From contig NZ_SLXT01000001.1 of assembly GCF_004341395.1 (NCBI RefSeq), forward strand, positions 1-64,000: DNA of 64,000 nucleotides, read 5' to 3'. The notes beneath the pieces were generated by a model. The model had not been told where the DNA came from and ran no database searches. It saw nothing but the letters and a program-made list of their open reading frames with translations. Position numbers and translations under genes: made by a program. Of the stretch, positions 1 to 64,000 are shown piece after piece (positions within the stretch are counted from its first letter, which is position 1; every line of letters starts with the position of its first letter). The DNA is from Heliophilum fasciatum. GTDB taxonomy: Bacteria > Bacillota > Desulfitobacteriia > Heliobacteriales > Heliobacteriaceae.

Positions 1-441
<441 letters not shown>

Positions 442-612
442 TATGAAGTGTTCGAGTCAAGCTCGTTTACTTACTAACTGGAATTCATAAATTAAAAGGT
501 TATCACGCTTTTTCCAACTGTTTGATTTTCAAGGACCAAGCTTGTCGATGCTTGTTAAAATTCATCTAACCATTGTTAAAATTTATTTAACCATCTCGCA
601 TCGGCAAGGAGT

Positions 613-642
613 ATGATAGCACAACGGCTTCTTATTCGTCAA
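613..642 (-). promoter_or_regulatory. rRNA operon promoter and leader
   Basis: On the minus strand a -35 TTGACG (637-642) and a -10 TATCAT (613-618) are separated by 18 bp, about 170 nt upstream of the mature 16S 5' end. The AT-rich leader between them (442-612) contains a CTTGAAAATCAAACAG-like segment of the sort found just before 16S genes in Firmicutes. I see no coding sequence in 442-677. The promoter is inferred from position and consensus. Confidence 0.7.
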
Positions 643-677
643 CCCCTTTTTTCAACAATTTAAGATTTCTTTTTCCC

Positions 678-1379
678 TCACTGCGACCCTGGTTGCTGAA
701 CAATCCCGCCCGGCGGAATTGTCACTGCACCCTGCAGATAGACATTGGGAACATCACCGTTAATGATGGTTGTTGCGACTGGCACTTGCGTAATCACCGG
801 CAGTTCGGAAGAGACCAATGGCAAGGCTACGCGCATACGAGCTTCGATATCCAAGTTAACAACATACTTAGTTTGATTGATACCGGCATCCTCAAAGGTC
901 TCACGAGCACTCACTTTTACATAACCAATCGGCAGCATCGTAACGGGAATGGCCGGGCCACTGTGCGCCAAAAGGCGCGTTCCGGTTACATGCCCTAAGG
1001 GAATCGTCAATTCCGTCAACGGCAATTGGTTCAATGTTTTCTGAATTTCCAGTGTTGTCTCGGCGGCCATCTGTTGGATGCGCAACGTATCCGGTTGTAC
1101 AAGTACGATGCGTCCTTCCTGATCGGTTTTATAAAAAACAAGCTCTTTGCTGCCGCCAGCAGCGCCAATGTGACGGCGAATCGCTTCATGAATCGCTTCT
1201 GTCGCCATGCTTTGTACTTTATCTTCGGCCAGAACGAGTACTGTGGCTTTTAAACTTTTTTCCGCTAAAAATAGCGCCCCAACGATAATCATTAGGCCAA
1301 CCAGTGCTATAATCAAACAACCGGTAGGTTTGCGGAAAAATTGTGATGAGCCAGGCATTCCGCGATAGCGTATTGACAA
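678..1379 (-). CDS. yunB: Sporulation protein YunB
   Basis: A 233-aa protein with one N-terminal membrane segment (about residues 20-40) and a long extracytoplasmic domain, matching YunB. In Bacillus this is a mother-cell protein made under sigma-E and needed for efficient spore formation; its biochemical role is not known. The family-typical features are the short cytoplasmic N-terminus, a helix after the membrane segment (AEDKVQSMATEAIHEAI) and the conserved T-x-IP-G region around residues 125-135. The likely start is TTG at 1379, preceded by an AGGGGGGTG ribosome site; an ATG seven codons later lacks one. It lies upstream of the rRNA operon and divergent from the MgtC-like gene. Confidence 0.88.
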   Translation of the reverse strand: MSIRYRGMPGSSQFFRKPTGCLIIALVGLMIIVGALFLAEKSLKATVLVLAEDKVQSMATEAIHEAIRRHIGAAGGSKELVFYKTDQEGRIVLVQPDTLRIQQMAAETTLEIQKTLNQLPLTELTIPLGHVTGTRLLAHSGPAIPVTMLPIGYVKVSARETFEDAGINQTKYVVNLDIEARMRVALPLVSSELPVITQVPVATTIINGDVPNVYLQGAVTIPPGGIVQQPGSQ

Positions 1380-1439
1380 TTCTGGCCACCCCCCTGCTTC
1401 GCCATCTTATGCGAACATGGATAAGGAGGTGCTCACTGC

Positions 1440-1883
1440 TTGATGGAACTTCAAGATTTTGCCGTACGAACGTTTTTGGCCTTACTCTTGGGCGCCATTA
1501 TCGGTATTGAACGCCAATGGCACCATCGTTTGGCCGGACTTCAGACCAATGCCCTTGTGGCTGTAGGTTCTGCCTTATTTGTTTTACTTGGCCTCATGAC
1601 CATACAAGATGAAAGCCCCTTGCGCATGGCCGCCCAGGTTGTCTCGGGGATTGGCTTTATCGGCGCCGGTGTGATCATGCGCGAGGGGATGAACGTACGC
1701 GGCTTAAACACAGCAGCCACACTTTGGTGTTCTTCAGCGGTTGGTTGCCTCGCCGGAACCGGCTTACTCGGTGAAGCTTTTATCGCCACAATGACCATTG
1801 TCGGTTCTAACGTTTTCTTATATAAAATCGCACGGCACATCAATCGCCAGCCAAAGAATCAAATCGATCATGACGAGCAATAG
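1440..1883 (+). CDS. MgtC/SapB family membrane protein
   Basis: A 147-aa hydrophobic protein with about four membrane helices. It carries the MgtC/SapB hallmarks: an N-terminal GAIIGIERQ segment, then LxTNALVAVGSALF, and a central GFIGAGVIMREGMNVRGLNTAATLW stretch (residues about 75-98, only part conserved strictly). It is the short MgtC form without the C-terminal ACT-like domain (usual full length ~230 aa). MgtC proteins are linked to growth in low magnesium and to P-type ATPase regulation, but the activity is not settled. A strong site AAGGAGGT (1423-1430) precedes TTG 1440 and ATG 1443, so either may be the start. Confidence 0.88.
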   Translation: MMELQDFAVRTFLALLLGAIIGIERQWHHRLAGLQTNALVAVGSALFVLLGLMTIQDESPLRMAAQVVSGIGFIGAGVIMREGMNVRGLNTAATLWCSSAVGCLAGTGLLGEAFIATMTIVGSNVFLYKIARHINRQPKNQIDHDEQ

Positions 1884-1921
1884 ATGTGCCGTTACTAGGG
1901 TTACCCCTTGGGGTATCAGAG

Positions 1922-3184
1922 TTACTGCTGCTGGGGATTGATGATCCGCAAGAACTTACGTTTGCCCACTTTGATAATCGTGCCATCGGTCAAAGGGATT
2001 TCCGCTTCCACTTCTCGGACGGTTTCCTGATTGACCTTTACAGCGCCTTGGGTAATCATGCGGCGTCCTTCCCCGTTGGAAGCAACCATGCCGCCTTCGA
2101 CCATGATCTTGATGATCCAAGCCGATCCGACCTGCGCCAGCTCTGCCGGAACATGATATTCAGGGATATCATCAGGAAGGTCTTTCTTCTGAAAGATGTT
2201 AATAAATTCAGCTTGTGCTTGTTCAGCCGCTTCTGCGCCATGATAATAGGCGACAATTTCTCGGCCCAGACGCATTTTCACATCCCGTGGATGCAATTGC
2301 CCGCTGGCCAGTCCCGCTTCAATCGCTTGAATCTCTTCGGTCGGTACCGCTGTGACCAGTTCAAAGTAACGGGTCATCAACGCATCGCTGATCGACATCG
2401 TTTTTCCGAACATCTCCCGTGGGCTCTCACTGATACCGATGTAATTCCCCAGGCTCTTGCTCATTTTTTGCACACCGTCGAGCCCTTCCAAAATCGGCAT
2501 CATTAAGGCCACTTGCGGTTCTTGGCCATACTCTTTTTGCAACACCCGTCCTACAAGCAGGTTGAACTTTTGGTCGGTACCACCCAGTTCCACATCGGCA
2601 CGAAGGGCCACCGAGTCGTAACCTTGCATTAAAGGATAAAAAAGTTCATGAATACCAATCGGCAGGTTTTCGCGAAGACGTTTGGAAAAGTCTTCCCGCT
2701 CCAGCATGCGCGCTACCGTATATTTACCGGCAAGCTGCAAAATATCGGCAAAGTTGAGCGGTTGCAGCCAAGTAGAGTTAAAGACCACTTCCGTTTTTGT
2801 CGGGTCAAGGATTTTAAAGATCTGCTCTTTATAGGTTTCGGCATTGCGCAGCACTTCTTCTTCGGTCAGTTGTTTGCGCGTTTCTGATTTCCCGGTAGGA
2901 TCGCCGATCCGCCCGGTAAAATCACCAATCAGTAAGACCACTTGATGTCCCAGGTCTTGGAACTGACGCATTTTATGCAATACTACGGTGTGACCAAGGT
3001 GAATATCCGGGGCCGTGGGATCGAGGCCTAACTTTATCCGCAATGGTCGCTTCTGCAACAATGCTTTCTCAATTTTTTGTGTGAGTTCTGCTTCCGGTAC
3101 AATCTCCGCCACGCCACGGCGAAGTTGGGCGATCTGGCGCGCTACTTCCGCTTGGATTTCTGCCGGTACTTGCTGATCTGCCAT
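1922..3184 (-). CDS. tyrS: Tyrosyl-tRNA synthetase
   Basis: Class I aminoacyl-tRNA synthetase (420 aa from the chosen start) that attaches tyrosine to tRNA-Tyr in the cytoplasm. Visible motifs are the HIGH signature as HLGHT in the first third, the KMSKS loop (KMSKSLGNY) near residue 237, and a C-terminal S4-like RNA-binding domain (about residues 350-420, with [13 protein letters not shown]). The HLGHT plus intact KMSKS pattern points to the TyrZ-like branch of bacterial TyrRS. The start is ATG 3184, preceded by AAGGGG; the frame extends 11 codons further upstream but through the ribosome site. The ~130-nt leader shows no T-box motifs, unlike pheS in this window. Confidence 0.96.
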
Positions 3185-3319
3185 CACGGTTGTTCCCCTT
3201 CCTGATTCCATCATCATTCCATCATCTTGCTTCGATCTTGAATGGTCAGCGCCTACCGCTGCTTTATTTTTGTTCCTGTTGGAAAAACTGTTACAGGGGT
3301 CTGGCTATTATGCCAAGAT

Positions 3320-3348
3320 ATTCTATCACGCTTCTTCCCTGCTTTCAA
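3320..3348 (-). promoter_or_regulatory. Putative tyrS promoter
   Basis: Minus strand: -35 TTGAAA (3343-3348), 17-bp spacer, -10 TAGAAT (3320-3325), about 130 nt upstream of the tyrS start. This is a good sigma-A match, found by eye only. The rest of 3185-3494 holds the tyrS leader and, on the plus strand, a TATAAT (3399-3404) without a clear -35 that may serve the PBP gene. Confidence 0.55.
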
Positions 3349-3494
3349 CAAAACCGGGGAAGGCGATTCCCTTTCTCCCCCAGCGGAAAACAATATGTTA
3401 TAATTAAGTTTGTTTTCGCATCACCAATTACGGATGATGCGCCTATATTACCTGGGGATATGCCGATTCTTATACATATAGGAGGATGAATGAT

Positions 3495-5954
3495 TTGGGA
3501 CCACCTCGTCGACGATTGAACTATAAGCGCCTATCCATGCTGTTGATCACCATCACCCTGGTGATTACGCTGGGAGTCGGTTCCGGCCTGGTCTTTGCCT
3601 GGGCTACGGAAGCACCGTCTTTTGACCCCAATGAACTGGACGTGCAAACTACCAGTGTTCTTTATGACATGAATCAAGAAGAGTTTGCTCGTCTTCACGC
3701 CGGTGAGAATCGCACATTAGTTCAATTAAAGGATATTCCCCTGGTCTTGCGTCAAGCCTTCTTGGCCACGGAAGACAGCAATTTCTACGAACATCATGGT
3801 GTTGATTTTATTGCGCTGGCCCGGGCTGCGGTGGCCAATGTCACCGGCGGATTCGGTGCCCAAGGTGCTTCCACGATCACCCAACAACTGGTGAAAAATG
3901 CTTATCTCACACCGGAAAAAACCCTCAAGCGAAAAGTACAAGAGATGGTTTTATCTTTTCAATTGGAGCGGAAATTCTCCAAAGATGAAATCTTTCAAAT
4001 GTATCTGAACCGAATCTTCTTTGGTGAAGGTGCTTACGGTGCACAAGCGGCCTCCCAAACCTTTTTCGGCAAAAATGTCGGCGATCTCACCTTAAGCGAA
4101 GCAGCGCTGCTCGCCGGCTTGCCCAATGCACCTTCGCGCTGGTCGCCCTACCGTAATCCCGATCTGGCGGAACAGCGCCGTCAGTTGGTCCTTTCCCGGA
4201 TGGTGCAGCGTGGTTATATCACACCGGCCGAAGGTGAGGCTGCGAAAAAAGCACCGCCCCGCTTGCTCGATCGTCCGAAACGGACCGTTGCCGGCAACGA
4301 TCTCAGATACCCCTACTTTGTCGATGCGGTGATTGAAGAGTGCATCGATAAATACGGTATCAGCGAGGATCTGCTTTACAAGGGTGGCCTGAAAATCTAC
4401 ACCACCGTCGATCCCCGAGCGCAAAAAGCGGCCGAGGCAGCTTTAGCCGATAAGGCCAACTATCCTCCTGCGAAGGATAATGTACCTGTGCAAGCGGCCA
4501 TCGCTGTTATCGATAACAACACCGGCGAAGCCCGTGCGATTGTGGGCGGCCGTGAATATTATGCCCGTCGTGGTTTTAACCGCGCCACCGCCTTAAAACG
4601 TCAGCCCGGATCTGTCTTTAAACCAATTGCCGTCTACGGCCCGGCGCTGGAAATGGGCAAAACGCCGGCTACCGTCTTGGATGATGTGCCGGTCAAGTAC
4701 GGCAGTTACGAGCCCGGCAACTATGACGGCTCCTATCGCGGCCTGATCACCATGCGTGAAGCGACGCAGTTTTCCGTAAACGTCTATGCCGTCAAAATGC
4801 TCAATGAAATCGGTGTGCAAAAAGGTTTTAATTTCGCCAAAGATCTGGGGATCAATCACCTTGATGAGAAAAACGATATGGTCCTCGGCTTAGCACTGGG
4901 CGGCATGTCGCAAGGCACGAACCCCCTCGATATGGCCGGCGCCTATAGCGCTTTTGCCAATCAAGGCGTCTGGAACCGCCCCCACCTGGTGACCAAAATT
5001 GTTGACAGTAAGAATACGCCTGTCGTCGATGCCAAGCCGAATCAGAAAAAGGTCATGAAGGAAACCACAGCCTATCTGATGACCAATATGTTGGAAACAG
5101 TCGTGAAGGCCGGTACGGGGACCAAGGCACAACTGGATCGACCGGTCGCCGGTAAAACCGGAACAACCGAGCTATCTCAGGATATTCCGCAATTTAAAGG
5201 GGTCACCGGCAACAAAGATGCTTGGTTTGCCGGCTATACACCAGAGTTAACCGGCGTCGTCTGGATGGGCTACGATGACACCGATCGTAATCATTACCTC
5301 TATAAAACCTATGGTGGTTCTTATCCCGCGCAGATCTGGCGCTCAGTGATGAGTAAAGCGCTGCAAGGCGTACCAATCAAACCGTTTGCTCGCCCTGGTG
5401 GCATCACCGAAGTAGCTGTCGATATCAAGTCGGGATTGCTGCCCAGCGCACTGACGCCACCGCAGTTCATCCGGACCGAACTAATGGCAGAAAACACAGT
5501 ACCGCAAGAAACGAGCAATGTTTGGGTGGCTGCCGATCTTTGTGCCGACACGAAACAACCGCATACACCGGGCGACGGGTGCTCCCAAGTGGTCAGCGGC
5601 GTTTTCTTGAGTCGTCCTACGCCCTACACAGGAACCCAAGTGCCGCTCGATGCCGAATTGGAAACACCGATTCCTAAGACGGCTGCCGAAGCAGCACCGC
5701 CGCCGGAAGAAGTCACGGGCACGACCAATCCGGCAACACCAACAGCGCCGACATTGCCAGCCACCCCGTCAGCACCAACGTTCCTGCCAGGATCTCAGGA
5801 AAGTGGGCAGAAAAATACCGACAGCAAGACGACGCCTCAAGCGCCCGCCCCAGCTGCCGGTAAAGCCCCAAGTACACCTTCGGTTCCTAAAACGCCTTCC
5901 GTTACGCCTACATCACCAACAGCGACTACACCGTCACCAACAGTGAACCGATAA
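3495..5954 (+). CDS. Class A penicillin-binding protein (PBP1A type)
   Basis: Bifunctional cell-wall enzyme of about 819 aa. After a basic N-terminus and one membrane anchor (about residues 15-35) comes a GT51 glycosyltransferase domain with EDSNFYEHHG and GASTITQQLVKN, then a transpeptidase domain with SxxK (PGSVFKP), SVN (FSVNVY) and KTGTT. It polymerises lipid II and cross-links peptides outside the membrane. The C-terminal ~100 residues are a Pro/Thr/Ala-rich tail of low complexity. Start choice: ATG 3486 directly abuts the GGAGG at 3481-3485, which is too close, whereas in-frame TTG 3495 has ideal 9-nt spacing, so TTG is preferred. It is divergent from tyrS and convergent with mutS2. Confidence 0.93.
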   Translation: MGPPRRRLNYKRLSMLLITITLVITLGVGSGLVFAWATEAPSFDPNELDVQTTSVLYDMNQEEFARLHAGENRTLVQLKDIPLVLRQAFLATEDSNFYEHHGVDFIALARAAVANVTGGFGAQGASTITQQLVKNAYLTPEKTLKRKVQEMVLSFQLERKFSKDEIFQMYLNRIFFGEGAYGAQAASQTFFGKNVGDLTLSEAALLAGLPNAPSRWSPYRNPDLAEQRRQLVLSRMVQRGYITPAEGEAAKKAPPRLLDRPKRTVAGNDLRYPYFVDAVIEECIDKYGISEDLLYKGGLKIYTTVDPRAQKAAEAALADKANYPPAKDNVPVQAAIAVIDNNTGEARAIVGGREYYARRGFNRATALKRQPGSVFKPIAVYGPALEMGKTPATVLDDVPVKYGSYEPGNYDGSYRGLITMREATQFSVNVYAVKMLNEIGVQKGFNFAKDLGINHLDEKNDMVLGLALGGMSQGTNPLDMAGAYSAFANQGVWNRPHLVTKIVDSKNTPVVDAKPNQKKVMKETTAYLMTNMLETVVKAGTGTKAQLDRPVAGKTGTTELSQDIPQFKGVTGNKDAWFAGYTPELTGVVWMGYDDTDRNHYLYKTYGGSYPAQIWRSVMSKALQGVPIKPFARPGGITEVAVDIKSGLLPSALTPPQFIRTELMAENTVPQETSNVWVAADLCADTKQPHTPGDGCSQVVSGVFLSRPTPYTGTQVPLDAELETPIPKTAAEAAPPPEEVTGTTNPATPTAPTLPATPSAPTFLPGSQESGQKNTDSKTTPQAPAPAAGKAPSTPSVPKTPSVTPTSPTATTPSPTVNR

Positions 5955-5964
5955 TCTAACGATT

Positions 5965-5987
5965 GCCCGGCAGATTTACTGCCGGGC
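5965..5987 (+). terminator. Intrinsic terminator after the PBP gene
   Basis: An 8-bp GC-rich stem (GCCCGGCA / TGCCGGGC) is followed by TAATTTTTTAT on the plus strand. It ends the PBP transcript and overlaps the mutS2 stop codon on the other strand. Confidence 0.8.
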
Positions 5988-8347
5988 TAATTTTTTATCT
6001 CCACGACCGTCACACCCAGTCCCCCTTCGCTGGCATCGCCATTGCGAAAATGTTTGACATAGGCATGCTTTTGCAGGTAGTTACGGATGGCGGTGCGCAG
6101 CACCCCGGTTCCTTTCCCATGAATTAAGTAGACCGGAGAAATGCCCGCCAGGTAGGCATCGTCCAAATACTTGGCCACCAGTTCCAACCCTTCATCCACG
6201 GTGGTGCCGCGAAAATCAAGCTCTCGCGACATATCGCGAGCTTTATTGCTGGCCATCGCTGCATATTCCGTCTGGCCCGTTCGTTTTTTATCTTCTTTGG
6301 CCGCCTGAAGCTCTTGTAAGCGAACGGTCAATTTGAGAATACCGGCTTGAATCTGCAGTTCGCCCTGAGCATTGGGCAGCGTTTGCACCGTACCTTTTTG
6401 GTTGAGGCGCGGCACAAAGACCGTTTGCCCGATGCGCACACTGGATAATCCTGCTTCCGGCACGGTGCTTTGCAGTCGTTCACCGCCAATTTCACTTTGA
6501 CGCCGGCGCAAGCGGTTGCGCTCGTTTTCCGCTTTGGCCAGCACATCACGGGAAGGCGCTTGGGCCAAGGCTTCTTTGAGGGAGCGGACAATCGTTTCGG
6601 CTTCTTCTTTCGCCGCCCGCACCAGCGAATAGGCTTCTTCCCGCGCCTTCGCCAGTAAGGCGCTTTCTTTTTCGCGCAACGCTTTTTCCCGGGCTTCCAA
6701 GGTCCTCCGGAGCTGCTCGGCTTCTTCATGGAGCCGCTCGGCACTTTCCCGTTCTTGCTCGGCTTGCGCTTGGGTGGTGTCGAGTTGTTCGATCATCGTC
6801 GCAATATCGCGATCTTCCTGACTTTGGAGCGCACGGGCCCGTTCAATGATCGGGCGCCCCAGACCAAGCCGTTGAGCAATTTCAAAGGCATTCGATCGCC
6901 CGGGGCGGCCGATCAGCAAGCGGTACGTGGGCGATAACGTTTCCACATCGAACTCGACGCTAGCATTTTCCACGCGCTCATGGGCATAGGCAAAGGCTTT
7001 TAATTCGCTGTAGTGGGTTGTGGCGATCGTCTTAGCACCACGTTGCTGCAAATACTCCATGATCGCTTGAGCCAGCCCTGCGCCTTCCACCGGATCGGTG
7101 CCGGCTCCCAGTTCATCAAGCAAGACCAGGCTCGACGGCGCAACTTCCTGTAATATCGTTACGATATTCGTCATATGGGAAGAGAAGGTACTTAACGATT
7201 GTTCGATCGATTGTTCATCACCGATATCGACAAAGACACGCTCAAAGATGGCCATCTCCGTGCCATGCTCCGCCGGCACATGCAAACCGGCCTGCGCCAT
7301 CAGGGTTAAAAGGCCGACCGTTTTTAAGGTCACCGTTTTGCCGCCGGTGTTGGGACCGGTGATCACCATGGTGTCAAAATCGCCGCCCAGTTCCACCGTG
7401 ATCGGCACGACTTTACCTTTGATCAACGGGTGGCGTCCTAAGCGAATATACATGCGCCCCTGACGGTTAATGGCCGGTTCGCCGCCGTCGTACGCTGCCG
7501 ACAATTTGCCTTTCGCAAAGATAAAGTCAAGGCGGCTCAGCACATCGAGCGAGACCAGAATGTCATCGCCCTGTTGGGCCACTTGCGCCGATAATTGTTG
7601 TAAGATCCGCATCACTTCGGTGCGCTCCGCCGCTTCATGGCGCTTCCATTCGTTGTTCAGCTCGACGACGGCCATAGGCTCAATAAAAACGGTCGCACCG
7701 GAGGCCGATTGATCATGAATGATGCCGGGAATGTGCTGGCGGTACTCGGAGCGCACCGGCACCACGTACCGATCACCACGCTGCGTGACCAGGGCATCTT
7801 GCAAGTACTTTTGCGTGTCGCTGTTGCGCACGATGGCATCCAGTTTTTCACGAACGCGGCTTTGAATCGTGCGCATCAAACGACGCAGGCGATAGAGTTC
7901 CGGCGACGCATCGTCAAGCACTTCACCATCGGGGCCGATGCATTGCTCCACCGCTTTCTCAATCTCCCGATACACACCTAAACTCTCGGCCAGCGCCGCC
8001 AGCAGTCCTTCTTTCTCACCGTCACCAAGCAAAAAAGTACGCAGTTGGCGCGATGTACGCAATGTGGACGCGATTTGCAGCAACGCCGTCGGTTCCACGA
8101 TACCGCCGATCGCCGCTTGCCGGACTGATGACCGAATGTCAAAAATGCCGCTTAAGGGCACATTGGGTTGGAGACGCAGGATTTCTTTGGCTTCCGTCGT
8201 TTCGGCCAGGCCTTCCTGGACTTGCCATAATCGTGTCGACGGGCGCAATTGTTCTGCCCGTTCTCGGCCCATCGCCGATACACAACGATCGGCAAGTTGT
8301 CCCAGGATTTTATCAAATTCAAGCTTCGCCAAGGTTCGTTCGTTCAA
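5987..8347 (-). CDS. mutS2: Endonuclease MutS2
   Basis: A 786-aa MutS2 protein. The core/clamp region is followed by the ABC-type ATPase with Walker A TGPNTGGKTVTLKT (around residue 330) and VLLDELGAGTDP (Walker B), then a charged coiled coil (about 500-620) and a C-terminal Smr nuclease domain (LDFRGTTVDEGL ... HGKGTG). Family members suppress homologous recombination, and in Bacillus MutS2 also acts on collided ribosomes; which role applies here is unknown. The start is TTG 8347 with AAGGAG upstream. It lies 12 nt after the U32 gene, so the two are probably co-transcribed. In B. subtilis mutS2 follows polX; here other genes intervene. Confidence 0.95.
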   Translation of the reverse strand: MNERTLAKLEFDKILGQLADRCVSAMGRERAEQLRPSTRLWQVQEGLAETTEAKEILRLQPNVPLSGIFDIRSSVRQAAIGGIVEPTALLQIASTLRTSRQLRTFLLGDGEKEGLLAALAESLGVYREIEKAVEQCIGPDGEVLDDASPELYRLRRLMRTIQSRVREKLDAIVRNSDTQKYLQDALVTQRGDRYVVPVRSEYRQHIPGIIHDQSASGATVFIEPMAVVELNNEWKRHEAAERTEVMRILQQLSAQVAQQGDDILVSLDVLSRLDFIFAKGKLSAAYDGGEPAINRQGRMYIRLGRHPLIKGKVVPITVELGGDFDTMVITGPNTGGKTVTLKTVGLLTLMAQAGLHVPAEHGTEMAIFERVFVDIGDEQSIEQSLSTFSSHMTNIVTILQEVAPSSLVLLDELGAGTDPVEGAGLAQAIMEYLQQRGAKTIATTHYSELKAFAYAHERVENASVEFDVETLSPTYRLLIGRPGRSNAFEIAQRLGLGRPIIERARALQSQEDRDIATMIEQLDTTQAQAEQERESAERLHEEAEQLRRTLEAREKALREKESALLAKAREEAYSLVRAAKEEAETIVRSLKEALAQAPSRDVLAKAENERNRLRRRQSEIGGERLQSTVPEAGLSSVRIGQTVFVPRLNQKGTVQTLPNAQGELQIQAGILKLTVRLQELQAAKEDKKRTGQTEYAAMASNKARDMSRELDFRGTTVDEGLELVAKYLDDAYLAGISPVYLIHGKGTGVLRTAIRNYLQKHAYVKHFRNGDASEGGLGVTVVEIKN

Positions 8348-8359
8348 GCGTTTCTCTCC

Positions 8360-10996
8360 TTATTCTACGCCCCGGTACAGGTGGCCTTTGGTCGTACCGG
8401 CAGGATAAAGCTGTTGCAGTTGCGCCAACGCCGTCGATGTTCGTTCGGCCACGTTGCCCGGTTGGTGTGCCTGATCGATGATTTGTCGGTAGAGTTGCAC
8501 GATCGTCTGCACCTTCGCCGGCGGTTCCGTACGCATCTCCATACGCCAGCGACCAATGGCCAGCGGTAGAAGATCGGCCCAAGATTCCAACAACGCCAAG
8601 GTCTTGGGGTTAAAGATATGCATCCGGCAAAAACCATCCATGTGCAACGGAAAAAGAAAATTCATGCGATCGCGCAAAAACAAGGGCGGCAATTGTTTAC
8701 ACGGTGCAGCGCAAGGCTTTTCTCCTCGCTGGCCGAGCAAGGCACCAGGCAGACAATACTCGGTAACCATCATCGGCATGGCTCCATGAACGATCAATTC
8801 GGCGGCCTCGATGGCGCGATTATCGTGCTGCGACAAGCAGCGCCCCATCACCGTCAATTGGCTTAAGGTCAATTCCGGGCTCACCGTGTAGGCTTGAGCT
8901 CCCCGCTCCAGCCAGTAGTGAACTGCTTGCGCATTAAAGCTCCATAGAGGATAGTCGGCGCGCCACTTCACCGGATGTTGTTGGAGCAATTCCAGATAGC
9001 CAAGATTCGGCACGACAAAATCGCTCGCACCGGCATGGACCCAACGTTCAATCAGTTGAGTAACCGACTCCTTTTGTTCCGGCCGATAAAGCCGCGGTAA
9101 GGCCACCACCGGTTGCACCTGTTGCCGGTGACACAGGGCAACGATCTCCGAGCAGTCATCGACGGGAAGATGGCGAAAGCCATCGGTGCCGATATAAATT
9201 TCATCGGCTCCGGCCCGGGTGGCAGCACGCACCGCTTCGAGTCCTTCGACAGCGACCGTGAGCAGCGGCAGTTGGGGAGCCGATTTTTTGGGCGCCATCT
9301 CCTTGCGCCCTTGTGGCGCCCCTTGACAAGCGCGGCGATAGTCGCGCCATTGCAGTTGCTCCAACCGTTGCTGCCACGTGGCTTCGTCGACTTCAATGCG
9401 CTGAAAGCGCTGTTGTCGCTCCTGGCTGAGCGCTTGGATCGCTTCACGACGCGCTTCATTGAGCAAGCGTACCGGTACCATGGCTTTGCCATCGCTTTGT
9501 AAGCTAAGACTTGCTAAGACAAAAGGCGTATTACCGAGCCGCCCCAGTTGCTCTTTTAGCGTCGCTTCGGTCAAGGGATGGCGCTGCGCCACTTGGGCCG
9601 GTTCGGTCGTCAACGCCGTGCCCTGATGGCCGGCTTCATCCCAAAAGGTAACTTCCACCGGTTGACCGACAAAAGCTCGCACGGTGGCCCTTAGGGCGGT
9701 GCGCCGCGGCGCCTCGGACGGACGAAGATAGGATGCCTGCGCCTCCGCCACCAACAAGTGATCTTGGGTTTTAAAAATGCGATCGCCCGGATGGAGCGTT
9801 GCTGCCCAGGGAATCAGCACTTCTTGCCCGGCTTGGGCCGATGGTACGGTTTTGCCTTGAACGGTCATCGTTTCTACCGTGGTCACTGTGCGGCCGCCGC
9901 GGGTCACCCACGCTTCCAGTTCATCGCCGGTATGCAACGGTTCTTCCAACAAAAGCAGCGCTTGACGACGACCGGCATCATAGCGCCGGATGCGCCCCAA
10001 AAAAAGCCCCCGGTGATTCGGGCGCTTGAGGCTCATCAATTCCTTACCCGGCGGCCCATAAAGGTACCCCGACGAGAAATCGCGATTAAAAATCTGTCGT
10101 AAGGCTCGTTCTTCGTCAACCGTCGGCGCAAAAGGCGCTTCTTGCTCGCCCCGGACTGTCTGCAGCGCCCGATCGAGAGCTTGCCGGTATTGCCGCACGG
10201 CGGTAGCTACATATTCAGGCCGCTTCATGCGCCCCTCAATTTTGAGCGACTTTACACCGGCCCGCAGGAGTTCCGGCAGCGATTCAATCATTTTAATATC
10301 GCGAGGACTTAATAGATAGGCTCCGGTCTGGCGGGCGTCCAGATATTCATGCCCTGCGGCATCGACAAGGCTGTAATTCAAGCGGCACGGCTGGGCGCAA
10401 CGACCGCGATTGCCGCTGCGTCCGCCAATCAAACTGGACATGAGGCATTGGCCGGAATAACAGATGCACAAGGCCCCATGCACAAAAACCTCGATTTCTA
10501 CACCGGGCAAGCGGGCAATCTGCTCCATCGCCTCCAGCGATAATTCCCGCGCCAAGACCACCCGCTGCACACCTTCCTGGGCCAGTCTGCGGGCACCTTC
10601 CACGTTACTAACGGTCATTTGTGTACTGGCGTGGATTACCATTTCAGGCAGCACTTGACGCAGAACGCGCAGCACGCCTATATCTTGCACGATCACTGCA
10701 TCAACGCCAATGCGGGCCAAATCACGGCCATAGGCCGGCAGCGCGCTGATTTCTTCATCCGTCAGCAAGGTATTAACCGTCACATAGACGGCTACATCTC
10801 GTCCATGGGCATACTCCACAGCCTGCGCTAATTCATCAAGATCAAAATTCGCGGCATATTGCCGTGCACCAAATTGCTTGCCGCTCAAGTACACGGCATC
10901 AGCACCGTTTTCCACCGCCGCCCGCAAGGCCACCGGCGAACCAACCGGTGCTAATAGTTCCACATCAAAATTGGCTCTTTTTTTCTTTTCATTCAT
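8360..10996 (-). CDS. U32-family protein with collagenase-like middle domain (DUF3656)
   Basis: A long (~878 aa) U32 protein. The N-terminal U32 domain begins ELLAPVGSPVALRAAVENG and has a Cys cluster (CICYSGQCLMSS ... GRCAQPCR) around residues 180-205 that suggests an Fe-S site. A middle DUF3656-like region with beta-barrel character follows, and the C-terminal third repeats a U32-like half (VEGLEAVRAATRAGADEIYIG ... EYCLPGAL). Homologues with this layout include RlhA, which hydroxylates 23S rRNA C2501 using prephenate-dependent chemistry; annotation as a protease is probably historical. ATG 10996 is preferred over TTG 11014, though no strong ribosome site decides between them. Confidence 0.85.
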   Translation of the reverse strand: MNEKKKRANFDVELLAPVGSPVALRAAVENGADAVYLSGKQFGARQYAANFDLDELAQAVEYAHGRDVAVYVTVNTLLTDEEISALPAYGRDLARIGVDAVIVQDIGVLRVLRQVLPEMVIHASTQMTVSNVEGARRLAQEGVQRVVLARELSLEAMEQIARLPGVEIEVFVHGALCICYSGQCLMSSLIGGRSGNRGRCAQPCRLNYSLVDAAGHEYLDARQTGAYLLSPRDIKMIESLPELLRAGVKSLKIEGRMKRPEYVATAVRQYRQALDRALQTVRGEQEAPFAPTVDEERALRQIFNRDFSSGYLYGPPGKELMSLKRPNHRGLFLGRIRRYDAGRRQALLLLEEPLHTGDELEAWVTRGGRTVTTVETMTVQGKTVPSAQAGQEVLIPWAATLHPGDRIFKTQDHLLVAEAQASYLRPSEAPRRTALRATVRAFVGQPVEVTFWDEAGHQGTALTTEPAQVAQRHPLTEATLKEQLGRLGNTPFVLASLSLQSDGKAMVPVRLLNEARREAIQALSQERQQRFQRIEVDEATWQQRLEQLQWRDYRRACQGAPQGRKEMAPKKSAPQLPLLTVAVEGLEAVRAATRAGADEIYIGTDGFRHLPVDDCSEIVALCHRQQVQPVVALPRLYRPEQKESVTQLIERWVHAGASDFVVPNLGYLELLQQHPVKWRADYPLWSFNAQAVHYWLERGAQAYTVSPELTLSQLTVMGRCLSQHDNRAIEAAELIVHGAMPMMVTEYCLPGALLGQRGEKPCAAPCKQLPPLFLRDRMNFLFPLHMDGFCRMHIFNPKTLALLESWADLLPLAIGRWRMEMRTEPPAKVQTIVQLYRQIIDQAHQPGNVAERTSTALAQLQQLYPAGTTKGHLYRGVE

Positions 10997-11031
10997 CTGC
11001 TTCTGTCGCCTCAAATTCGCCGTTTTTCTTC

Positions 11032-11060
11032 ATTATAGCAAAGGCCTGACCCCACGCCAA
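11032..11060 (-). promoter_or_regulatory. Putative promoter of the U32-mutS2 operon
   Basis: Minus strand: -35 TTGGCG (11055-11060), 17-bp spacer, -10 TATAAT (11032-11037), about 30 nt before the U32 coding region. Confidence 0.55.
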
Positions 11061-11317
11061 ACAAGCTTTGGGGATAAAAAGCTTTGCGCAATACCCCTGC
11101 CAGGTACCAAAACGGTTGGGTTTTTGCTACAATTTGTTTACACCATAAAAATAATACTTGTGCTATGATAACAATCGTGCAATGGAACGTAAACAGTTAT
11201 TACTTTGTATTCTTCACCAGATGAAGGCCTGCCTTGCAAAGGTTTAGCCTTTAGCAGGTTTGACCTTTTATTATAAATTTTTATGTGATTCAACTTTACA
11301 GTGAAGGAGGTTCCCCA
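11061..11317 (+). other. cydA upstream region with a 5' leader hairpin
   Basis: This 257-nt AT-rich gap precedes cydA and has no gene. At 11228-11258 a nested hairpin is visible (outer arms CCTGC/GCAGG, inner arms AAAGG/CCTTT with loop TTTAG), followed by a T-rich stretch before the ribosome site, so it could be a leader terminator or an mRNA stabiliser. A TTGTGCTATGATAACAA element at about 11158-11174 is loosely palindromic and could bind a redox regulator such as Rex, but it matches the consensus poorly. No confident promoter pair was found. Confidence 0.35.
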
Positions 11318-12700
11318 ATGGATGCTGTTTTACTGTCACGTATCCAATTCGCGGTCACAGCCGGATTTCACTACATCTTTCCCCCATTGACCATTGGTCT
11401 GGCCTGGCTGATTTTCATCATGCAAACGAACTACATGCGCACCGGCCAAGCGAAAGACGGGTACTTGGCCCGCTTCTGGATTAAAATTTTTTCGCTTTCC
11501 TTTGCAGTGGGTGTCGCTACGGGGATCGTCATGGAGTTTCAGTTCGGTACCAACTGGTCCGAATACTCCCGTTATGTCGGTGATATCTTTGGCGCACCGC
11601 TGGCTGCCGAAGGCATTTTAGCGTTTTTCCTGGAGTCTGCCTTTGTCGGCGTGTTGATCTGGGGAGAAGGCCGCGTTTCACCCCGTTTGTACTGGGCCTC
11701 CACGTTGCTGGTTGCTGTTGGTGCTACCTTATCGGCCTTTTGGATCATCGTGGCCAACTCTTGGCAGCAAACACCGGCAGGCTTCGAAATCATCAACGGT
11801 CGCGCTGAGTTAACTGATTTTATGGCCGCCGTCTTTAACCCGTCGACGATCCCTCGCTATTTGCACGCCATCGACGGTGCCTTGGTCACCGGTGCCTTCT
11901 TTGTCGCCGGTATCAGTGCCCTGTTTTTGATCCGCCGGCGCCATGTGGAACTTTTTCAAAAATCGATGCGCATCGCTCTCACCGTCGCCTTTTGTGCTTC
12001 CCTGGCCCAATTAGCGATTGGCCACTCCCATGCCGTCCAAGTCGCGGAGACCCAACCGGAAAAATTGGCTGCTTTCGAAGGCTTATTTGAAACGCAAAGC
12101 CATGCTCCGCTTTTGCTCTTCGGTATTCCTGATCCAGAAACGGGAACCGTCAACAATGAGATTGCCATACCGGGCGGTCTCAGTATTCTTGTCGGCAACC
12201 GTACCGATACGGTCGTTCAAGGACTTAATGATTTTCCCCGGGAAGAATGGCCGCCGGTCCTGCCTACCTTTTTCTCCTTTCACATCATGGTCGCCTTGGG
12301 CACTTTGTTTATCATCTTGCCGGCGCTCGGCCTTTGGTTGCTGCAACGCAAACGGTTGATGCATAGCACCTGGTTCCTAAAATTATTAACCCTGACCATT
12401 CCTTTGCCTTTTGTCGCTAACGAGCTTGGCTGGATGGCTGCGGAAATCGGCCGCCAACCCTGGATCGTCTATCGCCAGTTGCTGACGATTCACGGTGCTT
12501 CCTTTACCGTTCCGCCCTGGCAGATTCTGGCTTCGATCATTCTCTTTGTCGTTGTTTATCTCTTCCTTTTTGCGGTCTGGTTTTACCTCGTCAACCGCAA
12601 AATCAATGCCGGTATTGACATGGTCACGCCGCTGACCGTGAAGACAAGTCTGATCGGGAACGGTCCTGCCAAGACGAATCCCAAGGGGGTGGCACAATGA
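11318..12700 (+). CDS. cydA: Cytochrome bd oxidase subunit I
   Basis: A 460-aa polytopic membrane protein, the quinol- and haem-binding subunit of cytochrome bd, which reduces oxygen to water with quinol electrons. It shows the N-terminal RIQFAVTAGFHYIFPPLTIG-type segment carrying the haem b595 ligand His, the GHSHAVQVAETQPEKLAA segment ahead of a short Q-loop (as in Bacillus CydA), and the conserved GRQPW motif. The start ATG 11318 has AAGGAGG seven nt upstream; the frame opens 11 codons earlier without cause. cydB overlaps its stop by 4 nt. No cydCD assembly genes follow, so they must be elsewhere. Confidence 0.96.
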   Translation: MDAVLLSRIQFAVTAGFHYIFPPLTIGLAWLIFIMQTNYMRTGQAKDGYLARFWIKIFSLSFAVGVATGIVMEFQFGTNWSEYSRYVGDIFGAPLAAEGILAFFLESAFVGVLIWGEGRVSPRLYWASTLLVAVGATLSAFWIIVANSWQQTPAGFEIINGRAELTDFMAAVFNPSTIPRYLHAIDGALVTGAFFVAGISALFLIRRRHVELFQKSMRIALTVAFCASLAQLAIGHSHAVQVAETQPEKLAAFEGLFETQSHAPLLLFGIPDPETGTVNNEIAIPGGLSILVGNRTDTVVQGLNDFPREEWPPVLPTFFSFHIMVALGTLFIILPALGLWLLQRKRLMHSTWFLKLLTLTIPLPFVANELGWMAAEIGRQPWIVYRQLLTIHGASFTVPPWQILASIILFVVVYLFLFAVWFYLVNRKINAGIDMVTPLTVKTSLIGNGPAKTNPKGVAQ

Positions 12701-13719
12701 CAATGGAAATATTACAAATTACCTGGTTTTTGCTTGTTGCTGTGTTGATCGTCGGGTATGCGCTGTTGGATGGCTTTGACTTAGGCGTTGGCTGCTGGCA
12801 CCTTTTTACCAACGATGATCAGGAACGGGAAACGATGATCGCCTCCATCGGTCCCTACTGGGACAGCAACCAAGTTTGGTTACTGACCGGCGGCGGTGCG
12901 ATTTTTGCTGCTTTTCCGATGGTCTATGCCACCGTGTTCAGCGGATTTTACTTGGCTTTGATCCTCTTACTCCTAGGTTTGATTTTCCGGGCTGTTTCCA
13001 TCGAGTTTCAGCACCAAGTCGATAGCCCACGCTGGCGCCATGCTTGGGATCTGGGCTTCAGTTTCGGCAGCATTTTGCCGTCCTTTCTCTTTGGTGTGGC
13101 CATGGGTAACATCCTTCGCGGTGTCCCCGTTGATGCTGCCGGCAACTATGCCGGCGACTTTCTCGGCTTGCTCAACCCCTATTCGCTGGTGATGGGTCTC
13201 CTCAGTTTAGCCATGTTTTCCATGCATGGCGCCGCTTTTTTGATCGCTCAGACCGACGGAGAATTAGTCAAAAAAGCGCGACTCTGGGCTCGTTCAGCAT
13301 GGTTGAATCTGGCCATCGCCTTCGTCGTGGCCACCGTCTGGTCTTTTCTGGCCACGCCACGACTCTTTGCCAACTTCCAACAGATGCCCGTGCTGTACCT
13401 GTTCCCGGTTGCGGCGATCGCCGGTTTGGCTTATTTCCCGGTGACCCTCCGTGGCTCATCGCGCTTGACACCTTTGATGACATCGGGCATCACGATTGTT
13501 GGCTTGTTAGGCATCGTGGCTGCCGGACTTTTTCCCTACCTGGTTCCTTCTTCACTGGACTTGAGTTACAGTTTAACCGCCTTTAACGCCTCCTCTTCGG
13601 AGCGAACGTTGACGGTGATGTCCTTGCTGGCGTTGATTGGCTTGCCGATCGTTCTCGCCTACACTTTCTATATCTATCGCGCCTTCGCCAAAGCGCCCAA
13701 GTATCAACATCATAGCTAA
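12697..13719 (+). CDS. cydB: Cytochrome bd oxidase subunit II
   Basis: A 340-aa protein with about eight to nine membrane helices that pairs with CydA. The N-terminal LLDGFDLGVG motif and the YWDSNQVWLLTGGGAIFAAFP segment (in part) are characteristic of CydB. Its ATG overlaps the cydA TGA (ATGA), with a G-rich ribosome site inside cydA, indicating translational coupling. The transcript ends at a strong hairpin 25 nt downstream. In an anaerobic spore-former this oxidase probably serves high-affinity oxygen removal; that is inference. Confidence 0.96.
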   Translation: MTMEILQITWFLLVAVLIVGYALLDGFDLGVGCWHLFTNDDQERETMIASIGPYWDSNQVWLLTGGGAIFAAFPMVYATVFSGFYLALILLLLGLIFRAVSIEFQHQVDSPRWRHAWDLGFSFGSILPSFLFGVAMGNILRGVPVDAAGNYAGDFLGLLNPYSLVMGLLSLAMFSMHGAAFLIAQTDGELVKKARLWARSAWLNLAIAFVVATVWSFLATPRLFANFQQMPVLYLFPVAAIAGLAYFPVTLRGSSRLTPLMTSGITIVGLLGIVAAGLFPYLVPSSLDLSYSLTAFNASSSERTLTVMSLLALIGLPIVLAYTFYIYRAFAKAPKYQHHS

Positions 13720-13743
13720 CCGGATCATCGATCACCGGATCAT

Positions 13744-13776
13744 AAAAGCCTGCCTTCATTTTGAAGGCAGGCTTTT
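13744..13776. terminator. Bidirectional terminator between cydB and the stalk-domain gene
   Basis: Stem of about 15 bp (AAAAGCCTGCCTTCA / TTGAAGGCAGGCTTTT) with A-run and T-run on opposite sides, able to stop transcription from both convergent genes. Confidence 0.85.
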
Positions 13777-13779
13777 TGG

Positions 13780-14556
13780 CTAATGTGGCAACGATACGCA
13801 CAATTGCGTGAGTTGGTCTTGGGTAAAGGTAAACTCATAGACCCAAGCATAACCGGAGTGCGGCAAGAAAAAAGAATGATATTCCCAGCGCGTCTGCTCG
13901 TTTTCAGCGGTTTCCATCTTGTAGGGGGTACCGTAAGCTTGGCGAACATCAGCCATCGTCGCGCCCAGCTGGATTTGCCGGGGAGTTTTTCCTTGCGGCA
14001 GCAATCGACGCTGACATTCTGTCGGATCATCGGGCAGTCGCTCAAAGTTCGGATCGTCATCAAGCGAAAGTACATCTTTTTCCTGCAAAAGCGGCCGATC
14101 AGTGATCCACACCGTTGGTTCGCCGTTGAATTCCGGCAAATAGTACACATATTTGCCTAAGGACTCATGAATCAGCCGCAACGGTACGTAGGTTACACCC
14201 TCAATGGTTCTTGCCGGCGCTTCAACGGCTACCGGGTTACCATTATGTTTGGCTTCCGCTGCACCGATCTGGATCTGGATGACTTGCCGTCCCTGCTGAA
14301 TTTGCATTTGTCCATGTTCTTGATCCCAGGTGACATGATACTGAAACCGTTCGCTCAAATCAGCTAACGGTATGAGCAAGCGCTGATTCGTTACGTAGAT
14401 AGGGCCACTTGTATGGATATACTGGCCGTATCCCTCGCCGCCGCCGGCGATCACTCGAACAAGCGGGGCCGGTGTTGCCGCATCAACGGCTTCGGACCGT
14501 TCCAGTCCCCACGGCATCATGATCACCAGCAGCGCCAGCACGATGTGCTTTTTCAC
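13780..14556 (-). CDS. Secreted protein with copper amine oxidase-like stalk domain
   Basis: About 258 aa. An N-terminal signal peptide (MKKHIVLALLVIMMPWGLE-like) is followed by a beta-rich domain (about residues 55-140) with the pattern IPLADLSERF ... VTYVPLRLIHESLGKYV, typical of the Cu_amine_oxidN1 stalk repeats of Firmicute surface proteins. Despite the name these domains are structural, not enzymatic. The C-terminal ~100 residues (YGTPYKMET..., WEYHSFF) look like an outer beta domain I cannot name. The start is uncertain: GTG 14556 gives the best signal peptide, but GTG 14574 is also open. It stands alone between a terminator and the NIF3-like gene. Confidence 0.65.
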   Translation of the reverse strand: MKKHIVLALLVIMMPWGLERSEAVDAATPAPLVRVIAGGGEGYGQYIHTSGPIYVTNQRLLIPLADLSERFQYHVTWDQEHGQMQIQQGRQVIQIQIGAAEAKHNGNPVAVEAPARTIEGVTYVPLRLIHESLGKYVYYLPEFNGEPTVWITDRPLLQEKDVLSLDDDPNFERLPDDPTECQRRLLPQGKTPRQIQLGATMADVRQAYGTPYKMETAENEQTRWEYHSFFLPHSGYAWVYEFTFTQDQLTQLCVSLPH

Positions 14557-14649
14557 TCCCCTGCGCCCCCCCACACGACATTTACGTCTCGTATAAGGAC
14601 TATGCGCCAGGACGGTTGATTATGAGGGCTAGCTTGCTGATTGGGCCGC

Positions 14650-15606
14650 CTAGCCGTTGCGGCGCACGCGGATCAAACCGGCACAAGGCACAACGTCGAT
14701 ACCGCGCTCTTCCAGGGAATCCAGGAGCAAATTGATGCCCAGTGAATCACTGGCCATATGGCCGGCAATCACAACATTGATAAAGTGTTTTTCTGCTTCC
14801 TTACGATGCTTTTCGTTCATATGCATACCGATAATCGTGCCAATTCCCGCTTGCGCCAGCTTGGCGTAGGCATCTTCCGAACCGGATGTACCGCCGGTCA
14901 TATCGACCATCACTTTACCGCAGCGCGCTTCTTTGCGCCCGACAAACAAGGTGGGGCCGGCGTCGTTTTTAGCGGCCTCTTGATACTCAGGAATCGTTTT
15001 TAAGAGCTTAAGAATATCACCGGCTGTTTCCGGGCGGCTTTCGGCAATGCGGTTTTCCAGGAAGTTCTGGACTTGATTGTCGGCCGGTGTGTGTACACAC
15101 ATCATGGCGAAGCCCAACAGTTTGGCCGCATCCACGGCCCGGTTGTGATTGAGCGGCGCTAAGCCCCGTTTGACTTCACTGATCCGTGAGGCCAAGAGCC
15201 CTTCGGCGACGTTGATCGGCACACCAAGCTTCGCTAACATATCTTCTTGCAAATGCATGACGTCATGGAGAGCGGCCAGCGATTTACCTTCGGGATGGTG
15301 AGCAATGATCAGATCGATAGATGTGCCTTTTTCACAGAGACGATCGGCTAAAAGCACTTCGCCCACTTCAATATCCACACCGACGAGCACCCGTTTGATT
15401 TCCTTGGCCGGATCACCGCAGAGGATGCGCGAATCGGCATAGGGGTTGGTCAGCATCTCCGGATCAAGTTCTTTTTTTTCTTCTTCCGTCAGTTGCTCTT
15501 GCTGCTGACGGCGTTTGGCCAGATAGGCTTCGACTTCGGCACGGCCCCGAGGATCAGCGTCGATCCCCTGATTGATCATCAGATCAAAAAGTTCTTGCAT
15601 ATTCAT
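14650..15606 (-). CDS. NIF3-family protein
   Basis: About 318 aa, related to the NGG1-interacting factor 3 (NIF3/YbgI/YqfO) family of di-metal proteins. The central region has the metal-site pattern LIIAHHPEG with further His in the C-terminal half (GHMASDSLGINLLLD). Activity in the family is not established; links to nucleotide-ring hydrolysis (GTP cyclohydrolase I type 2 annotation) are weak. An N-terminal ~60-residue charged extension (KRRQQQEQLTEEEKKELDPE) precedes the core. The start is ATG 15606 with GAGGAG nine nt upstream. Same strand as polX, which lies upstream, so possibly co-transcribed. Confidence 0.75.
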   Translation of the reverse strand: MNMQELFDLMINQGIDADPRGRAEVEAYLAKRRQQQEQLTEEEKKELDPEMLTNPYADSRILCGDPAKEIKRVLVGVDIEVGEVLLADRLCEKGTSIDLIIAHHPEGKSLAALHDVMHLQEDMLAKLGVPINVAEGLLASRISEVKRGLAPLNHNRAVDAAKLLGFAMMCVHTPADNQVQNFLENRIAESRPETAGDILKLLKTIPEYQEAAKNDAGPTLFVGRKEARCGKVMVDMTGGTSGSEDAYAKLAQAGIGTIIGMHMNEKHRKEAEKHFINVVIAGHMASDSLGINLLLDSLEERGIDVVPCAGLIRVRRNG

Positions 15607-15674
15607 GGCAGTTCGCTCCTCTTCTGTCTTTAACACTCTATTACGCTCTCTAACACTCTCTAAGGTCTGGGTGA

Positions 15675-17363
15675 TTACCCTTTGGACCGGTCAAGAAAGG
15701 CTTGCAGCTCTTTCAATGGCCGGGTGTTTAATACGTCCTCCGCCTCAAGCCCTGCGCGACGGGCCTGCGTAACACCATAGCGAATATCGCCCAGGCGGGA
15801 GCGGTCATGGGCATCGGTATTGATCACGATCGGAATGCCTAATTCGCGGGCCATCCGCGCATGAGCCGGTGCCAGATCGAGCCGATCCGGTGTGGAGTTG
15901 ATCTCCAGCGCCGTGCCGGTCTTGGCGGCCAGTTCCAGCATCCATTCCACATCGACATCAAAGGGCTCACGATGACCGATCAATCGTCCCGTTGGGTGGG
16001 CGAGAATATCGACATGGGGATTTTTTAAGGCCGTTTCGATCCGCTGGTGAATCTTGCTGCGCTCTTGCCGTAAATGGGTATGGACCGACGCAATGACTAG
16101 ATCCATCCCTTCCAACAGTTCATCGGGATAATCAAGCCGGGCATCCGGCAAGATATCCATTTCGATGCCAGCCAGCACGGTCATCGTTTTATCGCGCCCG
16201 CTGTACTGGCGGATCAGTCGCCGCTGCTCTTGCAGTTTCGCTTCCGAAAGACCCCGGGCTACCGATAAGGCCCGCGAATGGTCGGTGATGGCCATGTACT
16301 CATAGCCTTGCTCCCGGCCGGCTTGAATCATTTCTTCCAGCGTAGATACGCCGTCACTCCACCCCGTATGCATGTGCAGGTCGCCCCGTAAATCACCGGC
16401 TTCGATCAGGGCAGGCAGTTGTCCGGCGAGGGCTTGCGCCACTTCCTGGCCGTTGGCGCGCAGTTCCGGCGGAATCCACGGTAGACCCAGCGATTGATAG
16501 AAGGCTTCTTCGTTTTCCTGGGCGCTCAGATAGTGGGACCAAGAATTAGCGGGAGTCACGCTCTTCCGGCTTTGCAACTGCTGCCAGTGAGCGGCCGGTC
16601 CCGTCGTTTCTACCCAGCGGCGCGCAAAATCAGCTTCATCCACCGCTTCGATCCATAAAGGCAAACCAAAGACGTTGGCCACGCAAATGCTTTGGGGACC
16701 TTCGGCGAGTACCTTTTCCACCGAAGGATGGCGGCGCAGCAATTGCAGCACAGCGCTGACCGGATTGGCCACGATGAGAATCTGTACGTCCGTAAGCAGT
16801 TCCTGACCGCGACGAAGAGGTCCTGTGATTTCAGCGCGTTGTACTTCGGCAAGTTGGCGCAAAAAACGGCACATATCTTCAGCGATTGGTTTGACAATCC
16901 CAATCCCATATTTATCATGATGGCGGCGTAAAAATTCAATCCCGCGCAACACCGCTGCTTCGGTTTTCGGCCCCATCCCGGGCAAGCGGCGTAATTTACG
17001 GGCTCGCGCCGCTTCTTCCAATTCTTCCAACGTCGTAAAACCGTGGCGAAAAAAAAGCTGTACCGTAGCCACACCGATACCGGGCAGTTTTCCCACTTCC
17101 ATGAGGCCCGGTGGTACTTGCTGGCGCAGTTTGCGTTGCCGCCGGCTAACACCGTCATGAACGATTTGATCAATTTCTTGAGCTACAGCCGGCCCGATGC
17201 CGGGAATTTTTTCGAGTTGGCCCCGTGCTTGTAACAAGGTTGCCGGGCTTTCCAGCCCTTCAACGACGCGGGCCGCTTTGCGCCATGACCAAGGCTTTTC
17301 TCCCTGAATCTCCAGGAGATCAGCAATCTCACTCAGTGCCCAGGCAATTTCCTGGTTATGCAT
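15675..17363 (-). CDS. polX: PolX-family protein: degenerate polymerase domain, intact PHP nuclease
   Basis: A 562-aa protein with the PolX layout: two helix-hairpin-helix units (IPGIGPAVAQEI, LPGIGVATVQLF, LPGMGPKTEAAV), a family X polymerase region, and a C-terminal PHP domain. The PHP metal motifs are present (DLHMHTGWSDG, ITDHS, GIEMDIL, ASVHTH, DILAHP, NTDAHD), so 3'-5' exonuclease/AP-endonuclease activity is likely. The polymerase motif expected as GS-RRG-x6-DxD reads GPLRRGQELLTDVQ, with the second Asp (about residue 194) replaced by Gln, and the expected VDLRV reads LWIEAV. Polymerisation is therefore doubtful. The start ATG 17363 has GAGGAG upstream. It follows zapA as in Bacillus. 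Confidence 0.88.
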   Translation of the reverse strand: MHNQEIAWALSEIADLLEIQGEKPWSWRKAARVVEGLESPATLLQARGQLEKIPGIGPAVAQEIDQIVHDGVSRRQRKLRQQVPPGLMEVGKLPGIGVATVQLFFRHGFTTLEELEEAARARKLRRLPGMGPKTEAAVLRGIEFLRRHHDKYGIGIVKPIAEDMCRFLRQLAEVQRAEITGPLRRGQELLTDVQILIVANPVSAVLQLLRRHPSVEKVLAEGPQSICVANVFGLPLWIEAVDEADFARRWVETTGPAAHWQQLQSRKSVTPANSWSHYLSAQENEEAFYQSLGLPWIPPELRANGQEVAQALAGQLPALIEAGDLRGDLHMHTGWSDGVSTLEEMIQAGREQGYEYMAITDHSRALSVARGLSEAKLQEQRRLIRQYSGRDKTMTVLAGIEMDILPDARLDYPDELLEGMDLVIASVHTHLRQERSKIHQRIETALKNPHVDILAHPTGRLIGHREPFDVDVEWMLELAAKTGTALEINSTPDRLDLAPAHARMARELGIPIVINTDAHDRSRLGDIRYGVTQARRAGLEAEDVLNTRPLKELQAFLDRSKG

Positions 17364-17449
17364 TGTACCACTCCTCTGTACGGATAGGTTTCCCCAAAGC
17401 CGCACGGAAAAAATACCTGCAGCGCCTGGCGCTTTTTTGACTTACCTTT

Positions 17450-17716
17450 TTACTTGGCCCCACTGGTATCATCAAGCAGCTTCACGAGGTCATCATAGTC
17501 CTCCTGTAGCTTCAGCAGATCATCGGCAAGATGAAAGGCGGCCATGACGGCGATCTTCGCGACGGATACATTTTTCGATTTTTGGCCAATCTCCTGCATC
17601 CGCTGATCGACGATCGCGGCCAGCCGTTCCATATGTTCCGGGCTAGCTGGTCCCCGTAATTTGTATGTATCTCCAAAGATCTGAACAGTCGCTTTGAAGA
17701 TTTCTGGTTCAGCCAC
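17450..17716 (-). CDS. zapA: Cell division protein ZapA
   Basis: An 88-aa ZapA homologue that bundles FtsZ filaments at the division ring. It has the family pattern: an N-terminal beta segment (ATVQIFGDTYKLRG) followed by a long helix with a coiled-coil C-terminus (ADDLLKLQEDYDDLVKLLDD). The start is GTG 17716, preceded by GAGGGGG; the frame extends 47 codons upstream, but that part crosses the pheT terminator and is not conserved. Position between pheT and polX matches the Bacillus order. Confidence 0.88.
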   Translation of the reverse strand: MAEPEIFKATVQIFGDTYKLRGPASPEHMERLAAIVDQRMQEIGQKSKNVSVAKIAVMAAFHLADDLLKLQEDYDDLVKLLDDTSGAK

Positions 17717-17812
17717 GGGACGTGCCCCCTCAAAAAAGGATATAATATACTTTTTCTTTTCGCTACATTCGTTACAAAAACCTTCTTCTCGACAAAAATC
17801 GAGCTTTCCAAT

Positions 17813-17849
17813 AAAAATCGCGATCGTCAACATGGCGATCGCGATTTTT
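17813..17849 (-). terminator. Terminator after pheST
   Basis: A perfect 14-bp stem (AAAAATCGCGATCG / CGATCGCGATTTTT) around a 9-nt loop, 24 nt beyond the pheT stop and followed by TATTGG on the minus strand. The symmetry means it could also work on the plus strand. Confidence 0.85.
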
Positions 17850-17872
17850 GTGGTCAAGGGGCACGGAAACCC

Positions 17873-20374
17873 TTAGCGGAAGCGGGCACCCACTTGGGCC
17901 GTTAAAGCGGCTTTGATCGCTTCATGGGCTTGGTTGACTTCGTCATCCGTTAAAGTTCGATCACTTGCCTGATAACGCAGCGTGTAGGCCAAGGACCGAT
18001 AGCCGGCAGGAATTTGTGCGCCTTGATAAAGGTCAAATAAGCGCCAGCGATCGACGAGAGTACCGCCGGTAGCGGCGATCACGGCTTCCACCTGGCTCGC
18101 CGGCACCGTTTCAGGCAACAGCATGGCCATATCGCGGTCCGTCGACGGAAAACGCGGCAGTGCCTTGTACTCGCCAAAAGCACGCGCCAGCATGGTGAGC
18201 AGTTGTACATCCAACTCCATCGCCACCGGTCGTCCCGGCAAATCATAGGCTTCCGTCACATCCGGATGAACCTCACCGATCCAGCCCAATTCCATCGTTG
18301 CTCCGTCCTGTTCAACCGTCAGCAGCGCCGCCCGTCCCGGATGGAGATAGGGCAACGCACCGGTGGCTTGCCAAGTAACGCCGTTGATCTTCAAGCAGGC
18401 CAGTAACTTCTCGATGACAGCTTTGAGATCATAAAAATCATAAGGACCGGGCTTTTGACGCCACCCGGCAGCAGGTTGACCCATCAGCAGGGCGGCCAGC
18501 TTTTTGCGCTCTTCCGGCAATTCTTTCAGCGGTTCCGGCGAGGCGGGATGAGCAAAAACGCTGCCCAGTTCAAAAATGCCGATATCGGTCGTGCGGCGAC
18601 TGCTGTTACGAGCGGCTACTTCGAGCAGGTTCGGCAAGATGATGCTGCGCATAATGCCCTGCTCTTCACTGAGGGGGTTCGTTACGGCAACAACTTGGCG
18701 GAGCCGGTGATTTTCCGGTAACCCAAGCCGGTCCAGATGACGCGGGTTGATAAACGAAAAGGTAATCACTTCGCGCAGGCCCGAAGCGACCATGACTTCG
18801 CCCAGGCGCTCTTGCACAAGTTGCGGCCACGTGCGTTGGCCGACCGTGGTGGCCCCTTGCGGTAAGGTGGTGGGAATATTGTCATAGCCATAGAGGCGGG
18901 CCACTTCTTCCGCCAGATCGTGCTCGCCGGTAATATCGGGGCGATAGGTCGGCACTTCGACTACGCCTTGGGCATTCCCTTCTGGATCCGACCAGGTAAC
19001 AGTCATGCCCAGACGTTGCCAGTAGTGGGCCATCGTCGCACCGTCTACGTTCGTTCCTAAAAGGCCATTGATGCGCTCGACAGAAAAAGCAACTGAAGCC
19101 GCTTTGCTCGGACGCTCATAGACATCGACATAGCCGGGAACCACGTCGGCTACACCCAGTTCCTCAACGAGTTGTGCCGTGCGGTCCAGGGCAAAAAGGA
19201 TGGTATCGACATTGACACCTTTTTCAAATCGTTGCGACGCTTCCGAGCGCAGGCCCACCTGGCGGGCCGTACGGCGAATGCTGGCCGGGTTGAAATGGGC
19301 CGCTTCCAGCAATACCACTTTGGTGTTATCGGTCACTTCCGTAGCCAGACCGCCCATGACGCCGGCCAGGGCAATCGCTTTTTCCGGATCAGCGATCACC
19401 AGGTTGCCAGCATTCAACGTCCGTTCTTGCCCATCGAGGGTGGTCAACACTTCCCCGTCCTGAGCACGGCGAACGATGATCTCGCCTTGGGCAATGGTAT
19501 GATAATCGAAAGCATGCAAGGGATGACCCAGTTCGAGCATCACATAGTTGGTGATGTCCACCATATTGTTGATCGGCCGCATACCGGCGCTTTGCAGTCG
19601 CTGCTGCATCCAGACCGGTGACGGTCCCAAACGCAAGTTGGTAAAGAGCCGCGCCGCATAGCGTCCGCAGAGGTCTCCATCGTTGATGGTGATGCGCACC
19701 CGATCCTGCGTGCAGCAGAGATCATCCTTGTTCCCAGTGCAGCCATCGCCGCCGTTGCAGCATTGATCGTCGGCACCGGCATATTGTTTGGGCAATTGCA
19801 AGGGGGCTTCAGTGATCGCCGCCACTTCACGGGCCACATTGAGCACGGCCAGGCAATCGGAACGGTTCGGCGTTAACTCCAGTTCCAGCACAGGAACATC
19901 TAAGCCTAAGGCCGCCGCTACGGGCTTACCGATCACCGCTGCATCACTGAGAATCAAAATCCCATCGCGGTCGGCCGGTGCGATCGTTTTTTCATCGAGG
20001 CCCAGTTCCTGGGCCGAGCAAAGCATGCCGGCCGAAGGAATGCCCCGAAAATCGACAGGCGTAATCGTCAACCCGTTCGGCAGACAAGCACCGGGCAGGG
20101 CCACCGGTACTTTATGGCCTTGCCGCACATTCTGGGCGCCGGTGACGATGGTCGTTTCCCCATTACCTGTTTCAATTTGACAAACCCAAAGTTTATCGGC
20201 AGCGGGATGCTTTTCGATTCGTTGTACCAGACCGACGACCACATGATCGAGTCCCCGATCCCGGCAGATCACATTCTCCACAGCGATGCCCGAACGAGTC
20301 AGTTTTTCCGCCAGATCGGTTGCCGTCATCTCATGGGCAACGTATTCTCCCAGCCAGTCCATTGATATCCGCAT
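17873..20374 (-). CDS. pheT: Phenylalanyl-tRNA synthetase beta subunit
   Basis: An 833-aa beta subunit of the (alpha-beta)2 PheRS. Domain order is normal: N-terminal tRNA-binding OB domain (residues ~40-150, VGLVQRIEKHPAADKLWVC), B3/B4 core including the editing site (HPLHAFDYHTI), B5 domain, catalytic-like core, and the C-terminal anticodon-binding domain (FPSTDRDMAMLL). An unusual Cys-rich insertion (CCNGGDGCTGNKDDLCC) sits around residues 207-223 between the tRNA-binding and B3 domains; its meaning is unclear. It follows pheS by 34 nt and shares its T-box control. Confidence 0.96.
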   Translation of the reverse strand: MRISMDWLGEYVAHEMTATDLAEKLTRSGIAVENVICRDRGLDHVVVGLVQRIEKHPAADKLWVCQIETGNGETTIVTGAQNVRQGHKVPVALPGACLPNGLTITPVDFRGIPSAGMLCSAQELGLDEKTIAPADRDGILILSDAAVIGKPVAAALGLDVPVLELELTPNRSDCLAVLNVAREVAAITEAPLQLPKQYAGADDQCCNGGDGCTGNKDDLCCTQDRVRITINDGDLCGRYAARLFTNLRLGPSPVWMQQRLQSAGMRPINNMVDITNYVMLELGHPLHAFDYHTIAQGEIIVRRAQDGEVLTTLDGQERTLNAGNLVIADPEKAIALAGVMGGLATEVTDNTKVVLLEAAHFNPASIRRTARQVGLRSEASQRFEKGVNVDTILFALDRTAQLVEELGVADVVPGYVDVYERPSKAASVAFSVERINGLLGTNVDGATMAHYWQRLGMTVTWSDPEGNAQGVVEVPTYRPDITGEHDLAEEVARLYGYDNIPTTLPQGATTVGQRTWPQLVQERLGEVMVASGLREVITFSFINPRHLDRLGLPENHRLRQVVAVTNPLSEEQGIMRSIILPNLLEVAARNSSRRTTDIGIFELGSVFAHPASPEPLKELPEERKKLAALLMGQPAAGWRQKPGPYDFYDLKAVIEKLLACLKINGVTWQATGALPYLHPGRAALLTVEQDGATMELGWIGEVHPDVTEAYDLPGRPVAMELDVQLLTMLARAFGEYKALPRFPSTDRDMAMLLPETVPASQVEAVIAATGGTLVDRWRLFDLYQGAQIPAGYRSLAYTLRYQASDRTLTDDEVNQAHEAIKAALTAQVGARFR

Positions 20375-20408
20375 TCTTTTTCACCCTTCTGTTGGATTCC
20401 GTTCTTGA

Positions 20409-21431
20409 TTAGAACTGTGCTAAAAAGCGCATGTCATTATCGTAGAGAAGCCGCATGTCATCGATGCCGTATTTGAGCATGGCGATCCGTTCGACACCCA
20501 TGCCAAAGGCAAAGCCCGTCAACTCACGGGAATCATAGCCGCCATATTCCAGCACGCGGGGGTGAACCATCCCCGATCCGAGGATCTCCAACCAGCCCGA
20601 ACCTTTGCACACACGGCATCCGCTGCCGCTGCAGATCACGCAGGAAATATCCACTTCGGCGCTTGGTTCCGTAAAGGGGAAAAAGGAAGGACGCAGGCGA
20701 ATTTCACGATCAGCGCCAAACATCTGCTGGACAAACGCCAGCAAAGTGCCGCGCAGATCGCCGAAGGTAATGCCTTTATCGACGACGAGCCCTTCAACCT
20801 GATGAAACATGGGCGAATGGGTCGCATCGTCATCACGACGGAACACTCGTCCGGGGCAAATGATCTTGACCGGCAGCGTCGGCTTCAGACGCTCCATCGT
20901 CCGAATCTGCACTGGCGACGTATGGGTGCGCAGCAAGATTTCCGGTGTGATATAGAAGGAATCTTGCATATCCCGGGCCGGATGATCTTTCGGCAAATTG
21001 AGCGCTTCAAAGTTATAGTAATCCGATTCGATCTCAGGACCTTCTGCGATTTGATAACCCATACCGAGGAAGATCGCTTTGATCTCGTCGATCACTTGGG
21101 TAAGGGGATGCTTGCTGCCCAGCATGGTCACCGCACCGGGTAAGGTGACATCGATCGATTCCGATTGCAGCCGTCGTTCTTTTTCCCGCTGCTTGATCCC
21201 TTGCGTTTTCGCTTCTAACAGTTCCTCCAAGTTGGCCCGCACTTCATTGGCGATAGCGCCGATGATCGGACGTTCCGCTGCCGACAAACCACCCATACCG
21301 CGTAAAACCGCAGTCAGCTCTCCTTTTTTACCTAAATAACGGACGCGCCATTCTTGTACTTGCTCCAGGTTGTCCAGGCCTTGCAATTCTCCGGCGGCTT
21401 GTTGCCGGATCGCTTCCAGTTGTTCGCGCAT
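20409..21431 (-). CDS. pheS: Phenylalanyl-tRNA synthetase alpha subunit
   Basis: A 340-aa alpha subunit carrying the class II active site for phenylalanine activation. Motif 2 is seen around [12 protein letters not shown] and [11 protein letters not shown], and motif 3 as [19 protein letters not shown]. It has the four-Cys segment [17 protein letters not shown] typical of many Firmicute PheS proteins. The N-terminal ~80 residues form the tRNA-contacting coiled coil. The start is ATG 21431 after TGAGGGG; the open frame extends upstream into the T-box leader. First gene of the pheST operon. Confidence 0.96.
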
Positions 21432-21472
21432 TCTGTGCCCCTCACTTTTATCTTGCATCCTTGTACTCATAC

Positions 21473-21876
21473 AAAAAAACCCTCCATCCCTGAAGGGGAC
21501 GGAAGGTTCTTTCCGCGGTACCACCCCGTTAGACTGCCAGCAAAGTCAGTCCTCTCGGTCGACGAACGTCGCTCCCCGCTAACGGTGGGAATCCGTCTTT
21601 GCTTACACACCGCCACCTGCGGCTTCAGCATACTGCTCCCGGGTGAACTTCCCTTGACTTGTCGCAACGAGGCTTCCAGTCTACGGCCTCATCTCCCTGA
21701 CCGCCAGGCTCAAGGTACTTTTCCCGTTCATCACATTTGTCCATCTCGGCCTTACTGCATGATCAACTTACGATACAAGAGATAAGCAGTAATGGAGCCT
21801 GTTGTCTCAAAGATACGCCAGAATAAGTCCGCCGAAAACATCCAGCATCACTACCTTCCTGCGTTCCAAGACCTAA
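21473..21876 (-). promoter_or_regulatory. T-box riboswitch (phenylalanine) ahead of pheST
   Basis: The leader carries the T-box sequence GGGGTGGTACCGCGG (about 21514-21528), followed by a terminator (arms AACCTTCCGTCCC / GGGATGGAGGGTT) and a T-run at 21473-21479. Upstream, Stem I features include AGTA and a GGAAGTTCACCC specifier loop in which TTC (21645-21647) is a phenylalanine codon. Uncharged tRNA-Phe is expected to bind, favour the antiterminator, and raise pheST transcription. The 5' limit is taken from the promoter. Confidence 0.93.
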
Positions 21877-21883
21877 TGGGCAA

Positions 21884-21912
21884 ATTATAGCACACCCTGT
21901 CAGGGTAAGCAA
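21884..21912 (-). promoter_or_regulatory. pheST promoter
   Basis: Minus strand: -35 TTGCTT (21907-21912), 17-bp spacer, -10 TATAAT (21884-21889), immediately upstream of the T-box leader. Confidence 0.7.
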
Positions 21913-21924
21913 CCGAGGCAATGA

Positions 21925-22764
21925 TTAGGTACGGCGTTGTTTGGCCGCTTCAAAAAGCAACAAGGCCGAAGCAATGGCCGCATTCAAGGACTCTACTGGT
22001 GCGCAGAGGGGAATCCGCACGATCTCGCTGGCGCCTTCCAGCCAGAGTGGTTCCGGTCCCCGCGCTTCACTGCCGACGACAAGAGCCATTTTCGGCACCG
22101 TCCAGTCCGCCTGGTCATAACGCCGCTCGCCGTGAGCGTCCGCGACAAAGACCGCCATGCCTTGATCAGCAAGCACCTGGCGCAACTCATCCGATGACGG
22201 TGCGCTGGCCAGGGGTAAGCGAAACACCGAGCCCATGGCCGCCCGGATCACTTTCGGATTAAAGGGATCAACCGTACCGGCCGTCAACAGTACTGCCTGT
22301 ACACCGGCTGCTTCGGCCGTGCGCAGCATCGTGCCCAAGTTGCCGGGATCTTGTACGCCGTCGATGATCAGCAGCAGTGCTGCCGCTTTTTCTCCGGCTT
22401 TTTGACAAACCTCTTGCCATTGATAGCGGGGCAAATCGGCGATCATTACAATCCCTTGACACTGTTCCGTTTCACTGATCGCCTGCAGAACCCGGTCCGT
22501 CACCAGTACCATGTCCACACCGCCGGTGCGGAGCTGCCGGTAGAGCTGTTGTCCCCGTTCGCTGTTCAGCAAGCGTTCGCTGTAAAAGCCTTCATGCAAG
22601 GGGATTCCCGAAGCAAGGGCTTCTTCCACCAGGCGTACACCTTCCAACAAAAACTGTCCCGCCAAGACACGTCCTTTTTTGCGGTTCAGATCCTTGGCGC
22701 GCTGGACGCGAATGTTTTGTACCGACGTGATCACCGTGGCCGGTTCCTCTCGATAGGTAGGCAT
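21925..22764 (-). CDS. TrmH/SpoU-family RNA 2'-O-methyltransferase
   Basis: A 279-aa SPOUT methyltransferase that probably methylates a ribose in 23S rRNA (or tRNA) using S-adenosylmethionine. The N-terminal substrate-binding domain (about residues 10-90) is followed by the knotted SpoU domain with LLLIIDGVQDPGNLGTMLRTA, NPKVIRAAMGSVFRLP and a C-terminal IPLCAPVESLNAAIASAL loop, all classic SpoU motifs. The exact target nucleotide cannot be read from sequence. The start is ATG 22764 with GAGGAGG just upstream. It lies between rplT and pheS, the place of ysgA in Bacillus. Confidence 0.9.
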   Translation of the reverse strand: MPTYREEPATVITSVQNIRVQRAKDLNRKKGRVLAGQFLLEGVRLVEEALASGIPLHEGFYSERLLNSERGQQLYRQLRTGGVDMVLVTDRVLQAISETEQCQGIVMIADLPRYQWQEVCQKAGEKAAALLLIIDGVQDPGNLGTMLRTAEAAGVQAVLLTAGTVDPFNPKVIRAAMGSVFRLPLASAPSSDELRQVLADQGMAVFVADAHGERRYDQADWTVPKMALVVGSEARGPEPLWLEGASEIVRIPLCAPVESLNAAIASALLLFEAAKQRRT

Positions 22765-22782
22765 AAGTAACCTCCTCAATAG

Positions 22783-22819
22783 AAAAAAGGCATGACACCG
22801 CTTCTGCCGGGTCATGCCT
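22783..22819 (-). terminator. Terminator after rplT
   Basis: Stem AGGCATGAC / GTCATGCCT around a 14-nt loop, followed by TTTTTTCT on the minus strand, eight nt after the rplT stop. Confidence 0.8.
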
Positions 22820-22826
22820 GATGTAC

Positions 22827-23183
22827 TTAGGAATTTTTCGCTTTTGCCGCTTCTACGAGGCGGTTGAATGCCGGCAGGTCATTGACCGCCAGGTCAGCCA
22901 GCATCTTACGGTTGACCACGATGCCCGCTTGTTTCAGGCCGTTGATCAAGCAGCTGTAAGAAATGCCGCTCATCCGAGCTGCAGCGTTGATCCGAGTGAT
23001 CCAAAGACGACGGAAATCGCCTTTGCGCTTTTTACGGTGAGCATAGGCATAGGTCAGCGCTTTCATCACCGTTTGGTTTGCTGAACGGAACAGTTTGGAG
23101 CGGGCGTTGCGGTAACCGCGAGCCAGTTTCAGAATTTTCTTATGCCGTTTACGGGACATGACGCCCGTTTTTACACGTGCCAT
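22827..23183 (-). CDS. rplT: 50S ribosomal protein L20
   Basis: A 118-aa L20, an early 23S rRNA-binding assembly protein. The highly basic N-terminus ([21 protein letters not shown]) and [20 protein letters not shown] are near invariant in the family. It is the last gene of the infC-rpmI-rplT operon. In Firmicutes L20 represses this operon by binding its leader; a matching leader lies upstream of infC here. Confidence 0.98.
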
Positions 23184-23235
23184 ACGAAGACCTCCTGTAA
23201 CGCATCATGCGCAATAATCAATGGGAAACTGAATT

Positions 23236-23433
23236 CTAGAGATAAGGCAGCAGCAGATTGAGTTTCGGCGTATCGGCCTTATCGATAACGCATGTGCCAC
23301 GGAGTTGGCGTTTCCGCTTTGCCGATTTTTTCTCCAGGATGTGACGGGCATAGCCGTTTTTGCCTTTGAACTTGCCGGTTGCCGTCTTCTTGAAGCGTTT
23401 CGCGGCTCCGCGGTGGGTCTTCATCTTGGGCAT
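23236..23433 (-). CDS. rpmI: 50S ribosomal protein L35
   Basis: A 65-aa basic protein with the L35 signature ([20 protein letters not shown]) and the normal family length. It sits between infC and rplT in the canonical order and has an AGGAGAGA-type ribosome site just upstream. Confidence 0.98.
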
Positions 23434-23474
23434 ATTGTCTCTCTCCTCATCGTTGAGTTATCGATCGAAAAGCC

Positions 23475-24134
23475 TTACTTGGCGTCGTTCTGTAACGCTT
23501 CGATCGGCTGAGCACCGGCAGCAGGTGCGCTCGGAGTCGCGGTTGGAGCGACTGCCTCCTGATCGGCCTTGGCAGGGGTTGCTTTGGCCTCCCGCGGCTT
23601 TTCGGGCTTGGCCTCACGAGCCGACTCGGATTTCGGTGTCAAAATCATGATCATGTTGCGGCCTTCGACTTTGGCGTCTCGCTCAACATTAGCCAGTGGT
23701 TTACATACTTCAGCTAAGCGTACACAAAGTTGTCGACCCAATTCGGGATGGGTAATTTCCCGTCCCCGGAACATAATCGTTACCTTGACTTTGTCCCCGT
23801 CTTCCAAAAAGCGAATCGCATTGCGCGCTTTGGTCTCAAAGTCATGGTCCTCAATGTTGGGACGCAGTTTGACTTCTTTAATCGAGACAATTTTTTGCTT
23901 TTTACGCGCTTCCCGCTCACGCTTACTTTGCTCAAACTTGAATTTGCCGTAATCCATGATCCGACAAACGGGCGGTTTGGCTGTTGGCGCGACCTCGACC
24001 AGATCAAGGTTTTTTTCTTGGGCAATACGCAAGGCTTCCCGAATGTTCTGGATACCTAGCTGATCACCCTCGGGACCCACCAACCGTACTTCACGGACGC
24101 GGATCTCCTCATTAATGCGCAGATCCTTGCTGAT
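23475..24134 (-). CDS. infC: Translation initiation factor IF-3, apparent AUC start
   Basis: About 219 aa. IF-3 binds the 30S subunit and checks start-codon pairing. The conserved N-terminus (ISKDLRINEEIRVREVRLVG) begins at codon ATC (24132-24134), six nt after GGGGGTGA, and an in-frame TGA lies two codons upstream; no ATG, GTG or TTG exists before TTG 24083, which would delete the first conserved strand. An AUC (or AUU) start is known for infC and lets IF-3 repress its own translation. The N- and C-domains follow (AKPPVCRIMDYGKF; KVKVTIMFRGREITHPELG). The C-terminal ~45 residues are an Ala/Pro/Glu-rich tail not usual in the family. Confidence 0.93.
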   Translation of the reverse strand: MSKDLRINEEIRVREVRLVGPEGDQLGIQNIREALRIAQEKNLDLVEVAPTAKPPVCRIMDYGKFKFEQSKREREARKKQKIVSIKEVKLRPNIEDHDFETKARNAIRFLEDGDKVKVTIMFRGREITHPELGRQLCVRLAEVCKPLANVERDAKVEGRNMIMILTPKSESAREAKPEKPREAKATPAKADQEAVAPTATPSAPAAGAQPIEALQNDAK

Positions 24135-24149
24135 AAATGCTCACCCCCT

Positions 24150-24335
24150 GAATTCTTACCGAGACAAACAAAAAAGCGGGTGTTTCCACCCGCGCTCCAC
24201 ACAAAACCACAGCATTGCCCTGCCGGCTATGACCAGGTCAGAGCAAGCGAACAAAAGCGGCTTTAACGGATTAACCCAACGAACTGTATGCTGCTGGGTG
24301 AGAAGCGGATGGCTTCTGCTTGTTTGTCATCACTT
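24150..24335 (-). promoter_or_regulatory. L20-type leader and terminator ahead of infC
   Basis: The ~185-nt untranslated leader of the infC operon is structured and ends in a strong terminator: stem GCGGGTG / CACCCGC (24176-24193) with a 4-nt loop and TTTTTTTG on the minus strand. Position, size and a terminator before infC match the ribosomal protein L20 leader of Firmicutes, in which L20 binding causes premature termination. Assignment rests on context; I did not fold the RNA. Confidence 0.75.
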
Positions 24336-24339
24336 GGAT

Positions 24340-24368
24340 ACTGTAGCATAAACCACCTTGCCTGTCAA
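24340..24368 (-). promoter_or_regulatory. infC-rpmI-rplT promoter
   Basis: Minus strand: -35 TTGACA (24363-24368, perfect), 17-bp spacer, -10 TACAGT (24340-24345), just upstream of the structured leader. Confidence 0.75.
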
Positions 24369-24429
24369 GCCGCTAAAATCACGGCAAAAGCAAAAAGCAC
24401 CGATCGCTCGGTGCCTTTTCTTTTGCCGT

Positions 24430-24750
24430 TTACTTGCCCCTTTCCCCCTGATCGGTAATCTTGATCTCCCTTCCTGCTTCCCAGGCCGCGATCAACGGAT
24501 CCATGATCACACTCCAGGTAAACGCCAAAAAGGCGACGCCAAAAGCAAACTCGCCCCAGCGAATCAAGCTATCCACGCCTTGCGACCAGGGCCAGACAAA
24601 AAGCCCGCACCAAAAACCCTGGCAAAAAGGACAGCGCAGCAATTTACGCAGCAAATAATGCTGCTGATCGAGCCAAAGGCGCACCGGCCGGAAGAGGATA
24701 AAGTCAAAAAAGAAAAAACGCAGCGATAGCGCAAAGAGGTACTCCATCAT
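24430..24750 (-). CDS. Small membrane protein with CPFCQGFW motif (DUF1360-like)
   Basis: A 106-aa protein with two to three hydrophobic segments and a CPFCQGFWCG motif around residues 40-49, resembling the DUF1360 family of Firmicute membrane proteins, some of which are linked to sporulation. The Cys pair could bind a metal or be redox active; nothing firm is known. Its ATG overlaps the stop of the upstream 86-aa gene by 4 nt (ATGA), so they are translationally coupled. A charged C-terminal tail (EAGREIKITDQGERGK) is probably cytoplasmic. Confidence 0.6.
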   Translation of the reverse strand: MMEYLFALSLRFFFFDFILFRPVRLWLDQQHYLLRKLLRCPFCQGFWCGLFVWPWSQGVDSLIRWGEFAFGVAFLAFTWSVIMDPLIAAWEAGREIKITDQGERGK

Positions 24751-25007
24751 TTTTGTTCGTACTCCAAAAACAACCGAGCTAATTTGCGAAACTCGGCATC
24801 GGTCAACTGGACGGTGCCGCCATGTTGATCATCGATGCGCAACTGGGAAGCCACGCTTTGCCCTTGTTGATCAATGAAAGCACGCAGTTCGGCTTTGGTA
24901 TGCTCCGTCCGGCCGCCGTAATCATCGGTCAACATGACACGGTCATCGTCGCTGTCTACCCAGACCGTGGGACAGTTACTGGAACAACATAAATTGATCA
25001 ATGGCAT
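24747..25007 (-). CDS. Small conserved-looking protein of unknown function
   Basis: An 86-aa protein that I do not recognise. It begins MPLINLCCSSNCPTVWVDSD, with a CC and a nearby Cys that could bind metal, and continues as a mainly polar domain with VMLTDDYGG and VQLTDAEFRKLARLFLEYEQ, suggesting a short beta-beta-alpha fold. ATG 25007 is preferred: AAGGAG lies eight nt upstream, while GTG 25016 overlaps that ribosome site. It is coupled to the DUF1360-like gene and divergent from the 25.3-kb operon. The 262-nt gap 25008-25269 holds no gene and no convincing promoter pair. Confidence 0.6.
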   Translation of the reverse strand: MPLINLCCSSNCPTVWVDSDDDRVMLTDDYGGRTEHTKAELRAFIDQQGQSVASQLRIDDQHGGTVQLTDAEFRKLARLFLEYEQK

Positions 25008-25269
25008 AAAGTTCACTCCTTACTTTATTTTTGGTTTTCCTGCCGGTTCTCTTCGATACGATCACGCAGCAGAATCCCTTAGCAAGGTATGCAACCTTTC
25101 CTTGTTTGGCTTCTCTATTGGCAAATCATTCCACAAACAAACAGTTCCCCCTACTGCATTTTGGATCCATTCATTGGCAATTCCTCCTCCGGCGAGGAAC
25201 CGCTGCTTGTCCATCGGCATAGGTAATAACGTAACCTGGAAATAAAATCCAACATGGAGGTCAATGCTA

Positions 25270-26403
25270 ATGAGTTCTACCCAAAAAAGCACCCGTGAGT
25301 TTTGGTTTGACGGGCGTACCCTTCCCCTGGACGATCACGCAACCTGGAGTTTAGTCCACAACTCCCCCATCGATCGCATTGTCCTCACGACGGCCCAACG
25401 CCAGGAAATGCATTTACCCCGGAAGACTGTTCCCATCACCGCCATCACCGCCATCGATGATCTGGAAGTGATTCCTGAAGGTGAGATCGTTTTGTCCGCC
25501 GAGCCGTCCCTTCTTGACATGGCTGCCCAACGGGGCTATCGCACTTGCTTATCTTTGTTTGTGCAAGGTGGGCAAGGAGAACTGGCTGATGCCTGGCAAA
25601 ACGCCGCCCGCTACGATTATGCCATCGTTGATTTCGATTTGCCCACCAACATTCCCTTGGAATTGATCATCGCCCGCTTGCAAGAACGCAAAACGGTCCT
25701 GCTCAAAAAAGAAACTACCGTCATGGGCGTGGAAATCGCGTACGGCGTCATGGAAAAAGGCAGCGACGGTGTTCTGTTCGCCAGCACCGATTTGCAGGAA
25801 ATCAGCCAAGCCGGTCAGTACCTCGCCACGGTGCGCCAGGAATCCATCGAACTGGTTCCCCTGTGCGTAGAAGCCGTTCGCCATATCGGTATGGGCCTGC
25901 GGGCTTGTGTCGATACGACCGGCATCATGACGACCGATGAAGGAATGCTGATTGGTTCCACATCGAACGGTGGGATCTTTGTTTGCTCGGAAACCCACTA
26001 CCTTCCTTATATGAATCTTCGCCCCTTCCGGGTCAATGCCGGTGCCGTTCATTCCTATGTATGGATGCCCGGCGATGCTGCCGAATACCTGACGGACCTC
26101 AAAGCCGGCAGCCAAGTGCTTTGTGTGAATACCCAAGGCCAAGTGCGTACGCTCACAGTTGGCCGCGTCAAGATTGAAGTCCGTCCCTTACTGTTAATCC
26201 AAGGCACAGCGCGCAACAGCGCCGGCATCGACATCCCGATCAACGTTATCGTCCAAGATGATTGGCACATCCGCATCATGGGTGCCGACGGCAAACCCTT
26301 AAATGCCACTACGATTCAGCCGGGTACCGAATTGCTCAGCTATATCAGCATCCCCGGTCGTCACGTCGGTATCAAAGTCGATGAAACCATTTTAGAACGC
26401 TAG
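25270..26403 (+). CDS. 3-dehydroquinate synthase II homologue (AroB'/GriH-like)
   Basis: A 377-aa member of the DHQ synthase II family, first known from archaea (MJ1249). The diagnostic core is present: DTTGIMTTDEGMLIGSTSNG (around residues 216-235), then RPFRVNAGAVHSYVWMPGD and YLTDLKAGSQVL. Archaeal members oxidatively deaminate and cyclise an aldolase product to 3-dehydroquinate. Homologues such as GriH of Streptomyces griseus instead give 3-amino-4-hydroxybenzoate. The partner aldolase follows 12 nt later, so the two act in sequence. The start ATG 25270 has GGAGG nine nt upstream; ATG 25264 is too close. The shared operon with ligases and an amidohydrolase favours the GriH-type role, which is inference. 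Confidence 0.9.
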   Translation: MSSTQKSTREFWFDGRTLPLDDHATWSLVHNSPIDRIVLTTAQRQEMHLPRKTVPITAITAIDDLEVIPEGEIVLSAEPSLLDMAAQRGYRTCLSLFVQGGQGELADAWQNAARYDYAIVDFDLPTNIPLELIIARLQERKTVLLKKETTVMGVEIAYGVMEKGSDGVLFASTDLQEISQAGQYLATVRQESIELVPLCVEAVRHIGMGLRACVDTTGIMTTDEGMLIGSTSNGGIFVCSETHYLPYMNLRPFRVNAGAVHSYVWMPGDAAEYLTDLKAGSQVLCVNTQGQVRTLTVGRVKIEVRPLLLIQGTARNSAGIDIPINVIVQDDWHIRIMGADGKPLNATTIQPGTELLSYISIPGRHVGIKVDETILER

Positions 26404-26415
26404 AAAGGTTGAGAG

Positions 26416-27195
26416 GTGATTGCATTGAGCGGCAAACTCATCCGGCTCAACCGGCTTATTAAACCCCATCGTCCGCTGTTATCCGTTCCGATGGATCATG
26501 GCCTCACCATTGGGCCTGTTTCGGGATTAACCGATATGGGCCGCATCGTCAGTCAAGTGGCCGCCGGCGGCGCCGATGCAGTAATCATCCATAAAGGATT
26601 AGCACGCCAGATCAGCCAACACCTGCCGGAAACGTGCCACCTAATTGTGCATCTCTCGGCTTCGACGCAACTCGCTCCCGATTCGACGCACAAAGAACTG
26701 ATCGCTTCCGTCGAGGAGGCTGTGCGTCTGGGTGCAACGGCTGTTTCCGTCCATGTCAATCTGGGCAGTGCTTCCGAGAGTCAGATGCTCAAAGACATGG
26801 GCTTCGTCGCCGAGCAATGTGATCGCTGGGGAATTCCCCTGCTGGCCATGATGTATGTGCGCGACGGCAAAAAAGAAAATGAATACAATCCGACGAAAAT
26901 TGCCCACGCCGCCCGTGTGGCTGAAGAAATTGGTGCTGATATTATCAAGATCAATTATACCGGTGATCCCGACAGCTTCCGCATGATCACCAAAGCTGTG
27001 CAGCCGCCGGTCGTCATCGCCGGTGGCCCCAAGATTGACTCCAACGAACGCCTGCTGTCCATGATCCAAGATGCGATGCAAGCCGGAGCGCGCGGAGTCG
27101 CCATCGGCCGCAATATTTTCCAAGATCCCGCACCGCAGCAATTGACCGCCCATATTCGTTCGATTCTGGATCAGCCGGGACGGTTTCTCCATTAA
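26416..27195 (+). CDS. DhnA-type class I aldolase (ADH synthase/GriI-like)
   Basis: A 259-aa (beta/alpha)8 aldolase of the family of 2-amino-3,7-dideoxy-D-threo-hept-6-ulosonate synthase (MJ0400) and GriI. Visible active-site features are PMDHG (Asp27, His28), MMYVRDG (Tyr147) and the Schiff-base Lys178 in DIIKINYTGD; the phosphate-binding GG and GR loops are at VIAGGPK and VAIGRNIFQDP. These enzymes join aspartate semialdehyde to a C3 phosphate (GriI, for 3-amino-4-hydroxybenzoate) or to a deoxy-ketohexose phosphate (archaeal DHQ route). Which substrate applies cannot be read directly. GTG 26416 and TTG 26425 both have plausible ribosome sites. Second gene of the operon. Confidence 0.9.
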   Translation: MIALSGKLIRLNRLIKPHRPLLSVPMDHGLTIGPVSGLTDMGRIVSQVAAGGADAVIIHKGLARQISQHLPETCHLIVHLSASTQLAPDSTHKELIASVEEAVRLGATAVSVHVNLGSASESQMLKDMGFVAEQCDRWGIPLLAMMYVRDGKKENEYNPTKIAHAARVAEEIGADIIKINYTGDPDSFRMITKAVQPPVVIAGGPKIDSNERLLSMIQDAMQAGARGVAIGRNIFQDPAPQQLTAHIRSILDQPGRFLH

Positions 27196-27209
27196 GAAGG
27201 AGGCTTCTC

Positions 27210-28304
27210 ATGAGCAAACCCAAAAAACGCCGCCCAGGGTATTCACCGGCGCAGTCTTCGCCGGCACGCAGTTGGTCGGCCGTTCGCCCTTCCAAGCCGA
27301 CTTTACCTGCAGTAACGCCTGCAACTCCTCCTGCCACCGCGCCAGCAGTTCCGCCACCGGCCATTCCTACCAACAGCTCTTCCGCGCCGGTATCAAAAGT
27401 TCGCAAAAAACGTAAAAAAGGCTCCGCCGCGCCTGTCACTTATCCCGTTCCGGTACCGCTTGCCAAACCAACAGTTATACCCGTTCCCGCACCTGTGCCC
27501 AAACCGGTAACCGTACCTGGTGCCCCTTCCTACTTCACACCGGTATTCCCGGCAGTGTCCCCTCCGGCCAGAAAACGCAAACACAAAACAGTTCCACCGC
27601 CCGCTGCACCGCCGGCAGCGCCGGCATCCCCACCTCAGCCTACACCGGCTTACCGCCCGGTTGTTCCTCCCTACACTCCTCCGGCCCCGGCTGCCCCGAC
27701 TGCCCCGGCTGCCCCGACTGCCCCGGCTACCCCGGCTGCCCCGGCTGCTCCGGCTACCCCGGCTGCCCCGGCTGCCCCGGCTACCCCGGCTGCCCCGGCT
27801 ACTCCGGCTGCCCCGGCTGCCCCGGCTACTCCGGCTACTCCGGTTGCCGCACTGATCCCTAAAGCCGACCTGGATGCGGCCATCCAATGGCATAACGCCG
27901 GCGCTGACGGCAATAAAGAAGCGGTCATCAAAGCCTATGAGCTGCTCGAAAAATTGCGTAAAATCAACAATCAAGATCCTCTGGTCAACGCCTATTACGG
28001 CAGTACGCGATGCTTACTTGGCCGTGATGCCGACAATCCCACGCGACGTTTTTCGCACGTCATGGTCGGCCTCAAAATCCTCGATCAACTCCTGCAAAAC
28101 GATCCCGATTTCATCGATGCCCGGCTCTTGCGCAGCCAAGTTAGTTTCCAAATACCGGAGGAATTTTTCCATCGCACCCGCACAGCCATTACCGATTTCC
28201 AATACCTGCTTCAGCACGCTTCCGCATACCCCGACAAACTCAGCGCCGATTTTATCGAAAAAGTCAAAACCGATTTAGCCGCTGCCCAACAACGGATTCG
28301 CTAA
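27210..28304 (+). CDS. Pro/Ala-rich protein with one C-terminal helical-repeat module
   Basis: A 364-aa protein of two parts. Residues 1-210 are disordered: basic patches (KKRRPGY, RKKRKKG, RKRKHK) alternate with Pro/Ala/Thr-rich runs, ending in a long APATPAAP-type repeat. Residues about 215-364 form a TPR-like all-helical module ([20 protein letters not shown] ... [15 protein letters not shown] ... RLLRSQVSF). The same module occurs twice in the next gene. No signal peptide or membrane segment is seen, so it is probably cytoplasmic. I do not recognise the family; a scaffold or protein-binding role for the pathway enzymes is a guess. Good AAGGAGG ribosome site; 14 nt after the aldolase gene. 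Confidence 0.75.
27680..27842 (+). repeat. Tandem repeat encoding Ala-Pro-Thr linker
   Basis: About 160 nt of near-perfect tandem copies of the unit GGCTGCCCCGGCTACCCC and shorter variants (GGCTGCCCC, GGCTACCCC), encoding an APAAPATP-type linker inside the 27210-28304 gene. Units of 9 and 18 nt keep the frame. Such DNA expands and contracts easily, so copy number probably varies between strains. A long minus-strand open frame here is a by-product of the repeat. Confidence 0.9.
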
Positions 28305-28319
28305 TTAAAGGAGGCGGCC

Positions 28320-29567
28320 ATGAAATCCAAGAAAAAACTACGGCCTTCGCCCCGCTCCTACTCATTTATTCGCCCGTCACAGCAAGAAACGCCTTGGGGT
28401 TTCGAACCCCCGGTGATTACACCAGCGCCTGCCGGTGCCGTCACCGCCTCCCCCGCTGCTGCACCATCCCGCTCTGGCACCAAGGCCAAAACCCCCAATA
28501 CCAAACAGGCCATCGAATGGCACGGTCTCGCCCTCCGGGGCGACCGTGCCGCACTCCAAGCAGCCCTTGCTTTTTTTCAACAGCGTCACAAACGGTCTCC
28601 CTTGCTTACGGCCTATTACGCGGATTGCCTTTCCTTAGCCAGTCGCCATGGTACCGATTACAATTCCATGTTTAAAGACGGTCACCAAGCCATTGCCCTT
28701 TTTGATCAGGCCGTCAACGCCGCGCCCGATAATGTGGAAATCCGTCTTCTGCGGGCCCGGCAAAGCCTGCGCCTGCCGGAAGGATTTTTTCGCCGCACCG
28801 CCACCGCGATCGGTGATTTAGAATATCTGATCGCACGTTACGAAGAAAATCCCCAACTCTTTTCACAAGAACAATACTGGCAGTTACTCTACGACCTCGG
28901 TAACGCCTACCGCATCTTGGAAATGGATGAAGAGTGCCAGAGCACCTGGGCCAAACTGCTCGAGCTTAACCCTCCCGCTTCCTATGCCGAACAAATCGAG
29001 CGCCAACGCCCTCGTTCTGACGAAAGCTTAGTCCAGACGATCGATGCCATGAACAACAGCAACGCTTTGATCACTGAAGGCATTCGCCTCCATGATCTTG
29101 CCGCTGAAGGTGCCGCCTACGCCGCCGCTCCTGCTCACAAAGCATTGCAAAAAGCCTACGAATTGGCACCGAATCAGCCGCTCCTGCTTGGCTACCTCGG
29201 CAGCGCCACAGCACTGCTTGCCCGCTATGCCCTGGAACCGTCCACCCAATTCGGCAACACCATCCAAGGCATGCGTATGCTCAAAGAAGCCATCGAAAAG
29301 GAACCCAGCAATATGACCCTACGCTGGCTACGGGGCCGTCTGACGGCCCATCTGCCGGAAACCTTTTTCCCGATGGCCCAAAAAACGATTGAAGACTTCC
29401 AACTGCTGCTCAAATCCTATAAACGAGGCGCCTCGGGCCTCTCCCCTGACCAATACAGCTATGTGTTAACAACGCTCCTCCGCGCTTATGAGCAAGCCGG
29501 CGACAGCCACAATGCCACCCGCATCCGGCAGTTGATCGCCCGTGCCCAAGGGAGGAATCGCTCATGA
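28320..29567 (+). CDS. Protein with two TPR-like helical modules
   Basis: A 415-aa soluble protein. A basic, Pro/Ala-rich N-terminus (residues 1-60) is followed by two copies of the module seen in the preceding gene: one from about residue 62 (QAIEWHGLALRGDRAALQAA ... YYADCLSLASR ... RLLRARQSLRLPEGFFRRT) and one from about residue 250 (RLHDLAAEGAAYAAAPA ... GYLGSATALLAR ... RWLRGRLTAHLPETFF). The shared LPExFF and RxLRxxxS/T patterns show common descent. I do not recognise the family beyond a TPR-like fold. Its stop overlaps the next start by 4 nt (ATGA), coupling it to ligase 1, which suggests a role with that enzyme. Confidence 0.75.
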   Translation: MKSKKKLRPSPRSYSFIRPSQQETPWGFEPPVITPAPAGAVTASPAAAPSRSGTKAKTPNTKQAIEWHGLALRGDRAALQAALAFFQQRHKRSPLLTAYYADCLSLASRHGTDYNSMFKDGHQAIALFDQAVNAAPDNVEIRLLRARQSLRLPEGFFRRTATAIGDLEYLIARYEENPQLFSQEQYWQLLYDLGNAYRILEMDEECQSTWAKLLELNPPASYAEQIERQRPRSDESLVQTIDAMNNSNALITEGIRLHDLAAEGAAYAAAPAHKALQKAYELAPNQPLLLGYLGSATALLARYALEPSTQFGNTIQGMRMLKEAIEKEPSNMTLRWLRGRLTAHLPETFFPMAQKTIEDFQLLLKSYKRGASGLSPDQYSYVLTTLLRAYEQAGDSHNATRIRQLIARAQGRNRS

Positions 29568-30892
29568 ATTTGCCATTCTCCAAACGCATCAGCCAGGCGC
29601 GCACTCCTGCCTGGCTGATGCACCACCTTAGCGGGCCCGATATTGACAACATGACACCAGAGGCCCTGGAAAGTTATCAAAAAGCAGCCCTCACCGAAGT
29701 CATTCAACAAGCTTACGAACACTCTCCTTATTACAAGCAAAAATTCGATGAGCGGGAAGTTCATCCCAAGGACATTCAAGAACTCGCCGATGTTGCCAAA
29801 CTGCCCTTTACCACCAAAAGCGAAATGCGCACCGATCCCTGGCTGCTGCTGGCCTGTGATCGCCAGGATATCGCCATCATCCATGTCTCCACCGGCACGA
29901 CCGGCGGCAACCCCATTTATGTCATGCAAACCTGGCGCGACTACTACCTCCATGACCTGGCACCCGGTTACGCTACGTTAGTACCGGTAGAAACGGGGGA
30001 CCGCTGCCTAAACGCCCTTCCCTATGAAATGAGTTCCGCCGGCCTAGCCTTTCATAAAACCTTGATGAACAGTTGTGAAGCGACAGTCATCCCTGCCGGC
30101 AAGGGCGGAGCCTACTCCTCACCGGAAAAAACAGTACGTTTAATGAAAGATCTCGCACCGACGGTCGCCGTCACCAGTCCCTCCTATGCCATCAACCTGG
30201 CTGAGACAGCCGCTGCCGCATCCTTTGACATCCGTGATTTAGGCCTCAAACAAATGTGGCTCACCGGCGAAGGCTGCTCATCAGCTTTTCGCCAACGTGT
30301 CGAACAACTTTGGGGCACGAAAGCCAACTTTTACTACGGCTCCTTAGAAGGCGGCGTCATCGGTATCGAATGCGCCGATCACGACGGCTATCATATCGCT
30401 GCGGGCCACTCCCTCGTCGAGATCATTGATCCCGGCACCGGTGAAGTGCTGGCCCCCGGTGAAATCGGCGAAATTACAGTGACCTGTCTTCTCCGTTATG
30501 ACACGCCGCTGATTCGCTATCGCACGGAAGATCTCGGCTATCTCGATAATACGCCTTGTTCTTGCGGTGTCGCCTTGCCGCGACTGCAATTGCGGGGACG
30601 TAAAAATGATCAGATCCACATTGACGGCACCGACTTTTCACCTTTTTATCTGGAAGAATTTTTAATGCGCATCGCCGAGATCGGCAACTGGTATCAATTT
30701 GTCACTCGCCAAGCGCAACCTGACAACTTGCTGATCCGCACCGAATTAGCGTCCGGCGTCACACCGAGCGACCGGCTGGCCGACAAAATCGCCAGCCGCA
30801 TGGAGTACGCCGCCGGACTGCCCTGCACCATTGAGTTTGTTTCCTCCATGCCCCGCCCCGGCGGAAAAACCGTCCGTGTAATCCACGAATAG
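29564..30892 (+). CDS. PaaK-like adenylate-forming ligase 1
   Basis: A 442-aa member of the phenylacetate-CoA ligase (PaaK) branch of adenylating enzymes, which activate aryl or acyl carboxylates with ATP as acyl-AMP, often then passed to CoA or an amine. Motifs: P-loop STGTTGGNP (109-117), YYGSLEGG (257-264), RYRTEDLG (318-325), the PaaK Cys pair CSCG (332-335), hinge RGRKNDQ (344-350), and a terminal GGKTVRV that may supply the catalytic Lys. No carrier-protein domain is attached. The substrate is unknown; in this operon an aminohydroxybenzoate is the natural candidate. Translationally coupled to the helical-module gene; the amidohydrolase follows after 9 nt. Confidence 0.88.
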   Translation: MNLPFSKRISQARTPAWLMHHLSGPDIDNMTPEALESYQKAALTEVIQQAYEHSPYYKQKFDEREVHPKDIQELADVAKLPFTTKSEMRTDPWLLLACDRQDIAIIHVSTGTTGGNPIYVMQTWRDYYLHDLAPGYATLVPVETGDRCLNALPYEMSSAGLAFHKTLMNSCEATVIPAGKGGAYSSPEKTVRLMKDLAPTVAVTSPSYAINLAETAAAASFDIRDLGLKQMWLTGEGCSSAFRQRVEQLWGTKANFYYGSLEGGVIGIECADHDGYHIAAGHSLVEIIDPGTGEVLAPGEIGEITVTCLLRYDTPLIRYRTEDLGYLDNTPCSCGVALPRLQLRGRKNDQIHIDGTDFSPFYLEEFLMRIAEIGNWYQFVTRQAQPDNLLIRTELASGVTPSDRLADKIASRMEYAAGLPCTIEFVSSMPRPGGKTVRVIHE

Positions 30893-30901
30893 GAGGATGC
30901 C

Positions 30902-31660
30902 ATGATCATCGACGCACACGCTCATATCTCCGATACAGACTACGGCAGTGCTGCCCTGTATCAAGAGCAAATGGACATCGCCGGCATCAGCGGCGCTGTA
31001 TTCGTCCCCGGCGGCATGATGGATGTCCGGCGCATGACCGACTATGTGACGGGCAAACGGGGTCCGGAAAATATCATCCCCGACAACGCTACCGTCGCCT
31101 CGGCCGTAGCTGCGAACCCGGCCATGTTGCGTGGTTTTGCTTGTGTGGACCCTCATGAGCCGGAAGCAGCGGAAGAATTGGCCCGTCTTTTTGCCGAAGG
31201 TTTTCGCGGCTTGAAGTTATCGCCCATGAGCCACCAGTTTTCCTTTGGCAGCAACGCCGTCGCCGAACTTGTGCAAGTCTGCTGGCAGTATCGCTGCCCT
31301 GTCTACAGCCACGTCGTCTACAGTCCCGGCGCTTCCACGGCCCGCTTTGCCCAACTGGCCCGTGAAAACCCGCAAGTTTCCTTTATTCTGGGCCACATGG
31401 GCTTTGGCCCCGCAGATCGGGAAGCCGTCGAAGCCGCCAACGAACTCCCCAATCTCTACTTGGAAACTTCCACAGGCAACTTGATTCACTTGCAAAATGC
31501 CCTGGACCAACTTGGCCCTGGCAAGCTGATCTTCGGCTCGGAATTTCCCCTATCCAACCCGCTGGTCGAACTGGCGAAGATCCACATGCTCCGTATCGCC
31601 GGCAGTGGTATCGATCAGATCCTTGGTGACAACATCCGTTCCTTATTGCAATGGTCCTAG
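30902..31660 (+). CDS. Amidohydrolase-family TIM-barrel protein
   Basis: A 252-aa Amidohydrolase_2-type protein. Metal-ligand positions are the N-terminal HxH (DAHAHIS, His6 and His8), His137 (VYSHVVYS) and His165 (LGHMG), with the usual GLKLSP lysine at about 105. The strand-8 acid, normally Asp in GSDFP, is Glu214 in FGSEFP. Relatives include hydrolases, decarboxylases and the benzoxazole-forming amidohydrolase of nataxazole biosynthesis. Between two PaaK-like ligases and downstream of the 3-amino-4-hydroxybenzoate-type genes, a ring-closing (dehydrating) role is attractive but unproven. AGGAGG ribosome site; start ATG 30902. Confidence 0.85.
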   Translation: MIIDAHAHISDTDYGSAALYQEQMDIAGISGAVFVPGGMMDVRRMTDYVTGKRGPENIIPDNATVASAVAANPAMLRGFACVDPHEPEAAEELARLFAEGFRGLKLSPMSHQFSFGSNAVAELVQVCWQYRCPVYSHVVYSPGASTARFAQLARENPQVSFILGHMGFGPADREAVEAANELPNLYLETSTGNLIHLQNALDQLGPGKLIFGSEFPLSNPLVELAKIHMLRIAGSGIDQILGDNIRSLLQWS

Positions 31661-31676
31661 GGAGGAGGCAGGAGCC

Positions 31677-32957
31677 ATGACCTCCGTCAACCAACCGCAA
31701 CTGACCGCACTCAATCAAGCCATCGCCCGGGCACGGCAAGCTCCCTTTTATCATGATCGCTTGCCCGCAGAAGAACTGACTGATCTGCATCAACTGAAAA
31801 CACTGCCTCTCGTGACCAAAGACGATCTGCGCCAACAGTCCCCCTGGGGACTGCTGGCGACGGATCGCCGGCAACTGCGCCAGTATCATGAATCCTTCGG
31901 TACGACCGGCACACCGGTCTCCACTTGGCTGACAAGCGCCGATCTGGCCGATAACGCCTGGCAGGTCAACCAATGCGGCATCGATTTTCGCCCCGGCGAC
32001 CGTGTGCTCATCCGCTATCCCTATGCCCTCTCCTTGATCGCCCACATGATCCACCGCGCAGCCCAGCAAAAAGGCGCTACCGTCATTGCCGCCAGTTCTC
32101 GCAATACGATCACTCCCTTTGCCCGGGTGATCCAGTTGATGCAAAAACTCGACATCACCGTACTGGCTGCGTTGCCGATGCAAGCGATTCTCCTGGCGGA
32201 AACAGCAGCCATGCTCGGTAAAGATAGCCGCAGCGATTTTCCGGCCTTACGGGCCATTGAAGTCGGCGGTGAATTACTGACACCGCGCAAACGCCGCTGG
32301 ATCGAAGATCTCTGGCAAGTTCCCGTCATTGAACTGTACGGAATGACCGAAGCCGGTACTTGCCTGGCCGACTGCGGCAACGGTCGATTGCATCTGATCG
32401 AGGATCATTTCATCATCGAATTGCTCGACGACAACTGGCAAACGGAAGTGCCCGATGGACAAATTGGTAACTTGGTGATCACCACGATCACCGAAAAAGC
32501 AACGCCGTTGATTCGCTTTCGCACCGACGATCGCGCCCGCAAAATTCTCAGCCCCTGTGCTTGTGGCCGGGGAGCAGCTTATGAACTGCGCGGCCGCCGC
32601 CACGATCTGATCACCATTGCCGGCCAAGAACTCGACCTCTGGGATCTTGATGAACTGGTCGGCACCTTGCCGGGCCATCATCTTTGGGTCGCCGGACCCA
32701 GCGGCCCGCCGTCGAAGGGTTTGTCAGGAAACATCCTCCATCTCGTCATTGAAGAAACAGTTGATCCCTTGCCGCCCGATTGGACGGCTCAGTTGCAAGC
32801 CCGTGTACCCTTTCCCCTGCAGTTAACTGCTGTTCCCTACGGCACCTTATATAACCGGCAAAACTTGCTCTCTACAGCCGAAGTAGGCAAACCACGTTAT
32901 CTTTTTACAGCCGAAGAGATGGATGAGCAGGCCTACCGCTCCTGTACCCGCTTATAG
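31677..32957 (+). CDS. PaaK-like adenylate-forming ligase 2
   Basis: A 426-aa second PaaK-branch enzyme, clearly diverged from ligase 1. Motifs: SFGTTGTP (73-80), YGMTEAGT (221-228), RFRTDDRA (280-287), CACGRG (294-299) and RGRRHD (305-310). The C-terminal subdomain is shorter and ends with NLLSTAEVGKPRYLF, where Lys could be the catalytic residue. Two ligases suggest either two acid substrates or one adenylation and one acyl transfer step. The start ATG 31677 has GGAGG about ten nt upstream; the longer frame from 31605 overlaps the amidohydrolase gene. Last gene of the operon, followed by a terminator. Confidence 0.87.
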   Translation: MTSVNQPQLTALNQAIARARQAPFYHDRLPAEELTDLHQLKTLPLVTKDDLRQQSPWGLLATDRRQLRQYHESFGTTGTPVSTWLTSADLADNAWQVNQCGIDFRPGDRVLIRYPYALSLIAHMIHRAAQQKGATVIAASSRNTITPFARVIQLMQKLDITVLAALPMQAILLAETAAMLGKDSRSDFPALRAIEVGGELLTPRKRRWIEDLWQVPVIELYGMTEAGTCLADCGNGRLHLIEDHFIIELLDDNWQTEVPDGQIGNLVITTITEKATPLIRFRTDDRARKILSPCACGRGAAYELRGRRHDLITIAGQELDLWDLDELVGTLPGHHLWVAGPSGPPSKGLSGNILHLVIEETVDPLPPDWTAQLQARVPFPLQLTAVPYGTLYNRQNLLSTAEVGKPRYLFTAEEMDEQAYRSCTRL

Positions 32958-32994
32958 CAACTGGTCGCTCATCGTGAACTGATATCCCATCGGG

Positions 32995-33024
32995 CCCGTT
33001 CCTTTATTGATGAAGGAGCGGGCT
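32995..33024 (+). terminator. Terminator of the 25.3-33.0 kb operon
   Basis: Stem with arms GCCCGTTCCTT / AAGGAGCGGGC (one mismatch) followed by TTTTGG, 38 nt beyond the last gene of the operon. Confidence 0.75.
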
Positions 33025-33183
33025 TTTGGTGCGTTCTAGCGAGCTTTTGCTGTTCCTGCCGGATCCGGTCAAAGGATGGACAACCGCAACCATCTAAACT
33101 TTTTTTGGTAATAATTAACAATTTCTTCTTTGCCGAATACCTTGATATTGGGTACTCGATCAATCAATAAGGAGGCTGACTGA

Positions 33184-33423
33184 ATGGAAAAATCCACAGT
33201 AGACCAGGCGGTCCAAAATCTGCGCAGTCGCATCGCGGCTGCAGGTAAAAATGCCGGGAATAAAGGGGCGGCGATCCAACAAGCCGTGACCGACATGCTG
33301 CAAGGGATGGGTATTCCCGTAACGCCAACGCAAGTTGCCCAACGTGCTGCCGGGGTCATCCAAAAAACCAAAAGCTACGCTCATTACACCCCGGTGGCCA
33401 GAAAAAAATCCGGCAAAGGCTAA
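33184..33423 (+). CDS. Small protein of unknown function
   Basis: A 79-aa basic, soluble protein that I do not recognise. The N-terminal half looks helical (STVDQAVQNLRSRIAAAG ... AAIQQAVTDMLQGMG), followed by PVTPTQVAQRAAGVIQKTK and a basic tail (ARKKSGKG). There is no signal peptide or Cys. A strong ribosome site (AAGGAGG at 33169-33175) precedes the ATG, and a terminator sits on each side, so it is transcribed alone. This framing supports a real gene despite its size. A small DNA- or spore-associated protein is possible from the charge, but this is speculation. Confidence 0.6.
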   Translation: MEKSTVDQAVQNLRSRIAAAGKNAGNKGAAIQQAVTDMLQGMGIPVTPTQVAQRAAGVIQKTKSYAHYTPVARKKSGKG

Positions 33424-33465
33424 CGCTCCTTACGTCAACATCAACGTCAACAACACCGCCAAAGC

Positions 33466-33505
33466 AAAAAGCTCGCCCCTTCATTAATGAAGGAGCGAGC
33501 TTTTT
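33466..33505. terminator. Bidirectional terminator between the small gene and thrS
   Basis: Near-perfect stem AAAAAGCTCGC...GCGAGCTTTTT with an inner palindrome CTTCATTAATGAAG. A- and T-runs on the two sides let it end both the plus-strand small gene and the minus-strand thrS. Confidence 0.85.
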
Positions 33506-33513
33506 CAATGGCT

Positions 33514-35430
33514 TTAGCTATGGGCTTTTTCCGCCACTTCTTGCACCAGTTTGTCCACAAAAGCATCGAGAGCCATGGCACCTTGATCGCCGGCGCCAAA
33601 CTTCCGCACCGCTACGGCGCGGTTTTCCGCTTCTTTGTCGCCAACGATCAACAGGTACGGGATCTTCTGCACACCGCCCTCGCGGATCTTATAGTTGACT
33701 TTTTCGTTGCGGTCATCCAGTTCGACCCGCAATCCCTTGGCTGCCAAAGCGTCGCGGACCTCAACGGCATAATCACGGTGACGATCGGTAATCGGCAGCA
33801 CCCGCGCTTGCACCGGTGCCAGCCAGGCCGGGAAAGCACCGGCGAAGTGCTCCGTCAAAATGCCAATAAAGCGTTCAATCGAACCAAAGACAACGCGGTG
33901 GATCATGACGGGACGATGCTTTTGCCCGTCTTCACCGACATAGGTCAAATCAAACTTCTCCGGCAGTTGGAAATCGAGCTGAATCGTACCGCACTGCCAT
34001 GTCCGGCCCAAGCAGTCTTTTAAATGGAAATCAATTTTCGGCCCGTAGAAAGCGCCGTCGCCAGGGTTAAGCTTATAGGCAACACCTTTAGCTTGCAGGG
34101 CTGCTTCCAGCGCTTCCGTCGCTTTTTCCCAAGCTTCATCGCTGCCCATGGAGTTTTCCGGGCGCGTCGACAGTTCTACGTGATAAGAGAAACCAAAGGT
34201 CGAATAGAAGTGATCAACCAGATCAATGACGCCGATGATCTCCTCTTTAATCTGCGATGGCAGCATAAAGATATGCGAGTCATCTTGCGTAAAGCAGCGC
34301 ACACGCATCAAACCGTGCAACGCACCGGAAAGCTCATGACGGTGTACCAAACCCAATTCAGCCAAGCGCAAAGGCAATTCACGATAGGAATGGATATCCT
34401 GCCGGTACACAAGCATACTGCCGGGGCAGTTCATCGGCTTAATGGCATATTCCGCTTCATCGATCTGCGTGGTGTACATATTTTCCTTGTAGTGAAACCA
34501 GTGACCGGAACGCTCCCAGAGCGATTGATTCAAGATAACCGGCGTACGAATCTCTTGATAGCCCGCTTTTTCATGGGCTTGACGCCAGAATTTCTCCAAT
34601 TCATTGCGCAGAATCATGCCTTTGGGCAGGAAGAAAGGGAATCCAGGTCCTTCTTCCAAAAGTGTGTACAAGCCCAGTTCTTGGCCCAGCTTGCGATGGT
34701 CACGCCGCTTAGCTTCTTCGATGCGATGGAGATGCTCGTCCAACAGCGTTTTCTTCGGGAACGACGTACCATAGATGCGCTGGAGCATCTTGTTTTTCTC
34801 ACTGCCCCGCCAGTACGCGCCGGCCAGGCTCATCAGCTTGAGCGCTTTCATGGCGCCGGTGGAAGGTAAGTGGGGACCGGCGCAAAGATCGATAAAATCC
34901 CCTTGCGAATACATCGAAATCACGGCATCTTCCGGCAAATCCCGGACCAGTTCCACTTTATAGTTCTCGCCTTTTTCCGTAAAAAAGCGGATCGCTTCTT
35001 CCCGGCTTACTTCCCGCCGTTCGATGGGCAGATCGGCTTGAACGATGGCGGCCATTTCTTTTTCAATGGCGGCCAAGTCTTCCGGCGTAAATACATGGTC
35101 CGAGTCAAAATCATAATAAAAACCGTCTTGAATGGCTGGCCCGATCCCTAACTGTGTGCCCGGGAACAAGCGCTGTACCGCTTGCGCCAGCAAGTGCGAC
35201 GACGAGTGGCGGTACACTTCCCGGCCTTCAGGATCATCAAAGGTATAGATCTCGACAGCAGCGTCAACGTCAATCGGTGTATTTAGTCCCACGACACGGC
35301 CATTGATGCTGCCGGCCAGGGCATTTTGCGCCAGTTTGCGACTTAAGGCAATGGCGACTTCGGCGACGGTCGTTCCTAGCGGAAATTCCCGAACAGCGCC
35401 ATCTTTTAAGGTTACTTGAATGTTGCTCAC
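33514..35430 (-). CDS. thrS: Threonyl-tRNA synthetase
   Basis: A 638-aa class II synthetase. It has the N-terminal TGS domain (residues 1-62), the editing domain with HSSSHLLAQAVQ and later SxxC-like elements, the catalytic core with zinc-ligand Cys in NCPGSM and His in HRHELSG, GDGAFYGPKIDFH, and the C-terminal anticodon-binding domain (ARVLPITDRHRDYA). It charges tRNA-Thr and clears mischarged serine. The start is GTG 35430 with TAGGAGTGG upstream; the open frame extends 20 codons into the leader. Unlike thrS in Bacillus, no T-box is present; a short attenuator-like leader is seen instead. ytxC lies upstream. Confidence 0.97.
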   Translation of the reverse strand: MSNIQVTLKDGAVREFPLGTTVAEVAIALSRKLAQNALAGSINGRVVGLNTPIDVDAAVEIYTFDDPEGREVYRHSSSHLLAQAVQRLFPGTQLGIGPAIQDGFYYDFDSDHVFTPEDLAAIEKEMAAIVQADLPIERREVSREEAIRFFTEKGENYKVELVRDLPEDAVISMYSQGDFIDLCAGPHLPSTGAMKALKLMSLAGAYWRGSEKNKMLQRIYGTSFPKKTLLDEHLHRIEEAKRRDHRKLGQELGLYTLLEEGPGFPFFLPKGMILRNELEKFWRQAHEKAGYQEIRTPVILNQSLWERSGHWFHYKENMYTTQIDEAEYAIKPMNCPGSMLVYRQDIHSYRELPLRLAELGLVHRHELSGALHGLMRVRCFTQDDSHIFMLPSQIKEEIIGVIDLVDHFYSTFGFSYHVELSTRPENSMGSDEAWEKATEALEAALQAKGVAYKLNPGDGAFYGPKIDFHLKDCLGRTWQCGTIQLDFQLPEKFDLTYVGEDGQKHRPVMIHRVVFGSIERFIGILTEHFAGAFPAWLAPVQARVLPITDRHRDYAVEVRDALAAKGLRVELDDRNEKVNYKIREGGVQKIPYLLIVGDKEAENRAVAVRKFGAGDQGAMALDAFVDKLVQEVAEKAHS

Positions 35431-35460
35431 AATGTCCACTCCTACATCCGAAAAATCAAA

Positions 35461-35502
35461 CCTCCCGCTTGACAAGTCAGCGGGAGGCACATGATTTGCC
35501 TC
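35461..35502 (-). promoter_or_regulatory. Attenuator-like leader of thrS
   Basis: The ~75-nt thrS leader contains a terminator-like stem (CCTCCCGCT / AGCGGGAGG, 35461-35487) followed by TTTGATTTTT. A competing upstream stem (GAGGCA / TGCCTC, 35484-35502) uses part of the terminator's 5' arm, so only one can form. No T-box, Stem I or leader peptide was found. What ligand or protein would choose between the stems is unknown. Structures were judged by eye. Confidence 0.5.
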
Positions 35503-35510
35503 TGATTCTG

Positions 35511-35539
35511 ATTGTAGACGCCCCCGATTCGCTTGTCAA
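35511..35539 (-). promoter_or_regulatory. thrS promoter
   Basis: Minus strand: perfect -35 TTGACA (35534-35539), 17-bp spacer, -10 TACAAT (35511-35516). Transcription would begin near 35504, giving the short leader described for thrS. Confidence 0.8.
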
Positions 35540-35567
35540 CTGATGGCACAATGACCAGGTCTATGTT

Positions 35568-36476
35568 CTAACGCTCTCCTTGCTGCACCGATGCACGACA
35601 ACGGTCGCATCCGGTACAGTAATGCAGGCGCTCCCCAAATACGGCCTGTAAGGTCGTGATCGCTTCATTGGTCCGGTAACCATCAATAAAATGGACGATC
35701 ACTTCCTGCGGCGCTAACGTCACCAGCGTACTGATCAACACATCTTCATTACCGACGTGCTCGTCGATGCGCATTGATGTCGCTGTCCATTCTTCCCCCA
35801 GCAACGAAGCCCCCTGTCGGTCAAGCAATTCGAAGTGGCCCGTTCCGTCAAGATACACATGGGCTTGGGGAATACGGTAATCTTGCCCTTCCAAAAAAAA
35901 TTGTAATAACCCGACGAAATCACGATATTCTTTTTCCATCGCCAGATCATCGACGGCCATCAACACCGCATCAGTGATGGCCATGCGGTATTCCTGCATG
36001 CGAAATCGCAAAAAACCGTCTACATCCACCTGGTGTTGCTCTTGTAAGATCGCACCAATCATCTCGATCATCTGCTGACGGTAGCCCATCCGGTAAAAAA
36101 GATAATTTTTAGATGTTTTCTCACCTTGTTCTAAGGCTTGGCAGGCCCGGGCAACGGCCTCATCCTCCTCATCCCCCTCAAAGAATCCCCGGTATTGTGC
36201 TAATTCCTCGACAATCAACAATCGTTGCCATTCCGTCATGATCCAGTCGACGAGCAAACGTGTAAGAAATTGTCGTAAAATCATCACAATTTCTTCGGCT
36301 GGTTCGCACCCTTCCCCGTCATCCAACAAGCAAATCAGTTGCTGCCCCAATGATGTCGCCTTGATCTGTACCGCCAAGTGCCAATGTTCGCCTGGCAACG
36401 GCGCCATCTCCCGCTGCAACTGCTGCCCCAAATTTCGCAAATCGCGGCTCGCTCCTACCGAAAAAACGGCTTTCAA
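35568..36476 (-). CDS. ytxC: Sporulation protein YtxC-like
   Basis: About 302 aa, matching the putative sporulation protein YtxC in length, composition and position beside thrS, as in Bacillus. It is a soluble, acidic, mainly helical protein; its role in sporulation is not defined. The central FLRFRMQEYRMAITDAV and the C-terminal EVIVHFIDGYRTNEAI ... YCTGCDRC segments stand out, the latter with a CxxCxxC cluster at the end. The start is probably TTG 36476, six nt after an AAGGGGTGA ribosome site; GTG 36485 overlaps that site. It reads toward thrS but thrS has its own promoter. Confidence 0.75.
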   Translation of the reverse strand: MKAVFSVGASRDLRNLGQQLQREMAPLPGEHWHLAVQIKATSLGQQLICLLDDGEGCEPAEEIVMILRQFLTRLLVDWIMTEWQRLLIVEELAQYRGFFEGDEEDEAVARACQALEQGEKTSKNYLFYRMGYRQQMIEMIGAILQEQHQVDVDGFLRFRMQEYRMAITDAVLMAVDDLAMEKEYRDFVGLLQFFLEGQDYRIPQAHVYLDGTGHFELLDRQGASLLGEEWTATSMRIDEHVGNEDVLISTLVTLAPQEVIVHFIDGYRTNEAITTLQAVFGERLHYCTGCDRCRASVQQGER

Positions 36477-36606
36477 GGAGGTCACCCCTTTCCCAACGAT
36501 GTAAGTAGTATATGAGCCCCATTACAGGCGTATACAGTTTCCCCTCCTCGGTATAGCTTTGCACTGGCAGAGAAAAAATAAACCATCAAGAAAGGGGACA
36601 AACATC

Positions 36607-37158
36607 ATGGGGACAGGCTTATATCGTTGGGGCATGATCATCGTTTCCGTAGGGATGTTGCTGGCCATGACAGCATGCTCCACAGGGCAAAAATCATCAG
36701 ATGCGCAAAAAAGTCAGGAAACTCAAAAAGCCGACTATCAAGACAAAAAAGCGATGATGATCGACATCATTCAGACCGATGAATACCAACAGCGTCTCGC
36801 CCGCCTGATCCGCAATCCGGAATTTCAAAAGATGGTCGCCACCCAAGATCCCCAATTTGAAAAAATCATGCAAGAAATTCTTCGTGATGAAAAGTTCCAG
36901 CAAAATCTCGCCCTGGCCATGAAAGAAAAAGAAGTGCAAAAAGCGATTAAAGATGTCATGAAAGACGCCCTGGATGATCCGGAAATCAAAAAGAAACTGC
37001 AGTCCGCCAAAAGCAGCAGCGGTGGTAGCAGCAGTGGCGGCAGCAGCGGTGGTGGCGGTAGCAGCAGCGGCGGCAGCAGCGGTGGTGGCAGCGGCGGTGG
37101 CGGTAGCAGCAGTGGCGGTAGCAGCGGTGGTGGTGGCGGGAGCGGCGGCAGTGATTAA
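36607..37158 (+). CDS. gerD: Spore germination lipoprotein GerD-like
   Basis: A 183-aa lipoprotein. A signal peptide ends in the lipobox MTAC, then a GerD-like helical domain follows (KKAMMIDIIQTDEYQQRLA ... EKEVQKAIKDVMKDALDDPEIKKKL, residues about 45-135). In Bacillus GerD sits on the outer face of the inner spore membrane and is needed for clustering and function of nutrient germinant receptors. The C-terminal ~45 residues are an almost pure Gly/Ser tail (SSSGGSSSGG repeats) not typical of Bacillus GerD. ATG 36607 has AAAGGGG nine nt upstream. Divergent from ytxC; the gap has no clear sigma-G promoter. Confidence 0.8.
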   Translation: MGTGLYRWGMIIVSVGMLLAMTACSTGQKSSDAQKSQETQKADYQDKKAMMIDIIQTDEYQQRLARLIRNPEFQKMVATQDPQFEKIMQEILRDEKFQQNLALAMKEKEVQKAIKDVMKDALDDPEIKKKLQSAKSSSGGSSSGGSSGGGGSSSGGSSGGGSGGGGSSSGGSSGGGGGSGGSD

Positions 37159-37269
37159 GATTTCAAACACCGAGAGAAAATTGTCAGGAAATATTTCTAC
37201 CGTTGTCCCGTTGTGCTATGATCAGCTTGTATTTTCCTTAGTTTTCAATGATAAAGGAGGATTCCGTCC

Positions 37270-37791
37270 ATGATCGAACGTCCTGAAGCTGCTACCTTTG
37301 CCGGATCTCCCATGACCCTGATTGGTCCCATCGTTCAAGTCGGCGAAACAGCGCCCCCTTTTACGGTCATCGCCAATGATCTCTCCATCAAAACACTGGC
37401 CGACTATGCCGGCAAGGTACGCTTGATCAGTGTAGTTCCTTCCTTAGACACACCCGTATGCGATATGCAAACTCGTCGTTTTAATCAAGAAGCTGCTGCC
37501 TTAGGATCGGACATTGTGATTTTAACCATCAGTTGCGATCTCCCTTTCGCGCAAGCTCGCTGGTGTGGTTCCGCCGGCGTTGATCGAGTGATCACACTTT
37601 CCGATCATAAACATGAGGAGTTCGGTCGTGCTTTTGGCGCATTGATCAAAGAATTACGGCTTTTGTCGCGGGCCATCTTCGTCATTGACCGCAATGATCG
37701 GGTGACCTATACCGAGTATGTACCGGAAATCACCTCTGAGCCGGACTATGACCAAGCATTAGCGGCTGCCAAGGCGGCACTGGATCAATAA
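37270..37791 (+). CDS. tpx: Thiol peroxidase Tpx
   Basis: A 173-aa atypical 2-Cys peroxiredoxin that reduces hydroperoxides using thioredoxin. The peroxidatic Cys lies in TPVCDMQTRRFNQ (about residue 65) and the resolving Cys in SCDLPFAQARWCG (about residue 98), with the spacing of the Tpx family. A strong AAAGGAGG ribosome site precedes ATG 37270, and a strong terminator follows, so it is a single-gene unit. With cytochrome bd it forms part of the cell's visible oxygen defence. Confidence 0.95.
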   Translation: MIERPEAATFAGSPMTLIGPIVQVGETAPPFTVIANDLSIKTLADYAGKVRLISVVPSLDTPVCDMQTRRFNQEAAALGSDIVILTISCDLPFAQARWCGSAGVDRVITLSDHKHEEFGRAFGALIKELRLLSRAIFVIDRNDRVTYTEYVPEITSEPDYDQALAAAKAALDQ

Positions 37792-37801
37792 GCATTCCAT
37801 G

Positions 37802-37844
37802 AAAAAGAACCTTGCCCAGTATAACGCTGGACAAGGTTCTTTTT
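37802..37844. terminator. Terminator after tpx
   Basis: Stem AAAAAGAACCTTGcCCAG / CTGGaCAAGGTTCTTTTT with a short loop; A- and T-runs on the two sides suit both tpx and the convergent synthetase gene. Confidence 0.85.
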
Positions 37845-37900
37845 GAACAAGCAAGCGATTGTTTCGAAGCAAGCCTGTTTCCATTCCGACATTGACTCCG

Positions 37901-39313
37901 TTAAGCCAGTAAAGAATTGCGTGCTTCATGAAGCAATGCCTCGATTTGCGCAAACACACGTTCCAATTCCGTATCGGCAATCACCAGCGATTCCTGTTCA
38001 ACTAACTCCGGTTCATGGAACTCATCCCATTCAATTTCCGGATAACGGTAGATGAGATTGACTTTGCCGGCAATGCGATAATTGAATTTAAAGTAAATTG
38101 ATAAGGTTTCCGAAACACCGTATTTGGGCTCCCAGTCCGAATCAACTTGTAAGGTCAATAAATCACTGACGACAACTTTCAATAAGGTGACAGAACCTAC
38201 ATCCAGCACGCCAGGATTGACGATGACCCGCTCATTACGAAACCGCGCTACTTGCTGCAAACGCTGGACCAAGGGATTTTGCACTTTTTCGACGAAAAAT
38301 TGATGCAATTTGCGGTTCAAACTAGCTTCTTCTTGCTCGGCAACCCGCAATCCTTGATTGCTGCCGTTGATCAAAGCAAATTGATGACGCAATAAGGGAA
38401 GTACCAGAGAAAAGCAAACATTACACATACGGACTGGTTCATTGGCATCTTGTACCAACCCCGTAGCAAGTGAAAGTACTTGCACTTCTTCATGGAGCAA
38501 TACAGGTGTATGGCAACAAGCACAGCGTGCCAAACGATGACCGTGAAAGCGTTGTGGATCCATGCCATTACGCCCTAATAAAAAGCTGAGCTCTAAAATT
38601 GTCATGGACGTGAAATAATTGGCTGGATCGTGCTTCGTGGCATCCTTTCCTTGTTGCCGAAGCAAATCGACAAGATGAAATACATAAGCACGGGCGTTGT
38701 CCGTTTTGAGATCACGGGAAACGGCACGTCGCATGGCCATCATTTTTTCATCAGTATTGTTCGTCTCTTGCGCCAATAGCCGCAGATTTTCAGCAATGTG
38801 CGGCGGTACATCAAGACCGTATTTGTACATCATCGAATGTTGCAAAACAGCCCAAAAATGTTGTCCTACGGTGCGCACTTGAATTTCCGCAAAACGCGTG
38901 ATCGCTTGGTCCGGCGTATGGACCGTATATTCGATGATCAGGTGATGACTGCGATAGCCGCTTAACTTCGGAGTTCGGACAAAGTCCTTTTCATTGACCA
39001 CACGCATATCGGTACGCTGGCGAATGATACCAACGACAAGATCAACATCATCCAGATGCTGGACGATCACACGCAGACCGGCTATGTCTTTGATCCGGTT
39101 CACGATATCATCATTAAGACGCCAGCCATAACGCCGCGCTTTCTCAATCAGACTGTTGGACTTTTTCGTGCGGCTTTCCACAAACAGAATGACCGGACGA
39201 CCGTACTTTGCTTCCAGTGGTGCTTTCAGTGCTTCAAGCTTTACGCGAACTTCCGTTTCCAACTGTTTATACATTGTTAATATGCTGTCGAGCTGTGTAC
39301 AAGTAAGTTCCAC
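37901..39313 (-). CDS. RelA/SpoT-domain alarmone synthetase with Cys-pair region
   Basis: A 470-aa protein. Residues 1-210 form a small-alarmone-synthetase domain with the expected motifs: RTKKSNSL (48-55), DIAGLRV (76-82), KDFVRTPKLSGYRSHH (109-124) and EIQVRT (143-148). It should make (p)ppGpp from ATP and GDP/GTP. No hydrolase domain is present. Residues 264-300 hold two Cys pairs (CACC at 264-267 and CNVC at 297-300), a possible zinc ribbon. The C-terminal ~170 residues form a further domain I do not recognise. Usual YjbM/YwaC proteins are 210-260 aa, so this is a fusion. GTG start after GGGAGGTGA. Confidence 0.8.
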   Translation of the reverse strand: MELTCTQLDSILTMYKQLETEVRVKLEALKAPLEAKYGRPVILFVESRTKKSNSLIEKARRYGWRLNDDIVNRIKDIAGLRVIVQHLDDVDLVVGIIRQRTDMRVVNEKDFVRTPKLSGYRSHHLIIEYTVHTPDQAITRFAEIQVRTVGQHFWAVLQHSMMYKYGLDVPPHIAENLRLLAQETNNTDEKMMAMRRAVSRDLKTDNARAYVFHLVDLLRQQGKDATKHDPANYFTSMTILELSFLLGRNGMDPQRFHGHRLARCACCHTPVLLHEEVQVLSLATGLVQDANEPVRMCNVCFSLVLPLLRHQFALINGSNQGLRVAEQEEASLNRKLHQFFVEKVQNPLVQRLQQVARFRNERVIVNPGVLDVGSVTLLKVVVSDLLTLQVDSDWEPKYGVSETLSIYFKFNYRIAGKVNLIYRYPEIEWDEFHEPELVEQESLVIADTELERVFAQIEALLHEARNSLLA

Positions 39314-39438
39314 AAAGTCACCTCCCTCTTGCCTTTTTGTCCAAGTACAACTAAAATAGAAAAGTTAATTTCCTGTTAATCTATTTCGGCATGCTTCCAC
39401 CCGATTCCTGCTGTATTTCACGTTTATTTTAAACGGGA

Positions 39439-39460
39439 AAGACGCTCCTTCGAGCGTCTT
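39439..39460. terminator. Hairpin downstream of the HTH/coiled-coil gene
   Basis: Perfect 9-bp stem AAGACGCTC / GAGCGTCTT with a CTTC loop. The T-content after it is modest on both strands, so it may be a weak terminator. Confidence 0.5.
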
Positions 39461-39493
39461 CTTTGTTTCCCTTCACTTTTTCGAGGACAAACC

Positions 39494-40633
39494 CTATTTT
39501 GTATATGCCGGGTTGCGGTTCCAGAGCTTTTGGAACCAATTGCGTACACCGCGCTGATTCTGTTCAACGAGCATGCGCTGCCGCCATTTCATAATCATTT
39601 CAGTGGAACGATCGACCGATCGCTTCACGCCGTCGACACTGACTTTGACATCATCCATTTGCTTAGCGATTTTTTCTGCCCCCTTTTCCTGGGAACTGGC
39701 AATTTGTTTGAGTGATTCGTTGAAATCAAGCATTACCTTTTTGACTTCGTTTACCGTGGCTTGATTATCTACGGCCAATTTGTGGACGAAAGTCTGCCGC
39801 ATCTCCGTATCGGACTGTCCGGCAGCCACCTGCTCTAAGGTGTCGCATACCTGACTTAAAATCTTTTCGGAAGCCGACTGCCAACCGCTCATACCGGCAT
39901 GAACGTCATCGAGTTCTTCGCTGATGTTATGGCGAAGCCGTTCCAGCGATGAACGAACTTCTCCGGTAACCGTGTTTTGCACGGTAGCCATTCTGCCTTC
40001 CACTTTACTTAAGTGTTGATGAACACCTTTCTTCAACCCAAGGACATCTGATTGAACCTCAACGATCTGCTCAAGCAGTTGTTCCATTTTTTCTTCCCAT
40101 GCCGGCATGGTGCTCACCAATTTGCTTAAGTTCTCCCTTATTAACCGATTCTCTTCGTCGATATCTTCCCGTACGTTCGGGTTCAGCGCTTGCGTCACAG
40201 CGGCTCCGGACAACTCCGGCACAGTGTCCCCAGGTACAACGGTTTCCTTACGAGAACCTTTCTGTTGGGCAGTGCTCTCCGTCTTGCTGCTTGCAGTTTC
40301 AGTTCCGGCCGACTCATGATTGGTGTTATGAAAGGGACTTTGCGCCAAAGGAATGAGGCGCAACTCACCGGGAGTTGTCGTCTCTTCTTTATCAGGCGCA
40401 CCTTGGTGGAACTTGTCCACCGCCTCTAACCCAAGAATAGGAGAGGTAATTCCACGGCGTCGACCAAACTCGCGCAATGCTTCAACCGAAACCATATACA
40501 TAAAACCACCTGCAATTTTTTGCTGTCGTGCGACCAATTCTCCACGATGAATTGCTTCGCGGATTGTATACCGTTGCAATCCTGTCGCTTTGGCAGCTTG
40601 TACCACCGTCATATCACCTTGCAAATTCATCAT
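39494..40633 (-). CDS. HTH (excisionase/MerR-like) protein with long coiled coil
   Basis: About 379 aa. The N-terminal ~65 residues form an excisionase/MerR-type DNA-binding domain (MTVVQAAKATGLQRYTIREA ... GGFMYMVSVEALREFGRRRG). A Ser/Thr/Glu-rich linker (about 80-170) leads to a long amphipathic, probably coiled-coil region (about 180-350) and a basic Trp-containing end (RNWFQKLWNRNP). There is no sensor domain. The layout recalls RacA, the MerR-like coiled-coil chromosome-anchoring protein of Bacillus, but I see no sequence proof. Two adjacent ATGs (40633, 40630) follow a G-rich ribosome site. It lies upstream of the alarmone synthetase on the same strand, with a hairpin between. Confidence 0.65.
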   Translation of the reverse strand: MMNLQGDMTVVQAAKATGLQRYTIREAIHRGELVARQQKIAGGFMYMVSVEALREFGRRRGITSPILGLEAVDKFHQGAPDKEETTTPGELRLIPLAQSPFHNTNHESAGTETASSKTESTAQQKGSRKETVVPGDTVPELSGAAVTQALNPNVREDIDEENRLIRENLSKLVSTMPAWEEKMEQLLEQIVEVQSDVLGLKKGVHQHLSKVEGRMATVQNTVTGEVRSSLERLRHNISEELDDVHAGMSGWQSASEKILSQVCDTLEQVAAGQSDTEMRQTFVHKLAVDNQATVNEVKKVMLDFNESLKQIASSQEKGAEKIAKQMDDVKVSVDGVKRSVDRSTEMIMKWRQRMLVEQNQRGVRNWFQKLWNRNPAYTK

Positions 40634-40760
40634 GTCTCCCCCCTCTCTTACTATACATTCGCTAAGACAATGGTTTTTCCTTCCATCATCATGATTTATT
40701 TCCATTTTTTTCTTTGCTTTTTTCTTAAAACCCTCCCGGCGAAGATTTTGTTGGCACATA

Positions 40761-40790
40761 TTAACAGCTGCCTTGGCATTATGTTATAAT
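40761..40790 (+). promoter_or_regulatory. Putative promoter of the LysE-type exporter gene
   Basis: Plus strand: -35 TTAACA (40761-40766), 18-bp spacer, -10 TATAAT (40785-40790), 54 nt before the ATG. Confidence 0.6.
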
Positions 40791-40844
40791 AAGCAATCAT
40801 CAGTAGATGCTTGCCCGATCACATTCACGAAGGGAGAACCTCTC

Positions 40845-41570
40845 ATGGTTTACGCCTTGCCGCCGTTGCAGTTGGCCCCGCTTCAAGGTTTCCAAGCTTT
40901 ACTCAGCGGATTGTTACTGGGTATCACCTTGGCCATGCCCTTAGGGCCTACAGGGATGGAAGTATTGCATAATTCCATGCGTCACGGTTTCTGGGTTGGC
41001 CTGGCTGTGGGCACAGGCGCAATTATTGCTGATGCCTGCTATCTCCTTTTTGTGCAATTTGGCCTTGTTCCTTATCTTCAATTGCCCTGGGTGCACTTGC
41101 TCTTCGGGTTGGCCAGCGCTGCCGTACTCATCATTCTGGGGATCTCATTGCTTCGTTCACCGGGACATGCATCGTCATTATCCGAAAGCGAGTTCTTACC
41201 CGATGTCAGTAAAGATGAAGTGAATCCGCTGTTCTCGCAACTGCCCGGCGGGCTGCGCATCGGCTCAACGACCAAACGAGCCGTCTTAAACGGCCTGCTG
41301 CTTACCGGCCTGAATCCGTTGACCTTAACCCTTTGGGTCGGTGTGGGCACAACGGCCATCGCCAGTTGGAATTCAGCTTCTCCCTACTTAGGAATGCTTT
41401 TTATCTTAGGAATCCTTTTTGGACAAGAACTTTGGTTTGCGACAATTTCCCGCTTGGCTCGGACGCGTTTTTTTCGCTGGCAACGACGCTGGCTCCCCTA
41501 TATTCAAAAAGCTTGCGGAATCGCGATGCTGGTCGTCGCTGCTTGGACGCTTTGGACGTTATTTATTTAA
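40845..41570 (+). CDS. LysE/RhtB-family amino-acid exporter
   Basis: A 241-aa protein with about six membrane helices. The family signature is visible near the N-terminus (GITLAMPLGPTGMEVLHNSMRHGFW, only in part invariant), and a second conserved patch is LLTGLNPLTLTLWVGVG. LysE/RhtB proteins export amino acids or related compounds; the substrate cannot be predicted. The mid-region loop (about residues 105-145) is polar and probably cytoplasmic. ATG 40845 follows AAGGGAGAA; the longer frame from 40773 starts inside the promoter. It is a single-gene unit whose terminator is separated from it by an intron remnant. Confidence 0.85.
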   Translation: MVYALPPLQLAPLQGFQALLSGLLLGITLAMPLGPTGMEVLHNSMRHGFWVGLAVGTGAIIADACYLLFVQFGLVPYLQLPWVHLLFGLASAAVLIILGISLLRSPGHASSLSESEFLPDVSKDEVNPLFSQLPGGLRIGSTTKRAVLNGLLLTGLNPLTLTLWVGVGTTAIASWNSASPYLGMLFILGILFGQELWFATISRLARTRFFRWQRRWLPYIQKACGIAMLVVAAWTLWTLFI

Positions 41571-41619
41571 TCCCTAACGATACCGGATGCCCGATGCTCA
41601 TCAAACCTGTTGAATTGGA

Positions 41620-41693
41620 ATCAAAGCTACACCTACTGCCACCTTCGGTGTTCGGGACTTGCACCCTAGAGACAGCGCCCATGCCGGGCGCAC
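41620..41693 (-). mobile_element. Group II intron remnant (5' end only, class C-like)
   Basis: The minus strand reads GTGCGCCCGGCATGGGCGC from 41693, then CTAGGGTGCAAGTCCC, then a CACCGAAGGTG hairpin. This is the standard 5' start (GUGCG) and first domain I helices of bacterial group II introns. It begins three nt after the T-run of a terminator hairpin (minus orientation), the preferred site of class C introns. No reverse transcriptase and no domain V follow; recognisable sequence stops near 41620 and at most reaches the exporter's stop at 41570. It is thus a non-functional fragment. Confidence 0.65.
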
Positions 41694-41695
41694 AT

Positions 41696-41742
41696 AAAAA
41701 AGACGATTCTCTTTCGACTTTAGATTGAGAATCGTCTTTTTT
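41696..41742. terminator. Terminator hairpin next to the intron remnant
   Basis: A 16-bp stem AAAAAAGACGATTCTC / GAGAATCGTCTTTTTT, able to work on both strands. On the plus strand it probably once closely followed the LysE-type gene and is now 125 nt beyond its stop. The rest of 41743-41901 has no gene. Confidence 0.85.
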
Positions 41743-41901
41743 GTTTAGCATGTCAATGTAAGGTTAATTGGAGTTTACGTGTAGGCCCTTGGACTTCTTT
41801 GGCGAGATGGGCCGCCCGTACAGTTGCGTTGAAATCAATCGTTTACATGGGTATACTGTAACTGTTGTCCAAATGCTAATAGAAGAAAGGATTCAGACAC
41901 G

Positions 41902-42612
41902 ATGAAACGAAAAGCAATCGCTTCACTGATGGCGGCCATGCTCACCGGTTCGATCCTGACCGGCTGCGGCTCGTCTACCCCCAATACGCCGGCACCGGAG
42001 GCTCCGGCTCCGGCCCCTGCCGCCCCGAAGAACACCCCCGCACCGAATACGGCTTCCCCCAATGATACGGCCTCGCGCAACAACAAATATACGTCCGCAC
42101 CGGCCATGACGATCGATCCCGCCAAAAGCTATACGGCTTATGTGCAAACCAATAAAGGCAACTTTACCATCAAGCTCTTGGCCGCCGAAGCGCCTACGAC
42201 CGTCAATAACTTTGTCTTCCTGGCCCGCGACGGCTTTTTCAACGGCATTCGCTTTCATCGCATCATGAAAAATTTCATGATTCAAACGGGTGACCCCTTA
42301 GGCAACGGCACCGGTGGCCCCGGTTACACATTTAAAGATGAATTGCCGCCCAAAATCGCTTATGCGCCCGGCGTCGTCGCCATGGCCAATCGCGGCCCGA
42401 ACACGAATGGCAGCCAGTTCTTTATCTGCAACGGCGACAATGCCCGAAACCTGAATAAAACGCCCAATTATACCGTCTTTGGCCAAGTCACCGAAGGTAT
42501 GGATACAGTATTAAAGATCTCCGATACACCGGTACAAGCCGGACCGACCGGTGAATCCAGTAAACCAACAGAAAATGTAATCATCGAAAATATCACCATT
42601 GAAGAAAAATAA
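41902..42612 (+). CDS. Cyclophilin-type peptidyl-prolyl isomerase lipoprotein
   Basis: A 236-aa lipoprotein. A signal peptide ends in lipobox LTGCG (Cys at about residue 22), then a Pro/Ala-rich tether (about 25-65), then a cyclophilin domain with FVFLARDGFFNGIRFHRI, FMIQTGDPLGNGTGGPGY, MANRGPNTNGSQFFI and FGQVTEGMDTV. It should speed proline isomerisation and assist folding of proteins outside the membrane. The GAAAGGA ribosome site is about 12 nt from the ATG. It converges on the ThrE-type gene with only six nt between stops and no visible terminator. Confidence 0.93.
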   Translation: MKRKAIASLMAAMLTGSILTGCGSSTPNTPAPEAPAPAPAAPKNTPAPNTASPNDTASRNNKYTSAPAMTIDPAKSYTAYVQTNKGNFTIKLLAAEAPTTVNNFVFLARDGFFNGIRFHRIMKNFMIQTGDPLGNGTGGPGYTFKDELPPKIAYAPGVVAMANRGPNTNGSQFFICNGDNARNLNKTPNYTVFGQVTEGMDTVLKISDTPVQAGPTGESSKPTENVIIENITIEEK

Positions 42613-42618
42613 CCTGGA

Positions 42619-43836
42619 CTAGGGCCGGGTCTTCAGATAACGTACGACCGATGTAACCACAGCGACACCGGAGCCAATCGTGATCACACCGATTGCGCCT
42701 TGAAAGATCGAGCGAAAACCGTCGCCTAAGTCACCGACGGCTACGGCCAGCAAGGCATGGTAAAACCACAGGCCCGGTAGCAAGGGAACAAAACCACTGA
42801 TCACAAAGGCCGTCACTGGTAACCGCAACCAGCGCGCCAGCCACTCACTGGCGGCCGCCGCTGTCATAGCCCCTAAAAAAAGGGCCAGGGCAACCGGTGC
42901 ACCGTTGGAGATCGCTGAAAAGTGAACGGTACGGGCCAGTAAGGCCGCACAACCGGCAGCAGCAATCGAAGACGGCGGCCCTTGCTGATGCAAGTTAAAG
43001 AGTGCCCCGGCAAAGAATGCCAGCGCCACATCGAGCGCACCGTTACCGGTGCCTGCACCTGTCCATTCCGGCAACGTATGTAGGTACCCGGTCAAGGCCA
43101 GTACGGCGCCCACACCGCCAAAAAGTGCACCTGAGAGCGCCACGGACTCTAAGGCGCGGGTTGCACCGGCGATCAAATCGCCAGCAACAATGTCACGAAT
43201 CGAATTGGTTAAGTTGGCACCGGGCAGAGCTACCAGCACTACCCCGGTGATCACCGGCGCCGCATGATAAGGCATCAACGATTGACCGGCAATCGCCAGG
43301 GCAGCACTTACGGAGCCGATGACCAGTTCACGAAAGAAAGGGACTTGCGCAACGACCGGCAACTGACCGATCACACCAAAGACAAGGACCCCTACAACAA
43401 AAGCGGCCAAAAGGTCCAGCCCGTTGCCGCCATTGAGCAAAGAAAGCAGCGCCGTACTTGATGCCACCGCGCCGATATTGGCAGCCAGCACATACTGCCG
43501 CGGCTGTTCTTCCAAACGCCGGAGTTTTTCTATCGCTTCCTGTACCGTAATATCACCGGCAGCAAACTGCCGTGAAAGCTGATTGATCCCAGCGATATGC
43601 TTGACATTAAAGGCGCGCCGAGTAATCCGCCGTACCACAGTCCATGATTTGCCATTTTCATCGTAGTAACTGAAAATCATACCGGTCGGCGTACAGTAGG
43701 CGTTAATGTCTTTTAACCCCACCGCCTGCCCCATGCGCAGGATCGTCTCTTCCACCCGATAGATTTCCGCGCCTGCCGACAGGAGCAACTGTCCTGCCTT
43801 AACCACAAGATCAACGGAAGATACCACTACTTTCAC
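42619..43836 (-). CDS. ThrE-family threonine/serine exporter (fused two-domain form)
   Basis: A 405-aa membrane protein. The N-terminal half has the ThrE/DUF1212 pattern (LVVKAGQLLLSAGAEIYRVEETI ... YCTPTGMIFS) followed by about five membrane helices; the C-terminal half is the DUF3815-like ThrE_2 part (GCAALLARTV ... FVISGFVPLLPGLWFYHAL). In many Firmicutes these halves are separate genes (YjjP/YjjB type); here they are fused. Members export threonine, serine or small dicarboxylates; the substrate here is unknown. GTG 43836 follows AAGGAGAAGG. Confidence 0.88.
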   Translation of the reverse strand: MKVVVSSVDLVVKAGQLLLSAGAEIYRVEETILRMGQAVGLKDINAYCTPTGMIFSYYDENGKSWTVVRRITRRAFNVKHIAGINQLSRQFAAGDITVQEAIEKLRRLEEQPRQYVLAANIGAVASSTALLSLLNGGNGLDLLAAFVVGVLVFGVIGQLPVVAQVPFFRELVIGSVSAALAIAGQSLMPYHAAPVITGVVLVALPGANLTNSIRDIVAGDLIAGATRALESVALSGALFGGVGAVLALTGYLHTLPEWTGAGTGNGALDVALAFFAGALFNLHQQGPPSSIAAAGCAALLARTVHFSAISNGAPVALALFLGAMTAAAASEWLARWLRLPVTAFVISGFVPLLPGLWFYHALLAVAVGDLGDGFRSIFQGAIGVITIGSGVAVVTSVVRYLKTRP

Positions 43837-43909
43837 CTATCCTTCTCCTTGGGGGCCGTCACTGGCTTTATTCTAACAAGGAACTCAATATTGTGCCAAC
43901 GCCAAGATC

Positions 43910-43946
43910 AAGGACCTGTTTTCCGCCAGGAAAAGCAGGTCCTTTT
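43910..43946. other. Intergenic hairpin upstream of the ThrE-type gene
   Basis: Stem AAGGACCTG / CAGGTCCTT with a 17-nt loop that itself can pair (TTTTCC / GGAAAA). The T-run lies on the plus strand, where no gene precedes it; on the minus strand it could weakly end the ATPase-partner transcript. Confidence 0.45.
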
Positions 43947-43980
43947 AATGTACCGGCAATAAAAGAACGCCAATGCAAGA

Positions 43981-44946
43981 TTACTTAGGATAGCGCACTG
44001 TCGGCAATTTTTCACCGATATGGCCGATGATCGCCCCTTGACGCTCAGGATCGTCAGCAAAAAAGATGCGCCATTTTCCCGGCGTCAACCGTACATGCCA
44101 GGAAAAAAGCCGCCATTCGCCGTCCGGATCAAGAAAAGTATGCTCCTGCTCATAGCGCTGCAACGTTTCCGCAGTTTCCGGTGTCACTTTACTGCCAATC
44201 AAGGTCAGCGGCAAGGCCGATGCGGTATCCCTTTCCGCAGCGTTTTGAAAAGCCTGGTTCAGCGCATCGAGCCGCTTATAGATGGGTTGCAGCACTGCCG
44301 GATCACAAGCAGCCAATTGGTCTTGCACGCGGGGACAAAAGCGCAACGCCGGAAACAAGGCTTTGCGCCGCTGCCACAGTTCTTCGCCGGATGTAATTAA
44401 GGGCTTGCGTTCTTTCTCCATCCATTGCCGATGCTCCTGCAAATGGGCAAGCGAAGTAGCATGAGGAACCAGGACCTCTTCTTCTTCCAACTCCTCATCG
44501 TCGCGCAGCGCCATCATCTTCAAAAGCACTTCGTGCATATGCCAGCGTTCATGAGCAGGCAGGCTCACCGCTAACCCGCCAAACAGGTAGGCCGCCCCCA
44601 GGGCCAGCGCTTCCTGCCCGTCGAAGTTGAATTCCACACATCCCTGATCATGGTCAAGAGCCTGTAGAAAAGTACCTTTGCCGATGAGCGCTTTAAACAA
44701 CTGCTTTTTTTCCTTCTCCACGTGAGCATCATTAAGCCACCGCACCAAGGAATAGCCCGGCATAATCTCCAGCGCAAACAAGCTTTCCCGTGTGCGCAAT
44801 ACCCGCTCAGCCCCTTGAGCGATCGCAGCCCGGCAAACATCAAGCATCTGATCCATGACTTCTCGGCCTGCAAGTTCAACAGGCTCTTCAGGCCCTTCAG
44901 CCACACCCATATAAGTCGCCGACAGATCATTGAAAAACAGTTCCAT
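43981..44946 (-). CDS. Partner protein of the DUF3696-like ATPase, unknown function
   Basis: A 321-aa soluble protein I do not recognise. It is acidic in the middle (DDEELEEEEV near residue 160). The C-terminal ~55 residues (EWRLFSWHVRLTPGKWRIFF ... GAIIGHIGEKLPTVRYPK) have the strand pattern and IGHIGxxLPT ending that recall RelE/ParE-like toxin folds and HLPT-type proteins paired with ATPases. This likeness is a hint, not a match. The start is ATG 44946, with AAGGAGG six nt upstream, and overlaps the end of the ATPase gene by 20 nt, so both are made together. The longer frame from 44982 lies inside the ATPase gene. Confidence 0.6.
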   Translation of the reverse strand: MELFFNDLSATYMGVAEGPEEPVELAGREVMDQMLDVCRAAIAQGAERVLRTRESLFALEIMPGYSLVRWLNDAHVEKEKKQLFKALIGKGTFLQALDHDQGCVEFNFDGQEALALGAAYLFGGLAVSLPAHERWHMHEVLLKMMALRDDEELEEEEVLVPHATSLAHLQEHRQWMEKERKPLITSGEELWQRRKALFPALRFCPRVQDQLAACDPAVLQPIYKRLDALNQAFQNAAERDTASALPLTLIGSKVTPETAETLQRYEQEHTFLDPDGEWRLFSWHVRLTPGKWRIFFADDPERQGAIIGHIGEKLPTVRYPK

Positions 44947-46063
44947 GGGGGCCTCCTTCACTGGGCAAGTCCAGCAAGGCATCTAAACTTTTTTCCCACT
45001 GGTCAAAAAAACCGTCGGGCCAGACATCGAGGCGTCCTTGACGATCGATGCGCGGCGAGAGCACCTGATGGGTCATCTGATGCTTCTCAAAATAGTGAAT
45101 CGCCGTTTGTTCCGGTGCCAACACCCGCCGGCGAACGGCCAAACGAATGCCGTTTAAAACATGATCACTGTGGGTTTCCACGATCACCTGGACACCGCAA
45201 GCCGCTGCCATCGCCAGCAGTTGCCCCATTTGAAACTGTCCGGACGGATGGAGGTGCGCTTCCGGGTTCTCTAAGAGCAGCAAACCGTCAGGGCCGGTGA
45301 TCAACAGCACTAACAGCACAGGCAACGTATAACTGAGGCCAAAGCCGACATTGCAGGCACGAAAAGGCTGAGTCAGATCGCCACCTTCGGCAAAACGATA
45401 GCGCAAACTCACCAGATCCAGTTCTTGGTGCTCACTGACATTGATCCGAGCACCGGCGCTGACCATGGCCAACCACGCGTTGAGTTGATCGATCAATTGC
45501 AGGGAAACCGCTGCAGGATGGGCTAATTTTTGATTGACAATCGGTTCCTCACCAAAGGCGGCCAGGTAATGGGCCGCATATTCGCCTTGCGTACCAATCT
45601 GACGATGTTTGCGCACTTGCGTATTCGAGATATCAAAGGAAGTGCGCGGCCCCATCCGCTCGGCCATCAGATAATGACAGTGATCGCCAAAAAGGCTTTG
45701 CCGATAGATCCGCAAATCATCATTGACCGTTTGTACCGGCAGCACATCACCGTCCGGCTCATAACCAAAACGCCAACGTGCTTGGTGGCCTTCTTCCGTC
45801 TCCAGATTCATACCAATCTCTTCGATGGTGGCCCACTGATAAAGCACGTCCTGGCCCGCTCCAAGTGCCACCAAGTCCCCGTTCAAAAGCAATCCTTGAA
45901 CTTCCAGCATCTTTTTCATCGCCGACTGGCGCAAGAGCAGCAGCGATTGAATCACCGATGATTTGCCCATGCCATTGCGGCCGCAAAGCAACGTCAACGG
46001 AGCCAGCTTCCAAGTTTGATCGGCAAAACATTTGAAATGCAGTAGACGCAGTGAGGTTAACAT
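44927..46063 (-). CDS. AAA/ABC-type ATPase, DUF3696-like
   Basis: A 378-aa ATPase of the OLD/SMC-like group. Walker A is GRNGMGKSS (28-36), and Walker B with the following His is LLLLENPEAHLHPSGQ (about 257-272), then VIVETHSDHVLNGIRLAV as the H-loop region, all typical of DUF3696-type proteins. No TOPRIM nuclease or coiled-coil arm is present, so it is the short form. Such ATPases often pair with effector proteins in defence or toxin-like loci; here the partner overlaps by 20 nt. The function is unproven. ATG start with GGAGGTGTTGGC upstream. Confidence 0.82.
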   Translation of the reverse strand: MLTSLRLLHFKCFADQTWKLAPLTLLCGRNGMGKSSVIQSLLLLRQSAMKKMLEVQGLLLNGDLVALGAGQDVLYQWATIEEIGMNLETEEGHQARWRFGYEPDGDVLPVQTVNDDLRIYRQSLFGDHCHYLMAERMGPRTSFDISNTQVRKHRQIGTQGEYAAHYLAAFGEEPIVNQKLAHPAAVSLQLIDQLNAWLAMVSAGARINVSEHQELDLVSLRYRFAEGGDLTQPFRACNVGFGLSYTLPVLLVLLITGPDGLLLLENPEAHLHPSGQFQMGQLLAMAAACGVQVIVETHSDHVLNGIRLAVRRRVLAPEQTAIHYFEKHQMTHQVLSPRIDRQGRLDVWPDGFFDQWEKSLDALLDLPSEGGPHGTVFQ

Positions 46064-46145
46064 GCCAACACCTCCCCAATCAGCAGCAAAATTGCTTACG
46101 GTCCTGCTTATTCTTCCCCAACGCCCGCGCTCAATGTATAAAAAA

Positions 46146-46168
46146 AAGCACCCTGTTACAGGATGCTT
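46146..46168 (-). terminator. Terminator of the stressosome operon
   Basis: Stem AAGCATCCTG / CAGGGTGCTT (one mismatch) with a TAA loop and TTTTTTT on the minus strand, 22 nt beyond the histidine kinase stop. Confidence 0.8.
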
Positions 46169-46189
46169 ACAAAAAATGCATTAATCGCT

Positions 46190-47473
46190 TTAACCCCCAT
46201 CGGGGAGGATTAAAGGAATCGAAAACCAAAAAGTAGACCCTTGTCCTTCTTGACTGTTCATACCGATTTCGCCACCCATCAGTTCAACTAAGCACCGTGA
46301 GATGGCCAGGCCTAACCCTGTGCCGCCATAACGGCGGGTCATCGAACTATCGACTTGGCTGAATGGTTGAAATAATTTGTGCTTAACGTCAGCGGCCACC
46401 CCAATCCCGGTATCACGGATGGAAAAAAGCAGGATGCCCTTTTGCGGAGATTGCACCGTGACGACGATAGTGCCTTTTTCCGTAAATTTGATGGCATTGC
46501 CAATCAGATTGATCAAGACTTGATGCAAGCGCACGGGATCACCGTAGATCATCCGAATCGCTTCCAACTGATTATCGATGACAAAATCGATGCCTTTACG
46601 GCACGCCTCTTCATTCAACGGTTGGCAACAAGAGGCGAGCCGTTCAGACAGATCGAATTTCACACATTCTAAGTTCAGCCTACCGGCATCCAGCTCTGAA
46701 AAGTCCAGAATTTGATTGATGATTTGGAGCAGATCATAAGCGGACTTCAGCAAGGTATCGGACCAATCCTTTTGTTCTTGTTCCAGCGCTGTCATCATGA
46801 TCAATTCCGCCATGCCAATGATGCCGTTCATCGGCGTGCGCAACTCATGGCTCATTGTCGCCAAAAACTCGCTTTTCGCCCGGCTGGCCGCATTCGCTAA
46901 TTGCATCGCCCGCTGCAGTTCGGCATTACGCAGTGAAAGCTCATTGTTTTTTTCTTTAAGTTCCCATTCCCGTTGCTGCAAAAGCTCCATCGCTTCGGCC
47001 ATCTCATGGTTTTGCTGCTTTAATTCATCCAGCGCCGACCGCGGTTTTTCCATCCGCAAACTGGTTTGCCAGCTTAAAATCATATCGGCGGTAATCCCCC
47101 TGGCCGTGGGCGCGATGCGCTTGGCCAAGGTAATGCTCTGTCGATTATATCCATTTTGCTTTACTTGGTAGATATCAACAAGTCGCTCATACCGCACCGG
47201 ATTGGTATCTCTAAAAGAACCATCACCCATATAGGTCATGGCTTGAAAGCTAATCACGGCCTCCAGGTACTGCTGTCTCCCCTGTTCCGTGATTGAAAAG
47301 ACGATATCACCGTTACTGGCAGTCATCGCCAAGCGGACAATATCGGAAATCGCACTAATCCATCGTGTTCGATCATTTTCCGAAAAGCCAACTCTCTCGC
47401 CCAGCATGCGCGCATACTGGCGTATCGTTACAATATCTTGTTCATTGTTCAGCTCCATTTGAAGGATTAGCAT
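46190..47473 (-). CDS. Histidine kinase with RsbT-like N-terminal region
   Basis: A 427-aa soluble sensor kinase. Residues about 10-55 (DIVTIRQYARMLGERVGFSENDRTRWISAISDI, in part) follow the N-terminal half of RsbT-type kinases, but the following ATP-lid motifs of RsbT are absent. A coiled coil (about 145-190) leads to HisKA with the phosphorylation site SHELRTPMNGIIG and an intact HATPase domain (NLIGNAIKFTEKG, DTGIGV, YGGTGLGLAI). There is no membrane segment and no receiver domain. Last gene of the stressosome operon; start ATG 47473 with AGGAGG eight nt upstream. It probably senses the stressosome state and passes phosphate to an unlinked regulator. Confidence 0.85.
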   Translation of the reverse strand: MLILQMELNNEQDIVTIRQYARMLGERVGFSENDRTRWISAISDIVRLAMTASNGDIVFSITEQGRQQYLEAVISFQAMTYMGDGSFRDTNPVRYERLVDIYQVKQNGYNRQSITLAKRIAPTARGITADMILSWQTSLRMEKPRSALDELKQQNHEMAEAMELLQQREWELKEKNNELSLRNAELQRAMQLANAASRAKSEFLATMSHELRTPMNGIIGMAELIMMTALEQEQKDWSDTLLKSAYDLLQIINQILDFSELDAGRLNLECVKFDLSERLASCCQPLNEEACRKGIDFVIDNQLEAIRMIYGDPVRLHQVLINLIGNAIKFTEKGTIVVTVQSPQKGILLFSIRDTGIGVAADVKHKLFQPFSQVDSSMTRRYGGTGLGLAISRCLVELMGGEIGMNSQEGQGSTFWFSIPLILPDGG

Positions 47474-47485
47474 CGCGCACACCTC

Positions 47486-48502
47486 CTAGTTCTGCTGAAC
47501 AATCACGACGGTGACATCATCGGTATGCCGGCAATAATCACGATAAAGAACTGCGGCCTGCGTTGAACAAGCGTGACGCTGCAACCCGGGATACCCATTC
47601 CAATCCCAAGGATAACGCATCCCGTCGGAAGCCATCACGAGCCGTGCCCCCTCCGTCCAAGGATAGGTATTCTCCGCCCATTTACGGACATTGAGGCCGA
47701 CGATACCCTCGTGAGAAAGGCACCCCCACTCTTTCTCGGCGCTCACCACCCTGCCGATAATGTTACCAACTCCACAATAAGTAACGATTGCTCGCTCCAG
47801 ATCAATGGATGCTACCGCCACTGCCGCGCCGCGGGAATTACGCAGTGCTTCATGCATGGCTTGCACCGTCGCCAGCGGCGATGCCTCCGGCATCGTTGCT
47901 GCAACAGCTAACGCTTGCTGCGCGGCCTCCGCCGCCATTGCCCCATGACCGAGGCCGTCGACGACACTCACGGTGATTCCCCGGTAATCCTGATGAAGCA
48001 ACCACCCATCACCGCATTCCGTTTCTCCAGGCTTCGGTAAATGCACAACACCGTAATCGAACTTGTCCTGGTCGAGCCGTTCTTGTTGTCGATGCAAAAC
48101 TTTTGCTTGAATGATGGTTCCTTTTTGCGACTGTGAGTAAATATCCATCACCTGTGACAGTCGATGAATCGCCCCAAGTCCCGTTCCTGGACTGCCTGCC
48201 GTGGAAAAACCATCCTGTACTGCTTGTTCAACACAAGCAATACCTGGCCCTTTGTCAATACCCAACAATTCGATCTCCTGCTGTCCCCCATTGATAACAG
48301 GGCGCATTAAAATCTCCCCTCCTGAACGGGTATGCTTCAGAAGGTTCGTAGCCATCTCCGTTACGACAATGGAAGCTCCTTCGATCTCCAAAGCAGAATA
48401 GTCCATCAAACGGGCTAACTCACTAATGGCCCGCCGCACTTCACCAATCTGACTTGCATCGTCAAGCAGATATTTCCTTTGCCGGAGGTTCACATTCACC
48501 AT
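47486..48502 (-). CDS. ATP-binding SpoIIE-family phosphatase (RsbX-like, with HATPase domain)
   Basis: A 338-aa fusion. Residues about 1-135 form an RsbT/RsbW-type HATPase (VVTEMATNLLKHTRSG, DKGPGI, GSPGTGLGAIHRL). Residues about 150-338 form a PP2C-like SpoIIE/RsbX phosphatase (VSVVDGLGHGAMAAEAA, CGVGNI, MASDGM, DDVTVVIV). RsbX resets stressosomes by removing phosphates from RsbS and RsbR; the added kinase-like domain may allow switching or binding of RsbS-type proteins. ATG 48502 follows GAGGTGAGG. It sits between the rsbT-like gene and the histidine kinase. Confidence 0.87.
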   Translation of the reverse strand: MVNVNLRQRKYLLDDASQIGEVRRAISELARLMDYSALEIEGASIVVTEMATNLLKHTRSGGEILMRPVINGGQQEIELLGIDKGPGIACVEQAVQDGFSTAGSPGTGLGAIHRLSQVMDIYSQSQKGTIIQAKVLHRQQERLDQDKFDYGVVHLPKPGETECGDGWLLHQDYRGITVSVVDGLGHGAMAAEAAQQALAVAATMPEASPLATVQAMHEALRNSRGAAVAVASIDLERAIVTYCGVGNIIGRVVSAEKEWGCLSHEGIVGLNVRKWAENTYPWTEGARLVMASDGMRYPWDWNGYPGLQRHACSTQAAVLYRDYCRHTDDVTVVIVQQN

Positions 48503-48527
48503 TCCTCACCTCGATCCCGCCGGTCAT

Positions 48528-48923
48528 TTATATCCGCATGGCAATGATCACCCGTGTGCCTTGCCCTGGTGCCGACACAATCTCAAAATGATCAACTAAG
48601 CGCTTCGTTCCCGGCAAACCTATACCCATACCGGAGCCAGTGGTATAGCCGTCTTGCAATGCCTGTTCAATATCAGCAATACCAGGCCCCTGATCTTCAA
48701 AAATGATCTGGAATTCACGCCGCGGACCATCGATGGCCGAAAAAAATACGGTCCCTGTGCCTGCATAGACCAGGATATTCCGGGCCAGTTCGCTCGCCGC
48801 CGTCTGCATTTTGACCGTTTTTAAGGTGCTAAGTGCATACGTTGCCGCCCATTGACGCACCTTCTGGCGCACCCTGACAAGATCTTCTTCCACTGCAACC
48901 GGTACGATATCAATCACCTTCAT
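48528..48923 (-). CDS. rsbT: RsbT-like stressosome kinase
   Basis: A 131-aa GHKL-type serine/threonine kinase. It carries TAASELARNILVYAGTG (N-box), FEDQGPGI (G1) and GSGMGIGLPGTKRLVD (G2), closely following B. subtilis RsbT. It should phosphorylate the STAS domains of RsbS and RsbR under stress, leave the stressosome and activate a downstream partner. The start ATG 48923 lies inside the end of the rsbS-like gene (14-nt overlap), so the two are translationally coupled; a longer frame to 48950 is possible. Confidence 0.9.
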   Translation of the reverse strand: MKVIDIVPVAVEEDLVRVRQKVRQWAATYALSTLKTVKMQTAASELARNILVYAGTGTVFFSAIDGPRREFQIIFEDQGPGIADIEQALQDGYTTGSGMGIGLPGTKRLVDHFEIVSAPGQGTRVIIAMRI

Positions 48924-49305
48924 GGGCCTCATCGTCCGACTCAGCCTCAATTTTTCCCCATGCCCGCAAGCGTTCTATGGCCTTTTCCACGTTCAAGGCT
49001 GTATGAACACCACCCAGGGGCAATCCTAACTCCACAATGGTGATCGCTACCGCCGGCTGCATACCAACAACGAAGGTATGGGCATCCATCACCGCTGTCA
49101 TGGCCGCAATCGTGCCTAACATCCGCCCGATAAAGGAATCCACCATATCCAGTCCGGAAATATCGAGAATAACACCTTTGGCTTCCGTCGTTCGCACCAT
49201 GTTGGTAATATCTTTTTGCAAGTCCATGACCAGTTGGTCATGCATGTCCAGTTGAATCGTGACCAGCAAAAGATCACCGATTTTCAGAATCGGAATCCGT
49301 TCCAC
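48910..49305 (-). CDS. rsbS: RsbS-like stressosome scaffold protein
   Basis: A 131-aa single STAS domain. The conserved loop DISGLDMVDSFIGRML (about residues 49-64) contains the Ser that RsbT-type kinases phosphorylate. A short charged tail (EAESDDEAHEGD) follows the domain. With RsbR it should form the stressosome core that holds RsbT. It starts 11 nt after rsbR. Confidence 0.9.
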   Translation of the reverse strand: MERIPILKIGDLLLVTIQLDMHDQLVMDLQKDITNMVRTTEAKGVILDISGLDMVDSFIGRMLGTIAAMTAVMDAHTFVVGMQPAVAITIVELGLPLGGVHTALNVEKAIERLRAWGKIEAESDDEAHEGD

Positions 49306-49316
49306 TGCCCTCCCTC

Positions 49317-50183
49317 CTAGCGCTTGGCGTTATGTACAACCGTCAATTGACGCATATCAAAGGCCCATTTCAAGGCGCCAGCCAGTGTCGCTTTGGTTTT
49401 GATCTGCGAAAGATCGACACCAAGATGGACAATCGTCTGAGCGATTTCCGGGCGAATGCCGCTGATGATGCACTCTGCTCCCATCAACCGCGCGGCAGCC
49501 ATCGTCTTTAAGATGTGCTGAGCTACCAGCGTATCGACCAAGGGAACACCGGAGATATCGAGGATCGCGATGTCCGAATTCGACGACACGATTTCCTGCA
49601 ACAACGTTTCAGTGATCACTTGTGAACGGGAACTGTCTAACGTACCAATCAACGGAAGTACTAAAATTCCATCCCAGACCCGAATCACCGGTGTCGATAA
49701 ATCAAGCATCTCTTGCTGCTGCCGGAGAATGATCTCTTCCCGGGTTTTCACATAGGCACTGGTGGCGATCAGGGCCATCTCATCTAATGCATGAGTGATG
49801 GTCACAACTTCCGCAACAAAGCACCCAATATCGTCCGGCTGTTCTTGACGCAGTATTTCGATCAGCACGGTTTTTAAGGCAAACACGTAAGTAACTGTTT
49901 CCATCACCGAAAAACCGGTGCGCGTACGCTGAGCCGTAATTTCGGCCACCAAGTCAGCCACAGCTTGCCATTCAGGTTTGCGTACCGAAGCAAAGCCCAC
50001 TTGCCCTGCCGCATCTATCATTGCCTCAAAGAGATCATTAGATTGCCGGTAAAGTTCTCGTTCCCCAATTCGTTCATACATACCACGGTAACCGTTTTTT
50101 TGTTGGCTTTCGAGCCACATGCGCAAGATGTCGTCCCGCCGATTGCTAAAGATCCCGATGACCTTTTCCGCCCATTCGGACAT
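49317..50183 (-). CDS. rsbR: RsbR-like stressosome sensor
   Basis: A 288-aa RsbR paralogue. The N-terminal half (about 1-150) is a helical sensor domain of the RsbRD type, with no haem-binding His evident, and the C-terminal STAS domain (about 155-275) has DISGVPLVDTLVAQHIL with Thr at the phosphorylation position. Together with RsbS it forms the stressosome shell with sensor domains pointing outward. The signal it detects is unknown. First gene of the operon; ATG 50183 with AAAAGGAGG upstream. Confidence 0.88.
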   Translation of the reverse strand: MSEWAEKVIGIFSNRRDDILRMWLESQQKNGYRGMYERIGERELYRQSNDLFEAMIDAAGQVGFASVRKPEWQAVADLVAEITAQRTRTGFSVMETVTYVFALKTVLIEILRQEQPDDIGCFVAEVVTITHALDEMALIATSAYVKTREEIILRQQQEMLDLSTPVIRVWDGILVLPLIGTLDSSRSQVITETLLQEIVSSNSDIAILDISGVPLVDTLVAQHILKTMAAARLMGAECIISGIRPEIAQTIVHLGVDLSQIKTKATLAGALKWAFDMRQLTVVHNAKR

Positions 50184-50294
50184 CGTTATTGCCTCCTTTT
50201 CGAATCATTGAAGCCTCTTTTTATTGTGATAACATGATCATTCGCGCTTTTTGGCAACTATCCTGCTGAAATTTAAAAAAAGCATAATAAGTAC

Positions 50295-50329
50295 AAAAAA
50301 AGCACCCCGCTAACGGGATGCTTTTTTTT
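50295..50329 (-). terminator. Terminator after the tRNA cluster
   Basis: Stem AAGCATCCCG / CGGGGTGCTT (one mismatch) flanked by long A- and T-runs, 13 nt beyond the last tRNA. Its sequence is nearly the same as the terminator at 46146-46168. Confidence 0.8.
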
Positions 50330-50341
50330 CATCAAATAAGG

Positions 50342-50428
50342 TGGTGCGAGTGGCCGGACTCGAACCGGCACAGCCTTACGACCGGCAGATTTTAAGTCTG
50401 CTATGTCTACCTATTCCATCACACTCGC
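50342..50428 (-). tRNA. tRNA-Leu (anticodon UAA)
   Basis: An 87-nt class II tRNA with a 7-bp acceptor (GCGAGTG / CACTCGC), anticodon TAA in GACTTAAAATC, a long variable arm, the TTCGAGTCC T-loop, and an encoded CCA. Confidence 0.95.
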
Positions 50429-50546
50429 ATGATTTTGCCAGTGAAGACACCAGCGAAGAGGATTATAACACAAGCAGCCATCAAGGTCAATCGCTGATAG
50501 GCTGATAAGAAAAGCCGCTCCGGTGAGCGACTTGCTTACATTGTTA

Positions 50547-50621
<75 letters not shown>

Positions 50622-50656
50622 GATATTCACGTTGCACGAGGCAACGGAGTAAGCTA

Positions 50657-50731
50657 TGGAGCGGGAAACGAGATTCGAACTCGCGACCCTCGCCTTGGCA
50701 AGGCGATGCTCTACCGCTGAGCTATTCCCGC
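50657..50731 (-). tRNA. tRNA-Gly (anticodon GCC)
   Basis: A 75-nt cloverleaf with acceptor GCGGGAA / TTCCCGC, anticodon GCC in CTTGCCAAG, T-loop AGTTCGAATCT, and an encoded CCA. Confidence 0.96.
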
Positions 50732-50736
50732 ATAGA

Positions 50737-50812
<76 letters not shown>

Positions 50813-50816
50813 AAGA

Positions 50817-50894
50817 TGGCGGAGCAGACGGGATTCGAACCCGCGATCTCCAGCGTGACAGGCTGGCATGTTAGGCCTCTACACCACTGCTCCC
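50817..50894 (-). tRNA. tRNA-Asp (anticodon GUC)
   Basis: A 78-nt cloverleaf with acceptor GGGAGCA / TGCTCC, anticodon GTC in GCCTGTCACGC, T-loop GGTTCGAATCC, and an encoded CCA. First gene of the five-tRNA transcript (Asp-Phe-Gly-Cys-Leu). Confidence 0.95.
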
Positions 50895-50908
50895 TACCGA
50901 CGAGGGAA

Positions 50909-50937
50909 ATTATATCGCATCCCTCGCCGCATGTCAA
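50909..50937 (-). promoter_or_regulatory. Promoter of the tRNA cluster
   Basis: Minus strand: perfect -35 TTGACA (50932-50937), 17-bp spacer, perfect -10 TATAAT (50909-50914), 14 nt upstream of tRNA-Asp. The strength fits stable RNA expression. Confidence 0.88.
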
Positions 50938-50945
50938 TCACTTTT

Positions 50946-51785
50946 TTAATCTTTTTTCGTCAATGCTTCAACAAAGCGTGGCAGTTGAAAAGCTGCTTTA
51001 TGCAATGCCGGTGTATAGTAGCGCGTTTCAATGTCCGGGGCTTTCGACAAGTCAGCCTGCTCCGGATCATAGACTTTCGAACCCATGGTAAACGTCCAGA
51101 GCCCCGACGGATAGGTCGGGATCGAAGCCGTGTACAGCTTAGTCACCGGGAAGACGCTTTGGATGTCCTGAAAGACACGACGAATCAAGTCAGCGTTAAC
51201 AAAAGGTGATTCCGTCTGAGCCACCATGATTCCATCGGGTTTTAATGCGCGGTAAACGTCTTTGTAGAACTCCAGCGCAAAAAGACCTTCCGCCGGGCCG
51301 ATCGGTTCGGTCGAGTCGACCATGATCACATCGTATTCGCCGGCGTTTTCTTGGATATGTTTCACGCCGTCAGCCACAAGAACTTCCACTTTCGGATGAC
51401 CAAACAGTGCTGAAGCGATCTCGGGCAGATACTCTTTCGACGTTTCAATGACTCGTCCGTCGATTTCGCACAGCACGGCTTTTTCCACCGAAGGATGCTT
51501 GACGGCTTCACGAATGGCACCGCCGTCACCGCCACCGATGATCATCACTTTTTTGGGATTGGGATGGGTATTCAGCGCCACATGGCTGATCATTTCATGA
51601 TAGACAAACTCATCGTTGATCGTCGTCATAACCATGTTATCTAAGACCAGCATACGACCCCATTGTTCCGTATCGATGATCGCCAATTCTTGAAAAGGCG
51701 TCGTTTCTGTATGCAGCGTCTTGGTGAACTTGCAGCTATAGCCAAGATTGGGCGTTTGTTTTTCCGTATACCAAAATCCGGACAC
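50946..51785 (-). CDS. speE: Spermidine synthase
   Basis: A 279-aa polyamine aminopropyltransferase that makes spermidine from putrescine and decarboxylated S-adenosylmethionine. It shows the N-terminal beta domain, [27 protein letters not shown] and the catalytic [13 protein letters not shown] loop, with normal length. GTG 51785 follows GAGGGAT. pdaD lies 24 nt upstream on the same strand; together they convert arginine toward spermidine, but the agmatinase needed between them is not in the window. Its 3' end reaches the tRNA promoter. Confidence 0.96.
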
Positions 51786-51809
51786 GGGCTGATCCCTCTT
51801 TCCCCTCGA

Positions 51810-52274
51810 TTAATACCAGAGCGGTGCAGCCGCAAAAGCGCAACCGATTTTTTCGACAACATGATCGACCGCATTGACTTTGACTTCTTTGAGCGCTTTG
51901 CCGCGTACTTCAAAGGCCTCTTCAACCATGCGGGTAATCGTCGCTTCCGCTTCTTCCTTGGTGCATTTGCCGGTGTACTCCATGATCACACCAAAACTGT
52001 CAGCATCAACACCGATACCAACGGCAATAGCCGCAGCGATCCGCTCGCCGGGGATTTCAGAAACAATCGAACCATAAGCGGTCGGTACCAGCGACCCGGG
52101 GGGAATTTGCATTCCTGGCGTAAATTCTGCTTCCGGCGGCAGGATGCTGCTCACCCGCAGCAAGTTGACATTACCGATGCCTGCTTTAAGTAACGCGTTG
52201 TCAAAGGCAGTCAGTTTGCTTTTGCCTTCCGCCTCAGCGGCGGTAACAAAATATTTCTTGGGCACGGGCAGCAT
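51810..52274 (-). CDS. pdaD: Pyruvoyl-dependent arginine decarboxylase
   Basis: A 154-aa proenzyme that cleaves itself to make a pyruvoyl group and decarboxylates arginine to agmatine. The cleavage motif NLLRVSSILPP is present (second Ser at about residue 48), along with TAYGSIVSEIPGERIAAAIAVGIG and the C-terminal SFGVIMEY segment. The family was first known in archaea and Chlamydia and occurs in various Clostridia. The start ATG 52274 has GGAGGAA nine nt upstream. A TATAAT at about 52323-52328 (minus) may be its promoter, with a weak -35. First gene of the polyamine pair. Confidence 0.94.
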   Translation of the reverse strand: MLPVPKKYFVTAAEAEGKSKLTAFDNALLKAGIGNVNLLRVSSILPPEAEFTPGMQIPPGSLVPTAYGSIVSEIPGERIAAAIAVGIGVDADSFGVIMEYTGKCTKEEAEATITRMVEEAFEVRGKALKEVKVNAVDHVVEKIGCAFAAAPLWY

Positions 52275-52392
52275 AGGACATTCCTCCACAATCTATAATC
52301 GGTTTGCTTCGTAAACCTCGTATATTATAACAGACCTAGGTTAAAAATAAACAACAAAATTCGAGTGATTTCGGTTAAGAGCGCATAAAAAA

Positions 52393-52412
52393 GAGAAGGC
52401 TTGCGCCTTCTC
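52393..52412 (-). terminator. Terminator after the glycosyltransferase gene
   Basis: Perfect 8-bp stem GAGAAGGC / GCCTTCTC with a 4-nt loop, followed by TTTTTTAT on the minus strand, five nt beyond the stop. Confidence 0.85.
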
Positions 52413-52417
52413 CTCAG

Positions 52418-53668
52418 CTACTTAACCACTTCGTTGTAGGAAAGACCACGAGTATGCACCGTATGGCTCCACTCCCGGCGGTTGCGATGCAAGAAACCAA
52501 GAAATACGATCGGCACCCAGCTATAGATGAAGATCGGATAGAGCAGTACATACTTGTAAGAACGACGATCGACTTTGTCCAACATCAACGCGATCAGCGG
52601 CTGTGCTAACTGAATGTACGACAAGATCTTCCATACATTCAAATCATTCATTACATTAAAAACCAAGGTATAGTTCGAATGAAAAGGTTCGATATAAGAC
52701 ATGACCATAAAAAACGTCACGAAAATGACGAGCAGCGGTTGAAAAAGATGCATCGCTCCGTCAAGCATACGGAAATCACCGGTGGTGATCCCTTTCCACA
52801 CCAGCTTGGGGAAATAACGAAGGAAGATGTCTACGTGACCTTGAGCCCATCGTTTGCGCTGGTTCCAGGACTGCATAAAGGTCAGGGGTTTTTCGTCGTA
52901 AATGACCGCTTCGTGCGCCCAGACCGTTTTAATCCCGTTCATCAAGGCTTTCATGGAGAACTCCAAGTCCTCGGTCAAGGACGTGGCACCCCAGCCATAT
53001 TCACGCAGTAGCTTTGTTGTAATACACATGCCAGTACCGCCGAGAATATTGGACAACCCAATATTATAGCGGGCTAACTGCAACAGGCGATTGCAATGCC
53101 AAAAAGCGATGGAGAAGGTAGCCGTAACCCAGTTGTCAAAAGGATTCTTGGAATCAAGGTAACACTGGACAATTTGATGACCTTCCATGAGCTTGTTGTT
53201 CATTTCCGTAAGAAAGTTGGCTTTTACCAGGTTGTCAGCGTCAAAGATGACAACCGCATCGAATTGGCGCTCCATGCGAAAGATTTTTTCAAACATCCAC
53301 TCGAGCGCATACCCTTTGCCCCGTTGCTGGCGGTTGAATCGCTCATAGACTTCCGCCCCCGCTTCCCGGGCGATCGCTGCTGTTTGATCGGTACAGTTAT
53401 CAGCGATAATAAAGATTTCATACAGTTCGCGGGGATAGTCCATTTGCTTGAGATTCTCGACCAACGGACCGATGACCGCTTGCTCATTGTGAGCTGCCAC
53501 AACCAAGGCAAACTGTTTGCTTGGCGGGGCCACTACCTTTTCTTTCTTTTTCCAGAGGCCGAAGAAGGAAAGAAACAAGTAGTAAAAGGTACAGAAAATG
53601 ATGAGAAACTGCAGCGGTACCATAATTGGGTCATACGTTTGGGCAAATAGGTGGTCCCACAAATCCAA
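52418..53668 (-). CDS. Membrane glycosyltransferase, family 2
   Basis: About 416 aa. An N-terminal membrane helix (about residues 15-38) precedes a GT2 catalytic domain with VVAAHNEQAVIGPLVENL, DNCTDQT, the DxD motif as FDADN, TSLTEDLEFS and the QxxRW motif as QRKRWAQGH; three or four C-terminal helices follow. This is the layout of processive or polyisoprenoid-linked transferases; the product could be a surface or spore-coat polysaccharide. TTG 53668, nine nt after AAAGGAGAG, is the likely start; the ATG at 53731 lies at the expected transcription start and has no ribosome site. Single-gene unit. Confidence 0.87.
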   Translation of the reverse strand: MDLWDHLFAQTYDPIMVPLQFLIIFCTFYYLFLSFFGLWKKKEKVVAPPSKQFALVVAAHNEQAVIGPLVENLKQMDYPRELYEIFIIADNCTDQTAAIAREAGAEVYERFNRQQRGKGYALEWMFEKIFRMERQFDAVVIFDADNLVKANFLTEMNNKLMEGHQIVQCYLDSKNPFDNWVTATFSIAFWHCNRLLQLARYNIGLSNILGGTGMCITTKLLREYGWGATSLTEDLEFSMKALMNGIKTVWAHEAVIYDEKPLTFMQSWNQRKRWAQGHVDIFLRYFPKLVWKGITTGDFRMLDGAMHLFQPLLVIFVTFFMVMSYIEPFHSNYTLVFNVMNDLNVWKILSYIQLAQPLIALMLDKVDRRSYKYVLLYPIFIYSWVPIVFLGFLHRNRREWSHTVHTRGLSYNEVVK

Positions 53669-53739
53669 GGTTTTTAACTCTCCTTTCCCTGCCCGTCCAA
53701 ATAAGCTGGAAGGTTCAGGCGCCCAGTGCATCCGGTTAT

Positions 53740-53769
53740 ATTGTACCTAAATCTACCTCAGTACGTCAA
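53740..53769 (-). promoter_or_regulatory. Promoter of the glycosyltransferase gene
   Basis: Minus strand: -35 TTGACG (53764-53769), 18-bp spacer, -10 TACAAT (53740-53745). It predicts a transcript start near 53733, which argues against translation from ATG 53731. Confidence 0.65.
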
Positions 53770-53794
53770 TGACTACCATTTGTCGAATTACAAT

Positions 53795-54520
53795 TCATTC
53801 TACCTGCACTTGCGCTTGCCCCTTTAGTTGGCGTCGACTCACATACAGTTGCCCCTGCGTATCGATGCTTGCAAAAAAAACATCGGACTGCTTCGTGATC
53901 CCCTGCCGGAGCAACTCTTGGCGTAACCACGCCTCATCAAAACCGATCATCTGTAGGACCCGGTGATTCACTACGCCATCCATGATCAAGGGTGAAACCA
54001 AGCCTTCATAAGCCGTTGGGATGTTTAAATCCTCCGGTGTGGCCGGACGCTTTTGTGATTTAAGCAACACCGATAATTTCCCTGATGTTTCCAGTAAAGC
54101 AACTTCCACATCGGCAATATTAAACACATCTTTTTCCCGTAACTGAGCCAACAGATCGTTCAGGTTGTAGCGCGTCCGCCGCATCTCATCATCGAGCAAT
54201 TGACCGTCCCGGATGATCAATGTGGGCGAACCATCAAGAAAACGGCGCATCGGCATCCAGCGCATGGCAAAGTACGAAAAGGCCAATTCCGCGAAAGCCA
54301 AAATGGCGATCGGTAATAAGCCGTGATGCAAGGGCCTTGAAATATCCTCCATCGGAATGGCTGCCAATTCGGCGATCATGATCGCCACCACCAGATCAAT
54401 CGGTGAAAGCTGGCCAATTTCCCGTTTGCCCATGATCCTCATGATCAACAAAACAGCAAAATAAATCGTTAAGGTGCGCATTAACACCAAGAGAAATTCT
54501 GTGAACAAGGCATCTGTCAC
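53795..54520 (-). CDS. YetF/DUF421-family membrane protein
   Basis: A 241-aa protein with three N-terminal membrane helices (residues ~8-90) and a cytoplasmic DUF421 alpha/beta domain. The family marks are MGKREIGQLSPIDLVV, PTLIIRDGQLLDDEMRRTRYNLNDLLAQLRE and FNIADVEVALLETSGKLSVL. Bacillus spores contain related proteins that influence the inner membrane and germination; otherwise the role is unknown. GTG 54520 is the open start but lacks a clear ribosome site. Confidence 0.87.
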   Translation of the reverse strand: MTDALFTEFLLVLMRTLTIYFAVLLIMRIMGKREIGQLSPIDLVVAIMIAELAAIPMEDISRPLHHGLLPIAILAFAELAFSYFAMRWMPMRRFLDGSPTLIIRDGQLLDDEMRRTRYNLNDLLAQLREKDVFNIADVEVALLETSGKLSVLLKSQKRPATPEDLNIPTAYEGLVSPLIMDGVVNHRVLQMIGFDEAWLRQELLRQGITKQSDVFFASIDTQGQLYVSRRQLKGQAQVQVE

Positions 54521-54601
54521 CGCTTTTTGTTTCTACCTTCAAGTGTAGTGTGGACAGAAGCCGCTCTTCCTATGCACCGGTCCGCTTTGTCACCGGCCCG
54601 C

Positions 54602-55174
54602 TCAATCATAGAGGCGATGATACATCCCGTAATCGTATAATACGTTCCGCACATAAATGCGTGTCTCCGGAAAGGGAATCATGTCGAGCGTCTGCTCCCG
54701 TCCGGACCAGCGATGCTCTGTCAGCCACTGCCGCACATTGCCGCGACCGCCGTTATAGGCGGCAATCATCAAGGCTTGATTCCCATGGAACTCCCGCTGC
54801 AAGCTTGCCAAGTACCAGCAGCCCATCCGGATATTCACTTCAGGCTCATAAAGCTGATCCGGCGTATAGCCGGGCAAGGGCATTTGCTCCGCGATCCACG
54901 CTCCCGTTTGCGGCATGATCTGCATCAGACCTTTCGCGCCGCGGTCGCTTTCGGCCCAACTCCAAAATTTGCTTTCCCGGCGGATAATCGCCGTCACCAG
55001 GTAGGGATCGAGTTGATATTCTGCCGCATATTTCATGATCTCCTGGCGATGCGCGATGGGGTAGATGATTTTTTGGACAGCCGAGCTATACCAAACGATA
55101 TTGCCTAGCACCGCTAACGCCAGCGCCACCGCAAAGACCCGTAACCACGATACACCCCAGGCTACCCATTTCAA
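54602..55174 (-). CDS. Lytic transglycosylase (SLT family)
   Basis: A 190-aa protein with an N-terminal membrane anchor (about 8-28) and an SLT catalytic domain: RRESKFWSWAESDRGAKGLMQIMP holds the catalytic Glu (RES) and the SxxGAxGLMQ motif, followed by IAAYNGGRGNV. It cleaves the glycan strands of peptidoglycan outside the membrane. The TTG start at 55174 overlaps the coaE stop, with AAGGAG eight nt upstream. Location next to coaE is common in Clostridia. Confidence 0.92.
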   Translation of the reverse strand: MKWVAWGVSWLRVFAVALALAVLGNIVWYSSAVQKIIYPIAHRQEIMKYAAEYQLDPYLVTAIIRRESKFWSWAESDRGAKGLMQIMPQTGAWIAEQMPLPGYTPDQLYEPEVNIRMGCWYLASLQREFHGNQALMIAAYNGGRGNVRQWLTEHRWSGREQTLDMIPFPETRIYVRNVLYDYGMYHRLYD

Positions 55175-55764
55175 AGGCTCTTCTCCTTCCAGAGCTGTTC
55201 CACTTGTTGTAACATGACTTCCAGTTCCGCTTGCCCGTCGATCACCTGATCGGCTCGCTTTAGTTTATCGGCCAAGCTCATCTGCGCAGCGATACGAGAC
55301 CGTGCCGCTTGTTCATCCAACTTGTCACGGAGTTGCAATCGCTGTACTTGCGTCGCTTCATCGGCTGCGACAACCCATACTTCATCAACCATACAGTCCA
55401 TGCCCGTCTCTAAGAGCAAGGGAATATCCAAGACCACCAAGCGATGGCCCGCCGCGCGCAGCCGCTCGATCTCCCGTTGAAAGACCGCCTGCACCTGCGG
55501 GTGCACGATTTGATTCAACTGTTGCCGGCTGGTAGGATCGGCAAACACAAGCGCACCCAGCGCCGCTCGATCCAGCTTGCCGTCAGACAAAAAAACGCCT
55601 GGGCCGAAAGTTTGGCGAATTTCCCGCCAAGCTTGTTGACCAGGCTCCACGACCTGCCGGGCAATCACATCGGCATCAAGCACCGGTGCACCTAACCGCC
55701 GCAGATGCGTGGCGACTGTGGTTTTGCCGCTGGCAATCCCGCCGGTTAAACCGATGATTTTCAA
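55171..55764 (-). CDS. coaE: Dephospho-CoA kinase
   Basis: A 197-aa P-loop kinase for the last step of coenzyme A synthesis. Walker A is GLTGGIASGKTT, followed by DADVIARQVVEPGQ and the QLNQIVHPQV lid segment; LVVLDIPLLLETG is the expected core strand. TTG 55764, eight nt after AGAGAGG, is preferred to TTG 55791, which overlaps the ytaF stop. It is flanked by ytaF and the lytic transglycosylase with overlaps or short gaps, indicating an operon. Confidence 0.95.
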   Translation of the reverse strand: MKIIGLTGGIASGKTTVATHLRRLGAPVLDADVIARQVVEPGQQAWREIRQTFGPGVFLSDGKLDRAALGALVFADPTSRQQLNQIVHPQVQAVFQREIERLRAAGHRLVVLDIPLLLETGMDCMVDEVWVVAADEATQVQRLQLRDKLDEQAARSRIAAQMSLADKLKRADQVIDGQAELEVMLQQVEQLWKEKSL

Positions 55765-55787
55765 TCGTTCGCCCTCTCTTTCTATAC

Positions 55788-56462
55788 TCAAGTCACAATT
55801 TTACTTAACCCTAGGCTGCAGAGGATGGCCGCCGCCAAGTAGGTCATCCAAAGGGGGTTCCACCGCCTTGCATAGGAACGACCAATCCCGAGCCCCGTCG
55901 TCACAAAAAGCAGTTGCATCACGCCTACCGCCAACGGTAAGAGCCATCCATGATTCGTAGCCAAAGCCATACCAAAGCCGGCCGCTGTGGCATCGATATT
56001 TAAGGCCAGCCCTAGCAAAAAAGCTTCCCATGGGCCAATCTCACCGGAAGCGTCCAAATCAGCCGACGTCGGTTCCCGCAACACCTGAATCACCAAGCCA
56101 AAAGGCGGTAACGAAATGGCCCACACCGGCTGCACCGGCCCCTCGCCGCCGTCCATCACCGGCTTCGTGATTTCTTTGACCTTGGCGGCGTTGTCACCGG
56201 CTTTGATCGCCTGGTAGATTTGAAAGATGCCCAGCGTCACCAGCAAGATGCCGCCCACCTTCGTCAGCCAATCGGTTTGCAGCCAATCGGCGAGGCTGCG
56301 CCCTAACAACAGGGCAATCAGCATTGCGCCGGAAGAACAAAAGCAGATAATCAGCAGCGCCGACAGCGGTACGCGGATGCGCTTCGCGCCATAAGCTACA
56401 CCTGCACTAAAACCATCCAAGCTCAAGGCTATCGCCAGACCCCATAACGACCATAACGACAC
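55788..56462 (-). CDS. ytaF: Sporulation membrane protein YtaF
   Basis: A 224-aa membrane protein of the MntP/YtaF group with about six helices in two related halves (LSLDGFSAGVAYGAKRIRVP and LALNIDATAAGFGMALA both hold the conserved Asp in a helix). It belongs to the YtaF clade by length and by its place between mutM/polA and coaE. In Bacillus ytaF is a sporulation gene; a cation-export role is suggested only by kinship to MntP. GTG 56462 follows GGAGGGATG. Confidence 0.9.
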   Translation of the reverse strand: MSLWSLWGLAIALSLDGFSAGVAYGAKRIRVPLSALLIICFCSSGAMLIALLLGRSLADWLQTDWLTKVGGILLVTLGIFQIYQAIKAGDNAAKVKEITKPVMDGGEGPVQPVWAISLPPFGLVIQVLREPTSADLDASGEIGPWEAFLLGLALNIDATAAGFGMALATNHGWLLPLAVGVMQLLFVTTGLGIGRSYARRWNPLWMTYLAAAILCSLGLSKIVT

Positions 56463-56534
56463 TTGTCATCCCTCCGGACCTGATCTCACGCCCATACTAT
56501 GCGTGCAGATCCAAAGGGGAACAAAGCGCTCGCC

Positions 56535-58532
56535 TTAGTCTTCCAATAACGCTTCCCACTCTTCATACACAAGAGCAAGCTCATCTTGCACTTGCGCGAA
56601 CTCTTCCTGGCAAGAGCGCGCCCGTTCGCCATCACGATAGGTTTCCTCATCGGCGAGTGCTTCCGTCAACTGCTGAAGCCGCTCTTCCAGGCGAGCGATC
56701 GTTGCTTCGGCCGCCGCAATCGCTTGCTCACGCTTCCAGGGGTTGGTCGGTTTTTTCTTGGCCCCTCCGGCCGGTTTGGCGCCGGACCCCACAGCGCCGT
56801 CATCGGCGCTGTCGCCCCCTTCCGCCCCTCCTGGCTGCGACGCTGCTTCGGCTGCCGCCTTCGCGGCTTCCTTCCTTGCCTGCGCGGCAGCAGCTTCTTG
56901 GGCCACCGCTTGCGCCTCTGCTTTACGATCACGGTAGTCGGAATAGTTGCCTAAGTACTCGGTAAAAGTGCCCTTTTCCAGTTCCAGCACCCGATCGGCC
57001 AGTCGGTCCAAGAAAAAGCGATCGTGGGAAATCACCAGCAGCGTTCCCGGGAACTCTTCCAATGCTTCTTCCAGCGCTTCTTTGGCCTCAATATCTAAGT
57101 TATTCGTTGGTTCATCCAATAAGAGCAAGTTGGCACCGGTTAAAAAAAGTTGCGCCAAGACTAAGCGGCTTTTTTCCCCGCCACTCAATACGCCCACTTG
57201 TTTGAATACGTCATCACCGCGGAACATAAATCGTCCCAGCAGCGTCCGTGCCTGTTCTTCCGTCATCGGCCGCATGTTGCGGATCGTTTCCAAAATCGTC
57301 TGGCTGCCGATCAAGTGCTCTTGTTCCTGGGCGTAGTAGGCCGGCTTGACTCGTATGCCCAGCACCACATCACCGGCTTGAGGCGCCAATTCGCCCAGCA
57401 AAACCTTGAACAGTGACGTTTTGCCGGTGCCGTTTTTGCCGAGAACGGCCACACACTCACCACGGCGTATCGTCATATTTAAGCCGGAAAAAAGCGGTTT
57501 GCCGGGATAAGCCGCCGCCAAGTCATGAGTTACAATCACCTGTTCCGCACTGGGCGTCTGCGGGATAAACTTGAGATCTTTAAGTCGCAAGCCTTCCATC
57601 GGGCGCCCAACCCGTTCACGGCGAGCCAATTGTGATTCCCGGCCCCGGGCTTGCTTGGCATTGACGCCGGCTTTGTTGCGGCGAATGTATTCCTCAATTT
57701 TGGCGATCTCCGTTTGATCCTTGGCATAGGCACGCTTTTTCGCCCAGAGTTCCTCTTCACGGAGTTGCAGAAACCGGGAATAATTACCGCTATAGGCTTG
57801 CAGCGTTCCATGCTCGAGATGGAGCGTGCGCCGCGTCACTTTATCTAAAAAGTAGCGATCATGGGAGATCACCAGCACAGCGCCCTTATAACCTTGCAGA
57901 TAATCTTCCAGCCATTCCACGGCTTGCAGATCGAGATGGTTCGTTGGCTCATCAAGCAACAGCAGATCGTAGGGACGAAGCAGCAGCCGGGCCATGGCCA
58001 ATCGTGTTTTTTGGCCGCCGCTAAGCACGTCCGACGGCAGTTGCAGATCATCATCACTGAAGCCCAGTCCTTTTAAGACCGAGCGCACCCGCGCTTCGGC
58101 ACCGTAACCGCCGCTTTCTTCGTGTTGATGAACTTTTTCGGCATATTCCTCCATAATCAGCTCTAACTTCGCCGCATCATCGTGAACAGCCGGGCTGGTC
58201 ATCAAGCGTTCCAGTGCTTCAATCGCTTCCCGTAGCGCTAAGACATGGGCCAGTTCCTGCAAGGCCGTCGAAAATACCGTTTCCCCCGCCGTCACATCTC
58301 GTAATTGCTGGAGATAGCCGACACGCACGCCTTGGGTCCAACTGATCACGCCTTCCGTCGGCTCTTCTTGACCGGTTAACAGGCGAAACAAACTGGTTTT
58401 CCCGGCACCGTTGGCGCCGACCAAACTCGCTTTATCGCCTTCGTGAATCATCAATGTAACCTGCGAAAAAATATCCCGGGCCCCAAAAGATAAGGCCAGA
58501 TTTTTCGCTTGCAGCAGCACTCGGTTGCTCAT
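56535..58532 (-). CDS. ABC-F family ATPase
   Basis: A 665-aa cytosolic protein with two ABC domains and no membrane part. ABC1: GANGAGKTSLF, LSGGQKTRLAMARLL, LLLLDEPTNHLDL. ABC2: GKNGTGKTSLF, LSGGEKSRLVLAQLF, LLLLDEPTNNLDI. A linker with PtIM-like helices joins them, and an Ala/Gly-rich stretch (about 555-600) leads to a C-terminal coiled coil (about 605-660), as in Uup/YdiF-type members. ABC-F proteins act at the ribosomal E site to relieve stalls or resist drugs; this one is likely a housekeeping form. Confidence 0.93.
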   Translation of the reverse strand: MSNRVLLQAKNLALSFGARDIFSQVTLMIHEGDKASLVGANGAGKTSLFRLLTGQEEPTEGVISWTQGVRVGYLQQLRDVTAGETVFSTALQELAHVLALREAIEALERLMTSPAVHDDAAKLELIMEEYAEKVHQHEESGGYGAEARVRSVLKGLGFSDDDLQLPSDVLSGGQKTRLAMARLLLRPYDLLLLDEPTNHLDLQAVEWLEDYLQGYKGAVLVISHDRYFLDKVTRRTLHLEHGTLQAYSGNYSRFLQLREEELWAKKRAYAKDQTEIAKIEEYIRRNKAGVNAKQARGRESQLARRERVGRPMEGLRLKDLKFIPQTPSAEQVIVTHDLAAAYPGKPLFSGLNMTIRRGECVAVLGKNGTGKTSLFKVLLGELAPQAGDVVLGIRVKPAYYAQEQEHLIGSQTILETIRNMRPMTEEQARTLLGRFMFRGDDVFKQVGVLSGGEKSRLVLAQLFLTGANLLLLDEPTNNLDIEAKEALEEALEEFPGTLLVISHDRFFLDRLADRVLELEKGTFTEYLGNYSDYRDRKAEAQAVAQEAAAAQARKEAAKAAAEAASQPGGAEGGDSADDGAVGSGAKPAGGAKKKPTNPWKREQAIAAAEATIARLEERLQQLTEALADEETYRDGERARSCQEEFAQVQDELALVYEEWEALLED

Positions 58533-58550
58533 CGTTTCGTTCCTTTTTAT

Positions 58551-59378
58551 CTAAACTTGACAGTACGGGCAAAAATGGGCGCTGCGACCGCCGCGCTTGG
58601 CCCGCAGGATCGTGCCGCCGCAGCGCCGGCAAGGCTCACCTTCCCGTCCGTAGACCCACAATTGCTCTTGAAAAGCACCTTTTTGGCCTTCACCGTCGAC
58701 ATAATCACGAAAAGAAGTGCCTTTGGCATCAATTCCTGCCTGCAGCACCCTTTGAATGCTTTGGTATAAGCACGCTACTTCGTCCGTCGTCAAGGATGAC
58801 GCCGGACGATCGGGATGGATGGCCGCCATGGCTAAGGCTTCATCGGCATAAATGTTGCCCAATCCGGCGATAACATGCTGATCGAGCAGCAATGCTTTGA
58901 TCCGCGTTGTGCGCCGCGCCAATGCTTCCGCTAGGTGCTCCGGCCGGTAAGCCGGGTCAAGCGGTTCCGGTCCCAATGTCGATAAACCCGGGCACAACGC
59001 CAAGCCATCGGCCGATACCAAGCGCAAGCGGCCAAAACGGCGTGGATCGGTATAACGCAATTCCTGCCCGCCGCTAAGCCGCAAGATCACATGGGTATGG
59101 GCCGGTTCCGGCGTTTCCGGTGCCGTCAAGACCCAACGCCCGGTCATACGTAAGTGCACAACCAGCCAAAGGTTATCGGACAGGGCCATCAGCAAATACT
59201 TGCCTCGCCGTTCCAGTCCCTCAATCGTGCGTTCCATCAGCGCCATGGGGAACATCTCGCCATGCTCCGGCGCCGCTACCACATCGCTTCGCCGCACATC
59301 GACGGCCACGATCTGCTGTCCCACCACGTGCGCCGCCAACGAGCGGCGCACTGTTTCTACTTCGGGCAACTCGGGCAT
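58551..59378 (-). CDS. mutM: Formamidopyrimidine-DNA glycosylase
   Basis: A 275-aa Fpg/MutM that removes 8-oxoguanine and FapyG and nicks the abasic site. It has the N-terminal catalytic PELPEVETVRR, the helix-two-turn-helix (DQHVIAGLGNIYADEAL) and the C-terminal zinc finger (CRRCGGTILRAKRGGRSAHF then CPYC). It directly follows polA, forming the conserved polA-mutM pair for repair. Confidence 0.97.
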   Translation of the reverse strand: MPELPEVETVRRSLAAHVVGQQIVAVDVRRSDVVAAPEHGEMFPMALMERTIEGLERRGKYLLMALSDNLWLVVHLRMTGRWVLTAPETPEPAHTHVILRLSGGQELRYTDPRRFGRLRLVSADGLALCPGLSTLGPEPLDPAYRPEHLAEALARRTTRIKALLLDQHVIAGLGNIYADEALAMAAIHPDRPASSLTTDEVACLYQSIQRVLQAGIDAKGTSFRDYVDGEGQKGAFQEQLWVYGREGEPCRRCGGTILRAKRGGRSAHFCPYCQV

Positions 59379-59400
59379 GCTTTCTTGATCGCTCCTCTGT

Positions 59401-62187
59401 TCAGACTGTATAAGGCTTCATTTCATACCAGTTACGGCCCACTTTCAAGTCGACCACCACCGGTACCCGTAGCGGCACCGTCTTCTCCATGACCTGCCGG
59501 ACCAGCGGCGCCACCTGCGCAACTTGATCGCGGGGCACCTCAAAGATCAACTCATCGTGGACCTGCAGCAACATGCGTGTAGCCGGACTGGCTTGGGCGA
59601 TCTGCGGGGCCAGCGCCACCATCGCCGCTTTGATCAGATCGGCGGCAGTACCCTGAATGGGCGTGTTCATGGCAGTACGCTCCCCGAAAGCTTGCCGCAC
59701 TTTGTTCGGGACAAGCAAATCCGGTAAATAACGGCGGCGCCCCATCAGCGTCGTCACAAAGCCGTCACGGCGGGCATCGGCGATTACCTGGTCAAAGTAC
59801 CCCTTAACCTTGGGATAGCGAGCAAAATAACCTTGAATGTACTTCTTGGCTTCGGCGCGAGTCACGCCGATATCCCGGCTCAAGCCAAAGTCGCTGATAC
59901 CGTAAATAATACCAAAGTTCACGGCCTTGGCCCGGCGGCGCAGTTCCCGGTCCACTTCATCCATGGGCACACCGAAAACTTCGCTGGCCGTGCGGGTGTG
60001 AATATCTTGCTCCTCCACAAAGGCCTCCACCAGCGCATCATCAGCCGACAAGTGGGCCAAAATCCGTAATTCAATCTGCGAATAATCAGCAGCCAGAAGC
60101 ACCCAATCTTGATCGGGCACCACAAAAGCTTGGCGAATTCGCCGGCCCTGTTCCAAACGAACCGGAATATTTTGCAGGTTCGGTTCTGTCGACGACAAGC
60201 GCCCCGTCGCCGTCACCGTTTGGTTCAAGCAAGTATGAATCCGCCCGTCCTGGCTGTCGATCAACGGCAGCAAGCCATCGAGATAGGTCGACTTGAGCTT
60301 CATCAGTTGGCGATAGTCTAACATACACGGCACCAGCGGGTGCCGATCAGCCAGTTGCTCTAAGACTTCCACGTCGGTCGAATAACCGGTTTTGGTTTTT
60401 TTGATCACCGGCAAGCCTAACTTCTCAAACAAGATCTTGCCCAGTTGCTGCGTAGAGTTAAGATTAAAGGTTTCACCGGCCAGCCCATAAATGTCGCTTT
60501 GCAAGCGCGCCAATTCCTGGGCCAATTCATCAGACATGGTTTGCAGCACAGAGGGGTCCACTTTGATGCCCGTTGCTTCCATCGCACCCAACAGCGGCAC
60601 TAAGGGCATTTCCACCTTTTCATACAAATCGAGCAAGCGGCGCTCCGTCAGGGCAGCGCGCAAATGAGGCATAACCGCGCCCAGGCAACCGGCGGCCTGC
60701 GCTGCCGGCGTCATCTCTTCCAGTGTCGCTTCCTCGACAAGTTCCCATCCCAGTTGATCACGAACCACATTGGCCAGCGTATAGCGACTGGCGACAGGAT
60801 CGAGCAAATAGGCCGCGATCATCCCATCGTCACCGATGCCCTGTAGCGTGATCCCCTGTTGGCGCGCCAGCAAGTAAAAGGCCTTGGCATCAAAAAAAAC
60901 TTTAGGCAGCGTCACTGACGTCCAAAGCGGCGCTGTTATCGACCAGAAGGCATCCGTCGTCAAGGCCTCACCCATATTGACCGACCAGGCCTGATCGCCA
61001 CAAGCCAACCCAACTTGCACTAACTGACCGGTACGGGACGCACCGGACCAGTGCGCTACAATCGCCAGCGGTTTTTGCGCTGCCGTGATCGCTTCCACCA
61101 TGCTGGGCAACGCTGCCGCTGTATCAACGACCTGCCCGGCCCAGCGCGGTTGCTTGATCGGAGCAGTGTCATCGGTACGTTCAGCAACATCCTGTACCGT
61201 GCCGACGGCGCCTTCCCCTTGACGCTCTCCCTGCACACCGGTTTCCGTTTTCGTTCCCGTTGTTCCGGCCGTTCCCGCCTCGCAAGCACTATCTTTGCCG
61301 ACAGCCGCTGCTGGCAGTTCCGCCGCCGGCGGCAAGGTCTTCAGCAATGAGCGAAACTCCATCTGCTGATAAAAACGGCGCAACCCGTCCACATCGGGCG
61401 GTTGCACGCGACAAGCATCCCAGTCAATCGTCATCGGTACATCACAGACGATCGTCGCCAAGCGCTTCGAAAGAAAGGCCTGTTCCTGATGGGTCGCCAG
61501 TTTTTCCTGCAGCTTGCCCTTTACCTCCGGCAGCCGGCGATAAAGCTCTTCCATCGTACCGAAGGTCTCCAGCAGCTTCAGTGCCGTTTTTTCCCCTACA
61601 CCGGGAACGCCGGGAATATTGTCGGAAGCATCACCCATGAGGCCTTTCCAATCGACGATCTGTTCAGGGGCTAGGCCCACTTTCTCTTTCAGCGCCGCTT
61701 GATCAAAACGTTCCATCTCTTTGATCCCTTTGCGCGTCAACAACACTTCCGTTCCCGGCGCGATCAATTGCCAGGCATCGCGATCACCGGTCACAATCAA
61801 CCCCTCGATCGCGCGAGCGGCCGCTTCCGTAGCCAGCGTGCCGATCAAATCATCGGCTTCATAACCATCCAGCTCAAACACAGCGACGTTCAGCAAGGCC
61901 AGCGCATCTTTTAAAAGGCCAAACTGCGGCCGGAGCAACTCCGGCGTTGCCGCCCGCTGCGCCTTATACTCGGTATATTCAGCCGTCCGAAAAGTTTGCC
62001 GGCTTTTATCGAGCGCCACCGCCAGGTAATCCGGCTGATAGTCCTGGCGCAACCGCTCCAGCATATTTAAAAAACCAAACACAGCATTGGTCGGTATTCC
62101 CTCGGCATTGCTCAACGGCGGCAATGCATAAAAAGCACGGTGTAGCAAACTGCTCCCGTCAATGATCAAAAAAACCGGTGGGCGCAC
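59401..62187 (-). CDS. polA: DNA polymerase I, proofreading site lost
   Basis: A 928-aa family A polymerase. The N-terminal 5' nuclease (IIDGSSLLHRAFYALPPL, GYEADDLIGTLA, GDRDAWQL) is intact. A low-complexity Gly/Thr/Glu-rich insert (about residues 295-350) precedes an exonuclease-like domain in which the FDTET motif is missing (AIVAHWSGAS), so there is no 3'-5' proofreading, as in Bacillus and Taq. The polymerase motifs are present: DYSQIELRILAHLS (A), RRRAKAVNFGIIYG (B) and QVHDELIFE (C). GTG 62187 follows AAAGGGAG by eight nt. It fills gaps and removes RNA primers. Confidence 0.96.
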   Translation of the reverse strand: MRPPVFLIIDGSSLLHRAFYALPPLSNAEGIPTNAVFGFLNMLERLRQDYQPDYLAVALDKSRQTFRTAEYTEYKAQRAATPELLRPQFGLLKDALALLNVAVFELDGYEADDLIGTLATEAAARAIEGLIVTGDRDAWQLIAPGTEVLLTRKGIKEMERFDQAALKEKVGLAPEQIVDWKGLMGDASDNIPGVPGVGEKTALKLLETFGTMEELYRRLPEVKGKLQEKLATHQEQAFLSKRLATIVCDVPMTIDWDACRVQPPDVDGLRRFYQQMEFRSLLKTLPPAAELPAAAVGKDSACEAGTAGTTGTKTETGVQGERQGEGAVGTVQDVAERTDDTAPIKQPRWAGQVVDTAAALPSMVEAITAAQKPLAIVAHWSGASRTGQLVQVGLACGDQAWSVNMGEALTTDAFWSITAPLWTSVTLPKVFFDAKAFYLLARQQGITLQGIGDDGMIAAYLLDPVASRYTLANVVRDQLGWELVEEATLEEMTPAAQAAGCLGAVMPHLRAALTERRLLDLYEKVEMPLVPLLGAMEATGIKVDPSVLQTMSDELAQELARLQSDIYGLAGETFNLNSTQQLGKILFEKLGLPVIKKTKTGYSTDVEVLEQLADRHPLVPCMLDYRQLMKLKSTYLDGLLPLIDSQDGRIHTCLNQTVTATGRLSSTEPNLQNIPVRLEQGRRIRQAFVVPDQDWVLLAADYSQIELRILAHLSADDALVEAFVEEQDIHTRTASEVFGVPMDEVDRELRRRAKAVNFGIIYGISDFGLSRDIGVTRAEAKKYIQGYFARYPKVKGYFDQVIADARRDGFVTTLMGRRRYLPDLLVPNKVRQAFGERTAMNTPIQGTAADLIKAAMVALAPQIAQASPATRMLLQVHDELIFEVPRDQVAQVAPLVRQVMEKTVPLRVPVVVDLKVGRNWYEMKPYTV

Positions 62188-62334
62188 AGGCAAAACTCCC
62201 TTTTCTTTTCCCGAGATCATTCGTCAAATGGCACGTTTATTATACCATCGCGCGTAACCTCGGGCTAGAAAACATTGCCTTGGCGCCTACCGGCATTCGC
62301 TTCGAATTTTAGCCAGCCTCAATGACTCGTTAGC

Positions 62335-62859
62335 TTACGGTTCCAATGTAAATTCCCATACGCAATACGCCTGGTCATCGACCCGCTCCGGCGGGCAAGA
62401 CAAGCAGCGCGTCTGAATCCGGTCATCGATGGTCCGCGCAAAACCGCTGTACTCGACAATCCCCACGGGACGGCAAGGAAAAGCGTCCATCTTCTTGCGC
62501 TCCCGCGCCGCTTGGACGCGACAGTTCACCATGGAAAAGACAAGCTTGTTTTCGCCGTGCCATTCCAGGGTTTGCTCGTTCAAAACGGCATAAAGGCGAA
62601 ATTGCAGCGCTTGGGCCAGCCCCTGTAAACCGGAACGTTCCGGTAGATTCAACATCGTTTTGATCCGCGTCGCTTCCAAGACCGTAAAGCGTTCCCAGGC
62701 CTTGATGTCCATCTCGATCGCTTCATCCATGCCGCGTTTGGCTTCGATCGCTTGGAACCAAACACCGTCATGAGCTAACCAACGCTTTGCCAGATCATCC
62801 ACCAAAGACCGCAGTTCCTCTTTCGAAAGATCATCAATCGTTTTTAATTTTGTATCCAT
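62335..62859 (-). CDS. Conserved protein of unknown function (DUF6125-like)
   Basis: A 174-aa soluble protein similar in character to a family of Clostridial proteins annotated as DUF6125. It begins with a helical part (LSKEELRSLVDDLAKRWLAHDGVWFQAIEAKRGMDEAIEMD) and ends with a Cys-containing beta region (MVNCRVQAARERKKMDAFPC ... IQTRCLSCPPERVDDQAYC), with five Cys that might bind metal. No function is known to me. Strong GGAGGAAT ribosome site before ATG 62859. It lies 75 nt after the metF-like gene on the same strand. Confidence 0.65.
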   Translation of the reverse strand: MDTKLKTIDDLSKEELRSLVDDLAKRWLAHDGVWFQAIEAKRGMDEAIEMDIKAWERFTVLEATRIKTMLNLPERSGLQGLAQALQFRLYAVLNEQTLEWHGENKLVFSMVNCRVQAARERKKMDAFPCRPVGIVEYSGFARTIDDRIQTRCLSCPPERVDDQAYCVWEFTLEP

Positions 62860-62933
62860 TTTCCGATTCCTCCAATTTTTCAGATAATTTTAACGGGCAG
62901 GCGCATCAGCGCACTGCCGGAATACCCTACCGT

Positions 62934-63680
62934 TTAATCCTTCAAAACTCCACCCAAATAGGTCTGCATATCCATCCGGATCGGCATAAAGTAGATCGGC
63001 GATGCCGCTGACCCTGCTAAGGCCAGTGCTTCACGGGCAAAGCCGATATTCCATTCCAGCGTCGGCTGGAAGCGCGCCGGGAACACCACATTGTTCTTTG
63101 TTTCCCAGTAGTTGACCGATTTTTCCCCTAATACCGGCGAAACACCCCAGAAAACTTCTTGCCCCTGCAAGGCATCCATGTACATCTCCATGAAACGCAG
63201 ATCGAAAAAAGGCTGTGTAAAAAAGCCGTCGGCGCCGGCAGCAATCTTGCGCTTAATATAATTCAGCTCCTGGCGCATGCTGGTGCGATACTGATCGATC
63301 GCACCATAGACGCGCAGTTCCGGCATTTCCTCTTTGAGTTTGCGAATCAGCTCAATCGACGTGGAAGGATAGACCTTACGCTCCATTCCCTGCGGCGGAT
63401 CACCTTGAAGAACAAGCACTTCCGTGATCTGAGCGGCCCGTAAATAAGGCACGACCGGCAACGGTTCATTCAAGTTAAAATCAATCGCTCGCAGGTGAGG
63501 AATAGCACTTGTAAAAAACCGTTTGGCAATGCAGCAACCTTCCCAACTGCGCAGATCAAAACGCAACAAATCAGGAATGTTGATTACATTTACGGTCGGG
63601 TAGTGAGTATGTATTACCTGCAATTCTTCCAGCAGCGTTTGCTCATTGCGAGGCACCAGTTCAACAGCAATCCGCGTCAT
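62934..63680 (-). CDS. Methylenetetrahydrofolate reductase-like protein
   Basis: A 248-aa member of the MetF-type TIM-barrel family, which reduces methylene-tetrahydrofolate to methyl-tetrahydrofolate for methionine synthesis or one-carbon pathways. Expected features are ITEVLVLQGDPP, the AGADGFFTQPFFD segment near residue 153, and an N-terminal ELVPRN instead of the usual FEFFPP with its catalytic Glu. It is shorter than E. coli MetF (~295 aa). No metV-like or methyltransferase gene is adjacent. I am confident of the family, less so of the exact reaction. Confidence 0.8.
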   Translation of the reverse strand: MTRIAVELVPRNEQTLLEELQVIHTHYPTVNVINIPDLLRFDLRSWEGCCIAKRFFTSAIPHLRAIDFNLNEPLPVVPYLRAAQITEVLVLQGDPPQGMERKVYPSTSIELIRKLKEEMPELRVYGAIDQYRTSMRQELNYIKRKIAAGADGFFTQPFFDLRFMEMYMDALQGQEVFWGVSPVLGEKSVNYWETKNNVVFPARFQPTLEWNIGFAREALALAGSAASPIYFMPIRMDMQTYLGGVLKD

Positions 63681-63774
63681 GCTACACGCTCCATCCCAAT
63701 GAAAATAAAATCAAATAAAAAGCTTCAAAGTCAACAGCTTGATGAAATTCTTATACGAAATAGATAAAATTCTT

Positions 63775-64000
63775 TTACGAAATATCCGAGACGGCTTCCG
63801 GCACCGTTGTCGCTTCCCGTTTCAAGCACCAGCCGTCTTCCAGCATACACTGGATAATCAGCGCCGTATTGCGCGCATCATCCAAGGCCGAATGAGAAAC
63901 GCCCAGCAAATCGAGATTCAATGCATCAACCGCTTTTTTTAAGCTGATCCGTCGCTCCAGCCCATAGAAGCGCTTATGCTCCATCGACAAATCGACATAA
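63775..64000 (-). CDS. 3'-5' exonuclease of the DEDDh (DnaQ) family, C-terminal part
   Basis: The last ~75 codons of a minus-strand gene whose start lies beyond the window. The tail has YGLERRISLKKAVDALNL followed by SHSALDDARNTALII, the HxAxxDA motif (Exo III, with His and Asp) of DEDDh exonucleases, closest in style to the KapD/ERI-like group. In Bacillus KapD influences sporulation; here only an exonuclease fold can be stated. Confidence 0.8.
   Translation of the reverse strand, partial: YVDLSMEHKRFYGLERRISLKKAVDALNLDLLGVSHSALDDARNTALIIQCMLEDGWCLKREATTVPEAVSDIS

Follow-up and report, generated by a model that had tools for sequence, protein, structure and literature searches.

A probable closoxazole-type operon with TPR-type proteins in a heliobacterium and its possible link to late sporulation

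The window analyzed here is a stretch of 64,000 nucleotides of Heliophilum fasciatum DNA. ORF calling in this window yielded seven open reading frames, all on the plus strand, that form an operon spanning positions 25264-32957 (Table 1). From gene 1 to gene 7, the intergenic gaps are 12, 14, 15, -4, 9 and 16 nt, and the seven-gene operon is confirmed. An earlier note on this DNA had described plus-strand genes with short gaps or overlaps that end at one terminator. The gene arrangement stands, but the terminator is in question: a hairpin does follow gene 7 (the stretch folds at -32 kcal/mol, z -3.3), yet its T run is short and a pattern scan for terminators did not list it. Gene 1 has two possible starts, 25264 and 25270, the latter being the choice of the earlier note. 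The small gene downstream of the operon had been overlooked and is followed by a second hairpin. It matched no family above cut-off, and none of the small associated proteins was named by Pfam or NCBIfam above a curated cut-off.

Table 1. Features of the operon region, in window coordinates
Feature	Position	Strand	Evidence
Candidate sigma-K-like operon promoter, AC-N17-CATAGGTAA	25199-25226	+	Near match; consensus T at eighth -10 position absent
Gene 1, putative 3,4-AHBA synthase of the DHQ synthase II family	25264-26403	+	PF01959, 312 bits
Gene 2, DeoC/LacD aldolase, ADH-synthase type	26416-27195	+	TIGR01949
Gene 3, single TPR-type module (residues 224-363) after a Pro/Ala-rich N-terminal part	27210-28304	+	Module profile, 175.8 bits
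Gene 4, TPR-type modules at residues 63-223 and 253-404	28320-29567	+	TPR_14, module profile
Gene 5, PaaK-like adenylate-forming ligase	29564-30892	+	PF00501 and AMP-binding_C_2
Gene 6, putative condensing amidohydrolase (benzoxazole-forming)	30902-31660	+	PF04909 (Amidohydro_2)
Gene 7, ClxA/NatL2-like ligase	31677-32957	+	AMP-binding family; structure-chain scores
Hairpin closing the operon, possible terminator with short T run	about 32992-33025	+	Folding
Small basic gene, 79 aa	33184-33423	+	Relatives inside cluster of genome G006 (L033)

The family matches bear out, at family level, the proposal that genes 1 and 2 encode a DHQ synthase II (DHQS-II) homologue and a DhnA-type aldolase. NCBIfam scores do not separate an AHBA synthase from a DHQ synthase for gene 1. 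Gene 2 scores 314.9 bits against the cut-off of 299.45 of the ADH-synthase equivalog TIGR01949 and is the single match within its own genome. A DHQS-II-type and DhnA-type pair is also represented by BagC/FevH and BagB/FevI and by GriH/GriI of grixazone. Against the NCBIfam models BagC_FevH and BagB_FevI, genes 1 and 2 score 232.6 and 238 bits, far under the cut-offs of 750 and 500. Trees of genes 1, 2 and 6 had weak internal support and contained no GriH/GriI reference, so we draw little from them; they also took in both L002 and L110, apparently the same contig, as they are equally long and their matches are identical.

The assignment of two PaaK-like ligases and an amidohydrolase was likewise upheld by matches to the AMP-binding (genes 5 and 7) and Amidohydro_2 (gene 6) families. 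The nearest solved chains to gene 5 are phenylacetate-CoA ligases. Among solved structures, gene 7 is closest to 9s3l (216 bits), a chain that we take to be ClxA, followed by AjiA1 (203 bits) and 6siw (185 bits). Its residues 5-409 of 426 align with the presumed ClxA chain, and the catalytic Lys is kept. The alignment with the nataxazole-type ligases NatL2/AjiA1 is also near full-length, but at 185-203 bits it scores below the ClxA chain. Thr228 of gene 7, which matches the position of T243 in NatL2, replaces the AHBA-contacting Asn226 of ClxA, a residue of one enzyme that may or may not be family-defining.

Closoxazole biosynthesis involves an AHBA synthase, an aldolase, two AMP ligases and a condensing amidohydrolase, and its clusters are clxA-E in Clostridium cavendishii and pfxA-E in Pyxidicoccus fallax (PMC12118335). 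The same paper gives m/z 289.08 for the ligation product, 271.07 for the benzoxazole and 406.10 for closoxazole A, and PfxA-C were expressed there in E. coli with 3,4-AHBA. Genes 1, 2, 5, 6 and 7 represent the same five enzyme classes, a likeness that rests on the classes themselves, with sequence comparison limited to the presumed ClxA chain. Thus, the closoxazole-type enzymology put forward in the earlier note has held up, with all five classes found and gene 7 aligning with presumed ClxA. The clx and pfx clusters differ from the clade studied here in gene order and in the promoter-like element discussed below. TPR-type module proteins occur in every variant of this clade, but the portions of the closoxazole report consulted describe none for clx and pfx (PMC12118335).

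These module proteins are the products of genes 3 and 4, and the module that they share is 164 residues long. Gene 3 matched no Pfam family; gene 4 matched TPR_14 with 27.6 bits against a cut-off of 23.5. The predicted fold of gene 4 is all-helical (mean pLDDT 78.1), and Foldseek relates it to TPR proteins at low TM-scores. The assignment of TPR repeats and a helical-hairpin fold is direct for gene 4 and by homology to the gene 4 modules for gene 3. In some genomes, just one multi-module gene was present within the stretch seen.

In a sample of 398 genomes of the phylum, strong matches to the module and strong matches to the amidohydrolase fell in an identical set of 21 genomes. Because of this co-occurrence, we reject the idea that genes 3 and 4 are passengers. 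The earlier note had set the helical-module genes apart as foreign to the known pathways, but they belong to this variant throughout, and we infer that they act specifically in this pathway, as scaffolds or carriers of TPR type. DHQS-II matches above cut-off were present in 19 of the 398 genomes, i.e., in 18 of these 21 and in G269, an organism with a closoxazole-like cluster. The remaining three of the 21 are without DHQS-II. Conservation of the ligases and amidohydrolase without genes 1 and 2 had been named beforehand as evidence against the pathway, and it was found for the DHQS-II gene in these three genomes. SpoIVA, considered as a discriminating partner, was present in 20/21 cluster genomes and 316/377 others, a difference that is not significant (p = 0.22).

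The clusters share an upstream promoter-like element, TCAC-N16-GAATANNNT. This pattern was spotted first and counted later, with only the AC/17-nt geometry expected beforehand, and the upstream units come from related genomes and are non-independent. Of the 36 GAATA sites in cluster units, 26 have AC at -18/-17, compared with 2 of 51 control sites. Counting against the element, AC-GAATA sites were seen in no more than 6/9 families tested. The pattern AC-N17-[AC]ATANNNT was found in 28/45 cluster units, compared with 15/237 control starts, and in 16/21 dpaA upstream regions. The latter test used 45 units; the GAATA-site counts and the sigma-H and sigma-A tests used a list of 42. From an original 48 upstream regions, small genes had been removed along with starts that were incomplete or lay inside an operon, and the list of 42 also omits three NTT genes. 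All promoter counts include L110 and leave out its duplicate L002. A sigma-H pattern (AGGA-N11-17-GAAT) was seen in only 2/42 units and a loose sigma-A pattern in 7/42. Neither type of promoter is favored; the pattern scan of the plus strand upstream of gene 1 listed no sigma-70-type (sigma-A) site.

The consensus for the -10 region of sigma-K promoters is CATANNNTA. The clusters do not match it, their -10 being GAATANNNT, with GAATA rather than CATA, and that of the window being CATAGGTAA. The strict pattern AC-N17-CATANNNT was not enriched (2/45 cluster units vs 6/237 controls). The sigma-K-type -35, AC located 17 nt before the -10, is present in the clusters; the window has only a near match, and the strict element pattern has no match at its own site upstream of gene 1. 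In three whole genomes, the exact element was not over-represented (13 matches vs 10 for a reversed control), and no genome-wide regulon was seen there. The sigma-K -35 of C. difficile is AC, and dpaA is among the genes assigned to sigma-K there (PMC3789822). The -35 and spacing of the cluster element equal those at dpaA of the same genomes, with CATA as the -10 at dpaA and GAATA here. The geometry is that of sigma-K promoters, which hints at sporulation, and on this element we predict that the operon is probably switched on late in that process. A word search of the main text of a Moorella spore proteomics paper (PMC8745062) gave no match.

We propose that the products of genes 1 and 2 would convert aspartate semialdehyde and dihydroxyacetone phosphate to 3-amino-4-hydroxybenzoate. 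The PaaK-like ligases (genes 5 and 7) would adenylate aryl carboxylates and link units through an ester or amide bond. Condensing the linked pair to a benzoxazole, rather than leaving an amide or ester, would be the task of the amidohydrolase (gene 6), and the TPR-type proteins may serve as scaffold or carrier. Transcription would occur in the mother cell late in sporulation by a sigma-K-type polymerase, and the product would therefore be a spore-associated aromatic compound. What the data show is the gene content, the joint occurrence of TPR modules and amidohydrolase, and the promoter-like element common to related clusters; substrate, benzoxazole product, timing, location and the function of the TPR proteins are those that we infer. 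Taken as a whole, i.e., a closoxazole-type operon with dedicated TPR proteins, probable late transcription in the mother cell and a spore-associated product, we consider the chances of this reading evenly balanced.

It is possible, though somewhat doubtful, that growing cells instead make and export a closoxazole-like metabolite (an antibiotic, chelator or signal), in which case the element would belong to another regulator and have no link to sporulation. Known closoxazoles are extractable products (PMC12118335), transporter genes occur in some clusters and ABC-exporter-like genes in that of G269, and the departure of the element from the strict sigma-K consensus and its lack of over-representation fit this view. 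The match of the -35 and spacing to dpaA and the rarity of sigma-H and sigma-A patterns argue against it, as does the ORF list of the window, where the operon region is without an exporter gene.

It is rather unlikely that the ligases and amidohydrolase make an aminohydroxybenzoate amide, ester or oligomer and no benzoxazole, with gene 6 acting as a hydrolase or decarboxylase. Its family includes both activities, Glu214 aligns with the position of an Asp in 3cjp, and gene 7 lacks the Asn of ClxA. However, the identical Glu is found in the amidohydrolase of the closoxazole-like cluster of G269, to which gene 6 is 43% identical. This Glu and His 6, 8, 137 and 165 are kept in 28/28 aligned amidohydrolase rows, a number that counts L002 and L110, apparently one contig, twice. 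Finally, a role of genes 1 and 2 in archaeal-type synthesis of aromatic amino acids, the alternative of the earlier note, fits the ADH-synthase model matched by gene 2 and the ambiguous scores of gene 1, but is very improbable because the genome, recognizable as heliobacterial by its bch genes, contains the canonical aroB and two DAHP synthases whose presence was to be checked, and DHQS-II above cut-off in the phylum sample is confined to genomes with this type of amidohydrolase (19/19).

Returning to the sporulation reading, dipicolinate also branches from aspartate semialdehyde. The enzymes of dipicolinate synthesis (dpaAB) are unrelated to those described here, but the AC-N17 promoter geometry is common to both, and if the reading is true both would make a mother-cell aromatic from the same precursor. 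We tentatively suggest, as something less than an even prospect, that anaerobic spore-formers, including the phototrophic heliobacteria, may have a late-sporulation pathway that turns 3,4-AHBA into a benzoxazole or oligo-aryl compound in the mother cell, fixed in or on the spore by TPR scaffolds. Besides dipicolinate, spores would then contain another aromatic compound derived from aspartate semialdehyde, with a possible function in UV protection or coat hardening. Closoxazoles are described as natural products, with no native role stated in the portions of the report consulted (PMC12118335), and would gain one if the genes of this widespread variant serve sporulation. Since its full-strength matches coincide with the amidohydrolase genomes of the sample, the TPR module can readily be used as a marker of such clusters; it also supplies a testable scaffold hypothesis, and heliobacterial and other clostridial spores would, if the reading is true, be a place to seek closoxazole-type compounds.

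The seven-gene operon proposed in the earlier note has the ORFs and order predicted there, with intergenic gaps of 12, 14, 15, -4, 9 and 16 nt. Its single terminator is partly supported: a hairpin lies 3' of gene 7, but its T run is short and a terminator pattern scan did not list it. The small basic gene downstream (see table) encodes a protein resembling the products of two small genes in the cluster of G006, a genome of the same family; both are longer and lie inside or beside that cluster. Judged from their sequences, rplT/infC-like and thrS-like genes flank the operon, and the same placement is found in another genome, G004 (stretch L030).

Gene 1 encodes a DHQ synthase II (DHQS-II) family protein, gene 2 scores above the ADH-synthase equivalog cut-off, PaaK-like ligases are the products of genes 5 and 7, and gene 6 encodes an Amidohydro_2 protein. 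The same five enzyme classes make up the closoxazole pathway, according to the portions of PMC12118335 consulted: a putative 3-amino-4-hydroxybenzoate synthase with an aldolase, a pair of AMP ligases, and an amidohydrolase as condensing enzyme. Among solved chains, gene 7 is closest to 9s3l (216 bits), followed by AjiA1 (203) and 6siw (185), and gene 5 is closer to phenylacetate-CoA ligases. We took 9s3l to be ClxA because its letters match the residues Y218, Y219, T222, N226 and K393 named for ClxA in PMC12519233; the accession is absent from the main text of that paper, which identifies 6SIX/6SIY as NatL2 and 6WUQ as AjiA1. Relative to this chain, Y219, T222 and K393 are retained in gene 7 as Y221, T224 and K405, whereas L220 and T228 replace Y218 and N226. 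In gene 6, Glu214 aligns with an Asp of the nearest structure, 3cjp, and it is present together with His 6, 8, 137 and 165 in all 28 aligned amidohydrolase rows (one from a closoxazole-like cluster in genome G269, two from the same contig). Enzymology of the closoxazole kind is probable. In the G269 cluster there are also an ABC-exporter-like pair, three genes resembling ligases, another that resembles AMP ligases, and a different TPR-like protein.

Genes 3 and 4 are built from a TPR-type module of approximately 164 residues, which occurs once in gene 3, twice in gene 4 and, in several relatives, three times within one protein. TPR likeness was detected by Pfam in gene 4, by the predicted fold (modeled from a three-row alignment at a mean pLDDT of 78.1; TM-scores low and the best E 1.3e-05 in Foldseek) and, partially, by profile, the best chains covering only positions of about 130-160. 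A repetitive Ala/Pro/Thr-rich coding tract in gene 3 looks slippage-prone and may vary in length.

Among 82 genomes of the class, the module was strong (best >190 bits) in ten, which are the class genomes having DHQS-II; one genome had a 21-bit match. In the phylum sample, 32 of 398 genomes had the module at E <= 1e-15, and the 21 whose best module scored at least 170 bits were exactly the 21 with an amidohydrolase of at least 428 bits, both cut-offs having been placed at score gaps after the scores were known. The other 11 (72-158 bits) had no amidohydrolase of at least 428 bits; one, G373, had two matches of 115-119 bits. Elsewhere, amidohydrolase matches were found in G269 (288 bits) and in G086, G123, G143 and G283 (109-118 bits). 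G269 has no module at E <= 1e-15, and the 173-residue TPR-like protein of its cluster matches the module profile with merely 9.6 bits. In ten inspected weaker-module neighborhoods (G214 left out), glycosyltransferase-like genes were seen in G224 and G197, and several others resemble exported TPR proteins. We conclude that the TPR proteins are very likely an integral part of the cluster.

The complete seven-gene set occurs in Heliophilum fasciatum and six other genomes of its family; G096 has the same enzymes in a different order, and the module is absent from G001 and G003, likewise members of this family. In a second family, G020 and G021 combine two ligases, the amidohydrolase, Ssu-type and Liv-type ABC transporters, TPR proteins, DHQS-II and the aldolase. 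Linkage is broken in G261, with the amidohydrolase on one contig and modules, DHQS-II and aldolase on another, and in G108, G320, G366 and G155, with DHQS-II on a separate contig.

The alternative that genes 1-2 serve an archaeal-type route to aromatic amino acids is disfavored by one canonical DHQ synthase and two DAHP synthases in the genome. DHQS-II exceeded its cut-off in 19 of 398 phylum genomes: G269 and 18 of the 21 strong-amidohydrolase genomes (G233 had a further match of 18.6 bits, under the cut-off). Retention of ligases and amidohydrolase without genes 1-2, which the earlier note regarded as contrary to its proposal, was observed for DHQS-II in three of these 21 genomes, G118, G268 and G453. 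Liv-type importer genes adjoin the cluster in all three (just part of one in G268) and were seen in stretches of G020, G091 and G285 among the other 18; the G118 aldolase lies 4.6 kb away. These importers may bring in an aryl acid. By stretch, Liv-type genes occur in clusters of L042, L026, L043, L028, L025, L110, L111 and L119, and Ssu-type genes in some clusters, also L112, L113, L114 and L122. Next to the DHQS-II/aldolase genes, two families share a recurring protein of roughly 146-199 residues; two members (L025, L027) matched no family above cut-off.

Coordinates of features in the window and in stretches (L) of comparison genomes
Feature	Location	Strand	Remark
Candidate promoter-like site	window 25199-25226		near match only
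rplT/infC-like genes	window 22827-24083		flank operon
Ala/Pro/Thr-rich tract	window 27690-27850		gene 3
Small basic gene	window 33184-33423	+	3' of operon hairpin; own strong hairpin
thrS-like gene	window 33514-35490		flanks operon
Relative of small basic protein	L033:3812-4234		G006
Relative of small basic protein	L033:1772-2296		G006
Cys-containing protein	L033:646-990		114-115 residues
Cys-containing protein	L029:1671-2018		114-115 residues
Closoxazole-like cluster	L125:2073-13291		G269
Recurring protein	L025:15527-16078		
Recurring protein	L027:724-1206		
Recurring protein	L112:606-1163		
Recurring protein	L113:12422-13021		
Recurring protein	L115:3082-3636		
Recurring protein	L146:6283-6723		

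We took the organism, from its genes, to be a spore-forming heliobacterium: SpoIVA is present, dpaA has a match of 306.5 bits (model cut-off 319.65), and contig C3 of the assembly carries a bchY-like gene (352.8 bits, cut-off 425) followed by ORFs read as bchZ and bchX. The B. subtilis sigma-K consensus has a 17-nt spacing and CATANNNTA. In C. difficile, according to the parts of PMC3789822 consulted, the -10 elements of sigma-E and sigma-K resemble each other, AC forms the -35 of sigma-K, and dpaA is listed under sigma-K. Of 42 cluster units, 33 have a GAATA within range, versus 47 of 237 control genes from the examined stretches. When 36 cluster sites were aligned on GAATA alone, T, C, A and C were commonest at -20 to -17 (22, 22, 30 and 26 sites) and T at +8 (28 sites). 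AC at -18/-17 was present in 26 of the 36, from six of nine families (none in f41, f83 and f97), versus 2 of 51 control sites. AC-N17-[AC]ATANNNT preceded 28/45 cluster units, 15/237 controls and 16/21 dpaA genes (22 genomes searched, one without dpaA), as well as 13 of 29 hand-picked regions upstream of associated small genes, neighbors and weaker-module genes. The strict form, AC-N17-CATANNNT, was not enriched (2/45 cluster units versus 6/237 controls), genome-wide counts in three genomes (13 hits versus 10 for a reversed control) showed no over-representation of the exact element, and an AC-N16/17 element was absent from all five G269 cluster upstream regions tested. The candidate site of the operon itself, at 25199-25226, likewise matches only nearly. 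Near heliobacterial clusters, the two genes for Cys-containing proteins, which have no Pfam family, are each preceded by an AC-N17-CATANNNT site.

Searches largely outside the subscription literature found no paper joining 3-amino-4-hydroxybenzo- with Heliobacterium or benzoxazole with spore coat. Among the records retrieved, one with endospore deals with laccases and two with tetratricopeptide deal with Streptomyces; no title concerned this cluster, within a scope that excludes the original closoxazole paper, whose genome mining may cover heliobacteria or TPR genes.

The evidence supports a link of these clusters to sporulation as a hypothesis and does not establish it. Sporulation control is somewhat favored by the data, and a benzoxazole-type product at the spore is a more tentative proposal.
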